Source: Streptomyces avermitilis MA-4680 = NBRC 14893 (GTDB taxonomy: Bacteria > Actinomycetota > Actinomycetes > Streptomycetales > Streptomycetaceae). From it: DNA of 64,000 nt. The stretch lies in NCBI RefSeq assembly GCF_000009765.2, contig NC_003155.5, positions 1,240,001 to 1,304,000 on the forward strand, written 5' to 3'. This document shows positions 1 to 64,000 of this stretch, piece by piece. The notes under the pieces were generated by a model. It saw only the letters and a program-made list of their open reading frames with translations, was not told the DNA's origin and did no database searches. Both the position numbers and the translations under genes were made by a program. Every line of letters begins with the position of its first letter. Positions within the stretch are counted from its first letter, which is position 1.

Positions 1-1
1 G

Positions 2-257
2 GCCGGGCAGCCCGTCACGGAGGCATATGTGATCGCCCACGGCCGGTTCACCCGCTACACCGCCGGCAAGTACGGCGAGGAGGAAACCATCGGGGTCGTC
101 ACCGACGGCGACCAGATGGGCGACGAGGCCATCGGCCAGTCGGACCCTCTGTGGCTGAGCTCGGTCCGGGCCGAGACGGCGGGCGTGGTGCTCGTGCTCC
201 CCTGGGACGTCGTCACGGAGTTCACCGAGCGGGTGCCGTCCCTCGCGGCGCACCTAG
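2..257 (+). pseudogene. Family 2B encapsulin shell protein, 5' fragment (cNMP-binding domain part), interrupted by transposons
   Basis: This is the cyclic-nucleotide-binding part of a family 2B encapsulin, the shell protein that in Streptomyces is encoded next to 2-methylisoborneol synthase and packages that terpene cyclase. The reading frame is open from the window edge (codons from base 2), so the N-terminus lies outside. Visible residues such as AHGRFTRYTAGKYGEEETIG and the following GDQMGDEAI match the beta-roll of these EshA-like proteins. The frame runs to CAC CTA at 251-256 and is then broken by mobile DNA at CTAG (254-257). The gene resumes exactly at the second CTAG (4891-4894): joining them gives an unbroken frame reading [16 protein letters not shown] and on into the shell domain. 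Gene identity is from family knowledge; the break is seen directly. Confidence 0.88.
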
Positions 258-273
258 TAGGGCTCCGTTAGGT
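258..273 (+). repeat. Left terminal inverted repeat of the IS701-family element
   Basis: TAGGGCTCCGTTAGGT, preceded by CTAG at 254-257. Confidence 0.93.
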
Positions 274-309
274 CTGTCTCGCGGTCCTGTTTGGGGGCAT
301 GTTGAAGGT

Positions 310-1584
310 GTGGATGCACATGAAGTGAACCGTGCTCGGGCGACGTTGGCATTATTCGTGGCTGACGTGTTCGCGTCGGTGCCGCGTAAGGACCAGCGGG
401 CGAAGGGCGACTGCTATCTGCGGGGGCTGATGCTGGACGGACGGCGTAAGTCGATCCAGCCGATGGCAGAGCGGCTGCCGGATGGCAACGAGCAGAACCT
501 GCAGCAGTTCGTGAACCAGTCGACCTGGGATCCGGTGCCGGTGCGGCGGCGGATCGCGGAGCGGATGGTGGCGCAGATCGGCCCGGATGCCTGGGCGGTC
601 GATGACGTGTCGTTCCCCAAGGACGGCAAGATGTCGGTCGCGGTCGCGCACCAGTACTGCGGGGCGCTGGGCAAGCAGGCCAACTGCCAGGTCGCGGTGA
701 GCGTGCACGCGGTCTCCGACACTGCCTCCTGCCCGCTGCAGTGGCGGTTGTTCGTGCCCCAGGAGTGGGCGCACGACGCGCCACGGCGGCAGAAGACCGG
801 GATACCGCCAGAGGTCGGGCACCGGGAGAAGTGGCGCCTGGCTCTGGACATCTTCGACGAGCTGGCCGGGTGGGGGCTGGTGCCGCCGGTGGTGGTGGCC
901 GACGCCGGCTACGGGCAGAACGCCGACTTCCGCGACGGCCTGGACGGCCGGGGCATCGGCTATGTCGCGGCCATCCGCTCGGATGTGACCGTCCATCCGC
1001 ACGATGCCGAGCCTTTCGCGCCGCCCTGGTCGGGCAACGGCCGCAAGCCCCAGCCCCGCTACCGCGACAAGCCGTCCTCGGTGGCGGCGCTGGCGACCGG
1101 CCACGGGCGGCAGGCCTTCACCGAGGTGACCTGGCGGGAAGGCTCCCGCGGACCGATGCGCTCGCATTTCCTGTCCCTGCGGGTGCGGCCGGCCGGGGTC
1201 AAATCCCGACGCCTCGCCCAGGCCGCCGCCACAGACGAAAACTGCTGGGACGGTGTCCTGCCCGAGGTCACACTGCTGGTCGAATGGCCCGAAGGCGCCG
1301 AGGCGCCCACCGACTACTGGCTGTCCAACCTGCCCGACACGCTCTCCCTCGCCGAACTGGTCCGCCTGGCGAAGATCCGCTGGCGCATCGAGCACGACTA
1401 CCGCGAACTCAAGCACGGCCTCGGCCTGGACCACTTCGAGGGCCGCTCCTGGACCGGCTGGCACCACCACGTCTCCCTGGTCACCGCCGCCCACGCGTTC
1501 CTCACCGAACAGCGTCTGGCCCCAAAAGCCGGTACAGCGGACTCACCCTCTACCAGACCCTCGACGCCATCCAGGACCTGCTGA
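310..1584 (+). CDS. IS701-family transposase (DDE type), C-terminus out of frame
   Basis: This is the transposase of the surrounding IS. The GTG at 310 gives a protein starting VDAHEVNRARATLALFVADV; GTG 325 is an alternative. Family hallmarks are AVDDVSFPKDGK, VVADAGYGQN and the RWRIEHDYRELKHGLGLDHFEGR block holding the catalytic Glu, so a DDE core is present. In this frame the protein ends with an unrelated tail after APKAG. The expected C-terminus (GLTLYQTLDAIQDLL, then a CTTC pair) continues in the -1 frame up to a TAA at 1671-1673 inside the right inverted repeat. One missing G near 1540 would restore the family reading AGTAGLTLYQ. A C CCA AAA heptamer at 1521-1527 is also a textbook -1 slippery site, but loss of one base explains the data more simply. 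Activity is uncertain. Confidence 0.88.
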   Translation: MDAHEVNRARATLALFVADVFASVPRKDQRAKGDCYLRGLMLDGRRKSIQPMAERLPDGNEQNLQQFVNQSTWDPVPVRRRIAERMVAQIGPDAWAVDDVSFPKDGKMSVAVAHQYCGALGKQANCQVAVSVHAVSDTASCPLQWRLFVPQEWAHDAPRRQKTGIPPEVGHREKWRLALDIFDELAGWGLVPPVVVADAGYGQNADFRDGLDGRGIGYVAAIRSDVTVHPHDAEPFAPPWSGNGRKPQPRYRDKPSSVAALATGHGRQAFTEVTWREGSRGPMRSHFLSLRVRPAGVKSRRLAQAAATDENCWDGVLPEVTLLVEWPEGAEAPTDYWLSNLPDTLSLAELVRLAKIRWRIEHDYRELKHGLGLDHFEGRSWTGWHHHVSLVTAAHAFLTEQRLAPKAGTADSPSTRPSTPSRTC

Positions 1585-1667
1585 ACTGCTGGAGCGGCAC
1601 CTGCACCACCTGCCACCGCCCCCTGCCCAAAACATCCACCACCAGCCACAACCCAAGAGCCAGAGCA

Positions 1668-1683
1668 ACCTAACGGAGCCCTA
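1668..1683 (-). repeat. Right terminal inverted repeat of the IS701-family element
   Basis: Exact complement of 258-273, followed by CTAG at 1684-1687. The transposase frame's expected stop (1671-1673) lies inside it. Confidence 0.93.
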
Positions 1684-2702
1684 CTAGGTGTATGAGGACA
1701 GGACGTTGGTGACGGTCATGGGCAGGCGGATTGCCGGTGGCTGGTTTCCAGCTGCCCCGTGTGGGCGGTGGTAGTTGTAGTGGATGTTCCAGACGCGGAG
1801 CGCATCTGAGCGTTCTTGCTCGCATTGCCAGCTCCGGGCGTAGAGGAATTCCTCGGCGAGGATGCGGTGGTACCGCTCCACTTTGCCGTTGTGGCGAGGT
1901 GTGTATGGGGTGATGCGTTGGTGCCGTGCTCCAAGCAGCGCGCGAGCGAAGGCATCGGCTCGGTAGCAGGCTCCGTTGTCGGTGACGATCCGCTCGATGG
2001 TGGTGATGCCATGCGCTGCGAACCAGACGCGAGCGCGGTGCATGAATGCAATGGCGGTGGTGGCCTTCTCGTTTGGCAGTGCCTCGGTGTAGGCCAGACG
2101 CGAAAAGCCGTCGATGGCGGAGTGCAGGTAGATGTAGCCGCGACGGCCGGTTCGGCGTTTCTGCCGTTCTGCAGATTTGGCCTGCGTGCTTCCGCGGCCG
2201 TGGACTCGCCAGCCTCCGCCATCGGGGATGCGGCCGGCTTTCTTGACGTCGATGTGCACCATGTGACCCGGGCGGTGGGCGATGATCTGCCGCGCTGTGC
2301 GGTTGGACTCCCCGTCCGGATCGATGAACCGACGGCGACTCAGCCCGAGCTGTTCCAGATGTCGCGTGATGGTCCGGCGACTGATCTGGATGCCCTGGGC
2401 CGAGAGTTCGAAGGTGATGCGTGCTGCGGACCACTTGTGTTCCCGGCGCAGCCGCTCGATTTGCTCCACTACCGCGCCGGCGTGGCTGTCGGTTGGTGGC
2501 GAGGCGCGGAGGACCGGTCGTGCAGGCCAAGTTCACCGTAGCGGCGGAACCGGTTTACCCATTTCGACGCGCACGCTCTTGAGATCCCCATCTCCGCGGC
2601 CACGTGGGCGATCGGGCGCGACTTACAGCGTTCGACGAGGCGGCGCCGGCCTTCAACAGACAGCGGGGCGTTGCGGTGAAGCGACGGTCTCTTCCCGGTC
2701 AT
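1684..2702 (-). pseudogene. IS481-family transposase, frameshifted
   Basis: The N-terminal half starts at ATG 2702 (MTGKRPSLHRNAPLSVEGRR). It overlaps the yczE stop as ATGA, so the two genes are translationally coupled. It contains a helix-turn-helix (HVAAEMGISRACASKWVNRF) and stops at TAG 2469-2471. The catalytic half continues in another frame from GTG 2469 (VEQIERLRREHKWSAARI) to 1684 and holds the integrase core: HIDVKKAGRIP, HSAIDGFSRL, VTDNGACYRAD and TPRHNGKVERYHR. Stop and restart overlap as TAGTG. One extra G there would give the continuous family reading TPARVVEQIERL. It is therefore either a one-base deletion or a coupled two-ORF arrangement. IS481 transposases are normally a single ORF, so I favour a frameshift; the element would then be immobile without help in trans. 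Confidence 0.83.
1688..1714 (+). repeat. Left terminal inverted repeat of the IS481-family transposon
   Basis: Begins GTGTATGAGG and contains GGACGTTGGTGACG. It matches the complement of 4864-4890 at 19 of 27 positions. Confidence 0.8.
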
Positions 2703-3340
2703 CGGGTGTGCCGTGTGGGTGCAGAGACAGCAGGAAGGTGAACCGCTACCAGCGGCAGGAAGCAGCCTACGAGGGGCCCCATGCACAGTGCGATAAGCAC
2801 AGTGCCGACCCCGACGGTTCCACCCAGAAGCCAGCCGACGCAGGCAACAGCGACTTCGATGCCGGTGCGCACAAGGGCGACGGGCAGGTGGGTGAGCCGA
2901 ACGAGTCCGGTCATGATGCCGTCGCGTGGTCCCGACCCAAACTGCGCGCCGAGGTAGAGCGCGTCAAAGAATGCCAGAGCGACAAGGCCGAGGGCGAGAT
3001 ATCCGATCTCGGCGAGTGGCCCCTGTGGGTTGGGGAGCACAGTCGCGGTGGCATCTGCGGCGAAGCCGACGATCGCGACGTTGAGGAGCGTGCCAAGCCC
3101 GGGCAGTTCTCGCAGGGGGATCCATGCAATAAGCACAAGCAGCGAGATCAGGTTTGTCGCCCAACCGAACGAGATATCGAGGGATTTGGCGGTGCCTTCT
3201 GTGAGCACGTTCCAGCTGGCTGCGCCAAGCCCGGACTGGACGAGCAGCATGACGGAGGCCCCGTATCCCATCAAGCCGAGCAGGAGCTGGGGGATCCGAC
3301 GTGCCTTTCCGGCCGCCCGGACCTGGGCGAATGCGTTCAT
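2699..3340 (-). CDS. yczE: YczE/YyaS/YitT-family membrane protein, transposon passenger
   Basis: This is a 213-residue integral membrane protein with about five hydrophobic segments. The family-like core includes LLLGLMGYGASVMLLVQSGL near the N-terminus, WIPLRELPGLGTLLNV, GSGPRDGIMTGL and GGTVGVGTVLIALCMGPL. YczE proteins are commonly encoded beside a MocR-type regulator (YczR), as here, where the regulator is divergent. The transport substrate is unknown. The chosen start is ATG 3340, just ahead of the first hydrophobic segment; ATG 3409 would add 23 residues. Neither has a convincing ribosome-binding site. The stop overlaps the start of the IS481 transposase (ATGA), so the passenger and transposase form one transcription unit, unusual for a simple IS. 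Confidence 0.75.
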   Translation of the reverse strand: MNAFAQVRAAGKARRIPQLLLGLMGYGASVMLLVQSGLGAASWNVLTEGTAKSLDISFGWATNLISLLVLIAWIPLRELPGLGTLLNVAIVGFAADATATVLPNPQGPLAEIGYLALGLVALAFFDALYLGAQFGSGPRDGIMTGLVRLTHLPVALVRTGIEVAVACVGWLLGGTVGVGTVLIALCMGPLVGCFLPLVAVHLPAVSAPTRHTR

Positions 3341-3424
3341 GTGCGGTAGTACGGGTGGGTCGTGACGAGCCGGGACGGAGGTGTGCGTCGTGGAAGCGGG
3401 AGGTGCCATATGGCGAGTCTCTTG

Positions 3425-3458
3425 GCCATCTGGTCCTGGATTCCATAGCCAGATTGGC
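3425..3458. promoter_or_regulatory. Candidate YczR binding site between divergent yczE and yczR
   Basis: GCCATCTGG (3425-3433) and CCAGATTGGC (3449-3458) form a near-perfect inverted repeat, one base longer in one arm, in the short gap between the two divergent genes. TAGGCT at 3456-3461, about 10 bases before the yczR GTG, could be a -10 box of a leaderless transcript. MocR regulators often control a divergent partner. Assignment rests on position and symmetry only. Confidence 0.4.
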
Positions 3459-3470
3459 TAGGCTGGTTCG

Positions 3471-4862
3471 GTGAAAATCAGCTCGCACGCGGTAGCGGGG
3501 ATGTTGGGGACCTGGCAGGAGGGGCCGGGGCCGGCGCATCAACGTCTCTCCGACAGGCTGCGTCTGCTCATCCTGGATGGACGCCTCTTTCTTGGTGCGG
3601 CCCTGCCGAGTGAGCGTGACCTGGCTGTCGCGCTCGGCACCAGCAGGACCACCGTCGGTACCGCGTTCCGCACGCTGGTCGAGCACGGATACCTCGCCAC
3701 ACAGGCGCGTACCAGGGCGACGGTACGACTGCCTGATGACACCACTCCCGAGCACTTGGTCGGCACGGACGCAGAGACCATCGACCTGTCTTTTGCCGCG
3801 CCGGCTGCGCCCGTAGAAATCCTCCACGCCGCGTTCGCGACGGCTCTCGAACAGCTGCCACGTCATTTCGAGCGGCACGGCTACGACCGATACGGCACCG
3901 CTGAGCTGCGCGAAGCAGTCGCCCGATGGTATCAGCGGAGAGGACTGCCCACCCGGCCCGATCACATCCTGATCACCAACGGCGCGCAGCACGCTCTAGC
4001 GCTTCTGACGCGCGTACTCCTGTCGCCACGCGACAAAGTCCTCATCGACCATCCGACCTACCCGCACGCGATCACGACGTTCACTCAAGCGCGCGCCCGT
4101 CTTCTACCCGTCGCCGTGACGTCTTCCGGCTGGGACACCGAGCAACTCCAAGCAGCAGGGCAAGCCGCGAATCTGGCCTACCTGATACCTGACTTTCACA
4201 ACCCGACCGGGATGTGCATGCCCACGAGCGTGCGCCAACAGCTCAGGCTCGCGTGTCCCACTGTCGTCGACGAGACGATGACCGATCTGGCTCTGGACGT
4301 TCCGAGCCCCGAACCCCTCGCGCTGCACATGCCGACGGCCATCAGCATCGGCTCCGTGTCCAAGAGCGTCTGGGGCGGCCTACGCACAGGCTGGATTCGC
4401 GCGCTGCCCTCTCTCCTGGAACGTGTCGAACAAGCCCGTCCCACCACAGACCTCGGCACCCCCGTCGTAGAACAGCTCGCCACAGCCGTCCTCCTGAACG
4501 AGCACCAGACCCAGCGGCCCGACACGCTCCAGCAACTCAGATCGCAACGTGACGCCCTGTGGCAAGCACTCACCGAACACCTACCGAACGTCCACGCCCC
4601 GCAGCCAGCTGGCGGCGTGACGCTATGGGCAGCCTTCCCCGGGCCCGTCAGCTCGCGGCTGGCAGCCATGGCGCCTGACCACGGAGTGACCATCGCGGCC
4701 GGCCCACGATTCGGGATCGGAGGCGCGTTCGAACGCAACATCCGACTGCCGTACACGCTCCCTTCGAGTCAACTAGCCCAGGCAATCCGCAGACTCGCGC
4801 AGGCAGCACAGGCACTCGCACAAGGCGCTACCGGTACTCACACCCTCGCGCCCATCGCATGA
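3471..4862 (+). CDS. yczR: MocR-family (GntR wHTH plus aminotransferase-fold) regulator, YczR-like, transposon passenger
   Basis: A 463-residue fusion of an N-terminal GntR-type winged helix ([23 protein letters not shown], about residues 45-70) to a class I aminotransferase-like domain. PLP-site features are present: [15 protein letters not shown], the Schiff-base Lys in [10 protein letters not shown] and the following RTGWIRA arginine. Length and order fit MocR regulators, which sense PLP or an amino-compound adduct. A YczE membrane protein lies divergently upstream, the classic YczR/YczE pairing. The GTG at 3471 has no clear Shine-Dalgarno and may be leaderless. The stop (4860-4862) abuts the right inverted repeat of the IS481-family transposon, so the gene is cargo. 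It appears intact. Confidence 0.85.
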
Positions 4863-4863
4863 G

Positions 4864-4890
4864 CGTCAACAACGTCATGACGCGCAACAC
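4864..4890 (-). repeat. Right terminal inverted repeat of the IS481-family transposon
   Basis: Complement begins GTGTTGCGCG and contains GACGTTGTTGACG. It is followed by CTAG at 4891-4894, the third copy of the target tetranucleotide. Confidence 0.8.
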
Positions 4891-5675
4891 CTAGATGCCT
4901 ATGCCGAGCGGCAGCGACGGCCCATGAACCGCAAGGGCGAGGCCGACGTCCCGGTGCAGGCCGGTCACGTGGGCGAGCCGTCCTTGAACGGCGGCTTCGT
5001 CGACTACGACCTCGCCCCGCGCGAATACGAGTTGTCCCTCACCCAGACCGTGCTGCGCGTACACACCCGGGTCGCGGATCTCTACAACGAGCCGATGAAC
5101 CAGACCGAGCAGCAACTCCGCCTGACCATCGAGGAGATCCGCGAGCGCCAGGAGTGGGAGCTCCTCAACAACCGCGAATTCGGGCTGCTGCACAACGCCG
5201 ACTACGGCCAGCGCATCAGCACGTTCACCGGCCCGCCCACTCCGGACGATCTCGACGAGCTGCTCTGCATGCGCCGCAAGACCCGGCTCTTCCTCGCCCA
5301 CCCGAAGGCCATCGCGGCCTTCTTCCGGCAGTGCAACCGGCGCGGCCTGGTGCCCGGCACCGCGAACATCGACGGGCACGAGCTGCCCGCCGGCGCGGCG
5401 TCCCGTTGCTCCCCTGCGGCAAGATCCCGGTCACCCCGCAGCACACCAGCAGCATCATCGCGCTGCGCACCGGGGAGGCCGACCAAGGCGTCATCGGCCT
5501 CTATCAGACCGGCATCCCGGAGGAGTACCAGCCCGGTCTGAACGTGCGGTTCATGGGCATCGACACCGCCGCGATCATCCGCTACCTCGTCACCGCCCAC
5601 TTCTCGCTGGCCATCCTCGTCCCGGACGCGGCGGGGATCCTGGAAAACGTACAGATCGGCCGGACCGCCGAATGA
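4891..5675 (+). pseudogene. Family 2B encapsulin shell protein, 3' fragment (shell domain), frameshifted
   Basis: This is the HK97-fold shell-domain half of the encapsulin begun at the left edge. The first in-frame codons after CTAG read [20 protein letters not shown]. Next come the family-typical [52 protein letters not shown] and [12 protein letters not shown]. Near 5391 the frame changes: GCC GGC GCG replaces the expected GCC TGG CGC, so one base (the T of a Trp codon) appears lost. The remainder, [20 protein letters not shown] to [12 protein letters not shown], is in the next frame and ends at TGA 5673-5675, 4 bp before the synthase ATG. In intact systems the cargo is 2-MIB synthase. This copy cannot make a shell as sequenced. 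Confidence 0.9.
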
Positions 5676-5679
5676 CGGG

Positions 5680-6412
5680 ATGGAGCACCGAATGAGCGCG
5701 TCACCGCTTCCCGGTACCTCGTTCGCGCCGCCGGGACCGCACGACATCGCCGGCACCGTGCGGGCCCGGCGTGGCGGGGCGATCCCCGGGCTCAGGTATC
5801 GGCCGGCGGTCCCCGCCGATCCCGCGAAGGTCGCGGAGACCGATCGCAGGCTGGAGGCATGGGCCCGCCGGCTCGACGTGTTCCCCGAGGCGTGGTTCGG
5901 GGATTTCGCGGGGTTCCAGTTCGGCCGGGCCGTGGTGCTCCAGCACCCGGGTGCCGCGGACGTGGAGCGCCTCACCGTCGCCGGCAAACTGCTGCTCGCC
6001 GAGAACATCGTCGACGACTGCTACTGCGAGGACCGGGGTGGTTCACCGCGCGGTCTCGGCGGCCGGCTGATCACGGCCCAGTCCGCGATCGACCCCTACC
6101 ACGGCACTCCCGAGGCGGAGGAGCAGTGGCGGCACGGCATGCAGGCCGACGGGCCGCTGCGCTCGTACCACTGGGCCGTCAAGGACTACGCCACCCTCGC
6201 CACGCCCAGCCAGACGGACCGCCTCGTCCACGACATCGCCCGGCTGCACCTGGGGTACCTCGCCGAGGCGGCCTGGGCGGAGACACGCCATGTGCCGCGG
6301 GTGTGGGAGTACCTGGTGATGCGGCAGTTCAACAACTTCCGTCCCTGTCTGTCCATCGTCGAGGTGGCATGCCACCAACACCCACCGCTACCACCTGCCG
6401 AACTACTGGTAA
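5680..6412 (+). pseudogene. 2-methylisoborneol synthase with a large internal deletion
   Basis: A class I terpene cyclase that converts 2-methyl-GPP to 2-methylisoborneol. The N-terminal part is recognisable, including the first metal motif DDCYCED within AENIVDDCYCEDRGGSPRGL and the block VWEYLVMRQFNNFRPCLSIV. Immediately after SIVE the sequence jumps, in a different frame, to WHATNTHRYHLPNYW and TAA (6365-6412), which is the extreme C-terminus of this family. From the family's usual length (about 440 residues), some 120-130 residues are missing, including the NSE (ND..S..KE) magnesium triad. The frame upstream of the junction otherwise runs on into the methyltransferase gene. Starts are ATG 5680 or ATG 5692. 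Loss of the second metal site makes the enzyme non-functional. Confidence 0.92.
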
Positions 6413-6454
6413 CCACTACTGACAGTACGTCAAATGCACTGCGAGGAGCCACTG

Positions 6455-7330
6455 TTGACCACCGCCCCCGACGCCGTCACGGCAGCACCGGTACCGACCC
6501 AGTCCACGTACCAGTCCCGCGTCGCGGACTACTGGAACGCCGAGGAGAACCCGGTCAACCTCGAACTCGGCAAGATCGACGATCTGTACCACCACCACTA
6601 CGGGGTCGGGGCCGTCGACTACTCCGTGCTCGACGAGCCCGACCCCTCGCGGCGCCACGAGAGGATCACCGCCGAGCTGCACCGACTGGAACACGCCCAG
6701 GCCGAACTGCTGGCCGGCCACCTCAGCCCCCTCTCCCCCGCCGACCGCGTCTTCGACGCCGGCTGCGGTCGCGGCGGCGGCAGCGTCGTGGCGCACCTGC
6801 GGTACGGCTGCCACGCCGACGGCGTCACGATCTCCGCCAAGCAGGCCGACTTCGCCAACGAACAGGCCCGCAAGCGGGACATCGGCGACAAGGTGCGCTA
6901 CCACCACCGCAACATGCTCGACACGGGCCTGCCGACCGGGGCGTTCGCGGCCTCGTGGAACAACGAATCCACCATGTACGTCGAGCTGGAGCTGCTGTTC
7001 GCCGAACATGCCAGGCTGCTGCGTCGCGGCGGACGCTGTGCGGTGATCATCGGGTGCTACAACGACACCTACGGGAGGGCCTCACGCGAAGTGTCCCTCA
7101 TCAACGCCCACTACATCTGCGACATCCATCCACGGTCGGCATACTTCCGGGCCATGGCCCGCAACCGGCTGGTCCCCGTGCACGTCGAGGATCTCACCGG
7201 AGCCGCGCTGTCCTACTGGGAGCTGCGCAAGCGGTCCGACCGGCTGGCCACCGGCATCGAGGACTCGTTCCGGACCGCGTACAAGAACGGCAGCTTCCAG
7301 TACCTGCTGATCGTGGCCGACCGCGTCTGA
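6455..7330 (+). CDS. Geranyl diphosphate 2-C-methyltransferase
   Basis: The SAM-dependent enzyme that methylates GPP at C2, the first committed step to 2-methylisoborneol. The SAM loop is DAGCGRGGGSVVAH. Other family blocks are YHHHYGVGAVD near the N-terminus, ASWNNESTMYVELELLF, INAHYICDIHPR, LSYWELRKRS and the C-terminal GSFQYLLIVADRV. About 291 residues matches the family. TTG 6455 is chosen because GAGGAG lies 7 bases upstream; an in-frame ATG at 6434 has no ribosome-binding site. It is the last gene of the encapsulin-synthase-methyltransferase operon and the only one still intact, so its product would have no cyclase to feed. Confidence 0.88.
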   Translation: MTTAPDAVTAAPVPTQSTYQSRVADYWNAEENPVNLELGKIDDLYHHHYGVGAVDYSVLDEPDPSRRHERITAELHRLEHAQAELLAGHLSPLSPADRVFDAGCGRGGGSVVAHLRYGCHADGVTISAKQADFANEQARKRDIGDKVRYHHRNMLDTGLPTGAFAASWNNESTMYVELELLFAEHARLLRRGGRCAVIIGCYNDTYGRASREVSLINAHYICDIHPRSAYFRAMARNRLVPVHVEDLTGAALSYWELRKRSDRLATGIEDSFRTAYKNGSFQYLLIVADRV

Positions 7331-7420
7331 GGCCACAGAACGCCGCCCCTGTCCCGCCGCCGCGGCACGACGGCGGACCAGGTGTACGTCCCCCGGGGGA
7401 GGGCCACTGTCCGACAGATG

Positions 7421-10234
7421 TCACGGAGTGGCCAACAGCGACTCCAAGGCCACCGCGGTATCCGGATGACGGCCGATCAGTTGCCCGCCCGCCGGGCCGG
7501 GATCGGCTGTCTGCCACGTACCGTCGCAGCCCAGCAGGCTCGCCACCGCGTCGCACGTCGCGGGGTGGGCGGCGAGCAGCGCGACGTTGCGGCCCTCGCC
7601 CGCGCGCCCGCCCGGGCGCGCGGTGTCGGGCAACGGCTGGGCCCGCCACGGCGGCACCCACGCGTCCAGCTCCCCCAGCCGGCCGGGGAAGATCCGCCCG
7701 GCTTCACGGATCAGGAGCGGGGCGAGCTCCGCGCCGTTGGAGCGCAGGGTGCTGATGAGGGTGGGCAGCCACGGCAGCAGCACCGGGTCCGGCAGGCGTC
7801 CGAACGCGTTCGACACTGCCTCCACGACGAGGTCGGCCAGCCCCGGCACCGGTTCCAGCGCGTGCACGAATCCGCTGAGGTAACGCGGATAGGCAGGCAC
7901 CACCATGGGGTTGTCCAGCAGTTCGTCGCAGCGTGTGCGAAGGTCCGCGCGGGAGAGATGTCCGAGCTGTACCTGAGCCGCCCACAGCAGCGCCACCTTC
8001 GACGGCTCCTGCGGATGCGACTGCGCGACGGACAGCTCCAGCTGGGTTCGGTCGCAGCCCAGCGACAGCGCCAGGCTCTCCATGCCGAACAGGAATCCCA
8101 GCATCGCCGCGACCTGGCGGACGGTGGCGTCGTCGTCGGTGAACGCCGTCGGCAGCAGGGTGCAGTAGTGCGCGTATCCGGTCTTGACGAAGGACTCGAT
8201 CCACGGTGGCAGCACCGGCTCGCTGGTGCGGTAGTACGCCAGCAGCCGCCGCACCCGGCGCAGCACCTCCGGTGCGCCGTCGACGCTGCGTTCGGCCGAC
8301 AGCACCTCGAGGGCGCGGGTGCCCAGCTCGTCGGTGAGGCGGCGGCTGCGCAGGTGCAGCGTCGCGTCCTCGATGGCCTCCAGGACGGTCGCCGTGGTGG
8401 CGTGCGGCCCGTACGCCGTGCGGCGCAGGCGCTGCTCCAGGACCTGCTCGATGCTGACACCCTCGTAGCCGAGCTCGATGAGCGCGCGCTGGTGGGTGCC
8501 CAGCGCCAGGTCCCACGACTCCTGGATCGGCCGCTCGCCGAGCCGCCGCTCACCCATGATGGGCCGGGCCGTGCCCTGCGGCATCAGGTACCGCAGCATC
8601 CACAGCACGTCGGAGCACTGCTCCAGTTGCGGCTGGGAGGATATGTCCAGCAACGCCCGCTGGACGCCGCGCTGCTGCAACTTCAGGTTCAGCGGCGCGA
8701 GCCGGTCGTGCACGTCGCGGGCCAGTGGTGGCAGCGCGTCGTAACCGACCTGGCCGATCCGGTCGCCGCCCATCATGATGTCGACGAGGCGGCGCACATC
8801 GCGCCGGCCCGGCACGGTGTCCTTCTCGATGCAGGTGACCGCCGCGTCCTGGAAGTCGTACGGCGTGGGTCTGGCCCGATCGCGCATCCCGGCCAGCAGG
8901 ATGGACGTCTCGAACACCGCGATGGCGTCAGCGGTGGAGGCGAGATAGCCGTTGCGGCGCGCGGCGCGCACGATCTCCACCGACCAGCCGAGCAGTTCGG
9001 TCTCGTCGAGCCGGTCCAGGACGGGCGGTCGCCGCAGGAAGCCGGTCAGCTTGTCCGAGTTCGCGGCCGCCGGCACGGGGGCGGCCGCGACCGCGGTCTT
9101 CTTGGCCTTCGACGTCTTCGCGCCCGCCTGTCCCGCCAGGCGGAAGGGCTCCACGCGCGTGCGCCTGACGTTCTTCGCCCACACCGTCGCGGCGATCGAC
9201 ACCGAGCCGGAGGCGAGGCCGAACTGCGTCTCGATCGCCGCGTGGCTGGACGGAATGAGGCCGTGCTGCCACCTGGTGGCACTGCGCGGACCGATCTCGA
9301 AGGTGTCGGTGCCGTGGACGCCGAACTCCGCGACGCGACTGGCCGCGTGGAAGGCACCGCAGACGTAAAGGCAGTCCGCGGCATCGGTGCCGGTCGCGGC
9401 CAGGTGTTCGCGCATCCTGGTCCACATGTAGCGTTCGCGGTCCTCGTCCACGCGCACCCGGTGGGGGTCGCCGGGGGCAAGGCGTCTGAAGAGGCTGCCG
9501 ATCAGGAGCATGACCTGGCGATAGGTGTCGTGATCGCTGTCGCCGAGGGGCAGTTCGACGTACTGGTGCCACCACTCCGACCAGTGCCGCACCCTGCCGT
9601 GGTGCAGCAGGTGTTCCTCCAGTTCGGCGAAGCGCGGCCGCAGGTCGCCGATCTCCACGCCGACCGCGTCGCCGTGCAGTGCGGCCTCCTCCTCGACGGG
9701 CGGTGCGTCCGACGCCCCTGGATCGGCGCCGGCCTCGGCGGAGTGCGTCCCGCGCGAGTCCCACTGGAAGACATGGTCCGAGGAACGGTCGACGAGGACC
9801 AGTTCGACGCCCGGCGTGTCCAGTGCGTAGGCGATTGCCTGGTACTCGGCCGAGGCCTCGGTGATCGGTGCGACCACCGACAGCGGGGACCAGTCGGCCG
9901 GGAAGCCGTCGACCTCGGTCGCGAACGCCTGCACCGCCACCGGCAGTCGGCAGTTGCGCAGTTCGGTCAGCAGGGGCGCCATGTCCTCGCACAACTCCAG
10001 GTACACGACCTTCGGCCGCTTCTCCCGCAGGCGGCGTGCCATCGCGAGCGCCGAGGCGGGCGAGTGGTGGCAGACGGGGAAGATCTCCAGTGGCTCGCGC
10101 ACCGCGCGGTCGACGTCGTCGACGATGCCGAGGAGGATGCCCTCCAGGGCGTCGGGCCCGTCGGAGAACGTCGCGGCGGCCTCCTGCAACTGTCCGCGCA
10201 GCTCTTCGAAGGTCTGCCCGTGCGTGCCGCTCAT
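7421..10234 (-). CDS. DUF5682 family protein
   Basis: A 937-residue soluble protein and the last gene of a five-gene operon. The N-terminal 300 residues show a pattern resembling TraB/TIKI-type metal-dependent folds: VCHHSPASALAMARRL (His 56-57), VVYLELCEDM (Glu 80, 83) and CLYVCGAFHAASRV (His 296). A low-complexity patch near residues 330-350 (AAVAAAPVPAAANS) separates this from a roughly 550-residue helical C-terminal region. The ATG at 10234 overlaps the upstream AAA ATPase stop (ATGA). DUF5682 genes are recurrently found beside MoxR-type ATPases and vWA proteins. Substrate and role are unknown; the fold comparison is my inference from motifs. Confidence 0.75.
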   Translation of the reverse strand: MSGTHGQTFEELRGQLQEAAATFSDGPDALEGILLGIVDDVDRAVREPLEIFPVCHHSPASALAMARRLREKRPKVVYLELCEDMAPLLTELRNCRLPVAVQAFATEVDGFPADWSPLSVVAPITEASAEYQAIAYALDTPGVELVLVDRSSDHVFQWDSRGTHSAEAGADPGASDAPPVEEEAALHGDAVGVEIGDLRPRFAELEEHLLHHGRVRHWSEWWHQYVELPLGDSDHDTYRQVMLLIGSLFRRLAPGDPHRVRVDEDRERYMWTRMREHLAATGTDAADCLYVCGAFHAASRVAEFGVHGTDTFEIGPRSATRWQHGLIPSSHAAIETQFGLASGSVSIAATVWAKNVRRTRVEPFRLAGQAGAKTSKAKKTAVAAAPVPAAANSDKLTGFLRRPPVLDRLDETELLGWSVEIVRAARRNGYLASTADAIAVFETSILLAGMRDRARPTPYDFQDAAVTCIEKDTVPGRRDVRRLVDIMMGGDRIGQVGYDALPPLARDVHDRLAPLNLKLQQRGVQRALLDISSQPQLEQCSDVLWMLRYLMPQGTARPIMGERRLGERPIQESWDLALGTHQRALIELGYEGVSIEQVLEQRLRRTAYGPHATTATVLEAIEDATLHLRSRRLTDELGTRALEVLSAERSVDGAPEVLRRVRRLLAYYRTSEPVLPPWIESFVKTGYAHYCTLLPTAFTDDDATVRQVAAMLGFLFGMESLALSLGCDRTQLELSVAQSHPQEPSKVALLWAAQVQLGHLSRADLRTRCDELLDNPMVVPAYPRYLSGFVHALEPVPGLADLVVEAVSNAFGRLPDPVLLPWLPTLISTLRSNGAELAPLLIREAGRIFPGRLGELDAWVPPWRAQPLPDTARPGGRAGEGRNVALLAAHPATCDAVASLLGCDGTWQTADPGPAGGQLIGRHPDTAVALESLLATP

Positions 10235-11343
10235 GAGAGGGTGGCGATCGCGTCGCGGCCGCCCTCCAGGAACTCCGGCCAGGATCCGCCCTCTTCCTTG
10301 CCGCGCGGCTCGACGACGCCGTGCAGGTACTTGTTGAGGATGGCCAGGTCCTCGGGCTCGCGCCGGGCCAGTGACCCGACGAGCGAGGAGGCCAGCGTGC
10401 GGGCGGTCAGGGCGCGCTCGCCGAAGAAGTTGCTGTGCAGGATCGCGTCCTCGAGGACGCCGATCTGTTCGGCGGTGGACAGCGCGGACTCCAGCTTCTC
10501 GTCGTCGCTGCCGGCCGCGGCCGCGGAGGCACGCAGGTCGGCGAAGCTCTGCAACAGCACGTCGAGCAGCGTCGGCGGCACGTCCAGCTCGATCTGGTGG
10601 CGCCGGAGCAGTTCCTCGGTGCGGAAGCGGACGATCTCCGCCTCGCTCTTCCTGTTCGTCATCACCGGGATGCGTACGAAGTTGAAGCGGCGCTTGAGTG
10701 CCGAGGACAGGTCATTGACGCCCCGGTCACGGCTGTTGGCCGTGGCGATGATCGAGAAGCCGGGCTGGGCGAAGACGACGCTGTCGCTGTCCAGTTCGGG
10801 AACCGAGACGTATTTCTCGGACAGGATCGAGATCAGCGCGTCCTGAACGTCACTGGTGGAACGGGTGAGTTCCTCGAACCGGCCGATCGCGCCGGTCTCC
10901 ATCGCCGTCATGATCGGCGAGGGGATCATCGACTCCCGCGACTGGCCCTTGGCGATGACCATGGACACGTTCCAGGAGTATTTGATGTGATCCTCGGTGG
11001 TGCCGGCCGTGCCCTGCACGACCAGCGTGGAGTTGCGGCAGATCGCGGCGGACAACAGCTCGGCCAGCCAGCTCTTGCCGGTGCCGGGGTCGCCGATGAG
11101 CAGCAGTCCACGGTCGGAGGCCAGCGTGACGATGGAGCGCTCGACGAAACTGCGGTCGCCGAACCACTTCTGCGAGATCTCCCGCTCCAGGCCGTCGGAG
11201 CGCTCGGAGCCCAGGATGAACAGGCGGACCATCTTCGGGGACAGGCGCCAGGAGAAGGGCTTGGGGTTGTCGTCGATGGACTCCAGCCAGTCCAGTTCCT
11301 CGGCGTACTTGATCTCGGCGGGGGCGCGCAACAGGTCGGACAT
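10231..11343 (-). CDS. MoxR-type AAA+ ATPase
   Basis: A 370-residue AAA+ ATPase with Walker A GDPGTGKS (about residues 84-91), an unusual Walker B ending FEE rather than DE (AIGRFEELT, about 153-160), sensor 1 region IIATANSRDRG and an arginine-finger-like SSALKRRFNF. MoxR ATPases usually work with a vWA protein as a remodelling or metal-insertion chaperone, and here a vWA gene ends 12 bases upstream. ATG 11343 is preferred because AAAGG lies 7 bases upstream; GTG 11346 is also possible. The stop overlaps the DUF5682 start. What it remodels is unknown, with the SWIM and DUF5682 products the best candidate partners. Confidence 0.85.
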   Translation of the reverse strand: MSDLLRAPAEIKYAEELDWLESIDDNPKPFSWRLSPKMVRLFILGSERSDGLEREISQKWFGDRSFVERSIVTLASDRGLLLIGDPGTGKSWLAELLSAAICRNSTLVVQGTAGTTEDHIKYSWNVSMVIAKGQSRESMIPSPIMTAMETGAIGRFEELTRSTSDVQDALISILSEKYVSVPELDSDSVVFAQPGFSIIATANSRDRGVNDLSSALKRRFNFVRIPVMTNRKSEAEIVRFRTEELLRRHQIELDVPPTLLDVLLQSFADLRASAAAAGSDDEKLESALSTAEQIGVLEDAILHSNFFGERALTARTLASSLVGSLARREPEDLAILNKYLHGVVEPRGKEEGGSWPEFLEGGRDAIATLS

Positions 11344-11355
11344 CACAGGGCCTTT

Positions 11356-12792
11356 CTAAGCGAGGAACGTCTTGAGTTCGTGGACGAGCTTGCGGATGTG
11401 GCCGGAGACCACCGGCGTGCCAAGGGCCTTGAAGCGCTCCCGGAACCAGGGGTTGACCTCCTGGCGACCGGAGCTGGTCACCGAGCCGACCGGGATGAAC
11501 TTCACCCCGGAGCGGTGGACCGCCTCGATGCCTTCGAACAGCGGCTGGGAGCGGTCGAACTCATAGAAGTCCGAGATCCACACCATCACGGTGCTCCGCG
11601 GTTCGGTGATCTTCGGGCGGGCCATGGCCATGGCGACGGGTCCGTCGTTGCCGCCCCCGAGGTTGGTGCGCAGCAGCATCTCGAACGGGTCGCTCACCCA
11701 AGGGGTCAGGTCGATGGCACGGGTGTCGTACGCGATCAGGTGGACGTCCACCTTCGGCAGCCCGGCGAAGATCGACGCCAGGATGGTGCAGTTCACCATC
11801 GAGTCGACCATCGAGCCCGACTGGTCCACGACGACGATCAGCCGTTGGGGCGTCGTCTTGCGGGCGGTGTGCCGGTAGTAGAGGCGGTCGACGTACAGCC
11901 GCTCCTCCTCCGGGCTCCAGTTGGTGAGGTTCTTCCAGATCGTGCGATCGAGGTCCAGGTTGCGGAAGGTCCGCTTGGGTGGGACGGAGCGGTCCAGCGC
12001 GCCGGCCGTGGCCTGCGCCACCTGGGTGCGCAGCACCTCGGCCACCTCGTCGACGAAGCGGCGGATCAGAGCCTTGGCATTGGCCAGCGCGACGCCGGAC
12101 AGATTGTTCTTGTCGCGCAGCAGCTGTTCGATCAGCGACATGCTCGGGGTCAGCTGTGCGGCGAGGGTGGGATCGGCGAGGACCTCACGCAAGTGCATCC
12201 GCTTCACGAGATCGGCCTCGATGGCACCGAGTTCCGGGCCGATCGCGGGAATCAGACGGCCGAGGTCGGGCGTCGCACCGCGACCGCCGGTGCCGGCCGG
12301 ACCGGCGCCTCGCCCCGCGCGCCCTCCTCCCGGGCGTCCCCCGCGCAGTTCGCCCGGCCGGCAGCCGAGCGCTCGCTCCAGCCACCCCGCGTCGGACTGC
12401 CAGCGCGACAGCTGTCCGGCGGTGACGGTGCCGGATCCGGCGGCGAAGACGTTGAGCAGCACCTTCGACACCAGGGCCGCACGCCGTACTTCGGCGGCCC
12501 GGTCGCGTCCGTCGTCGTCGGGCTCGGGCTCGGGCACCATCAGACCGTCGAATTCGGAGGCCAGCTCCGGGTGGCGCTGCACGATCGAGTCGACGGAGGT
12601 CCCCGGGTCCAACAGCCCGGACGGCAGACCGATGTCCTCGACGACAGCGAGGCTCGCCGACTCCAGCGTCGCCTGTTCTTCGTGGTCGAAGAGACGGGCG
12701 AGGAGCCGCCAGTAGAGAACCTGGCGACGGTTCTCGTCCGAGTCCGCCTCCGCGTTCTGCTCGGGCGTGTGTTCGGTCGTCCGCTCGGTCAT
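11356..12792 (-). CDS. vWA domain protein, partner of the MoxR-type ATPase
   Basis: A 478-residue protein whose C-terminal third is a von Willebrand A domain with an intact MIDAS: VVVDQSGSMVDS (Asp about 323), the Thr region RTNLGGGNDGP and WISDFYEF. The N-terminal 300 residues are helical, with a Gly/Pro/Arg-rich linker near residues 150-175 (GGRPGGGRAGRGAGPAG). MoxR-vWA pairs, such as RavA-ViaA, act as chaperone modules. The start codon overlaps the preceding gene's stop (ATGA), and the stop is followed closely by the ATPase gene. The context implies a stoichiometric complex made from one mRNA. Confidence 0.85.
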   Translation of the reverse strand: MTERTTEHTPEQNAEADSDENRRQVLYWRLLARLFDHEEQATLESASLAVVEDIGLPSGLLDPGTSVDSIVQRHPELASEFDGLMVPEPEPDDDGRDRAAEVRRAALVSKVLLNVFAAGSGTVTAGQLSRWQSDAGWLERALGCRPGELRGGRPGGGRAGRGAGPAGTGGRGATPDLGRLIPAIGPELGAIEADLVKRMHLREVLADPTLAAQLTPSMSLIEQLLRDKNNLSGVALANAKALIRRFVDEVAEVLRTQVAQATAGALDRSVPPKRTFRNLDLDRTIWKNLTNWSPEEERLYVDRLYYRHTARKTTPQRLIVVVDQSGSMVDSMVNCTILASIFAGLPKVDVHLIAYDTRAIDLTPWVSDPFEMLLRTNLGGGNDGPVAMAMARPKITEPRSTVMVWISDFYEFDRSQPLFEGIEAVHRSGVKFIPVGSVTSSGRQEVNPWFRERFKALGTPVVSGHIRKLVHELKTFLA

Positions 12793-14189
12793 TTCCTCAG
12801 CAGCCTTCCGGCGCGCTCACGCAACACCGCCACAGCCTCGGTGGCGGCCTTCTCGGCCTTGGCGCCCGTCTTGTCGGCCGTGCCGCCGGCCCATGCTCCG
12901 GCGTGGACCGCGACAGCCTTCTTCCGCACGGTCGTCTCGACGGCGAGCGGTTGGACGCTGAACGCCCCGGTGTCCCAGCGCAGCAGGCCGATGCACGCGT
13001 TCGACAGCGCGACGGCCTCGGGGGTCAGCGGGCCGGTGGTCGGGACCCGGTCGGCCTCGACGGCGAGTCCGTGTCCGTGTCCGTGTCCGGCCGTGTTGAA
13101 CGTCAGTACGTCGCCGTCCTTGTGGACGGCGTAGCCCTCCAGGAACACCGGTACGGCGATGCCCGCCGGATGCCGGTGAAGCGGCGCGGTGTGTGCGGCG
13201 GTCGCGGTGGGCAGGACGACGCGGGCGGTGGCGAAGGGGTCGGCGGGCTCACCGGGGCGCCCTTGTTCATCACTCCAGATCAGGTCGCCTTCGGCGGTGA
13301 TCGGCATGGCGTGGAGCTCCATCGAACGGCCTTCGCCTGCGGCGGCCAGGAGCGACATGTGCGGGCGGAGCAGCTGCCAGACACCGGCTCCGACGACCGT
13401 GTCCGGCTTCGGCACCGAGACACTGGCGCGTACCAGGCGGGGCGCGCTGCCGTCCGCGGGCTCGAACACGGCGTGGACCTGGGCCTGCGCGGCGGTCGCG
13501 TGTTCGTGCACGTCGACACCGAGGGGCAGCAGGCGGCCGGTGGCGGGAGCGGTCGTGGGCGCGTCGGCGGCGCCGGGCACCGTCAGGAGCATCGCACGCG
13601 ACCACACATCTCCCCAGCGGCGTACCGGCATTCGCTTGAGGGCCGCCCCGGGGCAGGAGGCGGCGAGTTCGGCGGCGAAGCCGTCGAGGAGCGTCGCCAG
13701 GCGGCGCAGGGAGGGGTCCGGGAGCATCGACGAGACGACCTGCGCCGATGCCGACACCACCTCGTGATCGATGCCCTGCCATCCGGCGCGCGCCAGATCG
13801 CAGAGCCAGGAGCGGGCGGCGGCCAGCAGGTTCACCATGTGCCGCTCGCCGGGCGTCGAGGCCGTCGCCTCACCGCGGGTGCGACCGATCACCTCGTCGA
13901 CGCGGGTCATGAGGGCGTCGTGGACGGAGCCGAGCAGTGCCGTGCGGGCGGCGGCCAGGGCGACGAAGTGGTCCTCGCTCGCGGCTCCGGCCGCCGCCTT
14001 GTCGGCGGCCTCCGCGACCCTGGAGGCCAGCGGTGTCCCCGCGACGGCGCAGGCGAGTTGGTTCAGGTCGGCGGCCTGGGCGGGCTGGGGCCGGAGCAGG
14101 CCGCCGACGAGCGTCCGGTCGAAGCCATCGACCGCGGCCAGGGCTTCGTCGAGCCCGGCCATGGGTTCGGTGAGCAGGTCGGTGCGCAT
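12789..14189 (-). CDS. Hypothetical protein of the MoxR-vWA-SWIM operon
   Basis: A 466-residue soluble protein that I do not recognise. It begins MRTDLLTEPMAGLDEALAAV. The N-terminal half looks mainly helical (ACAVAGTPLASRVAEAADKA, VDEVIGRTRGEA). The C-terminal half looks strand-rich, with a His/Gly stretch (TAGHGHGHGLAVEADRV, about residue 365) encoded by six-base tandem repeats at 13067-13086. ATG 14189 overlaps the SWIM gene stop as TGATG, and its own stop overlaps the vWA start as ATGA, so it is locked into the operon. A DUF5691-like helical subunit often occupies this position in related operons, but the resemblance here is only positional. Confidence 0.7.
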   Translation of the reverse strand: MRTDLLTEPMAGLDEALAAVDGFDRTLVGGLLRPQPAQAADLNQLACAVAGTPLASRVAEAADKAAAGAASEDHFVALAAARTALLGSVHDALMTRVDEVIGRTRGEATASTPGERHMVNLLAAARSWLCDLARAGWQGIDHEVVSASAQVVSSMLPDPSLRRLATLLDGFAAELAASCPGAALKRMPVRRWGDVWSRAMLLTVPGAADAPTTAPATGRLLPLGVDVHEHATAAQAQVHAVFEPADGSAPRLVRASVSVPKPDTVVGAGVWQLLRPHMSLLAAAGEGRSMELHAMPITAEGDLIWSDEQGRPGEPADPFATARVVLPTATAAHTAPLHRHPAGIAVPVFLEGYAVHKDGDVLTFNTAGHGHGHGLAVEADRVPTTGPLTPEAVALSNACIGLLRWDTGAFSVQPLAVETTVRKKAVAVHAGAWAGGTADKTGAKAEKAATEAVAVLRERAGRLLRK

Positions 14190-14668
14190 CACGCCACCGC
14201 CCTGGTCGGCGGGAACCACTGCATCTCGGGCAACGGCGCGGTGGTCGGGGCGAGTTCCAGGTAGGCCAGGTGGCGCAGGAACCGGCTGAAGACCCAAGCG
14301 GCGGCCTTGGCGTCCCCCTGTGGCGGGTTGGTTCCGCTCATCTCCGCGGCGATGCCCTGTGCGCTCCGCTCCTCGTCCGCGATGTCCACACGCAGGTAGC
14401 GGACGACGCGCTCGACGCCGTACTGCAGCACCGCCTCGTTGATCAGGGCCTTGATGTGGTTGCAGAACGAGCCCCGAGCGCCGCCGCAGGGACGGTTGTT
14501 GTTGGTGCTGCACGCGAACGCGTAGCTGCCGGCCGCGACCGATGAGACGTAGACCCGCTCGATGTCCGATCCGCTGGACACCACGCCTTGCAGGCGTCCG
14601 TCGGCAAGTTCGACGAACGGGACCTTCGCGAGCTTGCGCGGTCGCGCGGGCGGTATCACGCGCGCCAT
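14189..14668 (-). CDS. SWIM-type zinc-finger protein
   Basis: A 159-residue protein, first gene of the operon. It carries a SWIM-like metal cluster: FACSTNNNRPCGGARGSFCNHIKAL, giving C...C...C.H ligands at about residues 55-78. SWIM fingers bind DNA or proteins and often accompany MoxR-vWA modules. ATG 14668 is preceded by GGGAGAA at a good distance. The stop overlaps the next gene. Upstream, 14669-14945 is a 277-bp gap to the divergent kinase gene and must hold the operon promoter; I see no recognisable operator there. It could act as the client-recognition or nucleic-acid-binding part of the complex. Confidence 0.75.
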   Translation of the reverse strand: MARVIPPARPRKLAKVPFVELADGRLQGVVSSGSDIERVYVSSVAAGSYAFACSTNNNRPCGGARGSFCNHIKALINEAVLQYGVERVVRYLRVDIADEERSAQGIAAEMSGTNPPQGDAKAAAWVFSRFLRHLAYLELAPTTAPLPEMQWFPPTRAVA

Positions 14669-14945
14669 GCTGGACTTCTCCCAATCCGACAACGCACCAT
14701 CTCCTTTGCACCAAGGGGCTCTCGCGCCAGAGCGGCGAGACACGGCTGAACATAGTGGCGACCACTGACAACGCCGATCACAGGCGGAGTTCACCCCCGT
14801 CGAGCGTGCTGTGCGACAGGGGTACGAACCGGCCGCCCCGACGACCGGGAGCCCGGACCCCGGTCCGGACGCCGCGCCCGCGACGCCAAGCTCCGCACCC
14901 CGATAATCCGTTGCCGCCCACGCTCGCCCGAGCGATCATCGCGGG

Positions 14946-15869
14946 ATGCCGACCACTCCCCCGGACGGACGCTCCGGGATCGACGCTGCCCTGGTGAGCC
15001 GTCTGATCGCGGCGCAGTTCCCTCAGTGGAGCGGCCTGCCGGTGACCCCGGTGGACATCGACGGCTGGGACAACCGCACCTATCGCCTGGGCGACGACAT
15101 GACGGCCCGTCTGCCCACCGCCGCCGGCTACGTTCCAGCGGTCACCAAGGAACACGAGTGGCTTCCCAGGCTCGCACCATCGCTGCCGGTCGCCATCCCG
15201 CCGATCCTGGCGATGGGCGTCCCGGGTGAGGGATATCCGTTCCCGTGGTCCGTACGCGGCTGGCTCCCCGGTGAGCGAGCCGATCGAGGGCGCATCGACG
15301 ACCTGTCGCAGTTCGCGGTCTCGGTAGCCGAGTTCGTCCTCGCGCTCCAGCGCTGCGACACCACCGGCGGCCCGCTCGCCGGGGAACACAGCTGGTACCG
15401 GGGCGCGTCACCGGCCCATTACGACGACGAGACCCGCCGTTGCCTGGCCGCCCTCGAGGGACGTGTCGACACTGACCGTGCGGCCACCGTCTGGGGCGCC
15501 GCCCTCGCCGCCCCGTGGGATGGGAACCCCGTGTGGTTCCACGGCGACGTCGGCGCGGGCAACCTCCTGGTCGCAGACGGGAAACTCGCGGCTGTCATCG
15601 ACTTCGGCACATCCGGTGTCGGCGATCCGGCCTGCGACCTGGTGATCGCATGGGGGATGTTCTCCGGCGACAGTCGGGACGCGTTCCGCCGTGCTGTCGG
15701 CCAAGACGAGGGCACCTGGGCACGGGCTCGCGGGTGGGCTCTCTGGAAAAGCCTGCTGACCCTGGCCGAGTGCATCGACACCGATCCGGAACAGGCCGCC
15801 GTCAACCGACGTCTGATCGGTCACGTGCTCGAGGATCACCGCCGCTTCGCCCAGCCAAGCGTGGCGTAG
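14946..15869 (+). CDS. Aminoglycoside phosphotransferase-like kinase (APH family)
   Basis: A 307-residue protein kinase-like small-molecule kinase. The catalytic loop is WFHGDVGAGNLLV (HGD....N) and the metal-binding motif is VIDFGTSGVGDPACDL. N-terminal lobe features such as GWDNRTYRLGDDMTARLP are typical of the large family annotated as aminoglycoside phosphotransferases in actinomycetes. Most members are not proven resistance enzymes, so the substrate is open. It is a single gene transcribed away from the SWIM operon. ATG 14946 is the only reasonable start, with a weak ribosome-binding site. Confidence 0.85.
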   Translation: MPTTPPDGRSGIDAALVSRLIAAQFPQWSGLPVTPVDIDGWDNRTYRLGDDMTARLPTAAGYVPAVTKEHEWLPRLAPSLPVAIPPILAMGVPGEGYPFPWSVRGWLPGERADRGRIDDLSQFAVSVAEFVLALQRCDTTGGPLAGEHSWYRGASPAHYDDETRRCLAALEGRVDTDRAATVWGAALAAPWDGNPVWFHGDVGAGNLLVADGKLAAVIDFGTSGVGDPACDLVIAWGMFSGDSRDAFRRAVGQDEGTWARARGWALWKSLLTLAECIDTDPEQAAVNRRLIGHVLEDHRRFAQPSVA

Positions 15870-16163
15870 CCGATCCGGGCCTGCTTTCGCGCGTAGGTCC
15901 GGTGCTGGGCGCGGGCGACACGATGACCTTCGAGACGGTGGCCCAGAGCACCCGGGACGCCCCCACCGGTGTGGACGGCCGCGTTGCTCCGTACGAGTGG
16001 TGCATCCCCTGACACAGTCGTAGCGTCAGTACAGAGACGATCGCTGGCGACGGAACGGCACACCGTCCTGCGTCAGCCCCACAATCCAGACTTCGCCAGG
16101 CGAGCGGACCAGAGGTATGCGCGCGGGGCCATGGGTGGCGGAGACAGGCGGCCGGGAGCGGAC

Positions 16164-16619
16164 ATGCGGACACACACAGTGAAAACGTTGGTTACGCTCT
16201 GTGCGGCTGTATCGCTCGCGGCAGCCACGGGATCGTCCTCCGCTGCCCCGCCGACCGCGCGGGCCGTGAAACAGCAGCCCGAACGCACCGTGCTTGTCGA
16301 CTGTTTCTGGAAACCGAACGTACGCCCCACCGACTTCATCCTCGCCTGCGGTGACGGCAACAGCCGTCTGTCCTCGCTCAAGTGGTCGCACTGGAACCTG
16401 AACTCGGCGACAGCCAAGGGCTTCAACCTGGTGAACGACTGCAAGCCGTACTGCGCGGCGGGCAAGTTCCACTCGTACGCGGTCGTCGTGCGGCTCGACC
16501 ACCCGCAGCCCTGGAAGAAGCGCCCGCAGGTCCAGCACTACACCCAGATGAGCCTCGTCTACACCGACAACAGGCCGGACGGGTTCGAGCGAACGGTCAC
16601 CTACCCCCTGTGGAACTGA
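16164..16619 (+). CDS. Secreted small cysteine-containing protein, unknown function
   Basis: A 151-residue protein with a clear Sec signal (MRTHTVKTLVTLCAAVSLAA, cleavage likely near SSSAAPPTA). The mature part has four cysteines (VDCFWKP, ILACGDG, NDCKPYCAAG), suggesting two disulfides, and ends RTVTYPLWN. Similar short secreted proteins are common in Streptomyces but I cannot assign a function. The chosen ATG (16164) opens directly on the signal peptide; an in-frame upstream extension to 15969 is not credible. It stands alone. Confidence 0.75.
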   Translation: MRTHTVKTLVTLCAAVSLAAATGSSSAAPPTARAVKQQPERTVLVDCFWKPNVRPTDFILACGDGNSRLSSLKWSHWNLNSATAKGFNLVNDCKPYCAAGKFHSYAVVVRLDHPQPWKKRPQVQHYTQMSLVYTDNRPDGFERTVTYPLWN

Positions 16620-16744
16620 CGTCGAGGGGTTGGCACGGTCGCGCCGCCGGTGGGCCCGCCTGGCGTGGACGCTTGTGCGCCACGCCCCCCGTTCGGGTGA
16701 TGGGGTGGGGGCGGGGGCTGTTGCTCACTTTCGGGTGACGGTCG

Positions 16745-16780
16745 GATGGCGAGTGGGGTGGCGAGTGGGGTGGCGCGCCG
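16745..16780 (+). repeat. Three 12-bp tandem units in the 16620-17039 intergenic region
   Basis: GATGGCGAGTGG, GGTGGCGAGTGG and GGTGGCGCGCCG follow one another. The rest of this 420-bp gap between two secreted-protein genes shows no coding potential I can support. It should hold the promoter of the downstream lamin-tail gene. Confidence 0.55.
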
Positions 16781-17039
16781 CAGCGGAGGTAGGGGTCGGC
16801 CAAGGCTGGTAAGGGTGGCGTGTGTACTGCTGCGTCAACTTCATGCCGCGCCGATATGCGTGCAGTGTGCAGGTGAGGATCACAGCCGTGTCGGTGATCC
16901 GTAACCCTCGCCCGGTCCGGGACACGGCAGCCCGGGGCGGCGGGAGAGTGGTGGTCCTCGGCCACCGGGCCGGGACCCGCACACCGCAGACCACCCGCAG
17001 CACCGCTGTCGTGGTCTGCCAGCACCCAAGGGGGCACAC

Positions 17040-17552
17040 ATGTCCGCTTTGCAGTCCGTTTCAGCCCGTCGTCTGACTGCCGTCGCACTGACCGCCGGCG
17101 CGTTGATGAGTGTCGCGGCTCTGCCGGCCTCGGCAGACCAGGATCGCCAGCCCCACCGGCAGCGGGTGGAGATCAGCAACGTCCACTACGACGCTCCGGG
17201 CCGCGACGACCGCAGCAACCGCTCCCTCAACCAGGAGTGGGTGGACATCACCAACACCGGCCGCCACTCCGTCAACCTCGACGACTGGACCCTGAGCAAC
17301 CGCGACGGCCGCACCTACACCTTCCACCACCTGCGCCTGGAGGGCCACTCCACCGTCCGGGTCCACACCGGCAACGGCCGGGACACCCACCGTGACGTCT
17401 ACCAGGATCGCCGCCACGAGGTGTGGAACGACCGCTCCGACACCGCGACGCTGCGCAACGACCACGGTCGTGTCATCGACACGGCGTCCTGGGGGCGCGG
17501 CAGCCACGAGCGGCGGGGTGGGCACGAGGGGCACGGTCACAGCCGCCGCTGA
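17040..17552 (+). CDS. Secreted lamin-tail-domain protein
   Basis: A 170-residue exported protein. Residues 1-32 are a Sec signal (LTAVALTAGALMSVAALPAS then ADQ). The mature part is a lamin-tail beta-sandwich (LTD): VEISNVHYDAPGRDD, EWVDITNTGRHSVNLDDWTL, YTFHHLRLEGHSTVRVHTG and TATLRNDHGRVIDTASWG. The tail is rich in His, Gly and Arg (GSHERRGGHEGHGHSRR), possibly metal- or anion-binding. AAGGGGG precedes the ATG at a normal distance. Bacterial LTD proteins are extracellular and often accompany nucleases or adhesion proteins; nothing nearby specifies this one's role. Confidence 0.85.
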   Translation: MSALQSVSARRLTAVALTAGALMSVAALPASADQDRQPHRQRVEISNVHYDAPGRDDRSNRSLNQEWVDITNTGRHSVNLDDWTLSNRDGRTYTFHHLRLEGHSTVRVHTGNGRDTHRDVYQDRRHEVWNDRSDTATLRNDHGRVIDTASWGRGSHERRGGHEGHGHSRR

Positions 17553-17605
17553 CCCCACCGCGGGCCGGCCGAAAGGCTGAAGCAAGGCCACCCGCCCGCA
17601 CGACC

Positions 17606-17638
17606 GGCGTGCCACGGACCCCCAGTCCGTGGCACGCC
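17606..17638 (+). terminator. Strong hairpin terminator after the lamin-tail gene
   Basis: GGCGTGCCACGGAC and its perfect complement (14 bp) enclose CCCCA, followed by CTCCTTTTC. Confidence 0.85.
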
Positions 17639-17689
17639 TCCTTTTCGCGTGGTGCGCATACGCGTGCGCGAGCGGGTTACTCGGTGTCC

Positions 17690-18790
17690 ATGGCTCGGCT
17701 ACCGAAAATCGGACACAAGGACCACGAGGCGCGTCGGAGCGACACCACGGATGCCGCCCCCGCCCCCGCCTCCGGCCGTCCGGAGACCGCCCAGGAGACG
17801 GACGAGCAGTTCGGTCCGGACGAACAGGTGGAGCAGGCAGCGCCGGAGGCGCCGACGAAGCTGCCCAAACGGTCGTGGGGTGCGGTGCTCAAAGGCAGTC
17901 TGCGGGAGTTCAAGGACGATGAGCTGACCGACCGCGCGGCGGCGTTGACGTACTACGGGGTGCTGGCGCTGTTTCCCGCACTGCTGGTGCTGGTGTCGCT
18001 GCTGGGCATCACCGGCAAGTCGACCACCGACAAGGTGCTGACCAACGTCCAGAAGCTCGCCCCCGGCTCGGCCCGGGACATCATCACCCGGGCCGTGGAG
18101 CAACTGCAGAACAACGCCGGCACCGGCTCGGTCGTGGCCATCATCGGTCTGGTTCTGGCGGTGTGGTCGGCGTCCGGCTACGTGGCGGCGTTCATCCGCG
18201 CGTCCAACGCGGTCTACGACATTCCCGAGGGCCGTCCGGTGTGGAAGATCCTGCCCATCCGGGTGGGCGTGACGGTCGTCCTGATGGTGCTGGCCGTGAT
18301 CAGCGCACTGATCGTGGTCTTCACCGGCGGTCTGGCGCGCCAGGCCGGAGATGCCCTCGGTATCGGTGACACCGCGCTGACCGTGTGGTCGATCGCCAAG
18401 TGGCCCGTGCTGGTCATCCTGGTCACGCTCATGATCGCGATCCTGTACTGGGCCAGTCCGAACGCGAAGGTGAAGGGCTGGCGGTGGATCACCCCGGGCA
18501 GCTTCCTGGCCCTGGTGATCTGGATGATCGCCTCCGCCGGGTTCGCGTTCTACGTCGCCAACTTCGCCTCGTACAACAAGACCTACGGCACCATGGCAGG
18601 CGTCATCGTCTTCCTGGTCTGGCTGTGGATCACCAACCTGGCCATCCTGCTGGGCCTGGAATTCGACGCGGAGACCGCACGTCAGCGCGCCATCATCGGC
18701 GGCCACCCGCCCAAGGCCGAGCCGTACACCCAGCCTCGTGACACCCGCGCCTGGGACGAGCAGGACCGACGCCGCATGGACGACGTCTGA
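17690..18790 (+). CDS. YihY/BrkB-family inner membrane protein
   Basis: A 366-residue membrane protein. About 75 cytoplasmic residues rich in Ala, Pro and acidic residues precede six hydrophobic segments (first LTYYGVLALFPALLVLVSLL, last IVFLVWLWITNLAILLGLEF). Family signatures include DRAAALTYYGVLALFPALL, VWSASGYVAAFIRASNAVYD and the ending LGLEFDAETARQR. These proteins are widespread and were once misannotated as RNase BN; their transport or structural role is not settled. ATG 17690 or GTG 17684 can start it. It is monocistronic and ends before a bidirectional terminator. Confidence 0.88.
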   Translation: MARLPKIGHKDHEARRSDTTDAAPAPASGRPETAQETDEQFGPDEQVEQAAPEAPTKLPKRSWGAVLKGSLREFKDDELTDRAAALTYYGVLALFPALLVLVSLLGITGKSTTDKVLTNVQKLAPGSARDIITRAVEQLQNNAGTGSVVAIIGLVLAVWSASGYVAAFIRASNAVYDIPEGRPVWKILPIRVGVTVVLMVLAVISALIVVFTGGLARQAGDALGIGDTALTVWSIAKWPVLVILVTLMIAILYWASPNAKVKGWRWITPGSFLALVIWMIASAGFAFYVANFASYNKTYGTMAGVIVFLVWLWITNLAILLGLEFDAETARQRAIIGGHPPKAEPYTQPRDTRAWDEQDRRRMDDV

Positions 18791-18902
18791 GCGGCCCCGC
18801 GAGCCGAGTCGCGACAGTATGTTCGACGCCACCGTTCCACCCGGCACGCGCCGCCACAGTCAGGGGCAGTCGACCCGACAGCTCAGGCGTGGCCCAGCTC
18901 CT

Positions 18903-18944
18903 GGCCGGGAAGGCATGGGCAGGGCCACCCATGCCTTCCCGGCC
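18903..18944. terminator. Bidirectional hairpin terminator between convergent yihY-like and VOC genes
   Basis: GGCCGGGAAGGCATGGG pairs perfectly (17 bp) with 18928-18944 across an 8-base loop. Confidence 0.85.
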
Positions 18945-18991
18945 GGGCCGGGATGCTGCCGGTGCAGTGGAGTCAGGCCGCCAGGAGGGGG

Positions 18992-19420
18992 TTAAGGCCG
19001 GATGTAGGGCCGGGTCATGATCTCCATGTTGTGGCCGTCCGGGTCGGCGAAGTACGCGCCGCGACCGCCGAAGAGACGGTTGATCTGGCCGGGTTCGGTG
19101 TGGTTGGGGTCGGCGTAGTAGGTGACCCCGACCGCCTCCAGACGGGCGATCATGCCGCCGAACTGCGCGTCGGGCACGAGGAACGCGTAGTGCTGCGACT
19201 GGATCGGCTCGCCGGTCTTCTCGTAGTAGTCGAGCGTCACGCCGTTGCCGAGGTCGACGGGCAGGAACGGCCCGAACGGAGCGCCGACCTTCAACCCGAG
19301 AATCGCGGCGAGGAACTCTGCGGAGAGACGGCGGTCGCCGGCGTAGACGGCGGTGTGGTTCAGCTGGGCGGTGGTCGCGGGCAGCTGAGACTCGTCCTGG
19401 TACTGCTGTTCGTGTGACAT
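18992..19420 (-). CDS. VOC (glyoxalase/bleomycin-resistance fold) protein
   Basis: A 142-residue single-module vicinal-oxygen-chelate protein with paired beta-alpha-beta-beta-beta units. LNHTAVYAGDRRLSAEFLAA supplies the first His. SQHYAFLVPDAQFGGMIARL and AYFADPDGHNMEIMTRPY give the second His region and the usual PDGHxxE ending. Such proteins are metalloenzymes or drug-binding proteins; the substrate cannot be read from sequence. It starts at ATG 19420 and is transcribed towards the terminator shared with the yihY-like gene. Confidence 0.85.
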   Translation of the reverse strand: MSHEQQYQDESQLPATTAQLNHTAVYAGDRRLSAEFLAAILGLKVGAPFGPFLPVDLGNGVTLDYYEKTGEPIQSQHYAFLVPDAQFGGMIARLEAVGVTYYADPNHTEPGQINRLFGGRGAYFADPDGHNMEIMTRPYIRP

Positions 19421-19675
19421 CTGCGGTGTGTCTCCGGGTCGTGGGATCCGCTGGGATGGGGCGCCACACGCGGGCGCCGGGAGGAAAGACGCGGAGAAGA
19501 GGGGGCGGGGCTCTTGCCCGCCTCGCGCTCACGCCGAGGCCGGGCGCCTCACTCGTGCATGGCCCATGGCCGACCCGGCAGTCACGTGATCGACTCTAGT
19601 GTCCACCGCTGGCTGGGGCAACGCCGTTCCTCGACTTCCGCTCTGTGTGGTCGAGGGGACATAGGGTGCCGCCTT

Positions 19676-20971
19676 GTGAACAGACACATATCTTTCGAAC
19701 GACTGCACAACTTCCGTGACCTGGGCGGCTATACGACCGCGGACGGACGCGTGGTGCGGTGGGGGCGGCTGTTCCGCTCCGACTCACTGGGCAAGCTCAC
19801 GGGCGAGGAGTGGGAACGCTTTCTCGCCCTCGGTATCGGCACGGTCATCGACCTGCGCTACCCCTGGGAGATCGACGCCAAGGGACGCGTCCCCGAGCAC
19901 CCGGCGTTCACCTATCACAACCTCAGCATCGAGCACCGTCCCTACGATCAAGCGGGCCTCGGGCCGGATGTGGAGACCGGGCCGTTCCTCGCCGAGAAGT
20001 ACATGGAAGTGGCCCACGACGGCGTCAAGGAACTGCGTCAGGTCGTCGAAGTGATCGCGGCCGTCGCCACCTCCACAGACGAGTCCGTGGTGTTCCACTG
20101 TGCGTCCGGCAAGGACCGCACCGGGCTGGTGGCCGCACTCGTCCTGGCTCTCCTGGGCGTCCCCGAGTCGCAGATCGTCGAGGACTTCACCCTCACCGAA
20201 CTCGCCACCGAACGCCTGCTGGCCGACTGGCGGGCCGACCATCCCGGCCAGGAACCGACCTGGCCCGGCTACGGACGTGCCCCCGCCGATGTCATGCGCC
20301 TGTTCCTCGACGCGCTGACGCACCAGCACGGATCGATGGCCGATTACGCCCGCGACCTGTTGAGGATCGACGAGGGCCTGATCGCGGCCCTGCGCCGCAA
20401 CCTGCTCGAACCAGCCGCGGAACCCGAATTGACCTTCCGGCGCGCGGACCACCGCGACCTGCCGGAACTCGTCCGTCTCCGCGACAGCGCCGCCCGCTGG
20501 CAGATCGCCCGCGGGATCGACCAGTGGAAGCCGGGACAACTCGGCGAGGATCACTTCCGGGCGCGGCTGGCCGACGGCGAGATCTGGATCGCCACCCTCG
20601 GCCCCACCGGCCCGACCGCCGGTGCCTGGGAACTGTGGTGGGACGATCCCGCGGCCTGGGGCCCACAGCCCCCGAGCGCCGGGTATGTGCACCGGCTGAT
20701 GACCGACCGGCGCACCGCACCGCCGGGCACCGGACGCCTGATGCTCGCCGAGGCCGAACGCCGCATCGCCGAGACCGGCCGGACCTTGTGCCGTCTGGAC
20801 TGCCTGGCCAGCAACCCGCGGCTACGGCAGTACTACGAGACAGCGGGGTACACGGTCGTCGGCGAGCAGTCGTCGAAGGACGGCGGCCTGGGCAACACCT
20901 ACGCGGTGACGCTGCTGGAGAAAACAGTTCCGGAGGCACTGACCCCGCGGAGCACGAAACCGGCTCGCTGA
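19676..20971 (+). CDS. Tyrosine phosphatase fused to a GNAT acetyltransferase domain
   Basis: A 431-residue two-domain protein. Residues 1-250 are a PTP/dual-specificity phosphatase of the Tyr_phosphatase 3 type: NFRDLGGY near the start, TVIDLRYPWEID and the P-loop VVFHCASGKDRTGLVAAL with catalytic Cys about 142. Residues from about 252 form a GNAT module: LTFRRADHRDLPELVRLRDS, a central AGYVHRLMTDRRTAPPGTGR acetyl-CoA loop and LRQYYETAGYTVVGEQ. The frame is continuous. GTG 19676 is chosen because it opens directly on the phosphatase fold; in-frame sequence upstream is non-conserved. The two activities, removing phosphate and adding acetyl, in one chain suggest a common substrate. The fusion is seen directly; its purpose is unknown. 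Confidence 0.85.
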   Translation: MNRHISFERLHNFRDLGGYTTADGRVVRWGRLFRSDSLGKLTGEEWERFLALGIGTVIDLRYPWEIDAKGRVPEHPAFTYHNLSIEHRPYDQAGLGPDVETGPFLAEKYMEVAHDGVKELRQVVEVIAAVATSTDESVVFHCASGKDRTGLVAALVLALLGVPESQIVEDFTLTELATERLLADWRADHPGQEPTWPGYGRAPADVMRLFLDALTHQHGSMADYARDLLRIDEGLIAALRRNLLEPAAEPELTFRRADHRDLPELVRLRDSAARWQIARGIDQWKPGQLGEDHFRARLADGEIWIATLGPTGPTAGAWELWWDDPAAWGPQPPSAGYVHRLMTDRRTAPPGTGRLMLAEAERRIAETGRTLCRLDCLASNPRLRQYYETAGYTVVGEQSSKDGGLGNTYAVTLLEKTVPEALTPRSTKPAR

Positions 20972-21278
20972 CCGCTTCCACCACCGCCAGGTCGTCCGAC
21001 CACGACAGCGTGGGAGCCCTTGACGGCGCCCCTGCGCGTGCCGGCGGGCCCGTGCTCGCGGTATGACGACCTGTGGCTGTCGTCCTGGACGGCCCCATTC
21101 GGCCCCCGCGAGGGCACCCGCGTCGAAGGACAGGCCCTCGGGGCGGACGACGGCGTACGCGGGCGCCAGGACACGTTCGCCGTGGTCGGCGCGGTCGGCC
21201 ACGGCGAAGGACGGCACGCTGCGACGAAAGCGTTCATCGTGCCGGGGCCGACAGGTACGAGCCCCGCCTCATGGCATG
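20972..21278. other. 307-bp intergenic region, no feature recognised
   Basis: Lies between the convergent phosphatase-GNAT gene and the 144-residue minus-strand gene. Open frames here are GC-rich shadows with no domain match that I trust. I see no strong hairpin. Confidence 0.5.
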
Positions 21279-21713
21279 TCAGACGTCGGTGGGCAGGCCG
21301 CTCACCTCCGCGATGCCCCGCAGCTCCTCGTCCTGACGGTGCCGTTCACCGATGAAGTCGGCGATCTCCCTGCGCCGGTCCGGATCGACCGCGGTGTCCG
21401 CGTCCGTCACGATCCTGACGGGTCCCACCTCCTCGGTCTCGATTTCGACGATCTGGTTGTCCAGGCGCCCGGTGACGGCGACCGCGAGAACGAGGGACGC
21501 CTCGTCCCGGATCTCCTGGGAGACAGTGCTGCCCTCCGCGCCCTCGAGGCTCAGCTCGATCGGACCCGCACTCTGGTCCTCGACCGCCTTGAGCGCCGGT
21601 TCGACCATGCGGAGCAGCAGCTCGTAGTCCGCTGGGGCCATCCGAATGCGGAGCAGGTCGAGGTACAGGTCCACGGGCCGACCGCCCTCCGGCGAAAGCT
21701 CTGATTCGTTCAT
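21279..21713 (-). CDS. Conserved-looking hypothetical acidic protein
   Basis: A 144-residue soluble protein that I do not recognise. It starts MNESELSPEGGRPVDLYLDL and is acidic, with alternating helix and strand character (APADYELLLRMVEPALKAVE, ASLVLAVAVTGRLDNQIVEI, GPVRIVTDADTAVDPDRRRE). Coding bias is convincing. ATG 21713 is used because in-frame upstream sequence has no family-like character. It stands alone, facing the phosphatase-GNAT gene. Confidence 0.6.
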   Translation of the reverse strand: MNESELSPEGGRPVDLYLDLLRIRMAPADYELLLRMVEPALKAVEDQSAGPIELSLEGAEGSTVSQEIRDEASLVLAVAVTGRLDNQIVEIETEEVGPVRIVTDADTAVDPDRRREIADFIGERHRQDEELRGIAEVSGLPTDV

Positions 21714-21882
21714 GAGACTCGTGTGCCCAAATGTGGGCGACTTGATCGCATCTGTGTCCGGGACCGGAAGGGCCGGGCTGTGCGGCCGCCACCGCTCGAA
21801 ACCCGCCTGCCAGGACGACCGCCCGCGCACGGCCACAGGGTGGCTGTTCGCCCGCGAAGGCCGAGCCCCTGCGCCATCGGCG

Positions 21883-21946
21883 CAGTGACCCAGCGAACCA
21901 GAACCCCAGTGGCACCGCGACACAGTGCCCAGCGACCCAGTGGCAC
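21883..21946 (+). repeat. Interleaved direct repeats in the 21714-22190 intergenic region
   Basis: CAGTGACCCAGCGA (21883-21896) recurs as CAGTGCCCAGCGA (21923-21935), and CCCAGTGGCAC occurs at 21905-21915 and 21936-21946. They lie about 250 bp ahead of the sigma-factor operon. The rest of this 477-bp gap shows nothing I can name. Confidence 0.5.
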
Positions 21947-22190
21947 AGCGGCCGGGCCTTCAGCTCGACCGGAGGGCGAGGAGGCGCCTTCAGGGACACG
22001 ATTCACCCGAAAAGCGCTGTTGTGACTCTCCGCGCCGAGTAGCGTCCGGTCGTGCACAGTGCCGTTTCCAAGGATGGAGTCGCGTGCGGGAAGAAACTTG
22101 CGAAACGGCTTTAAGAACCGCTCCTCCCCAGGCCCCTATAGGGCAACGCGCGCCACACCACGTGGGCGCATGGAGGGAAGGGGAGAGGGC

Positions 22191-22457
22191 ATGACGCCAG
22201 AAGCGCTGTCAGCGGTACTGCTGCTCGCCGTGGGAGGGGTGCTGCGCTTGGCCGGGGACATGGTGCGGAGGCAGGCCGCACGGGCGGCCGAGGAGACCCG
22301 CGCCCGCATGCTCGTGGATCTCGTCGGGCACTGCGGCCCGGACGCGGTCCTCGTCGACCGACGCTCGGGAGGCGCCGTGCTGACCGTACGCTCCGGTACG
22401 GCCGCGGCCCAGGAGACCGGTGCTCGTCATCAGGGCCGGGGTGAGGACCGTGGGTGA
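22191..22457 (+). CDS. Small protein, first gene of the sigma factor-M48 operon
   Basis: An 88-residue protein with one N-terminal hydrophobic helix (LSAVLLLAVGGVLRLAGDMV) followed by a basic stretch (RRQAARAAEETRARM) and a short soluble part (LVDLVGHCGPDAVLVDRRSG). It looks like a single-pass membrane protein with a small cytoplasmic tail. A strong ribosome-binding site (GGGGAGAGGGC) precedes ATG 22191. The 3' end overlaps the sigma-factor start by 8 bp, implying coupling. Its place suggests a role in regulating the sigma factor, perhaps as a mini anti-sigma, but there is no recognisable zinc-binding anti-sigma motif. Confidence 0.65.
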   Translation: MTPEALSAVLLLAVGGVLRLAGDMVRRQAARAAEETRARMLVDLVGHCGPDAVLVDRRSGGAVLTVRSGTAAAQETGARHQGRGEDRG

Positions 22458-23121
22458 CACGCCCCGAACCGACCGCGCGAACAACGCCGACGTCGAACGC
22501 GAGTTCCAGGTCTTCTACGCGGCCCACTACGCCCAACTGGTCGCCCAGGGAACGATGTTGAGCGACAGCCTCCAAGAGGCCGAGGACGCCGCGCAGGAAG
22601 CCTGCATGGCGGCGATGGCCAAATGGGACACGATCCGGTCCCCGTACCACTGGACCAAGAAGGCCATGAGTCGCAAACTCGTCCGCGACCGTCAAATGCG
22701 CAGGGCCCGCTGGTACCGACGGCTGCTGCCGCAGTCACCCCCCGACCTGGAGATCCCGGTGCCGCCCCGCTCCTCGGTCGATGAGCGGATGCGCGCCCTC
22801 GACGTCCTGGCCGCGCTGCGGCAACTGCCGCCGCGCCAGCGCCAGGTCATGATCCTCCTCGCCGAATGCGAACTGGATCACCAGGAGATCGCGGAGCTGC
22901 TCGGCACGACTCCCAACAACGTCGGCGTGAACGTCCATCACGCCCGCCGCAAGCTTCGACTCCTGCTCGGTCAGGGCTCCGAGCCGGTGCCGACGGGCGA
23001 CTCACTGGACTCCGTCCGACGCGACGACCCCCTGTACGCCCTCATCCACTCCACGGCCGTGTGGCTGCGACAGGGAATCCACGCCAAACAGCGCGCGGAC
23101 CGGAAGGAGGGAAACCGGTGA
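22450..23121 (+). CDS. RNA polymerase sigma factor, ECF-type sigma-70 family
   Basis: A 223-residue sigma factor with region 2 (VFYAAHYAQLVAQGTML, then EDAAQEACMAAMAKW) and region 4 (LAALRQLPPRQRQVMILLAECELDHQEIAELLGTTPNNVGVNVHHARRKLRLLL). After region 4 come about 45 extra residues (DSLDSVRRDDPLYALIHSTAV) that may be regulatory. GTG 22450 overlaps the upstream small gene; GTG 22441 and ATG 22420 are in-frame alternatives. The stop overlaps the M48 protease start (GTGA). No classical zinc anti-sigma gene is adjacent, so control may come from the coupled small membrane protein or protease. Confidence 0.85.
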   Translation: MGDTPRTDRANNADVEREFQVFYAAHYAQLVAQGTMLSDSLQEAEDAAQEACMAAMAKWDTIRSPYHWTKKAMSRKLVRDRQMRRARWYRRLLPQSPPDLEIPVPPRSSVDERMRALDVLAALRQLPPRQRQVMILLAECELDHQEIAELLGTTPNNVGVNVHHARRKLRLLLGQGSEPVPTGDSLDSVRRDDPLYALIHSTAVWLRQGIHAKQRADRKEGNR

Positions 23122-24992
23122 GCCACCACATTCGCCTGGCCTTGGCGGCCATCCTCCTGGTCACCTTCTACGCTGCGGTCGCCCTCACCATCCTGATCTG
23201 GGTGACGCTGGTCATCCTCATGTTTGACGTAGCGGGCTCCGTCTGGGCGACCACCCTCCCGGTCACCGGGTTCCTGTTCTGTGCGGGCACGGCCGTCCCT
23301 GTGTACGCGCTGGGCGACGCGGCGCGCCGTTCGCTCTTCCTGGTGGACACACCGTCCACCCCGTCCCTGGAGGTGGGCCGCGGTCGGGCGGCGGCGCTGC
23401 ACGCGCTCGTCGATGACCTCGCCGAGCGGCTAGGGATCTCCGAGCCGGTGCGCATCCGTCTCCACACGGCCGTGGGGGCCGAGGCGGTGGACGAGGACAC
23501 CCGGTTCCTGGGACTGTCGGCCGGGAACCACGTCCTGTCCGTCGGCCTTCCCCTGCTGGCCGCCCTTCCGCACCGTCAGATCCGCGCCGTCATGGCTCAT
23601 GAGCTCGCCCATCTGTCGCTGCGTCACCATCGCGTCCGCGCCTTCACTCTCCGTCTGGAAACCAGCCTGACCGTCGCCCGCGAGTCCCTGATCTCGTTCG
23701 GAACGGCAAACGGCCTCGTCGGCATGTACGTCGGCCTCCCGCAGGCGATGATCGGCCTCTACATCCGGCTGTTCCGGTGGCTTGTCCAGCCCGTACGCAG
23801 GCGGCAGGAGCTGGAGGCCGACCATACGGCTGCCCGGCTCTGCGGCGCGCCCACGCTCGCGGAGGCCCTGGCCAACCGGGCCGTGGTGGAGCCGCTGTGG
23901 ATCGAGTTCCACCGCATGTATCTGGACGCGGCTCCGGACGGCGTCCTGCCTGCCGACCCCTTCCGGGCATTCGCCCGCACGATGGCGGACCCCGGAGTCC
24001 AGGACAGGCTCCCCGCCCTGCGCGCGCGGATGGTCGAGGCGCCCGCCGCACAGAACGAATTCGGCCCGTCGCACCCTCATTTGGCGTATCGCCTGCGCCG
24101 TCTCACGAAGGGACACGAGCCCGCTGCCGCCATCGCGTGCCGGCCCGACGCCGCCCTTCTGCCCGATCTGCTCCCCGGCCAGATCGCCGGCCTGCTGGCA
24201 CGTTACGTCGGCGCGAGCACGCTTCCGTGGCAGGACTGGATCGACCGGTGGGTGGATGCCAGGAACGCGGTCCTGGTCGAGCCCCTGTGTGCGGCCGTCC
24301 GTACGCTCGTCGGCCCGGAACATCAGCCGGTCGCGCTCCACCAGGTGCTGCACCTGCTGGAGGCGGGACAGCGCATGCCCCTGGCCCGGGCTCTCGCCGG
24401 GAGGGTGCCGGAGGCTCACCGGGAGCCTGACGATCCGCTGGCCCTGCTGTCGGCGGCGCTGCTCGCGCTGGTCAAGAGCCGGCTCACGGAACGGCCAGGT
24501 CCTGGGTCGCCCCTGCCTCAACTGGTGAGGGACGCCGTGTTGCAGCCGAGCCACGTCTCGCGGCTCTCTCTCCATCTGGCGGGGTGCGGTGTCGACGAGA
24601 CCGCACCCGCGCAGGACACCCCAGAAACGGGGCAGCATCCCTCGGACGAGCCGGAACAAGCCGGTTACTCGACGGCCAAGGTGTCCGGCGGCATCCCGGA
24701 AGCGGGCCGCAGGGTCATTTCCTCGGTCCGCGCGGTCACCCTCACCGTGCTGATCGTCGTGGTGGCCGTGGGAGGTCTGCGCTGGACCACGCGCGACAAG
24801 CCCGCATTCGTACCTCCCACCCGCGTCACCCCGACCTACTCACCGGTCTACCCGATCAGCCCTCCCCTGCCGTCGCAGCCGTACGCTCCGCTGCCCTCGG
24901 CATCCGCCTACCCCTTCAACCCCGAGGATCGGTTCCGCCTCCCCTCTCCCGTCCTGACGCCGCCCGACTTCTACCTGAGTGCCACTCCGTGA
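23118..24992 (+). CDS. M48-family membrane zinc metalloprotease
   Basis: A 624-residue membrane protease. Two or three N-terminal hydrophobic helices (LALAAILLVTFYAAVALTIL and following) precede a cytoplasmic M48 peptidase domain with zinc motif HELAH (about residues 160-164) and the third ligand in RRQELEADHTAARL. A later hydrophobic helix (AVTLTVLIVVVAVGGLRW, about 538-555) leads to a Pro/Ser/Tyr-rich tail. This resembles HtpX-like quality-control proteases with an added C-terminal module. GTG 23118 overlaps the sigma-factor stop, and GGAAGGAGGG gives a strong ribosome-binding site. Cleaving a membrane regulator of the co-expressed sigma factor is a plausible but unproven role. Confidence 0.85.
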   Translation: MSHHIRLALAAILLVTFYAAVALTILIWVTLVILMFDVAGSVWATTLPVTGFLFCAGTAVPVYALGDAARRSLFLVDTPSTPSLEVGRGRAAALHALVDDLAERLGISEPVRIRLHTAVGAEAVDEDTRFLGLSAGNHVLSVGLPLLAALPHRQIRAVMAHELAHLSLRHHRVRAFTLRLETSLTVARESLISFGTANGLVGMYVGLPQAMIGLYIRLFRWLVQPVRRRQELEADHTAARLCGAPTLAEALANRAVVEPLWIEFHRMYLDAAPDGVLPADPFRAFARTMADPGVQDRLPALRARMVEAPAAQNEFGPSHPHLAYRLRRLTKGHEPAAAIACRPDAALLPDLLPGQIAGLLARYVGASTLPWQDWIDRWVDARNAVLVEPLCAAVRTLVGPEHQPVALHQVLHLLEAGQRMPLARALAGRVPEAHREPDDPLALLSAALLALVKSRLTERPGPGSPLPQLVRDAVLQPSHVSRLSLHLAGCGVDETAPAQDTPETGQHPSDEPEQAGYSTAKVSGGIPEAGRRVISSVRAVTLTVLIVVVAVGGLRWTTRDKPAFVPPTRVTPTYSPVYPISPPLPSQPYAPLPSASAYPFNPEDRFRLPSPVLTPPDFYLSATP

Positions 24993-25064
24993 CCGGCGAC
25001 CTCCAGCGGAGGGTCGCTGGCGGAAGCGGTCGCCGGGTGCCCTGGAGCGGGTGCGGGCCGGGCT

Positions 25065-25089
25065 GGTCAGGTCAGGTCAGGTCAGGTCA
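25065..25089 (+). repeat. Five tandem copies of GGTCA overlapping the ybdK stop codon
   Basis: Five perfect 5-bp units. On the minus strand they encode the final residues and the TGA of the YbdK-like ligase, so copy-number slippage would alter its C-terminus. Confidence 0.85.
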
Positions 25090-26182
25090 CCGCACTCTCG
25101 GTGATGATCAAGTCGGTGACAGCGCGCAGGCCTCCCCGCAGCAGCGCGCGGCGTTGCCGGTCCGCGGGGGTTCCTTCGCGCAGCAGACGGTGCACCAGTG
25201 ACGCCACCTCCCGGCTGTCGTCGGCAGCGTCCAGGGCGGGGCCGATGTGGTCCATCAGCTGGGACAGCACGTCGCCGGCACTGCGGCGGCGGCCCTCGTA
25301 GTCGATCAGCGAGCCGCTCAGTCCGTGCCGGGCCGCGTGCCAGTTGGCGCCCTGGAGCAGTTCGGGCGGGCAAGACGGCACCGGCACACCGGCTTTCGCG
25401 TCATTGATCGCGGTGGCGACGAGCGCACGGACGATCCCCGCGAACATCACCGCGTCGTCAGCCCTCAGCTGGACATCCAGACAGCGCACTTCGACGGTCG
25501 GATAGCGGCTGGAGAGGCGCGCCTGCCAGTAGAGCTGGCCGGGGTCGAAGATCACCCCGCAGGTCAGCAGTTGCTGCACCCGCTTCTCGTGATCGGCCAG
25601 ATCGGCGAAGTGCGGCGGTGGTCCACTTACCGGCCAGCGTCCGAAGATCACCGTGCGCCAGCTGGCGAAGCCGGTGTCGTGCCCCGCCCAGAAGGGCGAG
25701 TTCGCCGACATGGCCACCAGTACGGGCAGCCACAACCGGATCCGGTTCAGGACGGCCACCCCGATCTCCGGATCGGGCACACCGACGTGGACGTGTGTGC
25801 CGCAGACCAGCTGCTCCGCGACCAGTTGCGGAGCCTGCGCGCGCATGGCCCGGTAGCGCGGGTTGTTGGTCAGCGGCGGCGGCGATTCTTCCTTGATCGG
25901 CGGCGTACCACAGGCCGCGAGCCGGCATCCGTTGCTCTCGGCCGCACGCCCCAGGACGTGCCTCAGCCGCACCAGGTGGCCGCCTATCTCGTCCAGGCTG
26001 GTGCACACCGGAGTGGCGACCTCGACCTGCGCCTCGGACAGCTCGGGCTGTATCTCGTCCTCCCCCGCGATCGGCTCCAGGCCGGCAGCGGCTCGTACCT
26101 GCTCGGCAGCCGGCATCGGAAGCCTCGTGGCGGGGTCCAGCAGCAGGTACTCCTCCTCCACGCCCACCGTGTACAGGCTCAT
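25082..26182 (-). CDS. YbdK-type carboxylate-amine ligase (glutamate-cysteine ligase family 2)
   Basis: A 366-residue ATP-dependent ligase of the GCS2/YbdK family. Motifs are the start [34 protein letters not shown], the [12 protein letters not shown] region, the [20 protein letters not shown] His pair and [19 protein letters not shown]. The family joins an amine to a carboxylate; weak glutamate-cysteine ligase activity has been reported for YbdK, but the physiological substrate of most members is unknown. ATG 26182 overlaps the stop of a 46-residue ORF (ATGA), so the two are co-translated. The C-terminus runs into the GGTCA repeat. Confidence 0.85.
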
Positions 26183-26319
26183 GACACGGTCACTTCCGTA
26201 CGGACACGGATGAGCGGCGCCGCGCGTTCCTGCTGGTGGGTGAGGTGATCACAAGGATGCATCCCTCCGTCCTCCGGACCAGGCACGGAGAGAGCGTTCC
26301 GCTTATTGGATCGATTCAT
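26179..26319 (-). CDS. 46-residue ORF translationally coupled to the YbdK-type ligase
   Basis: A short peptide starting [19 protein letters not shown], with one Cys in [11 protein letters not shown] and a basic C-terminus ([11 protein letters not shown]). ATG 26319 follows GGGAGTAAGGCC, a good ribosome-binding site, and its TGA overlaps the ligase ATG. It could simply be a leader that couples translation, or a small conserved protein or substrate; I do not recognise the sequence. Confidence 0.5.
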
Positions 26320-26515
26320 GGCCTTACTCCCTGACTCCCGCCCGGCGGCGGTCCTGCTGAAGGCGATGAACCGAGTTCCCCGAACCTGCGGACACAACCG
26401 CAGGCCGTGCTGCTCTCATGAGCGGGCGTCGTGACGAGACGGCGTTTGCCCTGGTCAGCGGGAGAGGCTTCCTGGAACGCCGTCGTCCCGGCGTCAGGAC
26501 CGGACCCGGCGGGTC

Positions 26516-26560
26516 CGGTCCTGAGGGGTTCGGTCCTGAGGGGTCCTGTCCTGACGGCGC
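26516..26560 (+). repeat. 15-bp tandem repeat downstream of the secreted protease gene
   Basis: CGGTCCTGAGGGGTT, CGGTCCTGAGGGGTC and a degenerate third unit lie just past the protease stop (26577, minus strand). The 26320-26576 gap is otherwise non-coding as far as I can tell. Confidence 0.6.
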
Positions 26561-26576
26561 TCGGCTGTCGGGGTCC

Positions 26577-27947
26577 TCAGAGACGCTGCCACAGGGCCGG
26601 TGTGGCGGCGGGCTGCCACACGCCCTGCGCCTGATGCGACTGCAGGCACTGGTACGTGACACCGGCGTACGTCACCTGCGCTCCGACCTCGTAGACCCGG
26701 CCCGCCGCCCAGACGCCGCTCTGGTCGACCGGATCGCTGGGCGTGTCGGTCGGAGCCGTGCTCGTCTTGAGGGTGAGCCCGTACGTGCTGAGGATCGGGT
26801 TGACCGGCTGGTAATAGGTCGTCCCGCCACGTGTGCAGTCCCCGGAGCCGCCCGACGTGACGCCCTGGGCCTGGGAGCCCGAGACGAAGGAGCCACCGGA
26901 GTCGCCCGGCTCGGCGCACACCGTCGTGCGGGTCAGGCCGTCGACGGTGCCCTCCTCGTAGGTGACGCTGGTGTCGTGCTCCTCGACCGTTCCGCAGTGC
27001 CAGCCGGTGGTGGAACCCGACCGACAGATCGCGGCCCCCACGATGGCCTGCACCGAGCCGGCGATCGAGACGTTCTGGCCGGCCGCCCCCGCGACGTCGG
27101 GAGTCGCGGTCCAGTCACTGTTGACGCCCACCCACGCCATGTCGTGACCGGGGAAGACGGAGGCCTGGACGGTGCCTTGAGCCACCTCGTTGAAGCCGGC
27201 GGTCGGGGCGCCCGCCCGCCCGCAGTGCCCTGCGGTGGCGAAGCCCTGCTGGTTGCCCTTGGTGACGGAGAACCCGACGGAGCAGCGAGCGGTGTTGTCG
27301 ATGTAGTAGGCGTCGCCGCCCCGGATGTCGAACAGGGCGCGCGGCCGGTCCTCGGACACCTTGACGTCCACCAGCCCGGAGTCCACGCCGGCGGCTGCGA
27401 TGAGCGCGTCCGCGGCGGCGCGGCTTCTCGCCTGGAGCGTCACCCGGTTGGTGCGCACGTCGACGTACCGGACCGGCGTGTTGACGGCCGTGCCGCCGTG
27501 GGCCACAGCACTGTCCAACTTCTTCTTGGCGCCCTTGAGGTCGTCCAGCCCGGTCTTCACGACCACGGCCGTCGCGCCACCGGCGGTGATGGCGGGGATG
27601 TCCGTGGCATGGGTGGTCGCGACGGTGAGATCGGCGGAAGCGGCGCCGTGCACCCAGGCGCCGGCGAAGTGCTTGCCCAGCGCATTCTGGAGACGGCCGG
27701 CCCGCGTACCCGCCTCCATCTCGTTCACCAGGCGCGTCTTGGCCTGCGTGTCCGTCAGGTGCAGATCGCGCTGAAGTGCGCCGAGTACCGCGGTTGACGG
27801 GTTGCCGGCACCGAGCGGCTGAACGGCCGAGGGCGCGGGCGCCGGGCCGGGCGGCTCGATGGCCGCTGCCGCGGGCAGCCCGGTCAGTACGAGTGTGGCG
27901 AGCACACTCAGGCCGGCACAGCCTGCTCCGACGTGTCTGTGAACCAT
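26577..27947 (-). CDS. Secreted S1 serine protease (streptogrisin type) with prodomain and chitin-binding module
   Basis: A 456-residue preproenzyme: Sec signal (VLATLVLTGLPAAAA), alpha-lytic-type prodomain (about residues 50-195), S1E catalytic domain and C-terminal CBM5/12-like module (SGVWAAGRVYEVGAQVTYAG, then YQCLQSHQAQ). The catalytic triad is His in FATAGHCGRAG, Asp in GHDMAWVGV and Ser in EPGDSGGSFVSG. Cysteines fit the family disulfides. This is the streptogrisin C architecture. ATG 27947 is preceded by GAGGAG seven bases upstream. It is secreted, self-processing and likely targets chitin-associated protein. Confidence 0.9.
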   Translation of the reverse strand: MVHRHVGAGCAGLSVLATLVLTGLPAAAAIEPPGPAPAPSAVQPLGAGNPSTAVLGALQRDLHLTDTQAKTRLVNEMEAGTRAGRLQNALGKHFAGAWVHGAASADLTVATTHATDIPAITAGGATAVVVKTGLDDLKGAKKKLDSAVAHGGTAVNTPVRYVDVRTNRVTLQARSRAAADALIAAAGVDSGLVDVKVSEDRPRALFDIRGGDAYYIDNTARCSVGFSVTKGNQQGFATAGHCGRAGAPTAGFNEVAQGTVQASVFPGHDMAWVGVNSDWTATPDVAGAAGQNVSIAGSVQAIVGAAICRSGSTTGWHCGTVEEHDTSVTYEEGTVDGLTRTTVCAEPGDSGGSFVSGSQAQGVTSGGSGDCTRGGTTYYQPVNPILSTYGLTLKTSTAPTDTPSDPVDQSGVWAAGRVYEVGAQVTYAGVTYQCLQSHQAQGVWQPAATPALWQRL

Positions 27948-28232
27948 CAAGTCTCTCCTCGCTTTCGGTGACACAAAGACCTCAAGACCGTAGGTTTTGC
28001 CGAAAGCGACTCAGAGAATGTGTGTTGGCTGCTTGTTCCTCGTATCGGCCGACACAAGGAGGCCGCCCGGCGGAATGCCGGGTGCCGGGTGCCGGCACAC
28101 CGGGTAGTGGTAGACGAAGGCCGGCAGGGCCCGGACCTGTCGGCCCCGGTGTGACGCGCCGGGGTGAACCCGGCCGGGCCGGACCCGCTGTCCCTCAGTG
28201 AGGGACTCGTGGCCCGTCAGGGCGGGGCGTGA

Positions 28233-29867
28233 TCAGCCGCCGAAGCCGGTGTCGCGTTCTCCCTTGCGGTTACGGCGGGTCAAAAGACGCTGGGCGCGGG
28301 TCAGGCCGCTCGGCAGGTGCTTGCGCAGGGCGGCCCGGGCCGCGTTGGCGCCCGGGGCTCCGTGCACGCCGCCTCCCGGGTGGGCTCCCGCCGACGCCAG
28401 GAACAGGTTGGCCACCGGCGTCTCCGGGCGCCCCGTTCCCGGAATGGGCCGGAAGACGAGCTGCTGATGCAGGGCCGTGGTGCCACCGTTGATGGCACCT
28501 CCGTACAGATTGGCGTTCAGGGACTGGAGCGTGGGCGGGGCCAGGATCCGCCGCGCGCGGATCAGGGACCGGAAACCAGGTGCGAACCGCTCGACCTGTC
28601 GCTCGACGCGGTCGGCCATGAGCTCCTGTTCCCGCGCGTCCCACGTTCCCGCCAGTCCTGCGTCGCCGGCGTCGCCCGCGATCCGGTGCGGGACATGGGT
28701 GTACGCCCAGGCGGCTTCGGTGCCTTCGGGTGACCGGGTGGCATCCGCCGTCGTCATCTGCCCGAACAGCGCGAACGGCCGGTCCGGCACCTGGCGCATG
28801 GCGATCTGCGCGGCGAACCGGGTCAGTTCGTCGACGCCGTCCGCGAGGTGGACGGTGCCCGCGGCCGATGCGGCGTCGGCCTGCCACGGCACGGGGCCGT
28901 CGAGGGCCCAGTCGACCTTGAAGGTGGCGAAGTCCCACTGGAACCGTCGCAGATCGGCCAGGACCTGGGCGGGAAGGTGGGCGCTGCCCACCAATGTGCC
29001 GTACAGGGCGGGCACGGACACGTCCGCGAGTACGGCCCGGCGTGCGGGGACCGTCTCGCCTCCGGCCGTGCGTACGGCCACCGCCCTGCCCTGCCGGACC
29101 ACCACTTCGCTGACCCGCTGCCCGCACCGCAGAACGCCACCGCGCCGGTGCAGCCGCTGGGTCAGCGCCGAGGTGAGGGCGCCGGAGCCACCGACGGGTA
29201 CCGGGAAACCGTAGGTCTGGCCCAGCATGGACATCAGCCAGCCGAATCCGCCGCTTCCCGCGGCCTCGGGCGCGAGGTCGGCGTGCAGGGCGTTGCCCGC
29301 GAGCAGGAGCCTGCCGCCCTCGCCACGGAACTCCTCCTCGCCCAGGCGTCGCACCGGCAGGACCAGTGAGCGCGCCAGACGCAGCCCGCCGCCGGCCCGG
29401 AGGCGCGCGGCCAGGCGAGCTCCGGCGCGGACCGGAGGGAACGGCGTGAACAGGGCGTCCAGCAGGTCGGGGCGCAGCCGCTCCCACACGTCGTGCAGCT
29501 CGCGCCACGCGGCACCGTCACCGTCGGCGAAGGTGTCGAGGGAAGCGGCGGTGTCGTCGAGGTCGCGCCCGAGCACGGCGCACCGGCCGTCGGACAGGGG
29601 GTGAGCCAGCACCCGTGGCGCATGGCTCCAGCGCAAGCCCTCGCGTTCCAGGTGCAGCCCGGCGAGTACGGGCGAGGCGGCGGCGAGGGGATAGAACGAG
29701 CTGAAGAGGTCGGTGGTGAAGTCCGGGTCGACGCCGTTGTCATGGCGGACCGCGCCGCCGGGCTCGTCCTGTTCCTCGAGCACTGTGACGCTCCAGCCGG
29801 CGTCGGCCAGCAGGTTCGCCGCGACGAGTCCGTTGGGGCCGGCCCCGATCACTACCGCGTCCGGCAC
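28233..29867 (-). CDS. Phytoene-dehydrogenase-related FAD oxidoreductase (COG1233)
   Basis: A 544-residue flavoprotein. The N-terminal dinucleotide fold is AVVIGAGPNGLVAANLLADA, and the acidic E of VTVLEEQDEPGGA contacts FAD. The C-terminal FAD signature is LFLASAGAHPGGGVHGAPG. It belongs to the broad phytoene desaturase/PYROXD2-like group but is distinct from crtI in this window, and lies 20 kb from the crt cluster. The substrate is unknown. The minus-strand genes downstream in sequence (SRPBCC and SDR) are transcribed in the same direction ahead of it and may form a redox operon. Confidence 0.82.
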   Translation of the reverse strand: MPDAVVIGAGPNGLVAANLLADAGWSVTVLEEQDEPGGAVRHDNGVDPDFTTDLFSSFYPLAAASPVLAGLHLEREGLRWSHAPRVLAHPLSDGRCAVLGRDLDDTAASLDTFADGDGAAWRELHDVWERLRPDLLDALFTPFPPVRAGARLAARLRAGGGLRLARSLVLPVRRLGEEEFRGEGGRLLLAGNALHADLAPEAAGSGGFGWLMSMLGQTYGFPVPVGGSGALTSALTQRLHRRGGVLRCGQRVSEVVVRQGRAVAVRTAGGETVPARRAVLADVSVPALYGTLVGSAHLPAQVLADLRRFQWDFATFKVDWALDGPVPWQADAASAAGTVHLADGVDELTRFAAQIAMRQVPDRPFALFGQMTTADATRSPEGTEAAWAYTHVPHRIAGDAGDAGLAGTWDAREQELMADRVERQVERFAPGFRSLIRARRILAPPTLQSLNANLYGGAINGGTTALHQQLVFRPIPGTGRPETPVANLFLASAGAHPGGGVHGAPGANAARAALRKHLPSGLTRAQRLLTRRNRKGERDTGFGG

Positions 29868-29948
29868 GGTCGCCTCCCGTGTCGCTCGATCGATGTCACC
29901 ATCGCGCGGGCGGAGGTCTGAGCGGCCGCGCCGTGTGTGCTCTTCCGG

Positions 29949-30425
29949 TCATGACCTGAGCGGGGACGCGCCCCGGGCCTGCTCGGTACCTTGGTGCTCC
30001 TTCTCGCACACCTCTGCCAGGCGACCGAGCATGGAACGGTGCCGGAGCTGGATCAACGCTTCCACTCCCACGTTGTGCAGGGTGCCGCCGACCCCCTTCA
30101 GGGGGTGCTCATCGATGATCACGAGCGAGTGTTCGCCCCAGGGCCGCACCTCGATGGCGATCCGGGCCGAACCGAGCGGGCCGGCCTGCGCTTCCAGTTC
30201 CAGTTCACGTCCGTCGACACATGCGCGTACGACCGTTTCGTTGGTGAGGGTGAGAAAGCCGATCCGTACCTCGTAGCAGATCGCGGAATGCACCTGCGGC
30301 CACTCCCCGCGCACGGGGTACGAGGCGGACGTCCCGACGACCCAGTCGCCGTAGCGGGTGCCGTCTGCCAGCACGGCCCAGACATCGCGGGGACTTCTCT
30401 TGATGACTCGATGGCGTACGGCCAC
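29949..30425 (-). CDS. SRPBCC-fold (START-like) protein
   Basis: A 158-residue helix-grip protein. VAVRHRVIKRSPRDVWAVLADGTRYGDWVVGTS is the classic first strand and helix of polyketide cyclase/START-like proteins, and the long C-terminal helix is NVGVEALIQLRHRSMLGRLA. GTG 30425 is chosen because GGAGG lies 6 bases upstream. It is placed between an SDR and the FAD oxidoreductase on the same strand. It probably binds a hydrophobic ligand or modifies one together with those enzymes. Confidence 0.8.
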   Translation of the reverse strand: MAVRHRVIKRSPRDVWAVLADGTRYGDWVVGTSASYPVRGEWPQVHSAICYEVRIGFLTLTNETVVRACVDGRELELEAQAGPLGSARIAIEVRPWGEHSLVIIDEHPLKGVGGTLHNVGVEALIQLRHRSMLGRLAEVCEKEHQGTEQARGASPLRS

Positions 30426-30523
30426 GAAATGCCTCCAGCGTGTGAGATCCCCGAGAAGAAGGTGACCGGCTCCGACGCCCGGCCCATTGCCTCCGGCTGT
30501 CAACCGATCGAGAGTCCACCGGC

Positions 30524-31402
30524 CTACGGTCCGGCGCCCGATGTGCGGTCGGCCTGCCCACCGGCACCGAGCAGTCCAGTGGGACGTAACACCTCACGCG
30601 CGGCCAGCCGGGGCAGGGCGTGGCGAGACAGGCGCATCACCAGGGGCGGCAGCGCGGCGCGGGCCACCTGAGCGGCCCTGAGCCAAGCGGGTACGTACAC
30701 CGAGGTGCGGCGCCGCTCGATCGCCCGTACCAACCGCGTGGCAACGGTGTCCACCGGATAGACACGGCGGGCGGGCGGCGGCATATGCGCACGCAACTCA
30801 CGCAGCACGGCTTGCTGGTCGGCGTCACGGATCATGTCGGTGTCGGTCCAGTTGATGTAGGCGATGCCCACGGCGACGCGCTGGTACGCCAGTTCGGCCC
30901 GCAGCGAGTGGGCGAAGGCCTCCACGCCTGCCTTGGAGGCGCAGTACGCGCTCATCATCGGTGCGGCGCCGATCGACGCCAACGAGGCGATCTGAAGGAA
31001 GTAGCCCGCCGTGGTCAGCAGATCCGGGAGGAAGGCGCGAGCGGTGATCGCGCTGCCGGTCAGATTGACGTCGATCACCCGCCGCCACGAGGCGGCGTCC
31101 GAATCAGCGAACGGACCGCCCTCGGCGACACCCGCGTTGGCGATCACGACCGACGGTATGCCGAGGCGCCCACGCACTTCACGGGCGACGCCGTCCAGGG
31201 CGGCGTCGTCGGTGACGTCGGCCTCCCACGCGATCGCCCGGGTGCACACCTCGGCCACCAGCGCGTCGAGCGCGTCCTTCTCATGGCCCACCAGTGCCAG
31301 CCGGGCGCCGCGTCGGGAGAGGTGACGGGCCAGGGCGGCGCCCACTCCTCGTGCGGCTCCGGTCACCACCACGGTGCGGCCGTGCAGCGGGCCGTCCTTC
31401 AC
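30524..31402 (-). CDS. Short-chain dehydrogenase/reductase
   Basis: A 292-residue SDR. The NAD(P) motif is VVVTGAARGVGAALA, NAG is in VVIANAGVAEGG, catalytic Ser is in IASLASIGAAP and the Tyr-Lys pair is SAYCASKAG. The C-terminal basic and hydrophobic helix (VARAALPPLVMRLSRHALP) suggests membrane association. GTG 31402 follows AGGGA. It is the first gene of the SDR-SRPBCC-FAD oxidoreductase group on the minus strand. Substrate unknown. Confidence 0.85.
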   Translation of the reverse strand: MKDGPLHGRTVVVTGAARGVGAALARHLSRRGARLALVGHEKDALDALVAEVCTRAIAWEADVTDDAALDGVAREVRGRLGIPSVVIANAGVAEGGPFADSDAASWRRVIDVNLTGSAITARAFLPDLLTTAGYFLQIASLASIGAAPMMSAYCASKAGVEAFAHSLRAELAYQRVAVGIAYINWTDTDMIRDADQQAVLRELRAHMPPPARRVYPVDTVATRLVRAIERRRTSVYVPAWLRAAQVARAALPPLVMRLSRHALPRLAAREVLRPTGLLGAGGQADRTSGAGP

Positions 31403-31757
31403 AGGGTCCCTGTCTTCCTCATGATTTCCATTCGAGCACATTTCGCTACTGAACGTGTCATTTCGGTGACGGAACGGACACCCCGGCCGCACCGGAGCGC
31501 ATACCGCGGGACCCGCGCATTGGAGGTGCCGAAGGCCAGGCCCGGACGGCCCGACCGGGCGCCGCACGCCCGCGCCGACACACCGCACCGGCCGTCACCC
31601 GATCGGCTCCAACCGGCGCACATGGTTTCGGTGTCTGCCGGAGCGGCTCCGGCCGTCGCCTCCAGCCGATGCGGCCTGATGTCGCGTTGCGTGGCCCGTG
31701 CGGGGCGGATTCACTGCGACAGAACCGCACGTGTTCTGCCGCCGAAGGTGGGAGCCC
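31403..31757. other. 355-bp divergent intergenic region, no operator recognised
   Basis: Between the SDR (minus) and STAS (plus) genes; it must carry both promoters. I see no clear palindrome or sigma consensus. Confidence 0.5.
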
Positions 31758-32111
31758 ATGATGCTTTCGCACTCCATCGAGCACGGCGTCCTGGTGATCA
31801 CCCTGCACACCGATCCCGGAATCGGCCGACGAGCCGCGCTCTCCCATGAGATCACCGATCTGGTGCACGCCTACAGCCCGCTCCCGGTGGTCATCGTGCT
31901 CGACATGCCGGAGGTGGGAAGCGCCACCGTCAGTGCCATCCTCCGGGCGCAGCGCATGTGCCATCACCTGGGCGTCCTGATGTCCGTCTCCACCCACAGC
32001 GCCGCTACCCGGCGGATCCTGGAGGCCAACTGCGACACGGGCGGGACCCGCCTCGTGGTCCACGCCCGCACCGACGTCGCCATCGCGGCGGCGTTCACGG
32101 CGGCGGCGTGA
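31758..32111 (+). CDS. STAS-domain protein (anti-sigma-factor antagonist type)
   Basis: A 117-residue single STAS domain: EHGVLVITLHTDPGIGRRA, PVVIVLDMPEVGSATVSAIL (the switch loop, with Ser residues where antagonists are phosphorylated) and LGVLMSVSTHSAATRRILEA. It probably binds an anti-sigma kinase and so links to stress sigma-factor control; no kinase gene is in the window. ATG 31758 follows GGGAG, and a second ATG is adjacent at 31761. Confidence 0.82.
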   Translation: MMLSHSIEHGVLVITLHTDPGIGRRAALSHEITDLVHAYSPLPVVIVLDMPEVGSATVSAILRAQRMCHHLGVLMSVSTHSAATRRILEANCDTGGTRLVVHARTDVAIAAAFTAAA

Positions 32112-32151
32112 GAACTCCGGCGCCTGGCGATGACCGGGGGCCGGGCGGTGA

Positions 32152-32571
32152 TCAGTGGTTCGGGTCGGCGGCACTGATGTCGCCCAGGGCCGAGTCCGCA
32201 TGCCGTGCGACGGCCACGTCTCCCAGGGAGACGATGCCCACCAGCCGACCGTCCTCCACCACCAGCATCCGTCGCACCGCTCGCGCGCCCATCAGGTACA
32301 CGGCCCGGTCCACGTCGTCGTCCGGAGCGACACTGACCAACTCGGCACTGCACGCGCTGTACACGGTGCGATCGTCCACGCTGCCGCCGTCGGCCAGGGC
32401 TCGGACCACCAGGTCCCGGTCCGTGACCAGCCCGCGCAGTCGGCCGTTCTCGGCGACGACAACGGCTCCGATGTCCTGCTCGCGCATCAGGCGGGCGACC
32501 TCTACCACCGACGTCTGCGGTTCCACCATGGTGATGTCGCTCGTCATGATCTCGCGAACCAGCTGAGCCAT
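32152..32571 (-). CDS. Tandem CBS-domain protein
   Basis: A 139-residue protein made of one CBS pair: VREIMTSDITMVEPQTSVVE and GAVVVAENGRLRGLVTDRDL for the first, ELVSVAPDDDVDRAVYLM and RRMLVVEDGRLVGIVSLGDV for the second. CBS pairs bind adenosyl nucleotides. Stand-alone CBS proteins of this kind are common in Streptomyces stress regions. ATG 32571 is preceded by GGAGGA. Confidence 0.9.
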   Translation of the reverse strand: MAQLVREIMTSDITMVEPQTSVVEVARLMREQDIGAVVVAENGRLRGLVTDRDLVVRALADGGSVDDRTVYSACSAELVSVAPDDDVDRAVYLMGARAVRRMLVVEDGRLVGIVSLGDVAVARHADSALGDISAADPNH

Positions 32572-32770
32572 CGTTCCTCCTTCGTCGGACAAGCGCAGAA
32601 GTGGCCGGCCGGGGATGTCGCGGCGGTCCACCCTGCCGTACCGAGGGCGTGCCCCGTCGATGTGGTCTCGGAGGTGTCAACTACCCCGCGCCGCACAGGA
32701 CATCGGACCGGGCGAAAATGTGTGGCGCCGACGAGAATCCCGGGGCGAGCAGTCGCTCAGCACGCGCAAT

Positions 32771-32808
32771 GGTTCGGCCGGGCTGGTGGGAACCAGCCCG
32801 GCCGAACC
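32771..32808. terminator. Long perfect hairpin downstream of the GlsB gene
   Basis: GGTTCGGCCGGGCTGGT pairs over 17 bp across a GGGA tetraloop. It lies in the 316-bp gap between the GlsB gene (minus) and the CBS gene start; nothing else is recognised there. Confidence 0.75.
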
Positions 32809-32887
32809 AGGGTTGGACATGTACTTATGCGGTCCTCTCGCAGTGCCGAAGCTCTGCGTGAGCTCTGTGCGGGCCCGCGCGAGAGTC

Positions 32888-33169
32888 CTACGCGTGCCTG
32901 TGCGAGCGCCGGTTGCCCGTGACGGCCCGGTAGAGCAGGAGCAGGATGAGCGAGCCGACGATGGCGGCGATCCACGTCGACAGGTCGAAGAAGCCGTCGA
33001 TCGAGTCGACCTTGAAGATGACCTTGCCCAGCCAGCCACCCAGCAGACCACCGGCGATGCCGATCAGCATGGTCACGATGATGCCGCCCGGGTCCTTGCC
33101 CGGGAGGAGCAGCTTGGCAATGGCGCCGGCCAGCAAACCAATCAGAATCCAGGCGAGAATTCCCACCAT
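32888..33169 (-). CDS. GlsB/YeaQ/YmgE-family stress-response membrane protein
   Basis: A 93-residue protein with three hydrophobic helices and the family's Gly pattern: ILAWILIGLLAGAIAKLLLP, GGIIVTMLIGIAGGLLGGWL and STWIAAIVGSLILLLLYRAV. It is also called transglycosylase-associated protein. Integral membrane; induced by stress in several bacteria, with molecular function unclear. ATG 33169 is the only start upstream of the first helix. Monocistronic and followed by a strong hairpin. Confidence 0.92.
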   Translation of the reverse strand: MVGILAWILIGLLAGAIAKLLLPGKDPGGIIVTMLIGIAGGLLGGWLGKVIFKVDSIDGFFDLSTWIAAIVGSLILLLLYRAVTGNRRSHRHA

Positions 33170-33278
33170 TCCTCCATGAGCGCTCGGACGTTTGTTCCCC
33201 TACCGAGTGCACCAAAAGCGGCGAGGTAAACCCGCGAACCGGTCGAATGCCGTTTCAGCGCTTGGCCGAATGCCTTTC

Positions 33279-33320
33279 CAGCGCCTGTACGAGTCGAGTT
33301 CAGCGCCTGTACGAGTCGAG
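33279..33320 (+). repeat. 20-bp direct repeat in the 33170-33735 intergenic region
   Basis: CAGCGCCTGTACGAGTCGAG occurs at 33279-33298 and again at 33301-33320, separated by TT. A truncated relative (TTTCAGCGC) lies at about 33253. It sits upstream of the GlsB gene. The other 500 bp hold no gene that I can support. Confidence 0.85.
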
Positions 33321-33735
33321 CCTGACGTCGTCGAGGCCGGGGCCCCATCACCCTCCGTCCGCGCAGGACCCATCCGGCGTCGACGAAGTCCTGGTTTCCT
33401 GTGGAACAACAGAACTGACGCGGCGGCCCCGGCCGGAATGTGCGCAGTTGGCCGAGATCACCTCCGCCGCAGAACCGGGGGTGATCGTTCCGCGGCGTCC
33501 GGCGCGCCCGGTATCCGCCATTGCCGTCCGGTCACGCTGCGCAGTCGCCCGGTCGCACAAGCCAGGCTCCACCCCTCCCCCACCCCCGCGCTGCCGTGCA
33601 TAAATGCACGCGTGATCACTCCGTGACGACGCCATCACATTCCCTCCACCGGACGCACACTTCCAGCCGAGTGGCGTTCTCGGTGTTCCCGGTGGGGCAG
33701 ACGGTGAACTCACGGCTTACCTAGCCTCCCGGGCC

Positions 33736-34263
33736 ATGCGATCCACACAGATGAGACGCCTCGGTCTCGCCGCCGTATTCGCCCTCGTCCTCGCCCTGTT
33801 CGGGCTGGCGCCCTCGGCGAGCGCGGCCGACCCGGGCCCGGCCGACCTGACGTTCGCCACGGACAGCGCCACCACCCAGCCGGGCGGCACGGTGAAACTG
33901 TCGATGACAATCACCAACAACAAGACCTACGACATCTGGTTCATCTACCAGACGATCGAGCCGACCTGGCTGACCACCCAGCGGCCCGACCTGAAGTACA
34001 GCTTCACCGGCTGCAGCCTGGCCACGGCCGCCGGCAGCACCCCCTGTTCCGGCACCGGCCCCGCCAACCTGGGCACCAACTACGGCGCCACCATCCCGCC
34101 CGGCCAGAGCCGCACCGTGACGCTCACGCTGCAGGTCGCCGCCGACTCCGGCTGCAACGGCAACATCGGCTTCTACTCGTACTACTACGCCGAGTTCAGC
34201 GACAGCACGAACACCAGCGGCGGTCCGGCCTACACGCCCGAGACCCGCGTGCTCTGCTCCTGA
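33736..34263 (+). CDS. Secreted beta-sandwich protein, unknown function
   Basis: A 175-residue exported protein: Sec signal (LGLAAVFALVLALFGLAPSA then SAAD), then one Ig-like beta domain (GGTVKLSMTITNNKTYDIWF, GATIPPGQSRTVTLTLQVAA). Two cysteine pairs are likely (GCSLATAAGSTPC, DSGCNG and the terminal LC). The pattern of an N-terminal strand followed by NNK resembles CARDB/DUF11-type adhesion or surface domains. It stands alone before the exopolysaccharide operon. Function unknown. Confidence 0.78.
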   Translation: MRSTQMRRLGLAAVFALVLALFGLAPSASAADPGPADLTFATDSATTQPGGTVKLSMTITNNKTYDIWFIYQTIEPTWLTTQRPDLKYSFTGCSLATAAGSTPCSGTGPANLGTNYGATIPPGQSRTVTLTLQVAADSGCNGNIGFYSYYYAEFSDSTNTSGGPAYTPETRVLCS

Positions 34264-34346
34264 CGCCGAGCCGACACCCCTCCCGACGCCCGTTCCGACG
34301 CCAGGTCCCGCGGTGACCTAAAACCGTTCCAGCACCGGAATGACAG

Positions 34347-34362
34347 TCGGGTCTAGACCACT
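34347..34362. promoter_or_regulatory. DasR-like operator (dre) upstream of the exopolysaccharide operon
   Basis: TCGGGTCTAGACCACT agrees with the DasR site AGTGGTCTAGACCACT at 13 of 16 positions, including all of the right half and GGTCTAGACC. CTAG is rare in this DNA. It lies 326 bp before the deacetylase ATG. DasR is the GlcNAc-6-P/GlcN-6-P-sensing GntR repressor of Streptomyces. Confidence 0.6.
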
Positions 34363-34572
34363 GCCGCCTCGTACCGGCGGACTCCAGCTCCGCATGGAGT
34401 CCGCCTCAGGCCAAACGACCAGCGCACGCGCCATTCCCACACGCCCTGTCGCACACGCCCCGGCGACCGCGGCGCGGACGTTCCCGCCCCGCACTCGACC
34501 AGTTCGACACCTGCGCTTTTCCGTCATGTTTCGCAGCAGGAGCACGAAAGCTACACAGAGACATCACTATGT

Positions 34573-34652
34573 GACGCGACGGATGCGTCGACGACCCGCG
34601 TCTGAGGGGGGCGAAGGCGTCACGCAAGGGGGTGCGTCCGCTCCTAGGGAGC
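34573..34652 (+). promoter_or_regulatory. Leader region with three small hairpins before the deacetylase gene
   Basis: GACGC/GCGTC (34573-34589), ACGCA/TGCGT (34622-34637) and GCTCC/GGAGC (34640-34652) follow each other, ending 35 bp before the ATG. It may be a structured 5' untranslated region. I could not match it to a known riboswitch class. Confidence 0.35.
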
Positions 34653-34687
34653 AGTGCTCACCCTGCCCGGGGAGGGGACTTCACCGC

Positions 34688-36823
34688 ATGAAGCGGACCA
34701 TTCGCACGACCGCGCTCACAGTGGGCGCGCTCATAGCCTCGCTCGGCTTACCTGCCGGTGCGGCACACGCCGACGCCACCACGCCCCGCATCGATCTGCG
34801 GGTCCTGGTCGTGAGCGACGGCGGTCCGTCCACGGACGCCATCACAGCCGAGCTGGACGCGGCCGGCACCCCGTACACCGAAGTCGACCTGGAGCAGTCC
34901 GGGCGGCCCGTGATCGACGCCGGTTTCCTGGCGGACACGGTTGACGGCAGGCCGCGCGCCAAGTTCCAGGCCGTCGTCCTGCCCAACGACAACCCGTTCC
35001 CGGCGAACTCGGCCGAGATGGCGGCGCTGGCGTCCTACGAGCAGACGTACGCCATCCCGCAGGTCGACGCCTACACCTACGCGCGTCCGGAAGCCGGGCT
35101 CCAGTACCCCGTCCACGGCGGCTACTCCGGGACCGTCGACGGTGTGCAGGCGCAGGTCACGGCGGCCGGCAAGGCGGGGCCGTTCGGTTATCTCGACGCG
35201 GCCGTGCCGTTCGAGGACAACTCCCCGACCGTGGGCGAGAGTTACGCCTACCTCTCGACCCCTGCCGCCGGAGCGGACTTCACCCCGTACGTCGACGCGC
35301 CCATTCCCGGAAAGTCCACCCGGGGTTCGCTCGTGGGCGAGTACCGGCACGACGGGCGGCGCGAACTCGTCGTCACGTTCGTCTACAACCAGTACCAGCA
35401 GCAGTTCCGGCTGCTGGCGCGCGGCATCGTGGAGTGGATGACCGGGGGCGTACACCTCGGCGCCTCCCGCAACTACTTCGCCGTCCACGTCGACGACGTC
35501 TTCGCCGCCGACGACCGCTGGGACACCGAGCTCAACTGCACGCCCGGCGACATCGACTGCGCGCAGGGCGAAGGCGTCCCCAACCCGATCCGCATGACCC
35601 CGTCGGACGTCGACTACGCCACCGCGTGGGAGAGCAGACGCAACTTCACCCTCGACCTGGCCTTCAACGGCGTCGGCAGCGTGGAACAGCGCGAGGAGAA
35701 CAACGGCGTCGACCAGCTCGCCGACAAGCTGATCGCGGACCGCGACCGCTTCCGCTGGCTCAACCACACCTACACGCACGCCTTCCTCGGCTGCCGGCAG
35801 GACACCAGCGTGGTGCCGTGGAAGTGCGCCACCAACACCGACGGCAGCACCGAGTGGGTCAGCCGCGCCGAGGTCTCCGCCGAGATCGCCAACAACCGCC
35901 TCTGGGCCCAGTCGGCCGGACTGCCCCTGGACAACGACGAGTTGGTGACCGGTGAACACTCCGGGCTGAAACTGTCTCCCCAGCAGCCCGAGGACAATCC
36001 CAATCTGGCACTCGCCCTCGCCGACAACGGCGTCGAGTGGCTCGGCTCGGACAACTCCCGCGAACCCGACCAGCGTCAGGTCGGTCCGGCCACCACCGTC
36101 TCCCGCTATCCGATGAACGTCTTCTACAACGCCGGGCGGGCGGCCGAGCAGGTCGACGAGTACAACTGGATCTACACCAGCCGCGCCCAGGGCGGCAGCG
36201 GCATCTGCGAGGACCACTCCGACACCTCCACCTGCCTGACGGCCCCGCTGGCCACCACCACGGGCTACGCCGACTACATCGTGCCGCTGGAGACCAGGAT
36301 CGACCTCGGGCACGTGCTCGCCAACGACCCCAAGCCGCACTTCATCCACCAGTCGAACCTGGCCGAGGACCGCATCGCCTACCCGGTCCTCGACGGCGTC
36401 CTCGACGGGTACAACGACCTGTTCGCGGACAACACCCCCGTGGTGAACCTGCGGATGAAGGACATCGGAACCGAGTTGCAAAGACGCGCCGCCTGGAAGG
36501 CGGCGATCCAGGCCGGCCAGGTCACCGCCTACCGCATCGGCGACACGGTGACCGTCGAGGCGCCGGACGGGGTGGCGGCGACCGCGACCATGCCCACCGG
36601 CACGACCAACGGCAGCGCCGGCTTCGGCGACGCGTACGCGGGCGAGGTGTCGGGCTGGACCACGTCCGCCGGCCGGCCGCTCACCTTCACCCTGCCGTCG
36701 TCCGTCCCCTCACTGTCCGCCACCGTCGCCGGCCAGGACAAGGCGCCGGCGACGCGCACCACGCCGCACACCCGCGTCCCGGCCGGCGTGACCGAGCAGG
36801 TGCCGTACACCCCGGAGCACTGA
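34688..36823 (+). CDS. Secreted exopolysaccharide deacetylase, Agd3/CE18-like
   Basis: A 711-residue exported protein: Sec signal (residues 1-30, ending AHADA), an N-terminal alpha/beta domain (LRVLVVSDGGPSTDAITAEL), then a catalytic domain with an NodB-like metal set. FAVHVDDVFAADDRWD supplies the Asp pair (about residue 266) and LNHTYTHAFLGC the H...H pair (about 360); HFIHQSNLAEDRI follows later. Size and order fit Agd3 (CE18), the N-acetylgalactosamine deacetylase of fungal galactosaminogalactan, better than short CE4 enzymes. It is the first gene of the operon encoding a PelF-type transferase and a Spherulin4 hydrolase. Partial deacetylation would make a cationic, adhesive polymer. The assignment comes from motifs and context. 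Confidence 0.72.
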   Translation: MKRTIRTTALTVGALIASLGLPAGAAHADATTPRIDLRVLVVSDGGPSTDAITAELDAAGTPYTEVDLEQSGRPVIDAGFLADTVDGRPRAKFQAVVLPNDNPFPANSAEMAALASYEQTYAIPQVDAYTYARPEAGLQYPVHGGYSGTVDGVQAQVTAAGKAGPFGYLDAAVPFEDNSPTVGESYAYLSTPAAGADFTPYVDAPIPGKSTRGSLVGEYRHDGRRELVVTFVYNQYQQQFRLLARGIVEWMTGGVHLGASRNYFAVHVDDVFAADDRWDTELNCTPGDIDCAQGEGVPNPIRMTPSDVDYATAWESRRNFTLDLAFNGVGSVEQREENNGVDQLADKLIADRDRFRWLNHTYTHAFLGCRQDTSVVPWKCATNTDGSTEWVSRAEVSAEIANNRLWAQSAGLPLDNDELVTGEHSGLKLSPQQPEDNPNLALALADNGVEWLGSDNSREPDQRQVGPATTVSRYPMNVFYNAGRAAEQVDEYNWIYTSRAQGGSGICEDHSDTSTCLTAPLATTTGYADYIVPLETRIDLGHVLANDPKPHFIHQSNLAEDRIAYPVLDGVLDGYNDLFADNTPVVNLRMKDIGTELQRRAAWKAAIQAGQVTAYRIGDTVTVEAPDGVAATATMPTGTTNGSAGFGDAYAGEVSGWTTSAGRPLTFTLPSSVPSLSATVAGQDKAPATRTTPHTRVPAGVTEQVPYTPEH

Positions 36824-36909
36824 ACAGCGCACCGACCGAAGGTCCCGGCCGCACCATCCGCGGCCGGGACCGGCACGACCACCCCATACCTCGGCCGTGG
36901 AGCACATCG

Positions 36910-38451
36910 ATGCACGTTCACCACGGCGCGCGACGCCCCGGCGCTACGCGCGTCACCCTGCTCACCGAAGGAACGTATCCGCACAGTCACGGCGGCGTGA
37001 GCGTCTGGTGCGACCAACTCGTCGGCGGCATGCCCGATATCGACTTCGACGTCATCGCCGTCACCGGCACCGGACGCGAACCGATCGTGTGGGACATTCC
37101 CGGACATGTCTCTCGGGTCGCGGCGGTCCCCATGTGGGGGCCCGCGCCCGAAGGCCGCGCGCCCCGTGGGCGCCGCCGGAACCGGCTCGCCAGCGCCTAC
37201 GAGCAGTTCCTCACCGCCCTGCTCGACCCGTGTGCGGAGGACAGGTTCGGCACCGCCCTCTACGTGATGGCGCGGGCCGCGGCGGACGGGATGCTGAGTC
37301 CGTTCCTGCGCGGCGACCGGGCGATCAGCATCCTCACCGCCGTGTGGAACCGACCTGGGCTGGCCGTGCGCGAGGCCCGGCCGACCCTGCACGACGCCAT
37401 CACCGCCACCGCCCTGCTGGAACACGCCCTGCGCCCGCTGGCCACGCCGCTGCCGCGGGACGGGGTGGCGCACGCGGTCAGCGGCGGTGTCGCCGCGCTG
37501 CCGGGACTGGCCGCGCTCGAACGGCACGGCGTCCCGCTGCTGGTGACCGAGCACGGCGTGTATCTGCGCGAGCGCTACCTCGGCTACCGCACCGCCCCCT
37601 ACCGCTGGCCCGTGAAGGCCGTCGTCCTGGGCTTCTTCCGGCTGCTGGCCGAAGAGACCTACCTGCGGGCGGCACTGATCACACCGGGCAACCGCTACAA
37701 CCGGCTGTGGGAGGAACAGGGCGGCGCGGACCCCGAGTCGATCCGCACCGTCTACAACGGCGTGGACCCCGCCGCGTTCCCGCCGGCCGGCCCCGAGCCG
37801 GACGCACCCACCCTCAGCTGGGCCGGCCGGGTCGACCCCATCAAGGACCTGGAGACCCTGATCCGCGCCTTCGCCCTCGTACGGTCCCAACTACCCGAGG
37901 CGCGGCTGCGGTTGTTCGGCGGCACACCGCGCGGCGGCGAGGCCTACCGGGAGCGGTGCGAGGCGTTGGCCGCCGAACTCGGTCATGCGGAAGCGGTCAC
38001 GTTCGAGGGCCGCGTCGACGACATCAAGGACGCCTACGCCGCCGGCAACGTCGTGATGCTCTCCAGCATCAGCGAGGGTTTCCCCTTCACCCTGATCGAG
38101 GCCATGTCCTGCGGGCGGGCTACCGTCTCCACGGACGTGGGCGGCGTACGGGAGGCCGTGGGCGACACCGGTCTCGTCGTTCCGCCGCGCGATCCGGCCG
38201 CCATGGCCGCCGCCGCGCTGAAGCTGCTGGGTGATCCCGAGCGGCGCCGGTCGATGGGCGAGGCGGCACGGCTGCGGGTGATCGAGCAGTTCACGCTGCG
38301 GCAGACCGTCGACACCTTCCGCTCCATCTACCTGGAGCTGTCGGCGCCCGGCCGGACGACACGGCGCGACCCATGGACGCCCGACGCCGACGCCGGTCTC
38401 TCGACGACGGCCGGCCCCGCGGCCGCGAGAATGGGGAGCCTGGCCGGATGA
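36910..38451 (+). CDS. PelF-type glycosyltransferase (DUF3492 plus GT4)
   Basis: A 513-residue cytoplasmic glycosyltransferase. The N-terminal DUF3492 starts VTLLTEGTYPHSHGGVSVWCDQLV. The middle has LLVTEHGVYLRERYLGYR, and the GT4 donor domain includes LSWAGRVDPIKDLETLIRAF, EGRVDDIKDAYAAGNVVMLS and the E..7..E motif SEGFPFTLIEAMSCGR. PelF polymerises the Pel polysaccharide from UDP-GalNAc/GlcNAc in other bacteria. ATG 36910 lies 87 bp after the deacetylase gene. The stop overlaps the membrane-protein start (ATGA), consistent with a synthase-exporter pair. Confidence 0.88.
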   Translation: MHVHHGARRPGATRVTLLTEGTYPHSHGGVSVWCDQLVGGMPDIDFDVIAVTGTGREPIVWDIPGHVSRVAAVPMWGPAPEGRAPRGRRRNRLASAYEQFLTALLDPCAEDRFGTALYVMARAAADGMLSPFLRGDRAISILTAVWNRPGLAVREARPTLHDAITATALLEHALRPLATPLPRDGVAHAVSGGVAALPGLAALERHGVPLLVTEHGVYLRERYLGYRTAPYRWPVKAVVLGFFRLLAEETYLRAALITPGNRYNRLWEEQGGADPESIRTVYNGVDPAAFPPAGPEPDAPTLSWAGRVDPIKDLETLIRAFALVRSQLPEARLRLFGGTPRGGEAYRERCEALAAELGHAEAVTFEGRVDDIKDAYAAGNVVMLSSISEGFPFTLIEAMSCGRATVSTDVGGVREAVGDTGLVVPPRDPAAMAAAALKLLGDPERRRSMGEAARLRVIEQFTLRQTVDTFRSIYLELSAPGRTTRRDPWTPDADAGLSTTAGPAAARMGSLAG

Positions 38452-39854
38452 GCGGACCGATGGCACTCGAACCCGGCGGCACGGAACAGGACACGCTGGC
38501 CCTCAGACTCGCCGAGGACCGCCCCCTCGCCCCGCGACCGCCGGACGACCACACCGTCGCCCTGCGCCTGCCGGGCCGCGGCACCGACTCCGACGCGGTC
38601 GACCGGCTCGCCGCCGAACTGGCCGACCGCATAGGGCCCGCCGTCCACTCCTACGAGGTGGCCGCGCTGCTGGAGTCGGAGGGACTGACGGCGGAGACGA
38701 TCCAGGAGCGGTACGGGCACGCGAACCTGTTCGCGCTCGCCTCCACGCTGTACGCGCGCGTACCGCGTACCTACCCCGAGCCCCCGCGGCCGGCCGACCC
38801 ATGGCGCCCGGACCATGTGCGATGCGCACTGCGGGGAGCGCTGTTCGCGCTGCCGGGACTCGCCTATCTGCTCACCGGGCGGCTGTGGCACGCCGAACGC
38901 GACACGTCCGTGCTGATCGTGGCCGGGCTCGTCTCCTGGGCCTGGGGCCAGGCGCTGGGACACCGGGCCTATCTGCGCATGACCACGGGACGGCGGGAAG
39001 CGGGCCGCACGCTCCTCAAAGGCGCACCCCTGGGTGCCGCGGCGGCCACGCTGGCCGGGGCGGTGTTCGCCGGGGCCGGCACGGTGGCCCTGATCGCGGC
39101 CGCGCAGTCGGTGTACCTCTCGGCGGCCGGCGTGCTGCTGGTGCTGGGCCGCGAGCGGCTGCTGCTGGCCGCGCTCACACCGGTGATCGCCGGTGCGGTG
39201 GTGCTGCCCTGGTGGGAACCGGGCCCCGTACTGCGGGCCGGGCTGCCGCTGCTAGCGCTCCTCGCCGCGACCGCCGCGGCCGGCTGGTCGCTGCGGGTCA
39301 CCCTCGCGGCCTCCCCCGCCCCGGGCGCCACCCGGCCCGGGCTGCTGCGGTCGCTGCCGTACGGCCTGTTCGGCCTCGCCGCGGGGGTGCTGGTGCTGCT
39401 GGAGGGCCGCCGGCACCCGTACGCCGTGATCGTGCTGACCCTGAGCATGGGGCCGGCCGAGTGGCTGCTGTACCGCTACCGCGGGATGTCGGTGGCCGCA
39501 CTACGGGCGACCGCGACACCGGCCGCCTTCCTGCTGCGTTCGGCCGGCGTCCTCGGCTTCTGCCTGCTCGCCTATCTCCTTCCGCTGCTCCCGGCGGCGC
39601 TGCTCACCGGTGCCGAGCCGGCCCCCTTGCTGCTGCTCGCGGCGACCCTGTGGACCGCGCTGCTGCTCCAGGCCTTCGGCGTGGCCTGGCCGCCGGCCGG
39701 GGTGTGCCTCGCGGCCGCCGGCGGGGCCGGGGCGATCACCTTGTTCCATCTCCCACCGGGCGCTGCCGCGCTGTCGCTGTGCTGCGGCGCGGCCGCCCTG
39801 TGTCTCACGGCGTGCGCGCTGCGGCTGCTCGGGCGGCCCGCCGCGCACGCCTGA
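38448..39854 (+). CDS. Polytopic membrane protein, PelG-like position in the exopolysaccharide operon
   Basis: A 468-residue protein. About 125 N-terminal soluble residues (LADRIGPAVHSYEVAALLES, YGHANLFALASTLYARVPRT) precede some ten hydrophobic helices (LFALPGLAYLLTGRLW through LSLCCGAAALCLTACALRLL). It overlaps the PelF stop, and GGGGAG lies upstream. In Pel systems PelF pairs with the Wzx-like membrane protein PelG, and this protein occupies that place. I cannot show homology to PelG from sequence alone. Likely role: export of, or scaffolding for, the polysaccharide synthase. Confidence 0.65.
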   Translation: MSGPMALEPGGTEQDTLALRLAEDRPLAPRPPDDHTVALRLPGRGTDSDAVDRLAAELADRIGPAVHSYEVAALLESEGLTAETIQERYGHANLFALASTLYARVPRTYPEPPRPADPWRPDHVRCALRGALFALPGLAYLLTGRLWHAERDTSVLIVAGLVSWAWGQALGHRAYLRMTTGRREAGRTLLKGAPLGAAAATLAGAVFAGAGTVALIAAAQSVYLSAAGVLLVLGRERLLLAALTPVIAGAVVLPWWEPGPVLRAGLPLLALLAATAAAGWSLRVTLAASPAPGATRPGLLRSLPYGLFGLAAGVLVLLEGRRHPYAVIVLTLSMGPAEWLLYRYRGMSVAALRATATPAAFLLRSAGVLGFCLLAYLLPLLPAALLTGAEPAPLLLLAATLWTALLLQAFGVAWPPAGVCLAAAGGAGAITLFHLPPGAAALSLCCGAAALCLTACALRLLGRPAAHA

Positions 39855-40006
39855 CCGCAAGGTCCGCATCCCGCACGCCACCGCACTCCGCTCGACACCG
39901 CACCGCGTCCGGCCGACCACCGGACGACACCGGCCCCCGACAGAACGACATCCGACGCCTTGACACCACGGACATCACACGTGCAACCGACCGGAAGGAC
40001 CATGAG

Positions 40007-41016
40007 TTGACCCCCGCACCGCTCGCCGCCGTCACCGGAGCCGAGGGTTTCATCGGCTCGCACCTCACCGAGGCGCTGGTCGCCTCCGGGCACCGGGTGA
40101 GGGCCATGGCGCAATACAACTCCTTCTCCTCCTACGGCTGGCTGGAGACCCTGCCCGCGGACGTCCTCGACCACGTCGAGATCGTCCTCGGCGACGTCCG
40201 CGACCCCGGCTCGGTCCGCGGGCTCGTCGAAGGCGCCGACTGCGTCTACCACTTGGCCGCCCTCATCGCGATCCCGTACTCCTACCAGGCGCCGCACAGC
40301 TACGTGGACACCAACGTCACCGGCACGCTCAACGTGCTGGAGGCCGTACGGGCCCTCGGCACACCCCGCCTCGTGCACACCTCCACCAGCGAGACCTACG
40401 GCACCGCGCAGACCGTGCCGATCACCGAGGACCACCCCATCAACACCCAGTCCCCGTACGCCGCGTCCAAGGCGGGCGGGGACCGGCTCGCCGACAGCTA
40501 TCACGCGAGCTTCGACACCCCGGTGGTGACGCTGCGCCCGTTCAACACCTTCGGCCCGCGCCAGTCGATGCGGGCGGTGATCCCCAGCGTCATCGGCCAG
40601 GTGGCGGCCGGCGCGCGCACCCTCACCCTCGGCGACCTGCGCCCCACCCGCGACTTCACCTATGTCAAGGACACCGCGCAGGCCTTCCTCGCGGTGGGCA
40701 CCGCGCCCGCCGCGCAGGTGGTGGGCCGGACCTTCAACGCCGGCACCGGCGGCGAGATCTCGGTCGGTGACCTGGTCGGGGGCTTGATCGGGCAAGGGTG
40801 AATGGACGCCTCCCTCGACGTGGCGCGGAGGACGCGCAGCGCATCCGGCCCGCCAACTCCGAGGTGATGCGGCTGGTCGCCGACGCGAGCCGCCTGAACG
40901 CGGCGACCGGCTGGAGCCCGGCCCACGACCTGGAGCAGGGTCTCGCGCACACCGTGGAGTTCTTCCGCGACCCGGCCAACCTCGCCCGCTACAAGACCGG
41001 CATCTACAACATCTGA
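40007..41016 (+). pseudogene. NAD-dependent sugar-nucleotide epimerase (extended SDR), frame disrupted near the 3' end
   Basis: A UDP-sugar 4-epimerase-like enzyme: AAVTGAEGFIGSHLTEAL (NAD loop), VHTSTSETYGT, SPYAASKAGGD (YxxxK) and RPFNTFGPRQS. TTG 40007 is the likely start, 7 bases after GGAAGGA; the nearer ATG 40002 is out of frame and stops at once. The frame hits TGA at 40799-40801. The missing C-terminus (EDAQRIRPANSEVMRLVADASRLNAATGWSP to YKTGIYNI) continues in another frame to 41016. Between 40770 and 40830 the DNA looks as if about eight single bases were duplicated (for example GGGGG, CTTG, GGGC, AAGGG, TGAA), compared with the reading a family member should have. A cluster like that suggests sequence error as much as decay. 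Confidence 0.75.
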
Positions 41017-41048
41017 CCCGTCCGGCACGTCCACGAAGGAGGAGCCCC

Positions 41049-41762
41049 ATGCACGCAGTGATACTGGCGGGAGGCAAGGGCGTCCGGCTGCGGCCCTACA
41101 CCACCGCGCTGCCCAAGCCGCTCGTGCCCATCGGCGACCAGCACGCCATCCTGGAGATCGTGCTGCGCCAACTCGCCGCGGCCGGCTTCACCGGCTGCAC
41201 CATCGCCATCGGTCACCTGGGCGAGATCATCCGCGCCTACGTCGGTGACGGCTCCCAGTGGGGCATGGCCGTCGACTACGCCACCGAGGAGAGTCCCCTG
41301 GGCACCATGGGCCCGCTGCTCACCATGCGCGAGCGTCTGCCCGAGTCGTTCCTGGTGATGAACGGCGACATCCTCACCGACCTCGACTACGCCGACGTCC
41401 TCCGGCAGCACCGGGACTCGGGCGCACCGCTGACGATCGCCACGTACGCCCGCAAGGTACACATCGACTTCGGGGTCCTGACCACCCAGGCCGGCCGGGT
41501 CGTCGGGTTCACCGAGAAGCCGAGCATGGACTACCGCGTCTCCATGGGCGTGTACGGGCTGTCCCGGAAGACGCTCGACGGCTACACCCCCGGGCTGCCG
41601 CTCGGCTTCGACGAGCTGGTGCTGGATCTGCTCAAGACGCCGAACCTGCCGCACGCGTACGACTTCGACGGGTACTGGCTCGACATCGGCCGGCCCGACG
41701 ACTACGACCGGGCCAACGCCGAGTTCACCACTCGCAAGTCGCTGTTGCTCAAGGGAGCCTGA
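41049..41762 (+). CDS. Sugar nucleotidyltransferase
   Basis: A 237-residue NTP-transferase: the pyrophosphorylase signature is AVILAGGKGVRLRPYT with PKPLVPIGD, followed by FLVMNGDILTDLDYADVL (metal Asp), GRVVGFTEKPSMDYRVSMGVYG and YWLDIGRPDDYDRANAEF. It makes an NDP-sugar from a sugar 1-phosphate. It lacks a C-terminal acyltransferase repeat, so it is glucose- or mannose-type rather than GlmU. GGAGGAG precedes the ATG. It lies between two epimerases in the exopolysaccharide operon and presumably supplies their substrate. Confidence 0.88.
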   Translation: MHAVILAGGKGVRLRPYTTALPKPLVPIGDQHAILEIVLRQLAAAGFTGCTIAIGHLGEIIRAYVGDGSQWGMAVDYATEESPLGTMGPLLTMRERLPESFLVMNGDILTDLDYADVLRQHRDSGAPLTIATYARKVHIDFGVLTTQAGRVVGFTEKPSMDYRVSMGVYGLSRKTLDGYTPGLPLGFDELVLDLLKTPNLPHAYDFDGYWLDIGRPDDYDRANAEFTTRKSLLLKGA

Positions 41763-41769
41763 CCACCGC

Positions 41770-42696
41770 ATGCGCATTCTCGTCCTGGGCTTCACCGGCT
41801 ATCTGGGCCGTCACGTCGTCGAGCGGCTGCGCGCCCTGCCGGGCACACGGGTGCTCGGCGGCGGCCGCTCGGCGGGCGCGGAGTTCGGCATCGACCTCGC
41901 CACCGCTCGCCCGGACACGCTGGCGAAGGCCCTGGCGTCGGCCGCGCCCGACGCCGTGATCAACTGCGCGGGCGCGACCGGCGGGGACGCCGTGACCCTC
42001 GCCGAAGTCAACTCCCGTGGCCCCGCCGTCCTGTGCGCGGCGCTGCGGGAGGCGGCGCCCTCCGCGCGCCTCGTCCATCTGGGCTCGGCCGCCGAGTACG
42101 GCCCCGGCACCCGAGGCATCAGGGTGACCGAGTCGGCGGCCACCCGTCCCCTTACCCCGTACGGCGCCACCAAGCTCGCCGGCACGATCACGATCACCAC
42201 CTCCGGCCTCGACGCGGTGGTACTGCGGGTGGGCAACCCCGTGGGGCCCGGTGCCCCGCTCACCGGGCTGCCCGGCCGGGTCGCCGGACTGCTGCTCGCG
42301 TCAGGCGGTGACCCGGACGCGGTGATCCGGCTGGGTGACCTGTCGGCCCACCGCGACTTCGTGGACGTACGCGACGTGGCGCGGGCCGCGGTGCTCGCGG
42401 CGACGGCACCGGCGCCGCTGCCGCGCGTCCTCAACATCGGCAGCGGGAGCGCCGTGCCGGTGCGCGACCTGGTCGCGGCGCTGACACACGTCGCGGGATT
42501 CCCGGGGAGGGTGGAGGAGAAGGGCGGCGGATCCGCACGTTCGGCAGAGGTCTCCTGGCAGTGTTCCGACATCGGCGCCGCCGGTGACACCCTCGGCTGG
42601 CGGCCGTCGTACACCCTCGACGCCTCCCTGGCCGCGCTGTGGGCGGCGGTCAGGGAGGGGCCGTCGCCCCGGCTGGACGGGGGCCGCGCGCCGTGA
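41770..42696 (+). CDS. NAD-dependent epimerase/reductase (extended SDR)
   Basis: A 308-residue Rossmann enzyme: MRILVLGFTGYLGRHVVERL, VINCAGATGGDAVTLAEVNS, LVHLGSAAEYGP, the PYGATKLAG YxxxK pair and GDLSAHRDFVDVRDVARAAV. It is likely a dehydratase/epimerase or dTDP-sugar-reductase-type enzyme acting on the NDP-sugar made by the preceding gene, 7 bp upstream. Its stop overlaps the next gene's GTG. The exact reaction is not readable. Confidence 0.85.
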   Translation: MRILVLGFTGYLGRHVVERLRALPGTRVLGGGRSAGAEFGIDLATARPDTLAKALASAAPDAVINCAGATGGDAVTLAEVNSRGPAVLCAALREAAPSARLVHLGSAAEYGPGTRGIRVTESAATRPLTPYGATKLAGTITITTSGLDAVVLRVGNPVGPGAPLTGLPGRVAGLLLASGGDPDAVIRLGDLSAHRDFVDVRDVARAAVLAATAPAPLPRVLNIGSGSAVPVRDLVAALTHVAGFPGRVEEKGGGSARSAEVSWQCSDIGAAGDTLGWRPSYTLDASLAALWAAVREGPSPRLDGGRAP

Positions 42697-43355
42697 GCCT
42701 CCTGATCCCGCTGTACGTCCACCCGGCCGAGGACCCGGGCGCGTGGCACCGCCTGATCACGGCGGCCGACCGTACGTACGCCGTCGTGCTCAACCCGGCG
42801 AACGGACCGGGCACGAGCCCCGACCCGGCCTTCGCCGCGGCGGCCGGCGCGCTGCGGGCCGCGGGCGCCCGCCTGCTCGGTTACGTCGACACCAACTATG
42901 GCGCGCGTACGGCGGCCGAGGTCGCGGACGATGTCGTGCGGCACCGGGAGTGGTACGCGGCCGACGGCTGTTTCCTCGACCGGGTGACCTCCGCACCGGC
43001 CGAACTTCCCCTCTGCAAAAGGCTGGTGCAGACCGTACGGCGGCTCGGCGCCTCGCCGGTCGTGCTGAATCCGGGCGTCCATCCGGCGCCGGGATACGCC
43101 CGCCTCGCCGATCTGGTGGTCACCTTCGAAGGCCACTGGTCCACCTACGTGTCGGCGTTCAGCAGACCGGCATGGACCCTGCGGCACCCGCCGGAGCGGT
43201 TCTGCCACCTCGTCTATGGCGTGCCCGAGGCCCTCGTACCCCTCGCCGTGCGCACCGCACGCGAGCGCGGCGCGGCCGTGTGCGGACCGGTCACGGGCGA
43301 AATCCCCAACCCCTGGACGCGACTGACACCCGCCCTGGGCGAGACGGAGCAATGA
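42693..43355 (+). CDS. Spherulin4-like glycoside hydrolase (GH135 type)
   Basis: A 220-residue TIM-barrel-like protein of the spherulation-specific family 4: SLLIPLYVHPAEDPGAWHRL, YAVVLNPANGPGTSPDPAFA, ARLLGYVDTNYGARTAAEV, EWYAADGCFLDRVTSAPAEL (acidic catalytic region) and VLNPGVHPAPGY. Fungal Sph3 (GH135) cleaves N-acetylgalactosamine stretches of galactosaminogalactan. No signal peptide is visible, unlike Sph3, so it may act inside the cell or leave by another route. GTG 42693 overlaps the previous stop. It is the last gene of the operon, followed by a terminator. Confidence 0.82.
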   Translation: MSLLIPLYVHPAEDPGAWHRLITAADRTYAVVLNPANGPGTSPDPAFAAAAGALRAAGARLLGYVDTNYGARTAAEVADDVVRHREWYAADGCFLDRVTSAPAELPLCKRLVQTVRRLGASPVVLNPGVHPAPGYARLADLVVTFEGHWSTYVSAFSRPAWTLRHPPERFCHLVYGVPEALVPLAVRTARERGAAVCGPVTGEIPNPWTRLTPALGETEQ

Positions 43356-43396
43356 GACATACGGGGTCGGAACGCGCGTGTGTGAGGCCCTGGGCA

Positions 43397-43428
43397 AGGC
43401 CCGAACCGGCGCCGGCCGGTTCGGGCCT
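43397..43428. terminator. Hairpin terminator ending the exopolysaccharide operon
   Basis: AGGCCCGAACCGG pairs over 13 bp across CGCCGG. It also serves the convergent minus-strand gene. Confidence 0.8.
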
Positions 43429-43442
43429 CCGCCGTGCGCGGG

Positions 43443-43901
43443 CTAGGTGGGGGTTCCAGGGCTGTCGGGGCGGGCGGTGTGGTCGCGGTGGCCGTGCGTG
43501 CGGCGGGCTTCCTTCATCTCCGCCTCGTACAGGTGGTCGCGGCCTTCGGCCAGCTCGTTCAGCACGCTGCGTTCGAGAGCCTTGAACGGCTCGTAGTAGG
43601 TGTCGTTGTAGGACTCGATGATCTGGAACGTCCAGTGCCCCGGGATGACGTTGCGGCCCAGGATCTCCTTCTCGACCCGGTCGGCCGACCGGTGGTGGCC
43701 GGCTCTGCGCAGCAGTTCGACCGCGTGACCGAGTTCCAGATCCGCACCGCCGGTCAGCTGATGGAAGGAGTACAGGTGGCCGCGGGCCCGCTCGGTCGTC
43801 TCCAGCGCCTTGGACAGTGCGCCTAGGGCTTCCACTGTCTCGTCGCTGACACCCGCGGGACGCTGGTGGTCACGGTCCGGGCCGTCGTGATCGCTGTTCA
43901 T
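43443..43901 (-). CDS. Conserved hypothetical helical protein
   Basis: A 152-residue soluble, mainly helical protein: ETVEALGALSKALETTERAR, LYSFHQLTGGADLELGHAVE, EILGRNVIPGHWTFQIIESY and YEPFKALERSVLNELAEGRD. The tail is His/Arg-rich and disordered (RRTHGHRDHTARPD). It resembles small actinomycete proteins of unknown function, with no catalytic motif. ATG 43901 is used; GTG 43907 is better spaced from GGGGGA and would add two residues. It stands alone. Confidence 0.72.
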   Translation of the reverse strand: MNSDHDGPDRDHQRPAGVSDETVEALGALSKALETTERARGHLYSFHQLTGGADLELGHAVELLRRAGHHRSADRVEKEILGRNVIPGHWTFQIIESYNDTYYEPFKALERSVLNELAEGRDHLYEAEMKEARRTHGHRDHTARPDSPGTPT

Positions 43902-44059
43902 GTTCACTTCAGTCCCCCGCGCCGCCGCGCGCATGCTGTTTTCGCGACGCTCAAGGCCCGGACGGCGGACGCGAGACATGGCGTCCGACTCGGTCGGCGC
44001 AGGGTGGCCGGCCGCGTCGTCGCCAGGCCGGTGACGGGCGCGTGCCGCATAATCGGCCC

Positions 44060-44428
44060 ATGACAGTGCCCCATCCGGCAGAACGGTCCCGCCACGGGCG
44101 GGGCTGGTTCGAAAAGCTGGCCGAGGCGGCCTCCAATCTCACCAGTTCTCCGGTCTTCTACTGTTTCTGTCTGCTCCTGGTGTTCGCGTTCATCGTGGCG
44201 CACGCAGTCGGTCTCGAGCTGACGTGGCAGCTGCTGATCGGGGACATCATGACCGCCGTCAACCTGCTGCTGCTGGCCCTGCTGAAGAACTCCGAGCGAC
44301 GCGCCGAGCATGCCATCCAGCACAAACTCGACAGCATCGCCGCCGCGCTGCTCGAACAGCGCGAGGGCCACAGTCGCCAGGCGCACGAAGAGCTCCGTAA
44401 AGCGATCGGCATCGAGGACGAATTCTGA
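44060..44428 (+). CDS. Low-affinity iron permease family membrane protein
   Basis: A 122-residue protein with two helices: SSPVFYCFCLLLVFAFIVAH and LLIGDIMTAVNLLLLALLKN, then an amphipathic tail (RAEHAIQHKLDSIAAALLEQ). This is the minimal form of the low-affinity iron permease family (PF04120); bacterial members are unproven transporters. ATG 44060 has no Shine-Dalgarno; CATAAT lies 6 bases upstream, which would suit a leaderless message. Confidence 0.78.
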   Translation: MTVPHPAERSRHGRGWFEKLAEAASNLTSSPVFYCFCLLLVFAFIVAHAVGLELTWQLLIGDIMTAVNLLLLALLKNSERRAEHAIQHKLDSIAAALLEQREGHSRQAHEELRKAIGIEDEF

Positions 44429-44483
44429 CCGCACCGCCGGGCCGGGCTGCGGTCCACGCGGACTGGCAGTGCCGCGCCCTGAT

Positions 44484-45032
44484 CTACCCCTTGTCGGCGC
44501 GCGACCGCAGTATCCAGGGCAGCAGATACCAGCAGAACGCGAACCACAGCATCACGGCACCGGCCAGGATCTCGGCGAGTGAACTGGGCAGGACCGCGTG
44601 CAGGATGAGCAGGACGGTGCATCCGATGGTGAGCGCGAGCAGTACGATGCCGCCCATCATCAAGCGCCCGGCGGCCGCGACGAGTTCATCCTTCATCCGC
44701 TGGCCGGAGAGGAAACGGTGGATCGACACGGGCGCTATGAGCGCGCCGGTCGCAGCGGCCCCGAGGAGGACGGCCGCGACATAGACGCCCCGGTCGAACG
44801 TTCCCAGCTCCCGGAACAGCGGGGTGAAGGCGACACTGAGCAGGAAGCCGAACAGGATCTGCACCCCGGTCTGCGCGACACGGGTTTCCTGAAGGATCTC
44901 CTGCCACCGCCGGTTGACCCGCTCCTGCTCGGATTCGCCCTCGTCCGCACGTGTACCGGAGTCGCTCGCACGCCCCTCCTGAGAAGTGCGCGCCTCGTCG
45001 GACGACCGCTGTCTGCGCTCGATCAAACTCAC
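44484..45032 (-). CDS. DUF6328-type four-helix membrane protein
   Basis: A 182-residue protein: about 60 hydrophilic N-terminal residues (SDSGTRADEGESEQERVNRR), the motif WQEILQETRVAQTGVQILFG, then four hydrophobic helices (LLSVAFTPLF; VYVAAVLLGAAATGALIAPV; MMGGIVLLALTIGCTVLLIL; LAGAVMLWFAFCWYLLPW). Common and uncharacterised in actinomycetes. GTG 45032 is set by GGAGGAAGATCC directly upstream. Monocistronic. Confidence 0.8.
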   Translation of the reverse strand: MSLIERRQRSSDEARTSQEGRASDSGTRADEGESEQERVNRRWQEILQETRVAQTGVQILFGFLLSVAFTPLFRELGTFDRGVYVAAVLLGAAATGALIAPVSIHRFLSGQRMKDELVAAAGRLMMGGIVLLALTIGCTVLLILHAVLPSSLAEILAGAVMLWFAFCWYLLPWILRSRADKG

Positions 45033-45186
45033 GGATCTTCCTCCACAATGGGCCATGGCCGCTGCCCGTCCGGACCGGCACGACAATCTTCGCCTCACAC
45101 ACGTGCCCGCATTCGGGCCCGTCAGACGGGGTTGCGCAGGGCCTCGCCGGCGAAAGACCGGATGACCCACGGAGCCGGACGCCGGG

Positions 45187-46746
45187 CTATGCGCTCCCCC
45201 ACCGCGCCACCCGTCGCAGCACAGCGCTACGCCCTCCGTCCGGTACCGTCCACAGCGTCTGACCGCGCACGCCCCAACGCTCCAACAGGGCGTTCGCGGC
45301 GAGGAAACCGCTGGTCGCGGCGCGTTCCATCAGCGCTACGGGCAGGCCGGTGCGCACCAGGTCACCGGCCACCACCAGTCCCGGTTCAGGGGTGCGTACG
45401 GTCGGTCGGTCGTGGTATCCGCCGACGGGGAACAGCGGGCAGTCGGCCCGCCATTCGTGCCGCTCGTCGACGACCGTCGCCGCCCGCGTCTCCGGGTACA
45501 CCCGGCACAGCTGTTCGAGCATGCGCTTCTGCTCCACCTCGCGGACCGCGTCCTCCGGCAGCGCGTACGCGTGGAGCTCCACCACGGATCCGCCGGTACG
45601 AGCCGACCAGCGGGCGGCCTCGCCCTCCCAGCGCTCCAGCACACTGACGTTGTCCAGGGTCCCGTATCCGCTGGTGCCCAGGAAACCGGGCCGGTCCCGG
45701 GCGACGGGCCGGTCGAGCCACAGGCGCGACACCAGGAACGGCGGAGCGTTGCGCAGCCGCGCCATCCGCTCGCGCCACGGGGCGTCGGCCAGGGTCGGGG
45801 AGCGGCCGGCCAGGGACCGCAGGCCCCCCGCGTCCAGGGCCAGCACGACCGTGTCATGACGCCCCGTCTCCTCCGGCGTGGCGACGGCGAACCCGCCGTC
45901 CCTCGTGGGGGCGACGCTCTCGACCGACGTCGAGGTGCGCACCTCGACGCGGTGCCGCAGCAGATAGCCGGCGAGGGGGTCCCACAGGGCGGTCGGGAAC
46001 GGTTCGTCCGGCACGTCGAAGAGCAGTCCTTCGGAGGAACCCAGGAAGTAGATGTGGAACATCAGCGCCATCTCGGCCGCGGACAGCTCCCTGGGGTCCG
46101 CGAAGAAGCTGCGGGAGAACACCTCGAACGCCAGATGGTGCGCGGCCTCGGGGAAACGGATCGACCGCAGGAAGTCGTGGGCGCTGACGGCGTCCAGACG
46201 CGTGTACACATCGGGGACGCTGACGTCGAGCAGGGGCAGCGCCGCCACCGGGTTCATGCGGATCAGGTCCCGAAGGCCGAACGTGGGGCTGAGCGCGACG
46301 AATCCGAGCGCGCTCCACGGCGGGGTACGCGGGACCCGGCGGAAGCTGTCGTGCAGCCCGGCACTGTGCCGGAGCGGATAGTCGGGCAGAGCCGTCAGGC
46401 GCTCCAGCCGCGGATCGGTCCGGCGCAGCAGCCCGCGCAGGTTGTAGTACTGGCGGAAGAAGGCATGGAAACCGCGGCTCATCGTCACCGTGGAGCCGTC
46501 CCGAAGGCCGACCGGCCGGCCGGAGAGGCGGCCGCCGAGGTCCGGCTGTCGTTCGTAGAGGGTGACGCGTACTCCCCGTTCGGCCAACGCGGTCGCGGCC
46601 GCCAGTCCGGCGATGCCGCCGCCCACGACGGCGGTCGTGGGGGGTCGTGCTCCGTTGAACCGCGTCGCCCCGGGACGAGGGGGCAGCATCCGGGCGCGCC
46701 GGTCCCTGCCGCGACGTGCGGCGGCCGGCCGCCGGGAGAGGGTCAT
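45187..46746 (-). CDS. crtU: CrtU, carotene desaturase/methyltransferase (isorenieratene synthase)
   Basis: A 519-residue flavoprotein that converts beta-carotene to the aromatic isorenieratene by desaturation and methyl shift. FAD fold: TTAVVGGGIAGLAAATALAE and VTLYERQPDLGGRLSG. Further family features are GFHAFFRQYYNLRGLLRR, LAFEVFSRSFFADPRELSAA and the C-terminal FAD contact LVVAGDLVRTGLPVALMERA. It is the third gene of the minus-strand crtY-crtT-crtU operon, with start overlapping the crtT stop (ATGA). Neighbouring crtE, I, B and Y make the full route to isorenieratene present. Confidence 0.9.
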   Translation of the reverse strand: MTLSRRPAAARRGRDRRARMLPPRPGATRFNGARPPTTAVVGGGIAGLAAATALAERGVRVTLYERQPDLGGRLSGRPVGLRDGSTVTMSRGFHAFFRQYYNLRGLLRRTDPRLERLTALPDYPLRHSAGLHDSFRRVPRTPPWSALGFVALSPTFGLRDLIRMNPVAALPLLDVSVPDVYTRLDAVSAHDFLRSIRFPEAAHHLAFEVFSRSFFADPRELSAAEMALMFHIYFLGSSEGLLFDVPDEPFPTALWDPLAGYLLRHRVEVRTSTSVESVAPTRDGGFAVATPEETGRHDTVVLALDAGGLRSLAGRSPTLADAPWRERMARLRNAPPFLVSRLWLDRPVARDRPGFLGTSGYGTLDNVSVLERWEGEAARWSARTGGSVVELHAYALPEDAVREVEQKRMLEQLCRVYPETRAATVVDERHEWRADCPLFPVGGYHDRPTVRTPEPGLVVAGDLVRTGLPVALMERAATSGFLAANALLERWGVRGQTLWTVPDGGRSAVLRRVARWGSA

Positions 46747-47474
46747 CGGCCGGTTGCCGTGTCGGTGCCCGCGCGCCTGCCGACGACGGTGTGGGTGATG
46801 CCCGTCTGCCACCCCGGCAGCGGCAGCACCCGTACGCAGTCGAACCCGGCCGCCCGGACGCGGCCGGCGAACTCGTCCGCCGTGTCGAACTCGACGACGC
46901 TGCGCCACAGGTGGCGGTACAGCCGTCCGTCGCCGAGGGCCGTGGCCACGGGCAGCACGATGCCTCCGCATACGACCGTCCACACCGTTCGGTCCCTGGC
47001 GCGACCGCTGAGCGTGTAGTCGTGGACCGCCAGCCGTCCCTGCGGTGCCAGCACGTCGTGCACCGCGGTGAGGACGCTGTCGGGGGCGGCCGCGTTGCGG
47101 AAGAGGTAGGCGGCGAACACCGCGTCGAACGGTCCCTCGACCCCCGCCTCGGTCAGGCGTTCCGCCGGGGCGTGCACAAAGGTCACGCGGTCCGGCCAGG
47201 GCTTGGCGGCCGCCCGTTCCAGCATGCCGGCGGAGGCGTCCACCGCGGTGATCTCGGCGCCCGGCAGGACCGCGGCGAGTGCGGCGGTCGAGGCACCCGT
47301 ACCGCAGCCGAGATCGAGCACGCGCGTTCCGCTCCCGCCGTGCGGCAGACCGAGGCGTCGGGCGGAGCGCCGAAGGTGGGCGTGGTAGCCGGGATTGGCC
47401 GCCACCAGAGTGTCGTAGCTGCGGGCGGCGCGGTCGAACGCGGCGGCCAGATCCGCGTCGCGAAGCAGGGTCAT
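46743..47474 (-). CDS. crtT: CrtT, SAM-dependent methyltransferase of the carotenoid cluster
   Basis: A 243-residue class I methyltransferase: RVLDLGCGTGASTAALAAVL (SAM loop), ITAVDASAGMLERAA, DAVFAAYLFRNAAAPDSVLT and a late hydrophobic stretch (VWTVVCGGIVLPVATALG). It occupies the crtT position between crtY and crtU. The chemical role of CrtT in isorenieratene clusters is not settled. GGAGGAGACCGT precedes ATG 47474; the stop overlaps crtU. Confidence 0.87.
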   Translation of the reverse strand: MTLLRDADLAAAFDRAARSYDTLVAANPGYHAHLRRSARRLGLPHGGSGTRVLDLGCGTGASTAALAAVLPGAEITAVDASAGMLERAAAKPWPDRVTFVHAPAERLTEAGVEGPFDAVFAAYLFRNAAAPDSVLTAVHDVLAPQGRLAVHDYTLSGRARDRTVWTVVCGGIVLPVATALGDGRLYRHLWRSVVEFDTADEFAGRVRAAGFDCVRVLPLPGWQTGITHTVVGRRAGTDTATGR

Positions 47475-47517
47475 ACGGTCTCCTCCGGCGGGCGTGCGGG
47501 CCGTGTCCGCGTCTCGG

Positions 47518-48711
47518 TCACGGCCCGGGAAAGGGACGGCGGGGCAGGTACGGCAGCTCCGCGGCGGAGCGGAGCATCGGGAGTACGGGGGTGTGCACCC
47601 CGATGGAGAGGTCCTCGTGGAGGTGCGTGCAGCCGTCGAGGAAGCGCAGCAGCCGCTCCATGGGCACCCGTGAGAAGAGCCGCGCGAAGAAGGCCGCACC
47701 GCCGATCCGGCCGCTGTCCAGGGCGCGCAGCAGCACGGCGTCCATGGCGCGGGAGCGGGCGGAATGGGCCGGCGGCGGCAGCGGGCGGCGGCCGCGGCAC
47801 AGGGCGGCCGCGACGGCGCGCGTCTGGCGCTGCACGGCGGCGAAGGTGTATCCCGTCGACGGGCGTGTCGCACCTCCCGCGGCGCCGATCCGGAAGACCG
47901 ACGCCGCGGTCTGCCGGGCGAACGGCGCGTCGGTCATGGGAATCACGCCCGTCTCGGTCGAGACGATCTCCAGGCCCGGCAGGTGGAGGATGTCTCGCGT
48001 GTAGTGCCGCAGGGCCGCCTCGTAGGCGGACCGCGGCAGGACGGCGGGCGAGAACTCCGTGTACTCCACCAGCGCCTGCCGGCGGCCGGTGGGCAGCACG
48101 TATCCGAACGACAGTCCTCGCGGGGGCTGGGGTGTGCGGAAGTCCATGAGCTCCACGGTGCCGGGGTCGAAGACCGGCAGATCGGAGCGGACGAACCAGC
48201 CGTGGAAATGCTGCAACAGCGTGGTGCGGGCCGCCGGGAGGCTGCCGAGCGGGCGCGAGTCGAAGACCCAGCGGGCACGCACCGGCAGCGGGCGCCCGGC
48301 GGCGGTGTACGCATACACCTCGGCACCCCCGGGCACGCCCTCCACCGCTTCGACCGTCGCCTCGACGCGCTGGACGCCCCCGCTCAGCGCGAGGTCGTGC
48401 GCCATCAGAGCCTCGAAGTCGTCCGACCGGATCATCTTGTACCGCAGCGGCGTGATGTCGCCCTCGATCGGCCGCCCGCCGGGGGCGCGGACCCGCAGGC
48501 GCTGCCATGACGCGGTGACAGCGGCGTCGTACCGGCCGGGGCCCCGCTCCCAGAAGCACCACGTGCGCCTCGGCGGCCTCAGGGGGCCCGGCGGGGCCTC
48601 CAGCAGGACCACCGAGATGCGGGGCGCCCCGCGGACAGGGCATGCCAGGCGGTGGGCCAGGGACAGTCCCGCGGCTCCCGCGCCCACGATCGCGACGTCC
48701 GCCTCCAGCAC
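47518..48711 (-). CDS. crtY: CrtY, lycopene beta-cyclase
   Basis: A 397-residue FAD/NAD-dependent cyclase making beta-carotene from lycopene. Dinucleotide fold ADVAIVGAGAAGLSLAHRLA, then RRTWCFWERGPGRYDAAVT, RYKMIRSDDFEALM, LLQHFHGWFVRSDLPVFDPG, LMDFRTPQPPRGLSFGYVLP and GAAGGATRPSTGYTFAAVQR, all characteristic of the CrtY family. GTG 48711 follows GGAGGGAACGCC, which decides the start. It is the first gene of the minus-strand crtYTU operon, divergent from crtE. Confidence 0.92.
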   Translation of the reverse strand: MLEADVAIVGAGAAGLSLAHRLACPVRGAPRISVVLLEAPPGPLRPPRRTWCFWERGPGRYDAAVTASWQRLRVRAPGGRPIEGDITPLRYKMIRSDDFEALMAHDLALSGGVQRVEATVEAVEGVPGGAEVYAYTAAGRPLPVRARWVFDSRPLGSLPAARTTLLQHFHGWFVRSDLPVFDPGTVELMDFRTPQPPRGLSFGYVLPTGRRQALVEYTEFSPAVLPRSAYEAALRHYTRDILHLPGLEIVSTETGVIPMTDAPFARQTAASVFRIGAAGGATRPSTGYTFAAVQRQTRAVAAALCRGRRPLPPPAHSARSRAMDAVLLRALDSGRIGGAAFFARLFSRVPMERLLRFLDGCTHLHEDLSIGVHTPVLPMLRSAAELPYLPRRPFPGP

Positions 48712-48849
48712 GGCGTTCCCTCCTTCCGCGCGAGCCCATGCGCCTTGTCGGAAGCATTCCGCTTCGTGGGCCGGTCCGGATGCAGGGCGCGCGGTCCTGT
48801 CGGCCGTGCGGCTGACTCCGGCGGCCGAACGACCCGGCCGGCCCGGTGC

Positions 48850-48912
48850 GGCGGCGCCGCCCACCACCCCGTCGGCGCCGCCCACCATCCCGTCGGCGCC
48901 GCCCACCACCCC
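48850..48912. repeat. Three 21-bp tandem repeats in the crtY-crtE divergent promoter region
   Basis: The unit contains GTCGGCGCCGCCCACCAC; copies are at 48850-48870, 48871-48891 and 48892-48912, with one or two mismatches. Each contains the palindrome GGCGCC. The whole 312-bp gap (48712-49023) should carry both crt promoters. Confidence 0.85.
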
Positions 48913-49023
48913 GTCCCGGCCGTCTCAGCGCTCCGCATTCCCTCCAATGGCGCATCCGTGTGCGCCGCCGACGCGGAATGCGTTCAGACAAGGCCAGCTC
49001 CGATCACGACGAGAGGAACCGGG

Positions 49024-50265
49024 ATGCGCCGCAGCAAGGCGACCGATCACCAGGCGGCCGGTCCGTCACCGGGCCCGCGCGACGCGTTCCGGCCGGCCTC
49101 CGTCGACGAGGACGTACCGGCCGCCGTGGGCCGACTTCTCGACCGCTTCCTGGCGGAGCGCGTGGCGCGGGCGGCGGCCCTCGACCCGGTGTTCGCCCAC
49201 GACATCGCCGAGCGCGTGGCGCGGTTCACCCTGGACGGCGGCAAGCGCACCCGGTCCCAGTTCGTGTGGTGGGCGCACCGGGCGTGCGGCGGACCGGCCG
49301 CCGGGGCGGAGGCGGCCCTGCGGGTCGGTGCCGCCCTCGAACTCATCCAGACGTGCGCGCTGGTGCACGACGACGTGATGGACGGCTCCCGGCTGCGCCG
49401 CGGCCGGCCCGCGCTGCACACGGACGTGAGTGCCCAGTACGCCGACGCCGTCCTGCCCGCCCCGGGCACACGCTTCGGTGAGGCGGCCGCGATCCTCGCC
49501 GGAGACCTGGCTCTCGCCTGGGCGGACGACGTGGTGGCGGACACCGACCTGGCACCGGACCCGGGGCGCAGGGTGCGCGAGGTGTGGAGCTGCCTGCGGA
49601 TGGAAATGGTGGCCGGGCAGTACCTGGACATCCAGGGCCAGGCGACCTCGTCGCATTCCGAGGCCCGCGCGATGCGCGCCGCCTGCCTCAAGAGCGCGCT
49701 GTACTCCGTGCAGCGGCCGCTCGAACTCGGTGCCGCCCTCGCCGGGGCGGACACCGCCACGACTCAGGCGTTGTGCTCGGCGGGCCGGTGCGTCGGCTTG
49801 GCCTTCCAGCTCCGCGACGACCTCCACGACGTCTTCGAGGAACCCCGGCGCACCGGCAAGCCGTCGGGCGGTGACATCCGGGCGGGCAAACCCACCTACC
49901 TCGTCGCCGTGGCGCGGGCCCGGGCCGAAGCGGCCGGCGACCGCGGCGCCCTCGCCGTACTGCGGCGCTCGCTCGGTTGCGCCGATCTGTCCGACGCGGA
50001 CCTCGCCCGGGTGCGGGACGTCCTGGTCACCACCGGCGCGCGTGACACGGTCGAGGCCGAGATCGACCGGCTGGTGGCCCAGGGCCTGCGCCACATGGGC
50101 GCCGCCTCACTCGCCCCCGAGGGACGACGCCATCTGGACGCACTGCTCCGTTCAGCGGCCGGTGCGCCCTCGGTCCGCCGGCAGGCCCCTGACGCGTCCC
50201 GCTCCGAGAACGGGATGCCCGTATCGCTGCTGCTCACCGCCACGGCCGAGGGGGCCTCCCGATGA
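49024..50265 (+). CDS. crtE: CrtE, geranylgeranyl diphosphate synthase
   Basis: A 413-residue trans-prenyltransferase that supplies GGPP for phytoene. First aspartate-rich motif ALVHDDVMDGSRLRRGRPA, second FQLRDDLHDVFEEPRRTGKP; DGGKRTRSQFVWW binds substrate diphosphate. Somewhat long at both ends, as usual for actinomycete CrtE. It is the first gene of crtE-I-B-Rieske on the plus strand, with the stop overlapping the crtI ATG. In Streptomyces this promoter is often light- or sigma-factor-dependent; no litR or litS gene is within the window. Confidence 0.92.
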   Translation: MRRSKATDHQAAGPSPGPRDAFRPASVDEDVPAAVGRLLDRFLAERVARAAALDPVFAHDIAERVARFTLDGGKRTRSQFVWWAHRACGGPAAGAEAALRVGAALELIQTCALVHDDVMDGSRLRRGRPALHTDVSAQYADAVLPAPGTRFGEAAAILAGDLALAWADDVVADTDLAPDPGRRVREVWSCLRMEMVAGQYLDIQGQATSSHSEARAMRAACLKSALYSVQRPLELGAALAGADTATTQALCSAGRCVGLAFQLRDDLHDVFEEPRRTGKPSGGDIRAGKPTYLVAVARARAEAAGDRGALAVLRRSLGCADLSDADLARVRDVLVTTGARDTVEAEIDRLVAQGLRHMGAASLAPEGRRHLDALLRSAAGAPSVRRQAPDASRSENGMPVSLLLTATAEGASR

Positions 50266-51803
50266 ACAGGACACTGCGCGGGCGCACCGACCACGTCGTG
50301 GTCGTCGGTGCCGGACTCGCCGGGCTTTCCGCCGCTCTGCACCTTCTCGGTGCCGGTCGCCGGGTCACCGTCGTCGAACGCGATCTCCTGCCCGGAGGCC
50401 GCGCCGGACGTCTGGTGCGCGGCGGCTACCTCATCGACACCGGTCCCACGGTGCTGACCATGCCCGACCTCGCCGACGAGGCCTTCGCGGCGGTCGGCGA
50501 CAGCCTGCGCGACCGTGTCGACCTGATCCCGCTGCACCCTGCCTACCGGGCCCGCTTCGCCGACGGCAGCACCCTCGACGTGCACACCGGCGCCGAGGCG
50601 ATGGAAGCGGAGATCGAACGCTTCGCCGGAGCACGTGAGGCGGCCGGCTACCGACAGCTGCGCGACTGGCTCGAGCGGCTGTACCGGGCGCAGATGCGGC
50701 GCTTCATCGACTCCAACTTCGACTCCCCCCTCCAGTTGCTGACCCCCGATCTGGCGCGTCTGGCGGCGCTCGGCGGATTCGGCCGACTGGACGCGCGCAT
50801 CGGCCGCCATCTGCGGGACGAGCGCCTGCGACGCGTCTTCTCCTTCCAGGCCCTGTACGCGGGCGTACCGCCGGCCCGGGCCCTCGCCGCCTACGCCGTC
50901 ATCGCCTACATGGACACCGTGGCCGGTGTGTACTTTCCCCGGGGTGGCATGCACGCCCTGCCGCGGGCCATGGCGGACGCCGCCGCGCAGGCGGGTGCCG
51001 AACTGCGCTTCGGACAGGACGTCACCCGGCTGGAGCGGGCCGGTGACCGCATCACCGCCGTCGTGACGGCGTACGACCGGATTCCGTGCGACGCCGTCGT
51101 CCTCACCCCCGATCTGCCCGTCACCTACCGCCTGCTCGGCCGTGCGCCGCGACGCCCGTTGCGGATCAGGAACTCGCCGTCCGCCGTGGTCCTGCACGCG
51201 GGCACCGACCGGACCTGGCCCGGGCTCGCCCACCACACGCTCTCCTTCGGCGCGGCGTGGGGCCGCACGTTCGACGAACTCACCCGCACCGGGGGCCTGA
51301 TGAGCGATCCGTCCCTGCTCATCACGCGTCCCACCGCCACCGACCCGGGCCTCGCGCCGCCCGGCCGCCATCTCCACTACATCCTCGCCCCCTGTCCGAA
51401 CACGGACATCGGGCCGAGCGCCGCCGCATGGGGCGACCTGGCGCCGCGCTACCGGGACAGCCTCCTGACGGAACTGGAGGCCCGAGGTCTCGACGGCATC
51501 GGATCCGCCGTCGAAGAGGAGTGCCTGGTCACACCGGCCGACTGGGCGGCCCAGGGACACGCCGCGGGCACGCCCTTCTCGGCGGCCCACACCTTCGCGC
51601 AGACCGGCCCGTTCCGTCCGCGCAACCTGGTACGCGGGACCGCGAACGCCGTGCTCGCCGGCTGCGGCACCACGCCTGGTGTCGGCGTGCCGACCGTGCT
51701 GCTGTCCGGCAAGCTGGCCGCAGCCCGTGTCACCGGTGGCACGAGGCGCACACCCCGCCGTATGCCCGCCTCCCGCACCGCGAGCGGAAGGACGCTTTCA
51801 TGA
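50262..51803 (+). CDS. crtI: CrtI, phytoene desaturase
   Basis: A 513-residue FAD-dependent desaturase converting phytoene to lycopene. N-terminal FAD fold [20 protein letters not shown] with [14 protein letters not shown]. Family segments are [55 protein letters not shown] and the C-terminal [24 protein letters not shown] overlaps link it to crtE upstream and crtB downstream. Confidence 0.93.
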
Positions 51804-52828
51804 CCGACCGCGAACTCGATGCGGCGGGCATCACCGACCCGTCGCTGCGCAAGGCCTACACGCACTGCCGCCGGCTCAACGCGCGGCACGGCAAGACGTA
51901 CTTCCTCGCCACCAGACTGCTGCCGGTCGAACGCCGGCCCGCCGTGCACGCCCTCTACGGATTCGCACGCTGGGCCGACGACATCGTCGACTCCCTGGAC
52001 ACCACCGTCGGCCCCGCTGTGCGCTCGGCGGCGCTCGGCCGCCTCCAGGAGAGCCTGCGGACGGGACTGCGTGAGGGACACAGCACCGAGCCGGTGGTCC
52101 TGGCGCTCGCCGAGACGGCCCGGCGGTACGCGATCGACCACCAGCACTTCAGTGACTTCATGACGGCCATGCGCAGCGACCTGGAGGTCACCGGCTACGA
52201 GACCTACGCCGACCTGCGCGGCTACATGCACGGTTCGGCCGCGGTGATCGGGCTGCAGATGCTGCCGGTGCTCGGGACCGTGGTCCCGCGTGAGGAGGCC
52301 GCACCCCACGCGGCGGCCCTGGGAGTGGCGTTCCAGCTGACCAACTTCCTGCGGGACGTGGGCGAGGACCTGGACCGCGGCCGCGTCTATCTGCCCGCCG
52401 ACCTGTTGCGCGCCCACGGCGTCGACCGGGACCTGCTGCGCTGGAGCAGGGACACCGGCCGCCGGGACCGCCGTATCACCCGTGCGCTCAAGGCCGTTGA
52501 GGGCCTGACCCGCGGTGTGTACCGCGAGGCGGCGCCGGGGCTTGCGATGCTCGACCCGGTGGCGCGCCCGTGCATCCGGACGGCGTTCGTGCTGTACGGC
52601 GGGATCCTGGACGCCATCGCCGACGACGGGTACGCGGTCGTCCACCGCCGTGCCGTGGTGCCGCGCCGGCGCCGTGCCGCGGTGGCGCTGGACGGTCTCG
52701 TACGCCTGGGCGTGGCCCGTCTGGGATCCCGCGCCGACGCGCGGCTGCCCACCCTGCCCGATCCGTGGCGGCTTCCCGCCCTGGTGCCGAGGTCCTCGCC
52801 CCGGCCGGCACATGAGGAGGTCGCATGA
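51800..52828 (+). CDS. crtB: CrtB, phytoene synthase
   Basis: A 342-residue head-to-head prenyl synthase joining two GGPP. Metal motifs: the first aspartate-rich DDIVDSLD within [14 protein letters not shown], the second in [22 protein letters not shown]. Also [20 protein letters not shown] and [18 protein letters not shown]. Start overlaps the crtI stop, and stop overlaps the Rieske gene start. Confidence 0.93.
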
Positions 52829-53904
52829 CCCCTGACCGCACCGACCGTCCTGCCCGGCGCCGACGCTACCCGCTCTCGTTGCGCAGGCATCCGATTCGCT
52901 GGGAGGACCAGCGTCCGACCTGGCGCGACGCGCGGCCCGCCGTGATCGCGGAGGCGCTGAAGCGGGCGCAGGCACGACCATCGGGCAACTGGTACGTCGT
53001 CGGCGCCACCCGTGATGTGCGGGAGGACCGCCCTCTGGCGCGCACCGTGGCCGGCCTTGAGGTCGTCGTCTGGCGGGACGGCGAAGGGCGGCTGGTCGCC
53101 GGGCCAGGTGTCTGCCCCCATCTCGGTGCACCGCTGCGGGACAGCCCCGTGCGCTGCGGCACGCTCATGTGTCGCTGGCACGGACTCGCCCTGAGCGGCA
53201 CGCCGTTCGCGGGCTGGGAACCGCTGCCCGTGCACGACGACGGCGTGCTGGTGTGGGTACGGCTGGACGAGGTCGGCGGTGAGCGACCGCTCGAGGCCCC
53301 GGTGGTACCGGCCAGGCCTGCCCTGTCGGGTGCCGTGTCGGCCGTCTACGTCGGCGTCGGAATCTGCGAACCCGAGGATGTCGTCGCCAACCGCCTGGAC
53401 CCCTGGCACGGCGCATGGTTCCACCCGTACTCCTTCGTCGACCTCACCGTCGTCACGCCCGGGGAAACCGTCGCACCTGAGGAAGGAGAAACGGAGGGTG
53501 TAGAGACGGGGGGTGACGAGGCGGAGGGCGCCGAGACGGAGGACGGATTTACCGTCGACGTGTCTTTCAAGATCGCTGGACGGCTGGTCGTCCCGGTGCG
53601 GGCCGTCTTCACCGCTCCGGAGCCCCGCACGGTCGTGATGCGCATCGCGGAGGGGGAGGGGCGGGGCTCCGTCGTCGAGACCCATGCCACCCCGCTCGGC
53701 CCTGACGACCGGGGCAGGCCGCGCACGGCCGTGGTCGAGGCCGTGCTGGCGTCGTCCGACCGCCGCGGGTTCGCCGTGGCGCGCGCGATGGCCCCGGTGC
53801 TGCGGCCACTCATGCGCGCTGCCGCCGGACGCCTGTGGCGCGACGACCTGGCGTACGCGGAGCGGCGCCGGCACCTGCGCTCCACGGGCCGCTTCCCCGG
53901 CTGA
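52825..53904 (+). CDS. Rieske [2Fe-2S] DUF5914 protein in the crtV position
   Basis: A 359-residue protein. N-terminal Rieske domain with cluster ligands in [12 protein letters not shown] and [12 protein letters not shown], preceded by [20 protein letters not shown]. The C-terminal part is a ring-hydroxylase-like or SRPBCC-like domain ([20 protein letters not shown]). Between strands there is a glutamate-rich insertion (about residues 215-245; [20 protein letters not shown]). It closes the crtEIB operon where Streptomyces clusters place crtV. It probably acts on the carotenoid or as an electron-transfer partner for CrtU; the reaction is not established. Confidence 0.8.
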
Positions 53905-54058
53905 ACGACAGGCCTGCGGTGAGCCGACGGCCCACACGATGCCGCACGCTCACGGGGGCGGCGGGGTGGCGTACCTGGCACAGGCGGCGGTGCCTCAGGC
54001 CTTCGGACCGGAGCACGGAACGAGTTCCGCCGGATATGGGCGGGGGAGCCATTCCGAT

Positions 54059-54098
54059 GACCGGACCCCCGCGCCATGTCGGCTGCGGGGGCCCGGTC
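54059..54098. terminator. Hairpin terminator between the convergent crt and galactanase operons
   Basis: GACCGGACCCCCGC pairs with 54085-54098 (13 of 14 bp) across a 12-base loop. Confidence 0.75.
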
Positions 54099-54124
54099 CA
54101 CTCGTCCGGCTCAACCGGTGCGGC

Positions 54125-56224
54125 TCACAGCCCGCTCGACCGAGATCCGTTCTGGTCGGTCACGTCGGTGACCGACCACCGTTGGTTGGATCCGGAGTTC
54201 GGCGTCCATGTCGTGACGGCGGCTCCGTCGGTGGTGGCCTGGCCGCCGACCTCGAGGAGCCTGCCGGTGGCGGCGTTGACGAGGGTCCAGGTGCCGTCGC
54301 CGGTGGTCGACATGATCCACTGGGTGGCCTTGTCACGGTGGCCGCGGTCCGCCTCCAGCACCGGCGCGCCGTCACGAACGGCCAGGCGCTTTCCTGCCGC
54401 GGGGTTGGTGAACACGTACCGCTGCCGGTTCCCGGTGTCGCCGCTGATCTGACGCACCTGCCACTGCTGCCCGGTCCCGGCCGCATCCGTACCCGCGGTC
54501 CTGATGACGAGCTGGGTGCCGTCGTCCGCGACGGTGAGGGCCTTGCCGCTCTGGACGCCGGTCAGCTGGTAGGTGTGCCCCTTGCACAGGAGCGCGGCGT
54601 CCTTCGCGACGCCGGACACTCCCTTGACGAGGAAGGACGTCACGGACTGGGCGGGTACGGTGACCGCGGCCCGGCTGCCGGTGACCTCGACGGGGGCCTG
54701 TCGTTCGAGCTTGCCTGCGGCGCTGGTGACCACGGGAGTCACGGTCGCGTCGCGGGTGATGTGGCCGAACTTGGACAGGTCGATCGTGACGGTGCGGGCG
54801 CTGGTGGTCTTGTTGACGTGGACGACCGTCGCCGCGTTGCCCTTCGTGGAGACCGCGGCGGCGCTGGAGGTGTCGTCGGTCCTGATCAGTCGGTCGCCCG
54901 GCTTGATGTAGTGGGTGAAGTTGCGGGCGGTGTCGAACTTCGTGTTCGTGTGGACGGGGCAGGTGGCCAGGGTGTCCGCGGAGGTGCAGCTGAACGGGAG
55001 CTGGATGCTGCCCCAGTTGCCGCCCTTGGCGGACTCACCGCCGGGCTTCATGTTGTCGTAGTCCTCGACCGGCTGCCAGAACACCCAGGCCTTGGGCTCG
55101 AGTTCGCGCAGGTCGTCGACCATCTGCTGGGCAAGCCCGAGGCCGGGCCGCATGTCCGTGAAGCTCTGGCCGTCGCCCCAGTCGCCCTCGACCTCGCTCA
55201 TCCACAGCGGCTTGTCCGCCGCCTTGGCCAGGTCGCGCACGCTGGTCCGGCCGCCGGTGCCGTAAGTGTGGACGTTCATCTGGCCGACGAGATCGCGCAC
55301 GTCCTGGGGGTAGGAGTTCCAGTTCTGCGCGAAGAGGTTCGGGTTGGTCTCGTCCATCGCGGAGATCTTCGTGCCGGTCTTCGCCTTCTTCAGGGCGGGG
55401 GCCAGCGCGCGGATCACCTTCTGCTGGAGCTCCGGGCCGATGTGAGCCCCTTCCTGACGGCCGCCGACGGGCCGGCCGTCGGATCCCAGGCGCGTACCCC
55501 AATAGCCCGTGTTGGGTTCGTTGAACGGGTCGAGGGTGTCGACCTTGATGCCGTGCGCCTTCTCCAGCCGCTTGGTCGCGCCTGCCAGATAGGCGGCGAA
55601 GTCGTCGACGGAGTCGGCCTTGAGCTGGTCTTCGCTGGAGTTGAAGCCGCCCGACACATAGCCGCTGGCGGTCATGAACCAGGGCGGGGAGTTGCTGAAC
55701 GTCTCCCAGTGGTCGATGTCGTTCTTGATCCGGTCCACCCACCACCGCTGGGTCGCGTCGGCGTTGGGGTTCCAGTCGGCGGCGTCGTCGGCGCTCCACC
55801 AGTCGGTGTCCTCACGGGTGGTGCCCGCCGGGGCGTTCCACCAGCCCTCGACCGCTCCGCCGGCCCGGAGGTAGTCCTTGACGTCGGGGGCGTTGCCGCC
55901 GCCGATGTTGTAGCGGGCGATGTTCAGGGCGAGGCCGTCGTCGTCGAAGAGGAGCTCGGCCAGCTTCTCGCGTATCTCCGCGGGATAGTCGCCGGTGGCG
56001 TTGGCGAACCAGACCAGGCTGGTGCCCCAGCCCTCGAATCTGTCCGCTCGGTACGAGGGGTCGGGCTGGACCGTGACGGCAGCGGTCGCCGCTGCCGCCG
56101 GGGTCTGCGCGTTCGTCGGTGGAGCGGTGACCAGGGCTGCCCCGGTGGCCAGGGCGGTGACGCCGATGGTTCCCAGAAGCCGTCGTGTGCGGGTACGGCG
56201 TGCCAACGTATGCTCCCCACTCAT
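54125..56224 (-). CDS. Secreted GH30-family glycosidase (endo-beta-1,6-galactanase-like) with C-terminal ricin-type module
   Basis: A 699-residue secreted enzyme: signal peptide (TIGVTALATGAALVTAPPTN), GH30 barrel (FEGWGTSLVWFANATGDYPA, DPFNEPNTGYWG with acid/base Glu about 233, PLWMSEVEGDWGDGQ with nucleophile Glu about 343) and beta side domain. About 140 C-terminal residues form a ricin-like beta-trefoil (YVFTNPAAGKRLAVRDGAPV, WTLVNAATGRLLEVGGQATT). GH30 members of this type in Streptomyces cut beta-1,6-galactan side chains of arabinogalactan. It is last in the operon with GH42 and a sugar importer, which supports galactan as substrate. Confidence 0.85.
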   Translation of the reverse strand: MSGEHTLARRTRTRRLLGTIGVTALATGAALVTAPPTNAQTPAAAATAAVTVQPDPSYRADRFEGWGTSLVWFANATGDYPAEIREKLAELLFDDDGLALNIARYNIGGGNAPDVKDYLRAGGAVEGWWNAPAGTTREDTDWWSADDAADWNPNADATQRWWVDRIKNDIDHWETFSNSPPWFMTASGYVSGGFNSSEDQLKADSVDDFAAYLAGATKRLEKAHGIKVDTLDPFNEPNTGYWGTRLGSDGRPVGGRQEGAHIGPELQQKVIRALAPALKKAKTGTKISAMDETNPNLFAQNWNSYPQDVRDLVGQMNVHTYGTGGRTSVRDLAKAADKPLWMSEVEGDWGDGQSFTDMRPGLGLAQQMVDDLRELEPKAWVFWQPVEDYDNMKPGGESAKGGNWGSIQLPFSCTSADTLATCPVHTNTKFDTARNFTHYIKPGDRLIRTDDTSSAAAVSTKGNAATVVHVNKTTSARTVTIDLSKFGHITRDATVTPVVTSAAGKLERQAPVEVTGSRAAVTVPAQSVTSFLVKGVSGVAKDAALLCKGHTYQLTGVQSGKALTVADDGTQLVIRTAGTDAAGTGQQWQVRQISGDTGNRQRYVFTNPAAGKRLAVRDGAPVLEADRGHRDKATQWIMSTTGDGTWTLVNAATGRLLEVGGQATTDGAAVTTWTPNSGSNQRWSVTDVTDQNGSRSSGL

Positions 56225-56306
56225 CTGTGGTCGCTTCGGTGGACCGTCGTGGCCTGAGCGCCAGGACGGATGGCCTTCGAACAGGTGCGGTGCCCTTCGA
56301 GGGCGG

Positions 56307-58349
56307 TCAGCGGGTGGGCTGCCGCAGAACGGCGACATCCCGGGGGGACAGCACCACGGTGCCGTCGTCCTCTGCCCGGCCGATCAGGAGTTCCCCGGCG
56401 AGTCCGGTCAGCGGCACCGTCCCGTCGGTCCGGTTGACCAGGAACAGATAGCGGCTGCCGGCGCCGCGGCGCACGATCAGTTCGACGTCTCCCCCTACGC
56501 CGTCGGGCAGTTCACTGCCGACCGCGGCAGGGCCGAGCAGCTTCGGCAGCAGTGCGGTGAGGCCGTCCGGTCCCAGCCGGGTGGACACATACGCGGCCGA
56601 ACCCCGGCCCACCGCACGGCGGGTGACGGCGGGGTGGCCGGCGTACGTACCGGTGCGGTACCGGGCCAGGACCTCCACCTCGGGGTCGGTGACGGTGATC
56701 CGGTCGGTCCACAGGGTGCCCGTGGCGGCGTCGTCCAGTGCGACCGTGTCGCCGTCGAGCAGCGGGCCGAACTCCTCGACGCGGATGCCGAGCAGATCGC
56801 GCAGGGCTCCGGGGTATCCGCCCAGCCAGATGTGGTCGTTCTCGTCCACGACACCGGAGAAGTACGTGGTGACCAGGTGCCCGCCGTTCTCGGCATAGCG
56901 GGTGAGTTCCTTGGCCAGTGCCGCGGGGACCACGTGCAGCACCGGCGTGATCAGGAGCTGGTACCGGTCGAGGTCGGCCTGCGGGGTGACGACGTCGGCC
57001 CGGATGCCGAGGGCGAGGAGGGCGGAGTACCAGTCGAGCGCCTCCCGGCGGTAGTCGAGCAGGGAGGTGGGGTGGGAGTCCTGCTCACTCGCCCACCAGG
57101 ACTCCCAGTCGAAGACGATCCCGACCCGCGCCGGTTCACGCTCGGTCCCGGCGACCGGGGCCAGCGTCCGAAGGGTGCCGCCGAGGGCGGTCACCGCGCG
57201 GAAGACCTCGCTGTCGGGTCCGGCGTGCGGCACCATCGCCGAGTGGTACTTCTCGGCGCCTGCCGCCGACTGGCGCCACTGGAAGAAGCACACGGCGTCG
57301 GCGCCGTGCGCGACGTGCAGCAGGGAGTCGCGGGCCAGGTCGCCGGGCCGTTTGGCCAGGTTGACGGGCTGCCAGTTGACGGCGCTGGTGGAGTGCTCCA
57401 TGAGGAACCACGGGCGTCCGCCGGCTATGCCGCTGACGAGGTTGGCGGAGAAGGACAGCTCGTCCCGGTCCTGAGGCCCGGGCGAGACGTAGTGGTCGTT
57501 GGAGACGAAGTCGATCTCCTGGGCCCAGTCGGCGTAGTTCATGCCCTTGGTGCGGCCCATCACCATGAAGTTGGTGGTGACCGGAACCTCGGGCGTGATC
57601 TCGCGCAGCAGGTCCCGCTCCGCGCGCAGGTACGCCTTCAGCGCGTCGGAGGAGAAGCGCTTGAAGTCCAGCTGCTGCGTGGGGTTCGGGTGGGAGGCGG
57701 CCAGCCGGGGCGGCAGGATCTGGTCCCAGTCGCTGTAGTACTGGGACCAGAACGCGGTTCCCCAGGCGTGGTTGAGGGCGTCGAGCGTGGTGTAGCGGGC
57801 GCGCAGCCAGTCGCGGAAGGCACGGGCGGCGTCGTCGGAGTAGTCGTAGATGTTGTGGCAGCCCAGCTCGTTGGAGACGTGCCATGCCACCAGCGCGGGA
57901 TGGTCCGCGTACCGCTCCGCCAGCTTCCGCACCAGGCGCAGGGCGTGCGTGCGGAAGACGGGGGACGTGGGACGCCAGTGCTGCCGCGCCCCCGGCCACA
58001 CCGTCTCGCCGGAGGCGGTCACCGGGAGGATCTCCGGGTGTGCCGTGGCGAGCCAGGGCGGCGGGGACGCGGTCGCCGTGGCCAGGTCGACCCCGATGCC
58101 GCCCGCGTGCAGCAGGTCCATGACGTCGTCGAGCCAGGCGAAGTCCCACTGGCCCTGGGCCGGCTGGATGCGGGCCCAGGAGAAGATCCCCACCGAGACG
58201 ATGTTGACGCCGGCCTCGCGCATCAGCCGGATGTCTTCCTCCCACACCTCGCGCGGCCACTGCTCGGGGTTGTAGTCGGCGCCGTACGCGAGGCGTGGCG
58301 TGCGGTCACCGTCCGGCCCGTTCAGCTGGGACAGGAGGGTGGAGATCAT
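56307..58349 (-). CDS. GH42 beta-galactosidase
   Basis: A 680-residue intracellular beta-galactosidase without signal peptide. Family marks are RLAYGADYNPEQWPREVWEE, VSVGIFSWARIQPAQGQWDF, acid/base Glu in AWHVSNELGCHNIYDYSD (about 160) and nucleophile Glu in WFLMEHSTSAVNWQ (about 316), with the A-B-C domain layout. It would hydrolyse galacto-oligosaccharides imported by the adjacent ABC system after GH30 has cut the polymer outside. ATG 58349, 51 bp after the binding-protein gene. Confidence 0.92.
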   Translation of the reverse strand: MISTLLSQLNGPDGDRTPRLAYGADYNPEQWPREVWEEDIRLMREAGVNIVSVGIFSWARIQPAQGQWDFAWLDDVMDLLHAGGIGVDLATATASPPPWLATAHPEILPVTASGETVWPGARQHWRPTSPVFRTHALRLVRKLAERYADHPALVAWHVSNELGCHNIYDYSDDAARAFRDWLRARYTTLDALNHAWGTAFWSQYYSDWDQILPPRLAASHPNPTQQLDFKRFSSDALKAYLRAERDLLREITPEVPVTTNFMVMGRTKGMNYADWAQEIDFVSNDHYVSPGPQDRDELSFSANLVSGIAGGRPWFLMEHSTSAVNWQPVNLAKRPGDLARDSLLHVAHGADAVCFFQWRQSAAGAEKYHSAMVPHAGPDSEVFRAVTALGGTLRTLAPVAGTEREPARVGIVFDWESWWASEQDSHPTSLLDYRREALDWYSALLALGIRADVVTPQADLDRYQLLITPVLHVVPAALAKELTRYAENGGHLVTTYFSGVVDENDHIWLGGYPGALRDLLGIRVEEFGPLLDGDTVALDDAATGTLWTDRITVTDPEVEVLARYRTGTYAGHPAVTRRAVGRGSAAYVSTRLGPDGLTALLPKLLGPAAVGSELPDGVGGDVELIVRRGAGSRYLFLVNRTDGTVPLTGLAGELLIGRAEDDGTVVLSPRDVAVLRQPTR

Positions 58350-58400
58350 CGTGGTCCTTCCGGTGTGTCACAAGGGGGCGGCGTGGGGGGCTTGCCTCGA

Positions 58401-59738
58401 CTACTCGACGGTGAAGCCCTGTTCCTTGCCGTACTTGACGGAGGCGTCCTGCCAGGACTTCAGGGCGTCGGCCAGCTTGGTCTTCGAGATGTACGCCTTG
58501 CCGACGGTGTCGTTGAAGATCGAGTTGGCGTACTGCTGGAAGGGCAGGTACGACCAGTCGTCGGCGACGTTGGCGGCCGAGTCGGCGAAGATCTTGTTGG
58601 CTTCCTGCCCACCGAAGTAGTCGAACTTGGTGTTCTGGAACTCGGTGGACTGGAGTTCCGCGGTGGTCGCGGGGAAGGCGCCCTGCTTGATGCGGGTCTG
58701 CACACCGTCGCCGGCGTTCGCGTACTCGACGAAGGCGTAGGCGAGTTCCTTGTTCTTGGCCAGCTCGGGCACGGTGAGGGAGCTGCCGCCGTTCTCCGCG
58801 CTCGCCTTGTCGCCCTTGGTCCAGGCCGGCAGGGGGGCGGCTCGCCAGTCGCCAGAGGCTTTCGGCACGCCGGTGACGAAGTTGGCGGGCATCCAGGCGC
58901 CGCTGGGCAGGGTGGCGATGGTGCCGTCGCCCAGGCCCTTGTACCAGTCGTCGGTCCAGCCGTAGATGGGTGCGACGAGCTTCTCGTCGATGAGCTTCTG
59001 CCAGGTGTCGGTGTACTTCTTGGCGCCCGCGTCGGCGAAGTCGATCTTCACCTTGGTGCCGTCGACCTGGTAGGGACGCGAACCGGCCTGCCACAGCATG
59101 CTGGTGGTCAGGCCCGCGTCGCCGGCGTCGGCGGCGATGTAGACCTTGGGATCGGCCTTGTGCAGCTTGCGGGCCGCCTCGACGTACTCGTCCCAGGTGG
59201 TCGGCACCGCGACCTTGTACTTGTCGAAGACTTTCTTGTTGTAGAACAGCGCCATGGGGCCGGAGTCCATGGGCAGGCCGTAGACCTTGTCACCCTCGCT
59301 CACGGCGTTCCACGGGCCGGGGGTGTACTTGGCCTTGAGCTTGTCCGCGCCGAAGGGGGTCAGGTCGGTGAGGCCCTTGGTGAGCGCGTACTGCCCCAGC
59401 GCGAAGTACTCGACCTGCGCGATGTCGGGAACGCCCTTCTCGGCCGAGATGGCGTTCGACAGCGCGGTGTAGTGCTTGTCGCCGGACCGCTCGCCGACGA
59501 GGTTGATCTTGACCTTGGGGTACTTCTTCTCGAAGTCGGCGGCGACCGTCTTGAGCGTGGGCTCCCAGGCCCAGACCGTGACCGTGCCGCCCTTCTTCAG
59601 GGCCGCCTGGATGTCCCCGGCGGAGACCGGCTTCTGGTCGGCGCTGTCGTCGTCGGAGCCGCCACAGGCGGTCGCCCCGAGGGCGAGGACGGAGAGGACG
59701 GCGAGGCCGCGCATCAGGCGGCGGGTCGTTCTGCGCAT
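58401..59738 (-). CDS. ABC transporter sugar-binding lipoprotein
   Basis: A 445-residue family 1 extracellular solute-binding protein. The lipoprotein signal ends in the lipobox LGATACGGSDDD. The mature part shows GTVTVWAWEPTLKTVAADFE, YPKVKINLVGE, NAVSEGDKVYGLPMDSGPMA and VPTTWDEYVEAARKL, the usual oligosaccharide-binding pattern. It captures galacto-oligosaccharides at the cell surface for the two permeases encoded just upstream in the operon. Confidence 0.92.
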   Translation of the reverse strand: MRRTTRRLMRGLAVLSVLALGATACGGSDDDSADQKPVSAGDIQAALKKGGTVTVWAWEPTLKTVAADFEKKYPKVKINLVGERSGDKHYTALSNAISAEKGVPDIAQVEYFALGQYALTKGLTDLTPFGADKLKAKYTPGPWNAVSEGDKVYGLPMDSGPMALFYNKKVFDKYKVAVPTTWDEYVEAARKLHKADPKVYIAADAGDAGLTTSMLWQAGSRPYQVDGTKVKIDFADAGAKKYTDTWQKLIDEKLVAPIYGWTDDWYKGLGDGTIATLPSGAWMPANFVTGVPKASGDWRAAPLPAWTKGDKASAENGGSSLTVPELAKNKELAYAFVEYANAGDGVQTRIKQGAFPATTAELQSTEFQNTKFDYFGGQEANKIFADSAANVADDWSYLPFQQYANSIFNDTVGKAYISKTKLADALKSWQDASVKYGKEQGFTVE

Positions 59739-59829
59739 GGAGATGCTTCCACTTCTTCGTGGGTGGGACGGGGCGAGGGTGAGGGAGAGGGAAACAGGTG
59801 AGGCTGAGGGGGGTGGGCCTGAGGGTGGG

Positions 59830-60786
59830 TCATTCCTTGACGCTTCCGGCGGCGAGCCCGGACTGCCAGTACTTCTGCAACAGCAGGAACGCGATGATCA
59901 GCGGGACGATGGTGAGCAGCGAGCCGGTGATCACCAGGTTGAAGATCACATCGCCGCCGATCGTCTCGGCCTGGGCGTTCCAGGCGCTCAGGCCGAGGGT
60001 CAGGGGGTACCAGTCCGGGTCCTTGAGCATGATCAGCGGCAGGAAGTAGTTGTTCCAGGTCGCGACCGTGGTGAACAGCAGAACGGTCACGATGCCGGGG
60101 GCGAGCAGCGGCAGGGCGACCTGGAAGAAGGTGCGCACCTCGCCCGCTCCGTCGATGCGGGCGGCCTCGAGGAGTTCGACGGGAATGGCTTCGGTGGCGA
60201 AGACCCACATCAGATACAGGCCGAAGGGCGAGACGAGCGAGGGGATGATCACCGCCCACGGTGTGTCGGTCAGCCCCATCTTGCTGAACATCAGGAAGGT
60301 GGGCACCGCGAGGGCGGTGCCCGGGACGGCGACGGCGCCGATGACCACGGCGAAGACGGCGCGCTTTCCGGGGAAGGTGAACTTCGCCAGCGCGTAGCCG
60401 CCCAGGATCGCCAGGAGGGTGGCACCGCCGGCCCCGAGCACGACGTACAGCAGGGTGTTCAGCAACCAGCGGACGAAGATGCCGTCGTCGTAGGTGAACG
60501 TCTGGCTGATGTTGTCCCAGAGGGCGAAGTCATGGGCGAACCACAGTCCGGAGGAGTCGGCCAGCCCTTCCTGGGTCTTGGTGGCGCTGATGACCAGCCA
60601 CGCCAAGGGCACCAGGGTGTAGAGCAGGACCAGGCCGGTGAGCAGGGTCAGCGGCACGCTGCGCTTGGGGCGTCCGGGAACATGCTTGCGGGGCGTGCGC
60701 AGTCGGGGCGCGCCCTTGGTCGGGCCGGTGGCCGGAACGGATGCGGGCTGGGAGTCGGTGGTGACGGGGCTGCTCGTGCTGCTCAT
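59830..60786 (-). CDS. ABC transporter permease, MalG type
   Basis: A 318-residue permease with six hydrophobic helices and the EAA loop (LLEAARIDGAGEVRTFFQVA) that docks the ATPase. ATG 60786 begins 5 bases after the first permease's stop. No ATPase gene is in the operon. In Streptomyces the shared ATPase MsiK serves such importers, and this one probably depends on it. Confidence 0.92.
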   Translation of the reverse strand: MSSTSSPVTTDSQPASVPATGPTKGAPRLRTPRKHVPGRPKRSVPLTLLTGLVLLYTLVPLAWLVISATKTQEGLADSSGLWFAHDFALWDNISQTFTYDDGIFVRWLLNTLLYVVLGAGGATLLAILGGYALAKFTFPGKRAVFAVVIGAVAVPGTALAVPTFLMFSKMGLTDTPWAVIIPSLVSPFGLYLMWVFATEAIPVELLEAARIDGAGEVRTFFQVALPLLAPGIVTVLLFTTVATWNNYFLPLIMLKDPDWYPLTLGLSAWNAQAETIGGDVIFNLVITGSLLTIVPLIIAFLLLQKYWQSGLAAGSVKE

Positions 60787-60790
60787 CGGG

Positions 60791-61717
60791 TCACGCTCCC
60801 TTGCGCATGCCGCGGAGCTGCACGGCATAGGCGATGACCATGGTGATCAGCCCCATGATGATGGCGACCGCCGCGGAGTAGTTGTGCTGCTGGCCGTTGA
60901 AGGACAGTGAGTAGGTGAAGAAGTTCGGGGTGTAGTCCGTCGTGATGGCGTTGCGCGCCAATGGCCGCAGGATGTTCGGCTCGTTGAAGAGCTGGAAGCT
61001 GCCGATGATCGAGAAGATCGTCGCGATGACGAGGGCACCGCGGATGGCGGGGAGCTTGATGGCGGTGATGACGCGGATCTGTCCGGCGCCGTCGATCTCC
61101 GCGGCCTCGTACAGCGAGTTCGGGATGACCCGCAGCGCGGAGTAGAAGATCAGCATGTTGTAGCCGACGAACTCCCAGGTGACGATGTTGCCGATCGACG
61201 CCAGGACCAGGTCGGTGGAGAGCGGGTCGGGCAGGGTGACGCCGAAGGCCTCGTTGATGTCCCCGACGAGACCGAAGCGGGTGCCGTACATGAAGCCCCA
61301 CATCAGGGTGGCCACCACGGCGGGCACCGCGTACGGCAGGAAGATCGCTATGCGGAAGAAGTCCTTGCCGTAGAGGCGCCCGCTGTCCAGGGCGAGGGCG
61401 ATCAGCAGGGCGATGCCCAGCATGATCGGCACCTGTACGGCCAGAAAGAGCGAGACCCGTCCGAGCGAGGCCCAGAACTGGTCGTCGTGCAGGGCCTGTT
61501 GGTAGTTGTCCAGGCCCACGAAGGTCGTGCCGCCGATGAGCTGGGTGCGGAAGACGCTGAGGTAGATCGAATAGACGATCGGAGCCAGGAAGACAAAGGC
61601 GAAGACCACCGCGAAGGGGCCTATGAACCCCCACCCTGTCCACGAGCGGCGGTCCCGCTTCGACGGAGGCCGGGCCGGGGGCCGTGATACAGCCGCTGAG
61701 GGTTGTAGCGTCGTCAT
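60791..61717 (-). CDS. ABC transporter permease, MalF type
   Basis: A 308-residue permease, first gene of the galactan operon. Hydrophobic helices start at WGFIGPFAVVFAFVFLAPIV; the EAA-type loop is LYEAAEIDGAGQIRVITAIK. Transcribed divergently from the LacI regulator; the 182-bp gap holds two LacI-type palindromes. Confidence 0.92.
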   Translation of the reverse strand: MTTLQPSAAVSRPPARPPSKRDRRSWTGWGFIGPFAVVFAFVFLAPIVYSIYLSVFRTQLIGGTTFVGLDNYQQALHDDQFWASLGRVSLFLAVQVPIMLGIALLIALALDSGRLYGKDFFRIAIFLPYAVPAVVATLMWGFMYGTRFGLVGDINEAFGVTLPDPLSTDLVLASIGNIVTWEFVGYNMLIFYSALRVIPNSLYEAAEIDGAGQIRVITAIKLPAIRGALVIATIFSIIGSFQLFNEPNILRPLARNAITTDYTPNFFTYSLSFNGQQHNYSAAVAIIMGLITMVIAYAVQLRGMRKGA

Positions 61718-61761
61718 GTCGTTCCTCGCTCGTCCATCTCGGAACCGGCGTCACACGCCGT

Positions 61762-61785
61762 CGCGATGTTTGCGTAAACATCGCG
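61762..61785. promoter_or_regulatory. LacI-type operator 1, 24-bp palindrome
   Basis: Half-sites CGCGATGTTTGC and GTAAACATCGCG are complementary at 11 of 12 positions. It lies 45 bp before the MalF-type permease ATG. Confidence 0.8.
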
Positions 61786-61809
61786 CTCCGAAGGAAGCCG
61801 TGAGCTGTT

Positions 61810-61825
61810 ATGTTTACGTAAACAT
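61810..61825. promoter_or_regulatory. LacI-type operator 2, perfect palindrome
   Basis: ATGTTTACGTAAACAT, sharing the TGTTT-CGTAAACA core with operator 1. The centres are 44 bp apart, about four helical turns, which suits co-operative or looped binding. Confidence 0.85.
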
Positions 61826-61899
61826 CTGATGGCGGCATGTCTACACTGCCCCAATGTTGGTGGTCAAGAGTCGCTTGCGACTCGTCATGAGGGAGACGC

Positions 61900-62979
61900 G
61901 TGAACACGGCGGACAGCGGCTCGACGAGCGTGCCGCGGGCACTGACGCGCATGGATGAACAGAGCGCCCGGCGCAGACAGAGTGCGTCCATGGCGGATGT
62001 CGCCCGCCTGGCCGGCGTCTCCTCGCAGACCGTCTCCCGCGTGTCCAACGGCTACGCGGGCGTCACCGAAGAGACCCGGCAAGAGGTCCTGGCGGCCATG
62101 AAGGAGCTGGGCTACCGGCCCAACAGTGCGGCCCGGGCCCTCAAGCGCGGCGAGTTCCGCACCATCGGTGTCATCACGTTCAACCTTTCCACCACGGGCA
62201 ACATGCGGACCCTGGAGGCGATCGCCACCTCCGCGGCGCAGGAGGGGTACGCCGTCACGCTCCTGCCCGTGGCCGTCCCCACCCAGGACGAGGTGCACGG
62301 CGCCTTCTCCCGTCTGGGAGAGCTCGCCGTCGATGCCGTCATCATCATCATGGAAGTGCACCTTCTCGATGCGGCGACCATCTCCTTGCCCCCGCACGTC
62401 CAGGTCGCCGTCGCGGACTCGGACGCCGGTGACCGTTACACCGTGGTCGACACCGACCAGGCGGGCGGAGCCCGCGCGGCCGTGCGGCACCTGTTGGAAC
62501 TCGGTCACCGCACGATCTGGCATCTGGCCGGTCCCGAGGAGTCGTACGCGGCGCAGCGCCGTGCCGACGCGTGGCGCGCCGAACTCATCGAGGCGGGCCG
62601 CGTCCCGCCCGCCGTGGTACGAGGCGACTGGTCGGCGGAGTCCGGCTATCAGGCGGGGCTGCGGATCGCCGACGAGGAGGACTGTACGGCGGTGTTCGCC
62701 GCCAACGACCAGATGGCGCTGGGGCTGTTGCGGGCCCTGCACGAGCGCGGCCGGAGAATTCCGGAGGACGTCAGCGTCATCGGCTTCGACGACATCCCCG
62801 AGGCCGGCTCCTTCCTGCCTCCCCTGACCACTGTTCACCAGGACTTCGCGGAAGTGGGGCGACTGTGTGTGCAGGGTGTCCTGCGGCGGATGCGCCACGA
62901 CGCGGCAGAACACGGCACCACGCTCGTACCCACGAAACTCGTGGTCCGTGACAGCACGGCACCGCCCCCTTCGCGGTAG
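61900..62979 (+). CDS. LacI-family transcriptional regulator of the galactan operon
   Basis: A 359-residue LacI/GalR regulator. After a 30-residue extension, the helix-turn-helix is SMADVARLAGVSSQTVSRVS with the hinge NSAARALKRGEFRTIGVI. The sugar-binding domain includes TSAAQEGYAVTLLPVAV, VAVADSDAGDRYTVVDTDQA and the effector-contact region DDIPEAGSFLPPLTTVHQDF. GTG 61900 follows GAGGGAGACGC; an internal Met at about residue 31 would give the usual family start. Divergent from the transporter operon and surely acting on the two palindromes between them. Confidence 0.92.
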   Translation: MNTADSGSTSVPRALTRMDEQSARRRQSASMADVARLAGVSSQTVSRVSNGYAGVTEETRQEVLAAMKELGYRPNSAARALKRGEFRTIGVITFNLSTTGNMRTLEAIATSAAQEGYAVTLLPVAVPTQDEVHGAFSRLGELAVDAVIIIMEVHLLDAATISLPPHVQVAVADSDAGDRYTVVDTDQAGGARAAVRHLLELGHRTIWHLAGPEESYAAQRRADAWRAELIEAGRVPPAVVRGDWSAESGYQAGLRIADEEDCTAVFAANDQMALGLLRALHERGRRIPEDVSVIGFDDIPEAGSFLPPLTTVHQDFAEVGRLCVQGVLRRMRHDAAEHGTTLVPTKLVVRDSTAPPPSR

Positions 62980-63149
62980 CGCTCGGCGCCTCGGGCTGAC
63001 CCCCACGAGGATCCGGCACCTGCCGCCTGCGCGTGTCGAAGGGACCGCGCGGCGTTCTGGGCGTTCGATGATCCGCCTGAGGGGCATCCGCATGGGCGGG
63101 GTCCCCTACGGGACCGGCCCAGGCAGGGCGTCTGAAGGAGGAGTTTTAC

Positions 63150-63467
63150 GTGACCACCTACGTCATCACCATTCCCGGCACGTTCCTGCGGGACCCGAGC
63201 GACGACGTGCGCTCCGCTCTCGTGCGACTGCTGCGGCCGGCCGACCCGCACCACACCTCCCTGGGGCAGCAGGAAGACCTGGATCTCCTCACCGTCAACG
63301 ACGACAACACCTTCAGCATCCGCCTGGAGGTGACAGCCGACGACAGCCGTAACGCGGAAGAGGATGCCAAACGGACAGCCGCATCCGCGCTGCGCGAGGC
63401 CGGATTCGCTCCTGATGAAGCACCGCTCGGCCCGGCCACGGTGACAGGCATCGACAACCAGGCCTGA
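63150..63467 (+). CDS. Small conserved-looking hypothetical protein
   Basis: A 105-residue soluble protein starting VTTYVITIPGTFLRDPSDDV, with an alternating strand-helix pattern (DNTFSIRLEVTADDSRNAEE, DAKRTAASALREAGFAPDEA) like a small ferredoxin-fold domain. GTG 63150 is preceded by a very strong ribosome-binding site (AAGGAGGAG). No recognised family. Followed by a perfect palindromic terminator. Confidence 0.72.
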   Translation: MTTYVITIPGTFLRDPSDDVRSALVRLLRPADPHHTSLGQQEDLDLLTVNDDNTFSIRLEVTADDSRNAEEDAKRTAASALREAGFAPDEAPLGPATVTGIDNQA

Positions 63468-63565
63468 CGCGTTGCCGTGACTGCCGCGCGCGACGGTCGG
63501 AGGTTCCGGCAGGTCGGCGAACCCGGCGACGACGGGGCAGGGCCTTCCCTGTCCCCCCGCCCTGG

Positions 63566-63603
63566 CCCCGTTCCTCCCGGTACCGGTACCGGGAGGAACG
63601 GGG
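63566..63603. terminator. Perfect 38-bp palindrome, probable bidirectional terminator
   Basis: Each 19-bp arm is CCCCGTTCCTCCCGGTACC or its complement, with no spacer. It follows the small gene by about 100 bp. From there to 63908 I see no gene. Confidence 0.8.
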
Positions 63604-63908
63604 CGCGCTCCGGCAGGGCCGAGGGCGCGGCTCGGTCATGTCGGCGATCCGCTCAACAGCCGTCCACCGGACGCCGGTTGGGGGTCGCGGACCACGCGAC
63701 CCCCTTCGGATGCGACCCCGGCATGCGGACGCCGGCCTCCCGGCCTGCCGCGGCAGCAGGCGCTCGGCCTCCCGCACCGGCAGGCCGTCCGACGGGAGAC
63801 TGCTGCCGTGGCGGCCTTCCGTGGGCCCCGAGGGACGGCAGAGAAATTGACTCGTGCCATGCTGGAAGGAATCGCGGATCATGACGGAGAGCGGGGAAAA
63901 ACAGCAGC

Positions 63909-64000
63909 GTGAGGACAGTGACGCGGCCGAGCCGGACGGGCACCTGGGACCGATTCACAGCATCCGACCCCGGGCTGCTGCGGCTCATGGCCGGGCTGCG
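63909..64000 (+). CDS. Start of a gene running off the right edge (possibly FUSC-family membrane protein)
   Basis: From GTG 63909 (or GTG 63918) the frame is open to the window end and reads VTRPSRTGTWDRFTASDPGL then LRLMAGLR. The DPGLLRL-type stretch resembles the N-terminus of FUSC/aromatic-acid-exporter-like membrane proteins in actinomycetes. A competing frame from ATG 63881 is also open. Too little is visible to decide. Confidence 0.35.
   Translation, partial: MRTVTRPSRTGTWDRFTASDPGLLRLMAGL

Follow-up and report, generated by a model that had tools for sequence, protein, structure and literature searches.

The window analysed here comprised 64 000 nt of Streptomyces avermitilis MA-4680 = NBRC 14893 (NC_003155.5, 1,240,001–1,304,000), and positions are counted from its first base; in the extended locus (L015), 8001 is added to the window position. 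Profile matches identified, in this order, genes for a family 2B encapsulin, a 2-MIB-synthase (2-MIBS)-like terpene cyclase and a GPP 2-methyltransferase, the order also found in the named relatives (Table 1). The operon product would probably be an earthy-smelling terpene made within the protein shell. In PMC8346489, family 2B encapsulin operons are described as combining a cNMP-domain encapsulin, a 2-MIBS-like terpene cyclase and a C-methyltransferase; the present locus is alike in gene content, but its encapsulin and cyclase genes are broken and its 5′ end is missing. The DNA of the locus was not named in any paper title found by a literature search on encapsulin, 2-MIB and gene-loss topics.

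Table 1. Features at the start of the window, with strand and supporting match
Feature	Position	Strand	Evidence
Family 2B encapsulin, N-side fragment (part of cNMP-binding domain)	1..257	+	NF041163, 65 bits, positions 109–194 (match window 2–271)
IS701-family insertion sequence, 1426 bp	258..1683	+	NF033540, 426.6 bits, cut-off 150
IS481-family transposase, two frames	1684..2786	-	NF033577 on both ORFs; larger ORF 227.3 bits, cut-off 224
IS481-type composite with yczE and yczR passengers	1688..4890	.	Inverted repeat arms 1684–1720/4858–4894
yczE membrane-protein gene, passenger	2699..3409	-	NF052291, 221.2 bits, cut-off 205
yczR MocR-like regulator gene, passenger	3471..4862	+	NF052290, 531.5 bits, cut-off 487.4
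Family 2B encapsulin, middle fragment, HK97 fold	4891..5391	+	NF041163, 290.3 bits, positions 194–359
Family 2B encapsulin, C-terminal fragment, other frame	5397..5675	+	NF041163, 145.1 bits, 364–450 (match 5403–5675)
2-MIB-synthase-like cyclase, part before deletion	5680..6363	+	NF041167, 248 bits, 40–246 of 366
Cyclase deletion junction, 4 bases replace 110–111 codons	6361..6364	+	Comparison with relatives
Cyclase, last 15 codons and stop, other frame	6365..6412	+	Read from sequence
GPP 2-C-methyltransferase	6434..7330	+	NF041943, 441.6 bits, 1–272 of 272, cut-off 400

All three encapsulin fragments scored below the curated cut-off of the family 2B profile (400 bits). The HK97 and cNMP domains were both present, in pieces, and as no unbroken protein is encoded the gene is a pseudogene of family 2B. 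The first-pass annotation had the gene split by two transposons, which was borne out when 2–257 and 4891–5675 were compared with relatives: the halves are collinear around both elements and rejoin at CTAG without loss, and the VPSLAAHL junction reads like that of relatives. A one-base deletion proposed near 5391 was likewise recovered, the gene being one base short between 5391 and 5397 relative to its relatives (tblastn frames) with the middle and C-terminal fragments out of frame, a kind of change that a sequencing error could mimic.

At its other end, the encapsulin reading runs some 110 bases past the start of the window, where it begins only at reference codon 101 or so (tblastn, L015 7892–8257 matching reference 101–222). 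The first 100 or so codons are absent, and the remnant abuts a divergent Ser/Thr kinase gene just outside the window. When the kinase/encapsulin sequence was queried against 246 genomes, the kinase part ended at 1876 at most and the encapsulin part started at 1889 at least among the matches listed, and no other genome among those matches had both parts in one stretch. Inspection by eye showed kinase and encapsulin matches on one contig, in the order and orientation seen here, in G193 (279 kb apart), and kinase and cyclase matches similarly arranged in G128 (42 kb apart); the order of kinase and operon was reversed in G222, G235 and G140, the two lay on opposite arms in G067 and G207, and on separate contigs in G011, G182 and G183. 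A DUF5682 gene in the downstream flank was matched in 59 of the 246 genomes and was uninformative on the lesions.

The sequence CTAG (254–257, 1684–1687 and 4891–4894) flanks both transposons on every side. Insertion of IS701 elements duplicates a 4 bp YTAR target. The first element has terminal inverted repeats and two further full-length copies, 100 % identical, at C1:376835 and C1:337863, and all three copies have CTAG on either side; together with the transposase score over cut-off, this places it in the IS701 family. The second is an IS481-type composite, as judged by its transposase, by repeats that enclose the passenger genes and by an end-to-end copy (96 %) at a different site in genome G090, though alignment to that copy showed the transposase frame here to be broken by a one-base deletion. 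The mobile yczR–yczE unit may have a separate use.

Membership of the 2-MIBS-like cyclase family was defined as more than 400 bits against NF041167 together with both metal motifs. The cyclase here falls below this score and lacks the segment with NDLYSFTKE, which we take to be the NSE motif, and is thus a pseudogene of the family; the aspartate-rich DDCYCED is kept. An internal deletion with loss of the NSE motif and a frame change around 6361 agreed with the earlier description, but its size did not (110–111 codons, not 120–130). The 5′ frame stays open to 7755 (ORF 5680–7755), running through the methyltransferase gene. The short proline-rich N-terminus, considered as another lesion, was dropped as such, the upstream part varying in length among relatives. 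Identity to the cyclases of the 80 best-scoring loci among 166 confirmed, the named loci of this analysis, was 71–87 %, compared with 33–55 % in the six listed of 30 loci from other clades. The nearest solved chain was PDB 4ZQ8, titled ‘Isoprenoid Synthase’ (397.8 bits), for which the literature search found no paper naming it. The fragment also matched PDB 3V1V and 3V1X, presumably the 2-methylisoborneol synthase of Streptomyces coelicolor, with 238 bits over 211 residues; the cyclase is homologous to that enzyme, but 4ZQ8 is nearer, and because the name ‘2-MIB’ derives from homology to another clade it is a putative product name for this one.

A second complete encapsulin–synthase pair, which might have made the losses irrelevant, was found in part. 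The genome contains an intact family 2B encapsulin at another locus (C1:3762072–3763421, 781 bits), but the gene beside it encodes a polyprenyl-transferase cargo (NF041169, 496.3 bits, cut-off 450), and profile search detected no 2-MIBS-like cyclase over cut-off anywhere in the genome.

The methyltransferase frame, starting at 6434 or at a TTG at 6455 behind GAGGAG, proved intact as first described, with a full-length match above the family cut-off. The protein matched the GPP 2-C-methyltransferase structures PDB 3VC1 and 4F84 over nearly its full length (337.3 and 343.6 bits), but carries a substitution at 7 of 178 conserved columns, each of the seven being invariant in 79 relatives, whereas the relatives broke four at most and none of the 79 reached seven. 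Its score (about 441.5 bits) was the lowest among the 113 matches that exceeded the cut-off in 199 genomes, the next being 451.1. The dead genes had 7 of 297 conserved columns broken (Fisher P=0.40), a proportion indistinguishable from that of the methyltransferase, so that no relaxation of its own was shown. The column aligned with F222, presumably the residue number used for the S. coelicolor GPP methyltransferase, holds Y here, as in >90 % of the 79 relatives. No methyltransferase genome (0/102) was without a cyclase match, counting the truncated match here; two of the 113 over-cut-off methyltransferases (in G006 and G098) had no cyclase within 3 kb, so that a methyltransferase separated from a cyclase has precedents.

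In total, five lesions were present at the locus: the 5′ truncation, the IS701 element, the IS481-type composite, the one-base deletion and the cyclase deletion. These support inactivation of the operon by several lesions in S. avermitilis MA-4680. The first-pass annotation had counted three independent lesions; decay by several lesions was real, but the 5′ truncation was overlooked because it is located before base 1 of the window. Breakage of this kind occurred in none of the 80 named relatives examined, which were the best 80 among 166 confirmed loci and all belong to other species. Among these loci, the C-terminal part of the cyclase was whole in all 80, the methyltransferase was single-frame in 79 and the encapsulin was nearly full-length in 73.

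Selection on this strain's branch was estimated using a purpose-written codon model in which the background parameters and the lengths of all other branches were kept constant. The dN/dS ratio (ω) was 0.070 for the cyclase (background 0.077), 0.043 for the encapsulin HK97 part (0.047), 0.060 for the encapsulin N part (0.079) and 0.060 for the methyltransferase (0.050), for which 22 of 79 relatives had an equal or higher value. A value of ω=1 was rejected for all four pieces (LRT 22–53), and for the dead pieces at most 3.6–7.9 % of the branch could have been neutral. A comparison of evolutionary rate between the methyltransferase and its dead neighbours showed no difference in conserved columns or branch dN/dS. 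As the dN/dS of the dead genes was the same as that of the relatives and of the methyltransferase, the lesions look young, a view to which the three identical IS701 copies also contribute, and the locus resembles ordinary recent gene decay; the intact methyltransferase frame is thus no sign of present selection.

We consider it highly probable (about 0.88) that a recently working encapsulin/cyclase/methyltransferase operon lost function and that the methyltransferase frame survives through the short time elapsed. A deletion or rearrangement would have cut off about 100 encapsulin codons and the presumed promoter, fusing the remnant to the kinase gene; our guess is that a single deletion could have produced this join, the kinases in other genomes being putative counterparts. 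The IS481-type composite and the IS701 element would have inserted via the same CTAG site, and the cyclase would have lost about 329 bp including its NSE metal motif. With these lesions the strain can produce neither the shell nor the cyclase, and it is predicted to lack the product. The full methyltransferase frame would then reflect little elapsed time rather than any demonstrated retention. Chance may suffice for its escape: for genes of about 1.45, 1.05 and 0.87 kb, simple arithmetic gives five random hits that miss the methyltransferase about 1 time in 4–5, often enough for ‘spared’ to need no cause.

The earlier proposal that the methyltransferase had been spared and that the SAM-dependent step persists was not upheld. 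Selection could have kept the gene if it were read from the yczR transcript or another promoter and supplied 2-methyl-GPP to other terpene synthases, or to FPP synthase for 6-methyl-FPP compounds. The full-length frame over cut-off, the low ω with ω=1 rejected, the co-directional yczR reaching 4862 with no terminator-like site found in 4700–7480, and other terpene synthase-like genes in the genome are all consistent with this, and the low ω and full length suggest that the enzyme may still be active. We nevertheless regard it as very unlikely: the equally low ω of the dead genes means that the constraint need not be current, the score and the seven broken columns are the poorest among the homologues compared, the methyltransferase never occurred without a cyclase match in 102 genomes, and the truncated cyclase frame passes through the gene in another frame. 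The upstream end of the operon is missing, and with it presumably the promoter, and no promoter-like site was found in 4700–7480, a weak test for Streptomyces. A bolder version, in which transcription out of the transposon expresses the orphan enzyme and 2-methyl-GPP goes to other prenyl-chain or terpene enzymes, for example FPP synthase (giving 6-methyl-FPP) or the locus with the intact encapsulin/polyprenyl-transferase and pentalenene synthase, seems highly improbable; if it were true, loss of cyclase and shell would have redirected the pathway rather than closed it.

Equally improbable is an assembly or sequencing artefact concealing an operon that the strain actually carries unbroken. Indel errors could account for the two one-base deletions, which lie less than 3 kb apart (5391–5397 and the transposase), and three identical IS701 copies can mislead assembly, but the large lesions cannot be base-calling errors, so that error as the source of all lesions was rejected. 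Moreover, the assembly is one 9.03 Mb contig of a genome given as 100 % complete, nothing was lost where the encapsulin halves meet at CTAG, and the composite ends agree with the independent G090 copy. That shell and cargo were lost together, as originally claimed, is true for this strain, and they might decay as a unit if a cyclase without its shell, or a shell without its cargo, were harmful. We think such a rule very unlikely, one strain being one event. Five of the 80 named loci (L072, L076, L089, L107 and L109) keep a single-frame cyclase and a methyltransferase but gave no match to the encapsulin in the 8 kb on each side, although each of these genomes has a family 2B encapsulin at another place, which might serve; L107 and G146:C25 have an unbroken cyclase next to a methyltransferase split in two frames.

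Recent loss of function remains the preferred reading. The locus serves mainly as a caution: where pseudogenes are young, an unbroken frame next to disrupted ones must not be taken for retention, since dN/dS is still the same in the disrupted genes. S. avermitilis MA-4680 would be a natural strain predicted to lack the terpene of this clade, and as such a useful null for headspace work.

The operon comprises, in order, a family 2B encapsulin gene in pieces (NF041163), a fragment of a gene for a 2-MIB-synthase-like terpene cyclase (NF041167) and a full-length GPP 2-C-methyltransferase gene (NF041943), in a host genome of 9.12 Mb on two contigs whose completeness is given as 100 %. The window corresponds to C1:1240001-1304000 of that genome. 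The decay noticed in the first-pass annotation was right in substance, the encapsulin being in pieces and the cyclase having a deletion with a change of frame. Five lesions were identified. With the unbroken Streptomyces fumigatiscleroticus encapsulin gene (L049; start picked by eye) as reference, the encapsulin was readable only from about codon 101 (lesion 1), the break lying upstream of window base 1 and adjoining a Ser/Thr kinase gene in the opposite orientation, whose likely start is about 60 bases away. When 246 genomes of the genus were searched at the DNA level, alignments to the kinase part of the query ended by 1876 and those to the encapsulin part began no earlier than 1889, which locates the break to within about 20 bases; no genome except the strain's own had kinase and encapsulin in one stretch among the matches listed. 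The promoter was probably lost together with the encapsulin 5' end.

Lesions 2 and 3 open the encapsulin between codons HL and D, in the arrangement CTAG, IS701-family element (1426 bp), CTAG, IS481-type composite (~3.2 kb), CTAG. The halves join without loss after VPSLAAHL (matching stretch in the relative L050, ERVPSLAAHLEAYAERQRLPMNR), and the IS701 element has two further copies in the genome, 100 % identical across 1426 bp and each flanked by CTAG on both sides. The encapsulin is also one base short (lesion 4), and the cyclase has lost every codon between PCLSIV and WHATNT, 110–111 when measured against four relatives, with 4 bases in their place that change the frame (lesion 5). The deleted piece held NDLYSFTKE, the NSE motif, and the aspartate-rich motif DDCYCED is still there.

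Coordinates of the operon features and of related loci (plain numbers are window positions)
Feature	Position	Remark
Operon	1-7330	encapsulin pieces, cyclase fragment, methyltransferase
IS481-type composite	1684-4894	terminal inverted repeats
One-base deletion in composite transposase	2460-2540	compared with G090 copy
One-base deletion in encapsulin	5391-5397	lesion 4
Cyclase frame	5680-7755	open across the methyltransferase gene, in a different frame
Methyltransferase	6434-7330	residue 227 = Y
L016 region, own genome	C1:3750000-3768000	
Intact encapsulin in L016	C1:3762072-3763421	781 bits
Composite copy in G090	C1:720431-723633	end to end, 96 % identical
Methyltransferase in G006	C2:43590-44408	no cyclase match within 3 kb
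Methyltransferase in G098	C1:7546548-7547363	no cyclase match within 3 kb

The passengers of the composite are yczR (MocR-like regulator) and yczE (membrane protein). Among the 246 genomes searched, G090 carries its copy at a different site, beside CTAA, and G151 has a nearly full copy (92 %, query 229–3202 of 3203); the yczR–yczE pair seems to be mobile. The transposase, a single frame in G090, is split here, which may mean that the element is stuck or may be a sequencing error.

Among the named loci (the best 80 of 166 relatives confirmed for the cyclase fragment), the C-terminal part of the cyclase was whole in all 80, the methyltransferase occupied a single frame in 79 and the encapsulin was nearly full length in 73; two of the other seven (L065 and L092) lie close to a contig end. 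Among 199 genomes drawn evenly from the genus, 104 gave a cyclase match, of which 101 were above the cut-off (400). The strain's own genome was one of the three below it and held the only truncated match (39–248 of 366), the other two covering 22–365 and 42–365 in genomes without a methyltransferase match. The methyltransferase was above its cut-off (400) in 102 of the 199 genomes, and all 102 had a cyclase match somewhere, the strain's own truncated match counted. At the level of loci, cyclase was missing within 3 kb of 2/113 over-cut-off methyltransferases, and an over-cut-off methyltransferase within 3 kb of 7/118 cyclase matches. The full-length, over-cut-off GPP methyltransferases of G006 and G098 are possible stand-alone enzymes.

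A published tree of Streptomyces 2-MIB synthases (PMC6604706) has three clades. The cyclase fragment was 71–87 % identical to the named loci (best 80 of 166) and 33–55 % identical to the six listed of 30 loci of other clades. Its closest PDB chain was 4ZQ8 (397.8 bits), titled only isoprenoid synthase and named in no paper of the literature searched, whereas the chain named 2-methylisoborneol synthase reached 238.5 bits; 2-MIB is thus the putative product of the operon, judged from sequence likeness. Residue 227 of the methyltransferase is also Y in >90 % of 79 relatives. The two solved methyltransferases have F at the aligned site (INAHF), in contrast to INAHY in this clade. The site aligns with active-site residue F222 of the S. 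coelicolor enzyme, and the INAHY clade may differ in substrate.

Encapsulin and cyclase are both broken in this strain, which had been read as shell and cargo being lost together. As a pattern this was unsupported: five of the 80 named loci (L072, L076, L089, L107 and L109) retain the cyclase and show no encapsulin match in the 8 kb on either side. One or more family 2B encapsulins above cut-off lie elsewhere in each of these five genomes. The methyltransferase gene is also kept at these five loci. In L107 and on contig C25 of G146 it is the methyltransferase that falls into two frames, next to a cyclase that is unbroken, and on contig C38 of G175 the cyclase has a stop codon, with no over-cut-off methyltransferase within 3 kb; these split and stop cases may include sequencing errors. 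Given the shell-less cyclase loci, the split methyltransferases and the stop codon, the order of decay was not fixed in the sample.

Elsewhere in its genome, in L016, the strain retains an intact family 2B encapsulin. The adjoining polyprenyl transferase scores above the cargo-model cut-off of 450 (496.3 bits). Some 5 kb from this transferase, and 6 kb from the encapsulin, is a pentalenene synthase gene (715.7 bits, cut-off 675); it belongs to a pentalenolactone-like cluster ~5–6 kb from the pair. A second polyprenyl synthase in the cluster scored 420.1 bits, below the cargo-model cut-off; further neighbours were judged by eye from translations. No 2-MIBS-like cyclase above the cut-off was found in the genome.

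The methyltransferase breaks seven of 178 conserved columns (conservation of 97 % or more across 79 relatives), by the substitutions G98S, Y202C, T206I, P260S, A268S, H270R and V272A (numbering from base 6434); the highest count in the relatives was 4 (mean 0.8), none reaching 7. With 441.5 bits the methyltransferase ranked last among the 113 over-cut-off matches, the next scoring 451.1. The broken encapsulin and cyclase pieces break 3/41, 1/96, 2/54 and 1/106 columns, and their total of 7/297 did not differ significantly from 7/178 (p 0.40). A codon model (own script, FastTree trees) gave the strain's terminal branch a separate omega, keeping the background parameters and the lengths of all other branches constant. 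Branch omega came to 0.060 against a background of 0.050 in the methyltransferase, 0.070 against 0.077 in the cyclase, 0.043 against 0.047 in the encapsulin HK97 part and 0.060 against 0.079 in the encapsulin N part. None of the four departed from background, and omega = 1 was rejected for all of them on this branch; in a control on each relative's branch, methyltransferase omega was equal or higher in 22 of the 79 relatives.

By profile intervals, the neutral share of the strain's branch was at most 3.6–7.9 % for the broken pieces, and the lesions are therefore young. The view that the methyltransferase had been spared, with the SAM-dependent step persisting, was accordingly not borne out, since the broken pieces have equally low omega and the lesions are young. 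An intact frame is the expected state of any gene missed by lesions, which speaks against reading the methyltransferase as kept, without proving that it is not. Overall, the locus is an ordinary pseudogene operon of recent origin.

Follow-up and report, generated by a model that had tools for sequence, protein, structure and literature searches.

The five genes at positions 7421–14692 of the window, the whole stretch of 64,000 nucleotides of Streptomyces avermitilis DNA that was analysed, follow one another head to tail on the minus strand in the order SWIM, HEL, vWA, MoxR and DUF5682. As far as we searched, this operon appears to be a distinct, mobile subtype of the YehL-type MoxR-vWA system that is confined to actinomycetes. 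According to our main reading, to which we assign a probability of roughly 0.5, the products of this mobile and actinomycete-specific subtype work as an ATP-driven assembly around a DUF5682 hydrolase, with the SWIM and HEL proteins responsible for targeting. The following features were assigned.

14701–14707, minus strand: probable ribosome-binding site AAAGGAG, read from the sequence, upstream of the TTG start of gene 1.
14189–14692, minus strand: gene 1, predicted SWIM-like zinc-binding protein with the motif C-x7-C-x7-C-x-H, N-terminal half of the protein in the YehQ position; TTG start at 14692.
12789–14189, minus strand: gene 2 (HEL), helical N-terminal domain and beta-rich C-terminal domain with possible tandem OB folds (structural model and Foldseek).
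11356–12792, minus strand: gene 3, CoxE-type vWA protein, YehP-like, MIDAS Thr replaced by Asn (Pfam VWA_CoxE, 109 bits).
10231–11346, minus strand: gene 4, MoxR AAA+ ATPase of the YehL subfamily (AAA_5, 128 bits).
7421–10234, minus strand: gene 5, DUF5682 protein, YehM-like, with a TraB/TIKI-like N-terminal domain at about residues 45–360 and C-terminal alpha-helical repeats (PF18934, 97.9 bits compared with a cut-off of 26).

The original prediction of a five-gene operon with overlapping or nearly touching junctions was borne out. All open reading frames are present, and the junctions in gene order are TGATG, ATGA, a gap of 9–12 bp (set by the MoxR start chosen) and ATGA. The antisense strand also carries long open reading frames across the operon. 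A tblastn comparison with 80 loci revealed an identical order and strand of the five proteins in every full-length orthologous locus. Judged from these sequences, the minus-strand coding of all five genes is certain, because all five proteins, their order and their strand are kept. The core gene set was found in 73 of 74 wide loci, and no flanking family occurred in more than 10 of them. The orthologues were about 92–97% identical to the window protein for MoxR, 77–89% for DUF5682, 77–90% for vWA, 75–90% for SWIM and 69–80% for HEL. MoxR stands out among the subunits by its much higher conservation, which also extends across orders. The strict co-inheritance, together with the fusion of DUF5682 and vWA in a sister class (see below), makes it plausible that the products form one complex, as had been proposed.

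The distribution of the operon was patchy. HEL was detected in 8 of 396 actinobacterial genomes (two of these hits being marginal) and in 4 of the 12 sampled genomes of the genus Streptomyces; the canonical class, which is represented by a second operon of the same genome, was more frequent in the sample than the window class. The five-gene order is also retained in two divergent copies (52–54% identity) that fall outside the main group, and a window-type operon was found on five large records which are filed as plasmids. In the phylogenetic tree, which was rooted by midpoint only, the copies from Pseudonocardiales are nested inside rows of Streptomycetaceae, and this position suggests a transfer of the operon between orders. 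Two transposase/integrase-type genes (DDE_5 and rve integrase core) lie at 358–2469, within a few kb of the operon, as would fit an accessory region. A seeming remnant of a 2-methylisoborneol cluster lies at 4924–7330 on the plus strand and converges towards the 3' end of the operon. It comprises a type 2A encapsulin gene (4924–5541) continued in another frame (5154–5675), a terpene synthase gene (5680–6422) whose Pfam match stops short, and a methyltransferase gene (6434–7330, plus strand) which looks intact.

The start of gene 1 was revised. The ATG at 14668 that had been chosen originally was replaced by the TTG at 14692, because nearly all orthologues carry TTG (or GTG) at this codon and almost none has an ATG at 14668. 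The GGAG of the upstream AAAGGAG is also present in nearly all orthologues compared. The four ligands of the zinc motif were invariant in 79 sequences. Gene 1 gave no match to the Pfam SWIM family (PF04434, CxCx(n)CxH). The spacing of the zinc motif and the missing Pfam match reduce the original label SWIM to SWIM-like. SWIM and HEL form one open reading frame with a linker in 14 of 78 loci and are split by TGATG in the other 64. The fused forms are scattered over several places in the tree, and the nearest relative of the window (locus L027, support 98) is one of them. The SWIM/HEL pair is one protein which was repeatedly split or joined. Consequently, the operon indeed contains five open reading frames but encodes four proteins, since SWIM and HEL are the halves of one.

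HEL showed no Pfam, NCBIfam or PADLOC match. Its AlphaFold model is of low confidence (pLDDT 61). The top Foldseek matches of the beta half of this model were the OB-fold nucleic-acid binders HIN-200, LEF-3, RPA and SSB, with an E value of 3.5e-4 but an rmsd of 10 Å on a low-confidence model, and OB folds in the C-terminal half of HEL are only suggestive. The window SWIM/HEL protein and YehQ agree in zinc motif and operon position. Since hhalign comparisons of HEL and SWIM, whole and in halves, with YehQ and with the SWIM protein of the canonical copy were not significant, homology to YehQ is not claimed.

The MoxR protein contains the Walker A motif GDPGTGKS, the Walker B motif RFEE, the sensor 1 motif ATAN and the Arg-finger region LKRRF. 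The Walker B sequence FEE, described originally as non-standard, is present but not special: the pattern R(F/V)EE(L/I/V)TR was observed in every YehL-type MoxR aligned (E. coli YehL and four other classes) and is the norm of the subfamily. A search with the single MoxR sequence against the PDB found nothing. A YehL-type MoxR with 42.6% identity to the window MoxR was also observed at 12876–13934 of MT835988.1, a short record from human faeces filed as 'Bacteriophage sp.'. The MIDAS of the window vWA protein reads DQSGSM...N...D. Its Thr position is occupied by Asn in the window copy and in 18 of 80 sequences, and by Thr in 62. The MIDAS had been called complete, and this is wrong for the window copy because of the Asn. 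In the NorQ/NorD system the vWA protein connects the ring to its client as an adaptor; its MIDAS contacts the client rather than the ring, and activation of the client requires the Thr of this motif (PMC9976466). Because of this requirement, the Asn in the window vWA may, by analogy, be of importance for client binding.

For DUF5682, 32 proteins of four classes were aligned, E. coli YehM among them; the identity between classes is about 20%. The residues H56, H57, P59, E80, E130, D149, R266, E267, M270, G293 and H296 were invariant. The original prediction had made its TraB/TIKI proposal dependent on conservation of the His and Glu residues across homologues; they proved to be family-wide invariants in all four classes. 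In the AlphaFold model (pLDDT 75) H56 and H57 directly follow the first strand (50–54), E80 is located near the end of the second strand (76–82), R266 lies in the helix 257–281 and H296 follows the strand 288–293; behind these elements lies a long stretch of helical repeats. In the TIKI superfamily the site consists of a His and a Glu, each placed behind one of two successive core strands, of a conserved basic residue close to them, which is a stated feature of the superfamily, and of a last His (PMC6254334). The order of the DUF5682 motifs on the model matches this arrangement, including the position of R266 before H296.

A profile of DUF5682 residues 40–366 exhibited remote similarity to the TraB family. 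Plasmid and E. coli TraB members served as templates because the TraB family was not found in the Streptomyces relatives. The comparison with TraB/GumN (8 sequences) gave P 9e-4, with PrgY added P 7.7e-5, and with three more PrgY relatives P 1.8e-3; the match probability was 15–62% and shifted with the template set. The alignment with TraB/PrgY is colinear over the whole domain and the motifs are paired. Like TraB, GumN and PrgY, DUF5682 has a GxxH-like first motif, a Glu after the second strand, an R(N/D/E) helix and a G-A-x-H last motif. It differs from them by CHH or RHH in place of GxxH and by its large helical C-terminal region. Unrelated families used as controls gave P values of 0.19–0.88, and P was 0.52 for the template in reverse. 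With permuted columns (60 templates) the score did not exceed 15.8, compared with 31–42 for the real TraB/PrgY match. The proposed TraB/TIKI-like motifs of DUF5682 gain support from the invariant residues and from this profile match. A profile comparison with erythromycin esterases (Ere) was negative, and a DUF5682 profile search against PDB sequences found nothing. Foldseek with the full-length model gave no TIKI, ChaN or Ere match and no match of any kind at E ≤ 0.001; the matches were helical repeats, by which the whole-model search was swamped. Because no TIKI protein was found by the fold search, membership of the N-terminal domain in the TraB/TIKI superfamily is graded as probable only, at about two in three.

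Four steps would make up the mechanism of our main reading. As expected from its family, MoxR would assemble into an ATP-driven hexameric ring. The vWA protein would dock on this ring and transmit its motion to a bound partner, as in NorQ/NorD. The standing partner would be DUF5682. Its N-terminal TraB/TIKI-type domain is a putative hydrolase, probably a peptidase, and the helical C-terminal region may serve as docking scaffold; a link between DUF5682 and vWA is supported by their natural fusion, which would also tell which subunits touch. In the fourth and weakest step the zinc motif and the possible OB folds of SWIM/HEL would direct the complex to a target, which may be a protein bound to nucleic acid. 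From the ring, vWA, DUF5682 and SWIM/HEL steps an ATP-controlled remodelling or cleavage of a specific intracellular target would follow. The narrower proposal, that DUF5682 is an intracellular TIKI/TraB-type peptidase gated through physical contact with the MoxR-vWA motor and directed to its target by the SWIM/OB protein, is tentative and the odds are against it. As far as could be found, an ATP-controlled TIKI protease machine of this kind has not been described in the literature. If true, it would explain the E. coli YehLMPQ proteins too. The His/Glu/Arg set and the TraB-like profile yield a concrete hypothesis, accessible to mutagenesis, for YehM and every protein related to it.

The main rival explanation, in itself unlikely, places the client outside the operon. 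MoxR and vWA would mature an enzyme encoded elsewhere or insert a cofactor into it, with DUF5682 as a non-catalytic TIKI-fold scaffold or a metal or haem carrier and the SWIM zinc motif as a structural module. ChaN is known to bind haem. The vWA protein of the operon is of the CoxE type, the MoxR-vWA pairs studied so far act on metalloenzymes or respiratory complexes (PMC3893208, PMC9976466), and the TIKI superfamily has members which lack the catalytic residues (PMT; PMC6254334). However, the neighbourhood of the operon contains no conserved gene for a client enzyme in the 74 loci, and the invariance of the His/Glu/Arg set over four classes is as expected of an active site.

A conflict function is the weaker alternative and seems quite improbable. 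Here the complex would sense an infection through nucleic-acid binding by SWIM/OB and use ATP to license DUF5682 as an effector with toxic or cleaving action. The patchy presence among the 12 sampled Streptomyces genomes, the variable sites, the nesting of Pseudonocardiales copies among Streptomycetaceae and the coexistence of several classes within one genome speak for such a role, and a conflict function has been proposed for other MoxR-vWA assemblies (PMC7159879). These ternary systems contain VMAP, iSTAND or a similar third component as well as variable effector domains, and are marked by the swapping of effectors (Kaur et al. 2020; PMC7159879). In contrast, no VMAP/iSTAND-type Pfam domain above cut-off was found in the operon, and the only change of architecture in 73 loci was the SWIM/HEL fusion, with neither effector replacement nor added genes. 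The PADLOC matches of the operon proteins were weak and limited to AAA+ and vWA domains; the best one was mad8 with 24.8 bits (AAA+ only). The 132 flanking proteins of 16 sampled loci gave only few, scattered PADLOC matches, mostly to general AAA/Clp proteins or single ones and counted without a matched control. The resemblance to a conflict or stress system seen in the original prediction is weak, for effectors are not swapped and the neighbouring genes cannot be clearly assigned to defence. Chance clustering of unrelated genes without joint function, for which no supporting point was found, is vanishingly improbable and was rejected, since it is contradicted by the overlapping junctions and by the strict five-gene order in every full-length locus, the loci sharing nothing else.

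The main reading, a mobile YehL-type subtype, places the operon among known systems, and the original suggestion of an undescribed system has to be dropped, as the same four kinds of protein are encoded by E. coli yehLMPQ and by a second operon of the same genome. NorQ/NorD and RavA/ViaA also combine a MoxR ring with a vWA partner (PMC9976466, PMC3893208). They differ from the window operon in having no DUF5682 or SWIM partner and in belonging to different MoxR subfamilies. YehL in turn is a recognised MoxR subfamily (PMC3893208). The adjacent genes yehL, yehM, yehP and yehQ of E. coli K-12 lie on one strand and encode AAA_5, DUF5682 (331 bits), VWA_CoxE and SWIM proteins, respectively. The window MoxR is 42% identical to YehL and the CoxE-type vWA protein 32% identical to YehP, the DUF5682 proteins belong to the same Pfam family, and both operons encode a protein with a SWIM motif. 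A literature search revealed no functional study of yehLMPQ and no paper naming DUF5682. The two operons differ in gene order (MoxR-DUF5682-vWA-SWIM in E. coli and SWIM-HEL-vWA-MoxR-DUF5682 in the window). Furthermore, the window DUF5682 is very divergent from YehM, with about 20% identity in the alignment and 98 compared with 331 Pfam bits, the window SWIM protein is split in two and has a longer zinc spacing, and an adjoining DUF4132 gene (yehI in E. coli) is absent.

The second copy in the same genome, at about 4.281–4.289 Mb (contig G000:C1, locus L007), is of the standard, canonical type. It shares MoxR (44% identity), DUF5682, vWA and SWIM with the window operon. Its genes are arranged divergently, as MoxR-DUF5682-vWA and SWIM plus a further downstream gene, which we take to be DUF5691; the window type has no such fifth partner. 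A third Streptomyces class (L110/L140) is close to the E. coli system. In a further class (L105–L109, L135–L139) DUF5682 and vWA constitute a single protein of about 1210–1340 amino acids, as observed in 5 of 5 Streptomyces loci. A DUF4132 gene, carrying the domain of E. coli yehI, adjoins both the L110/L140 class and the fusion class, whereas the window class lacks it. The L135–L139 loci also encode an uncharacterised protein of about 1670 amino acids without Pfam match besides the upstream DUF4132 protein. This class shares the MoxR, DUF5682 and vWA modules with the window operon and differs by the DUF5682-vWA fusion and the upstream DUF4132 gene; it may represent a more complex form of the same machinery, of which the mobile actinomycete subtype would offer a minimal, four-protein version to test.
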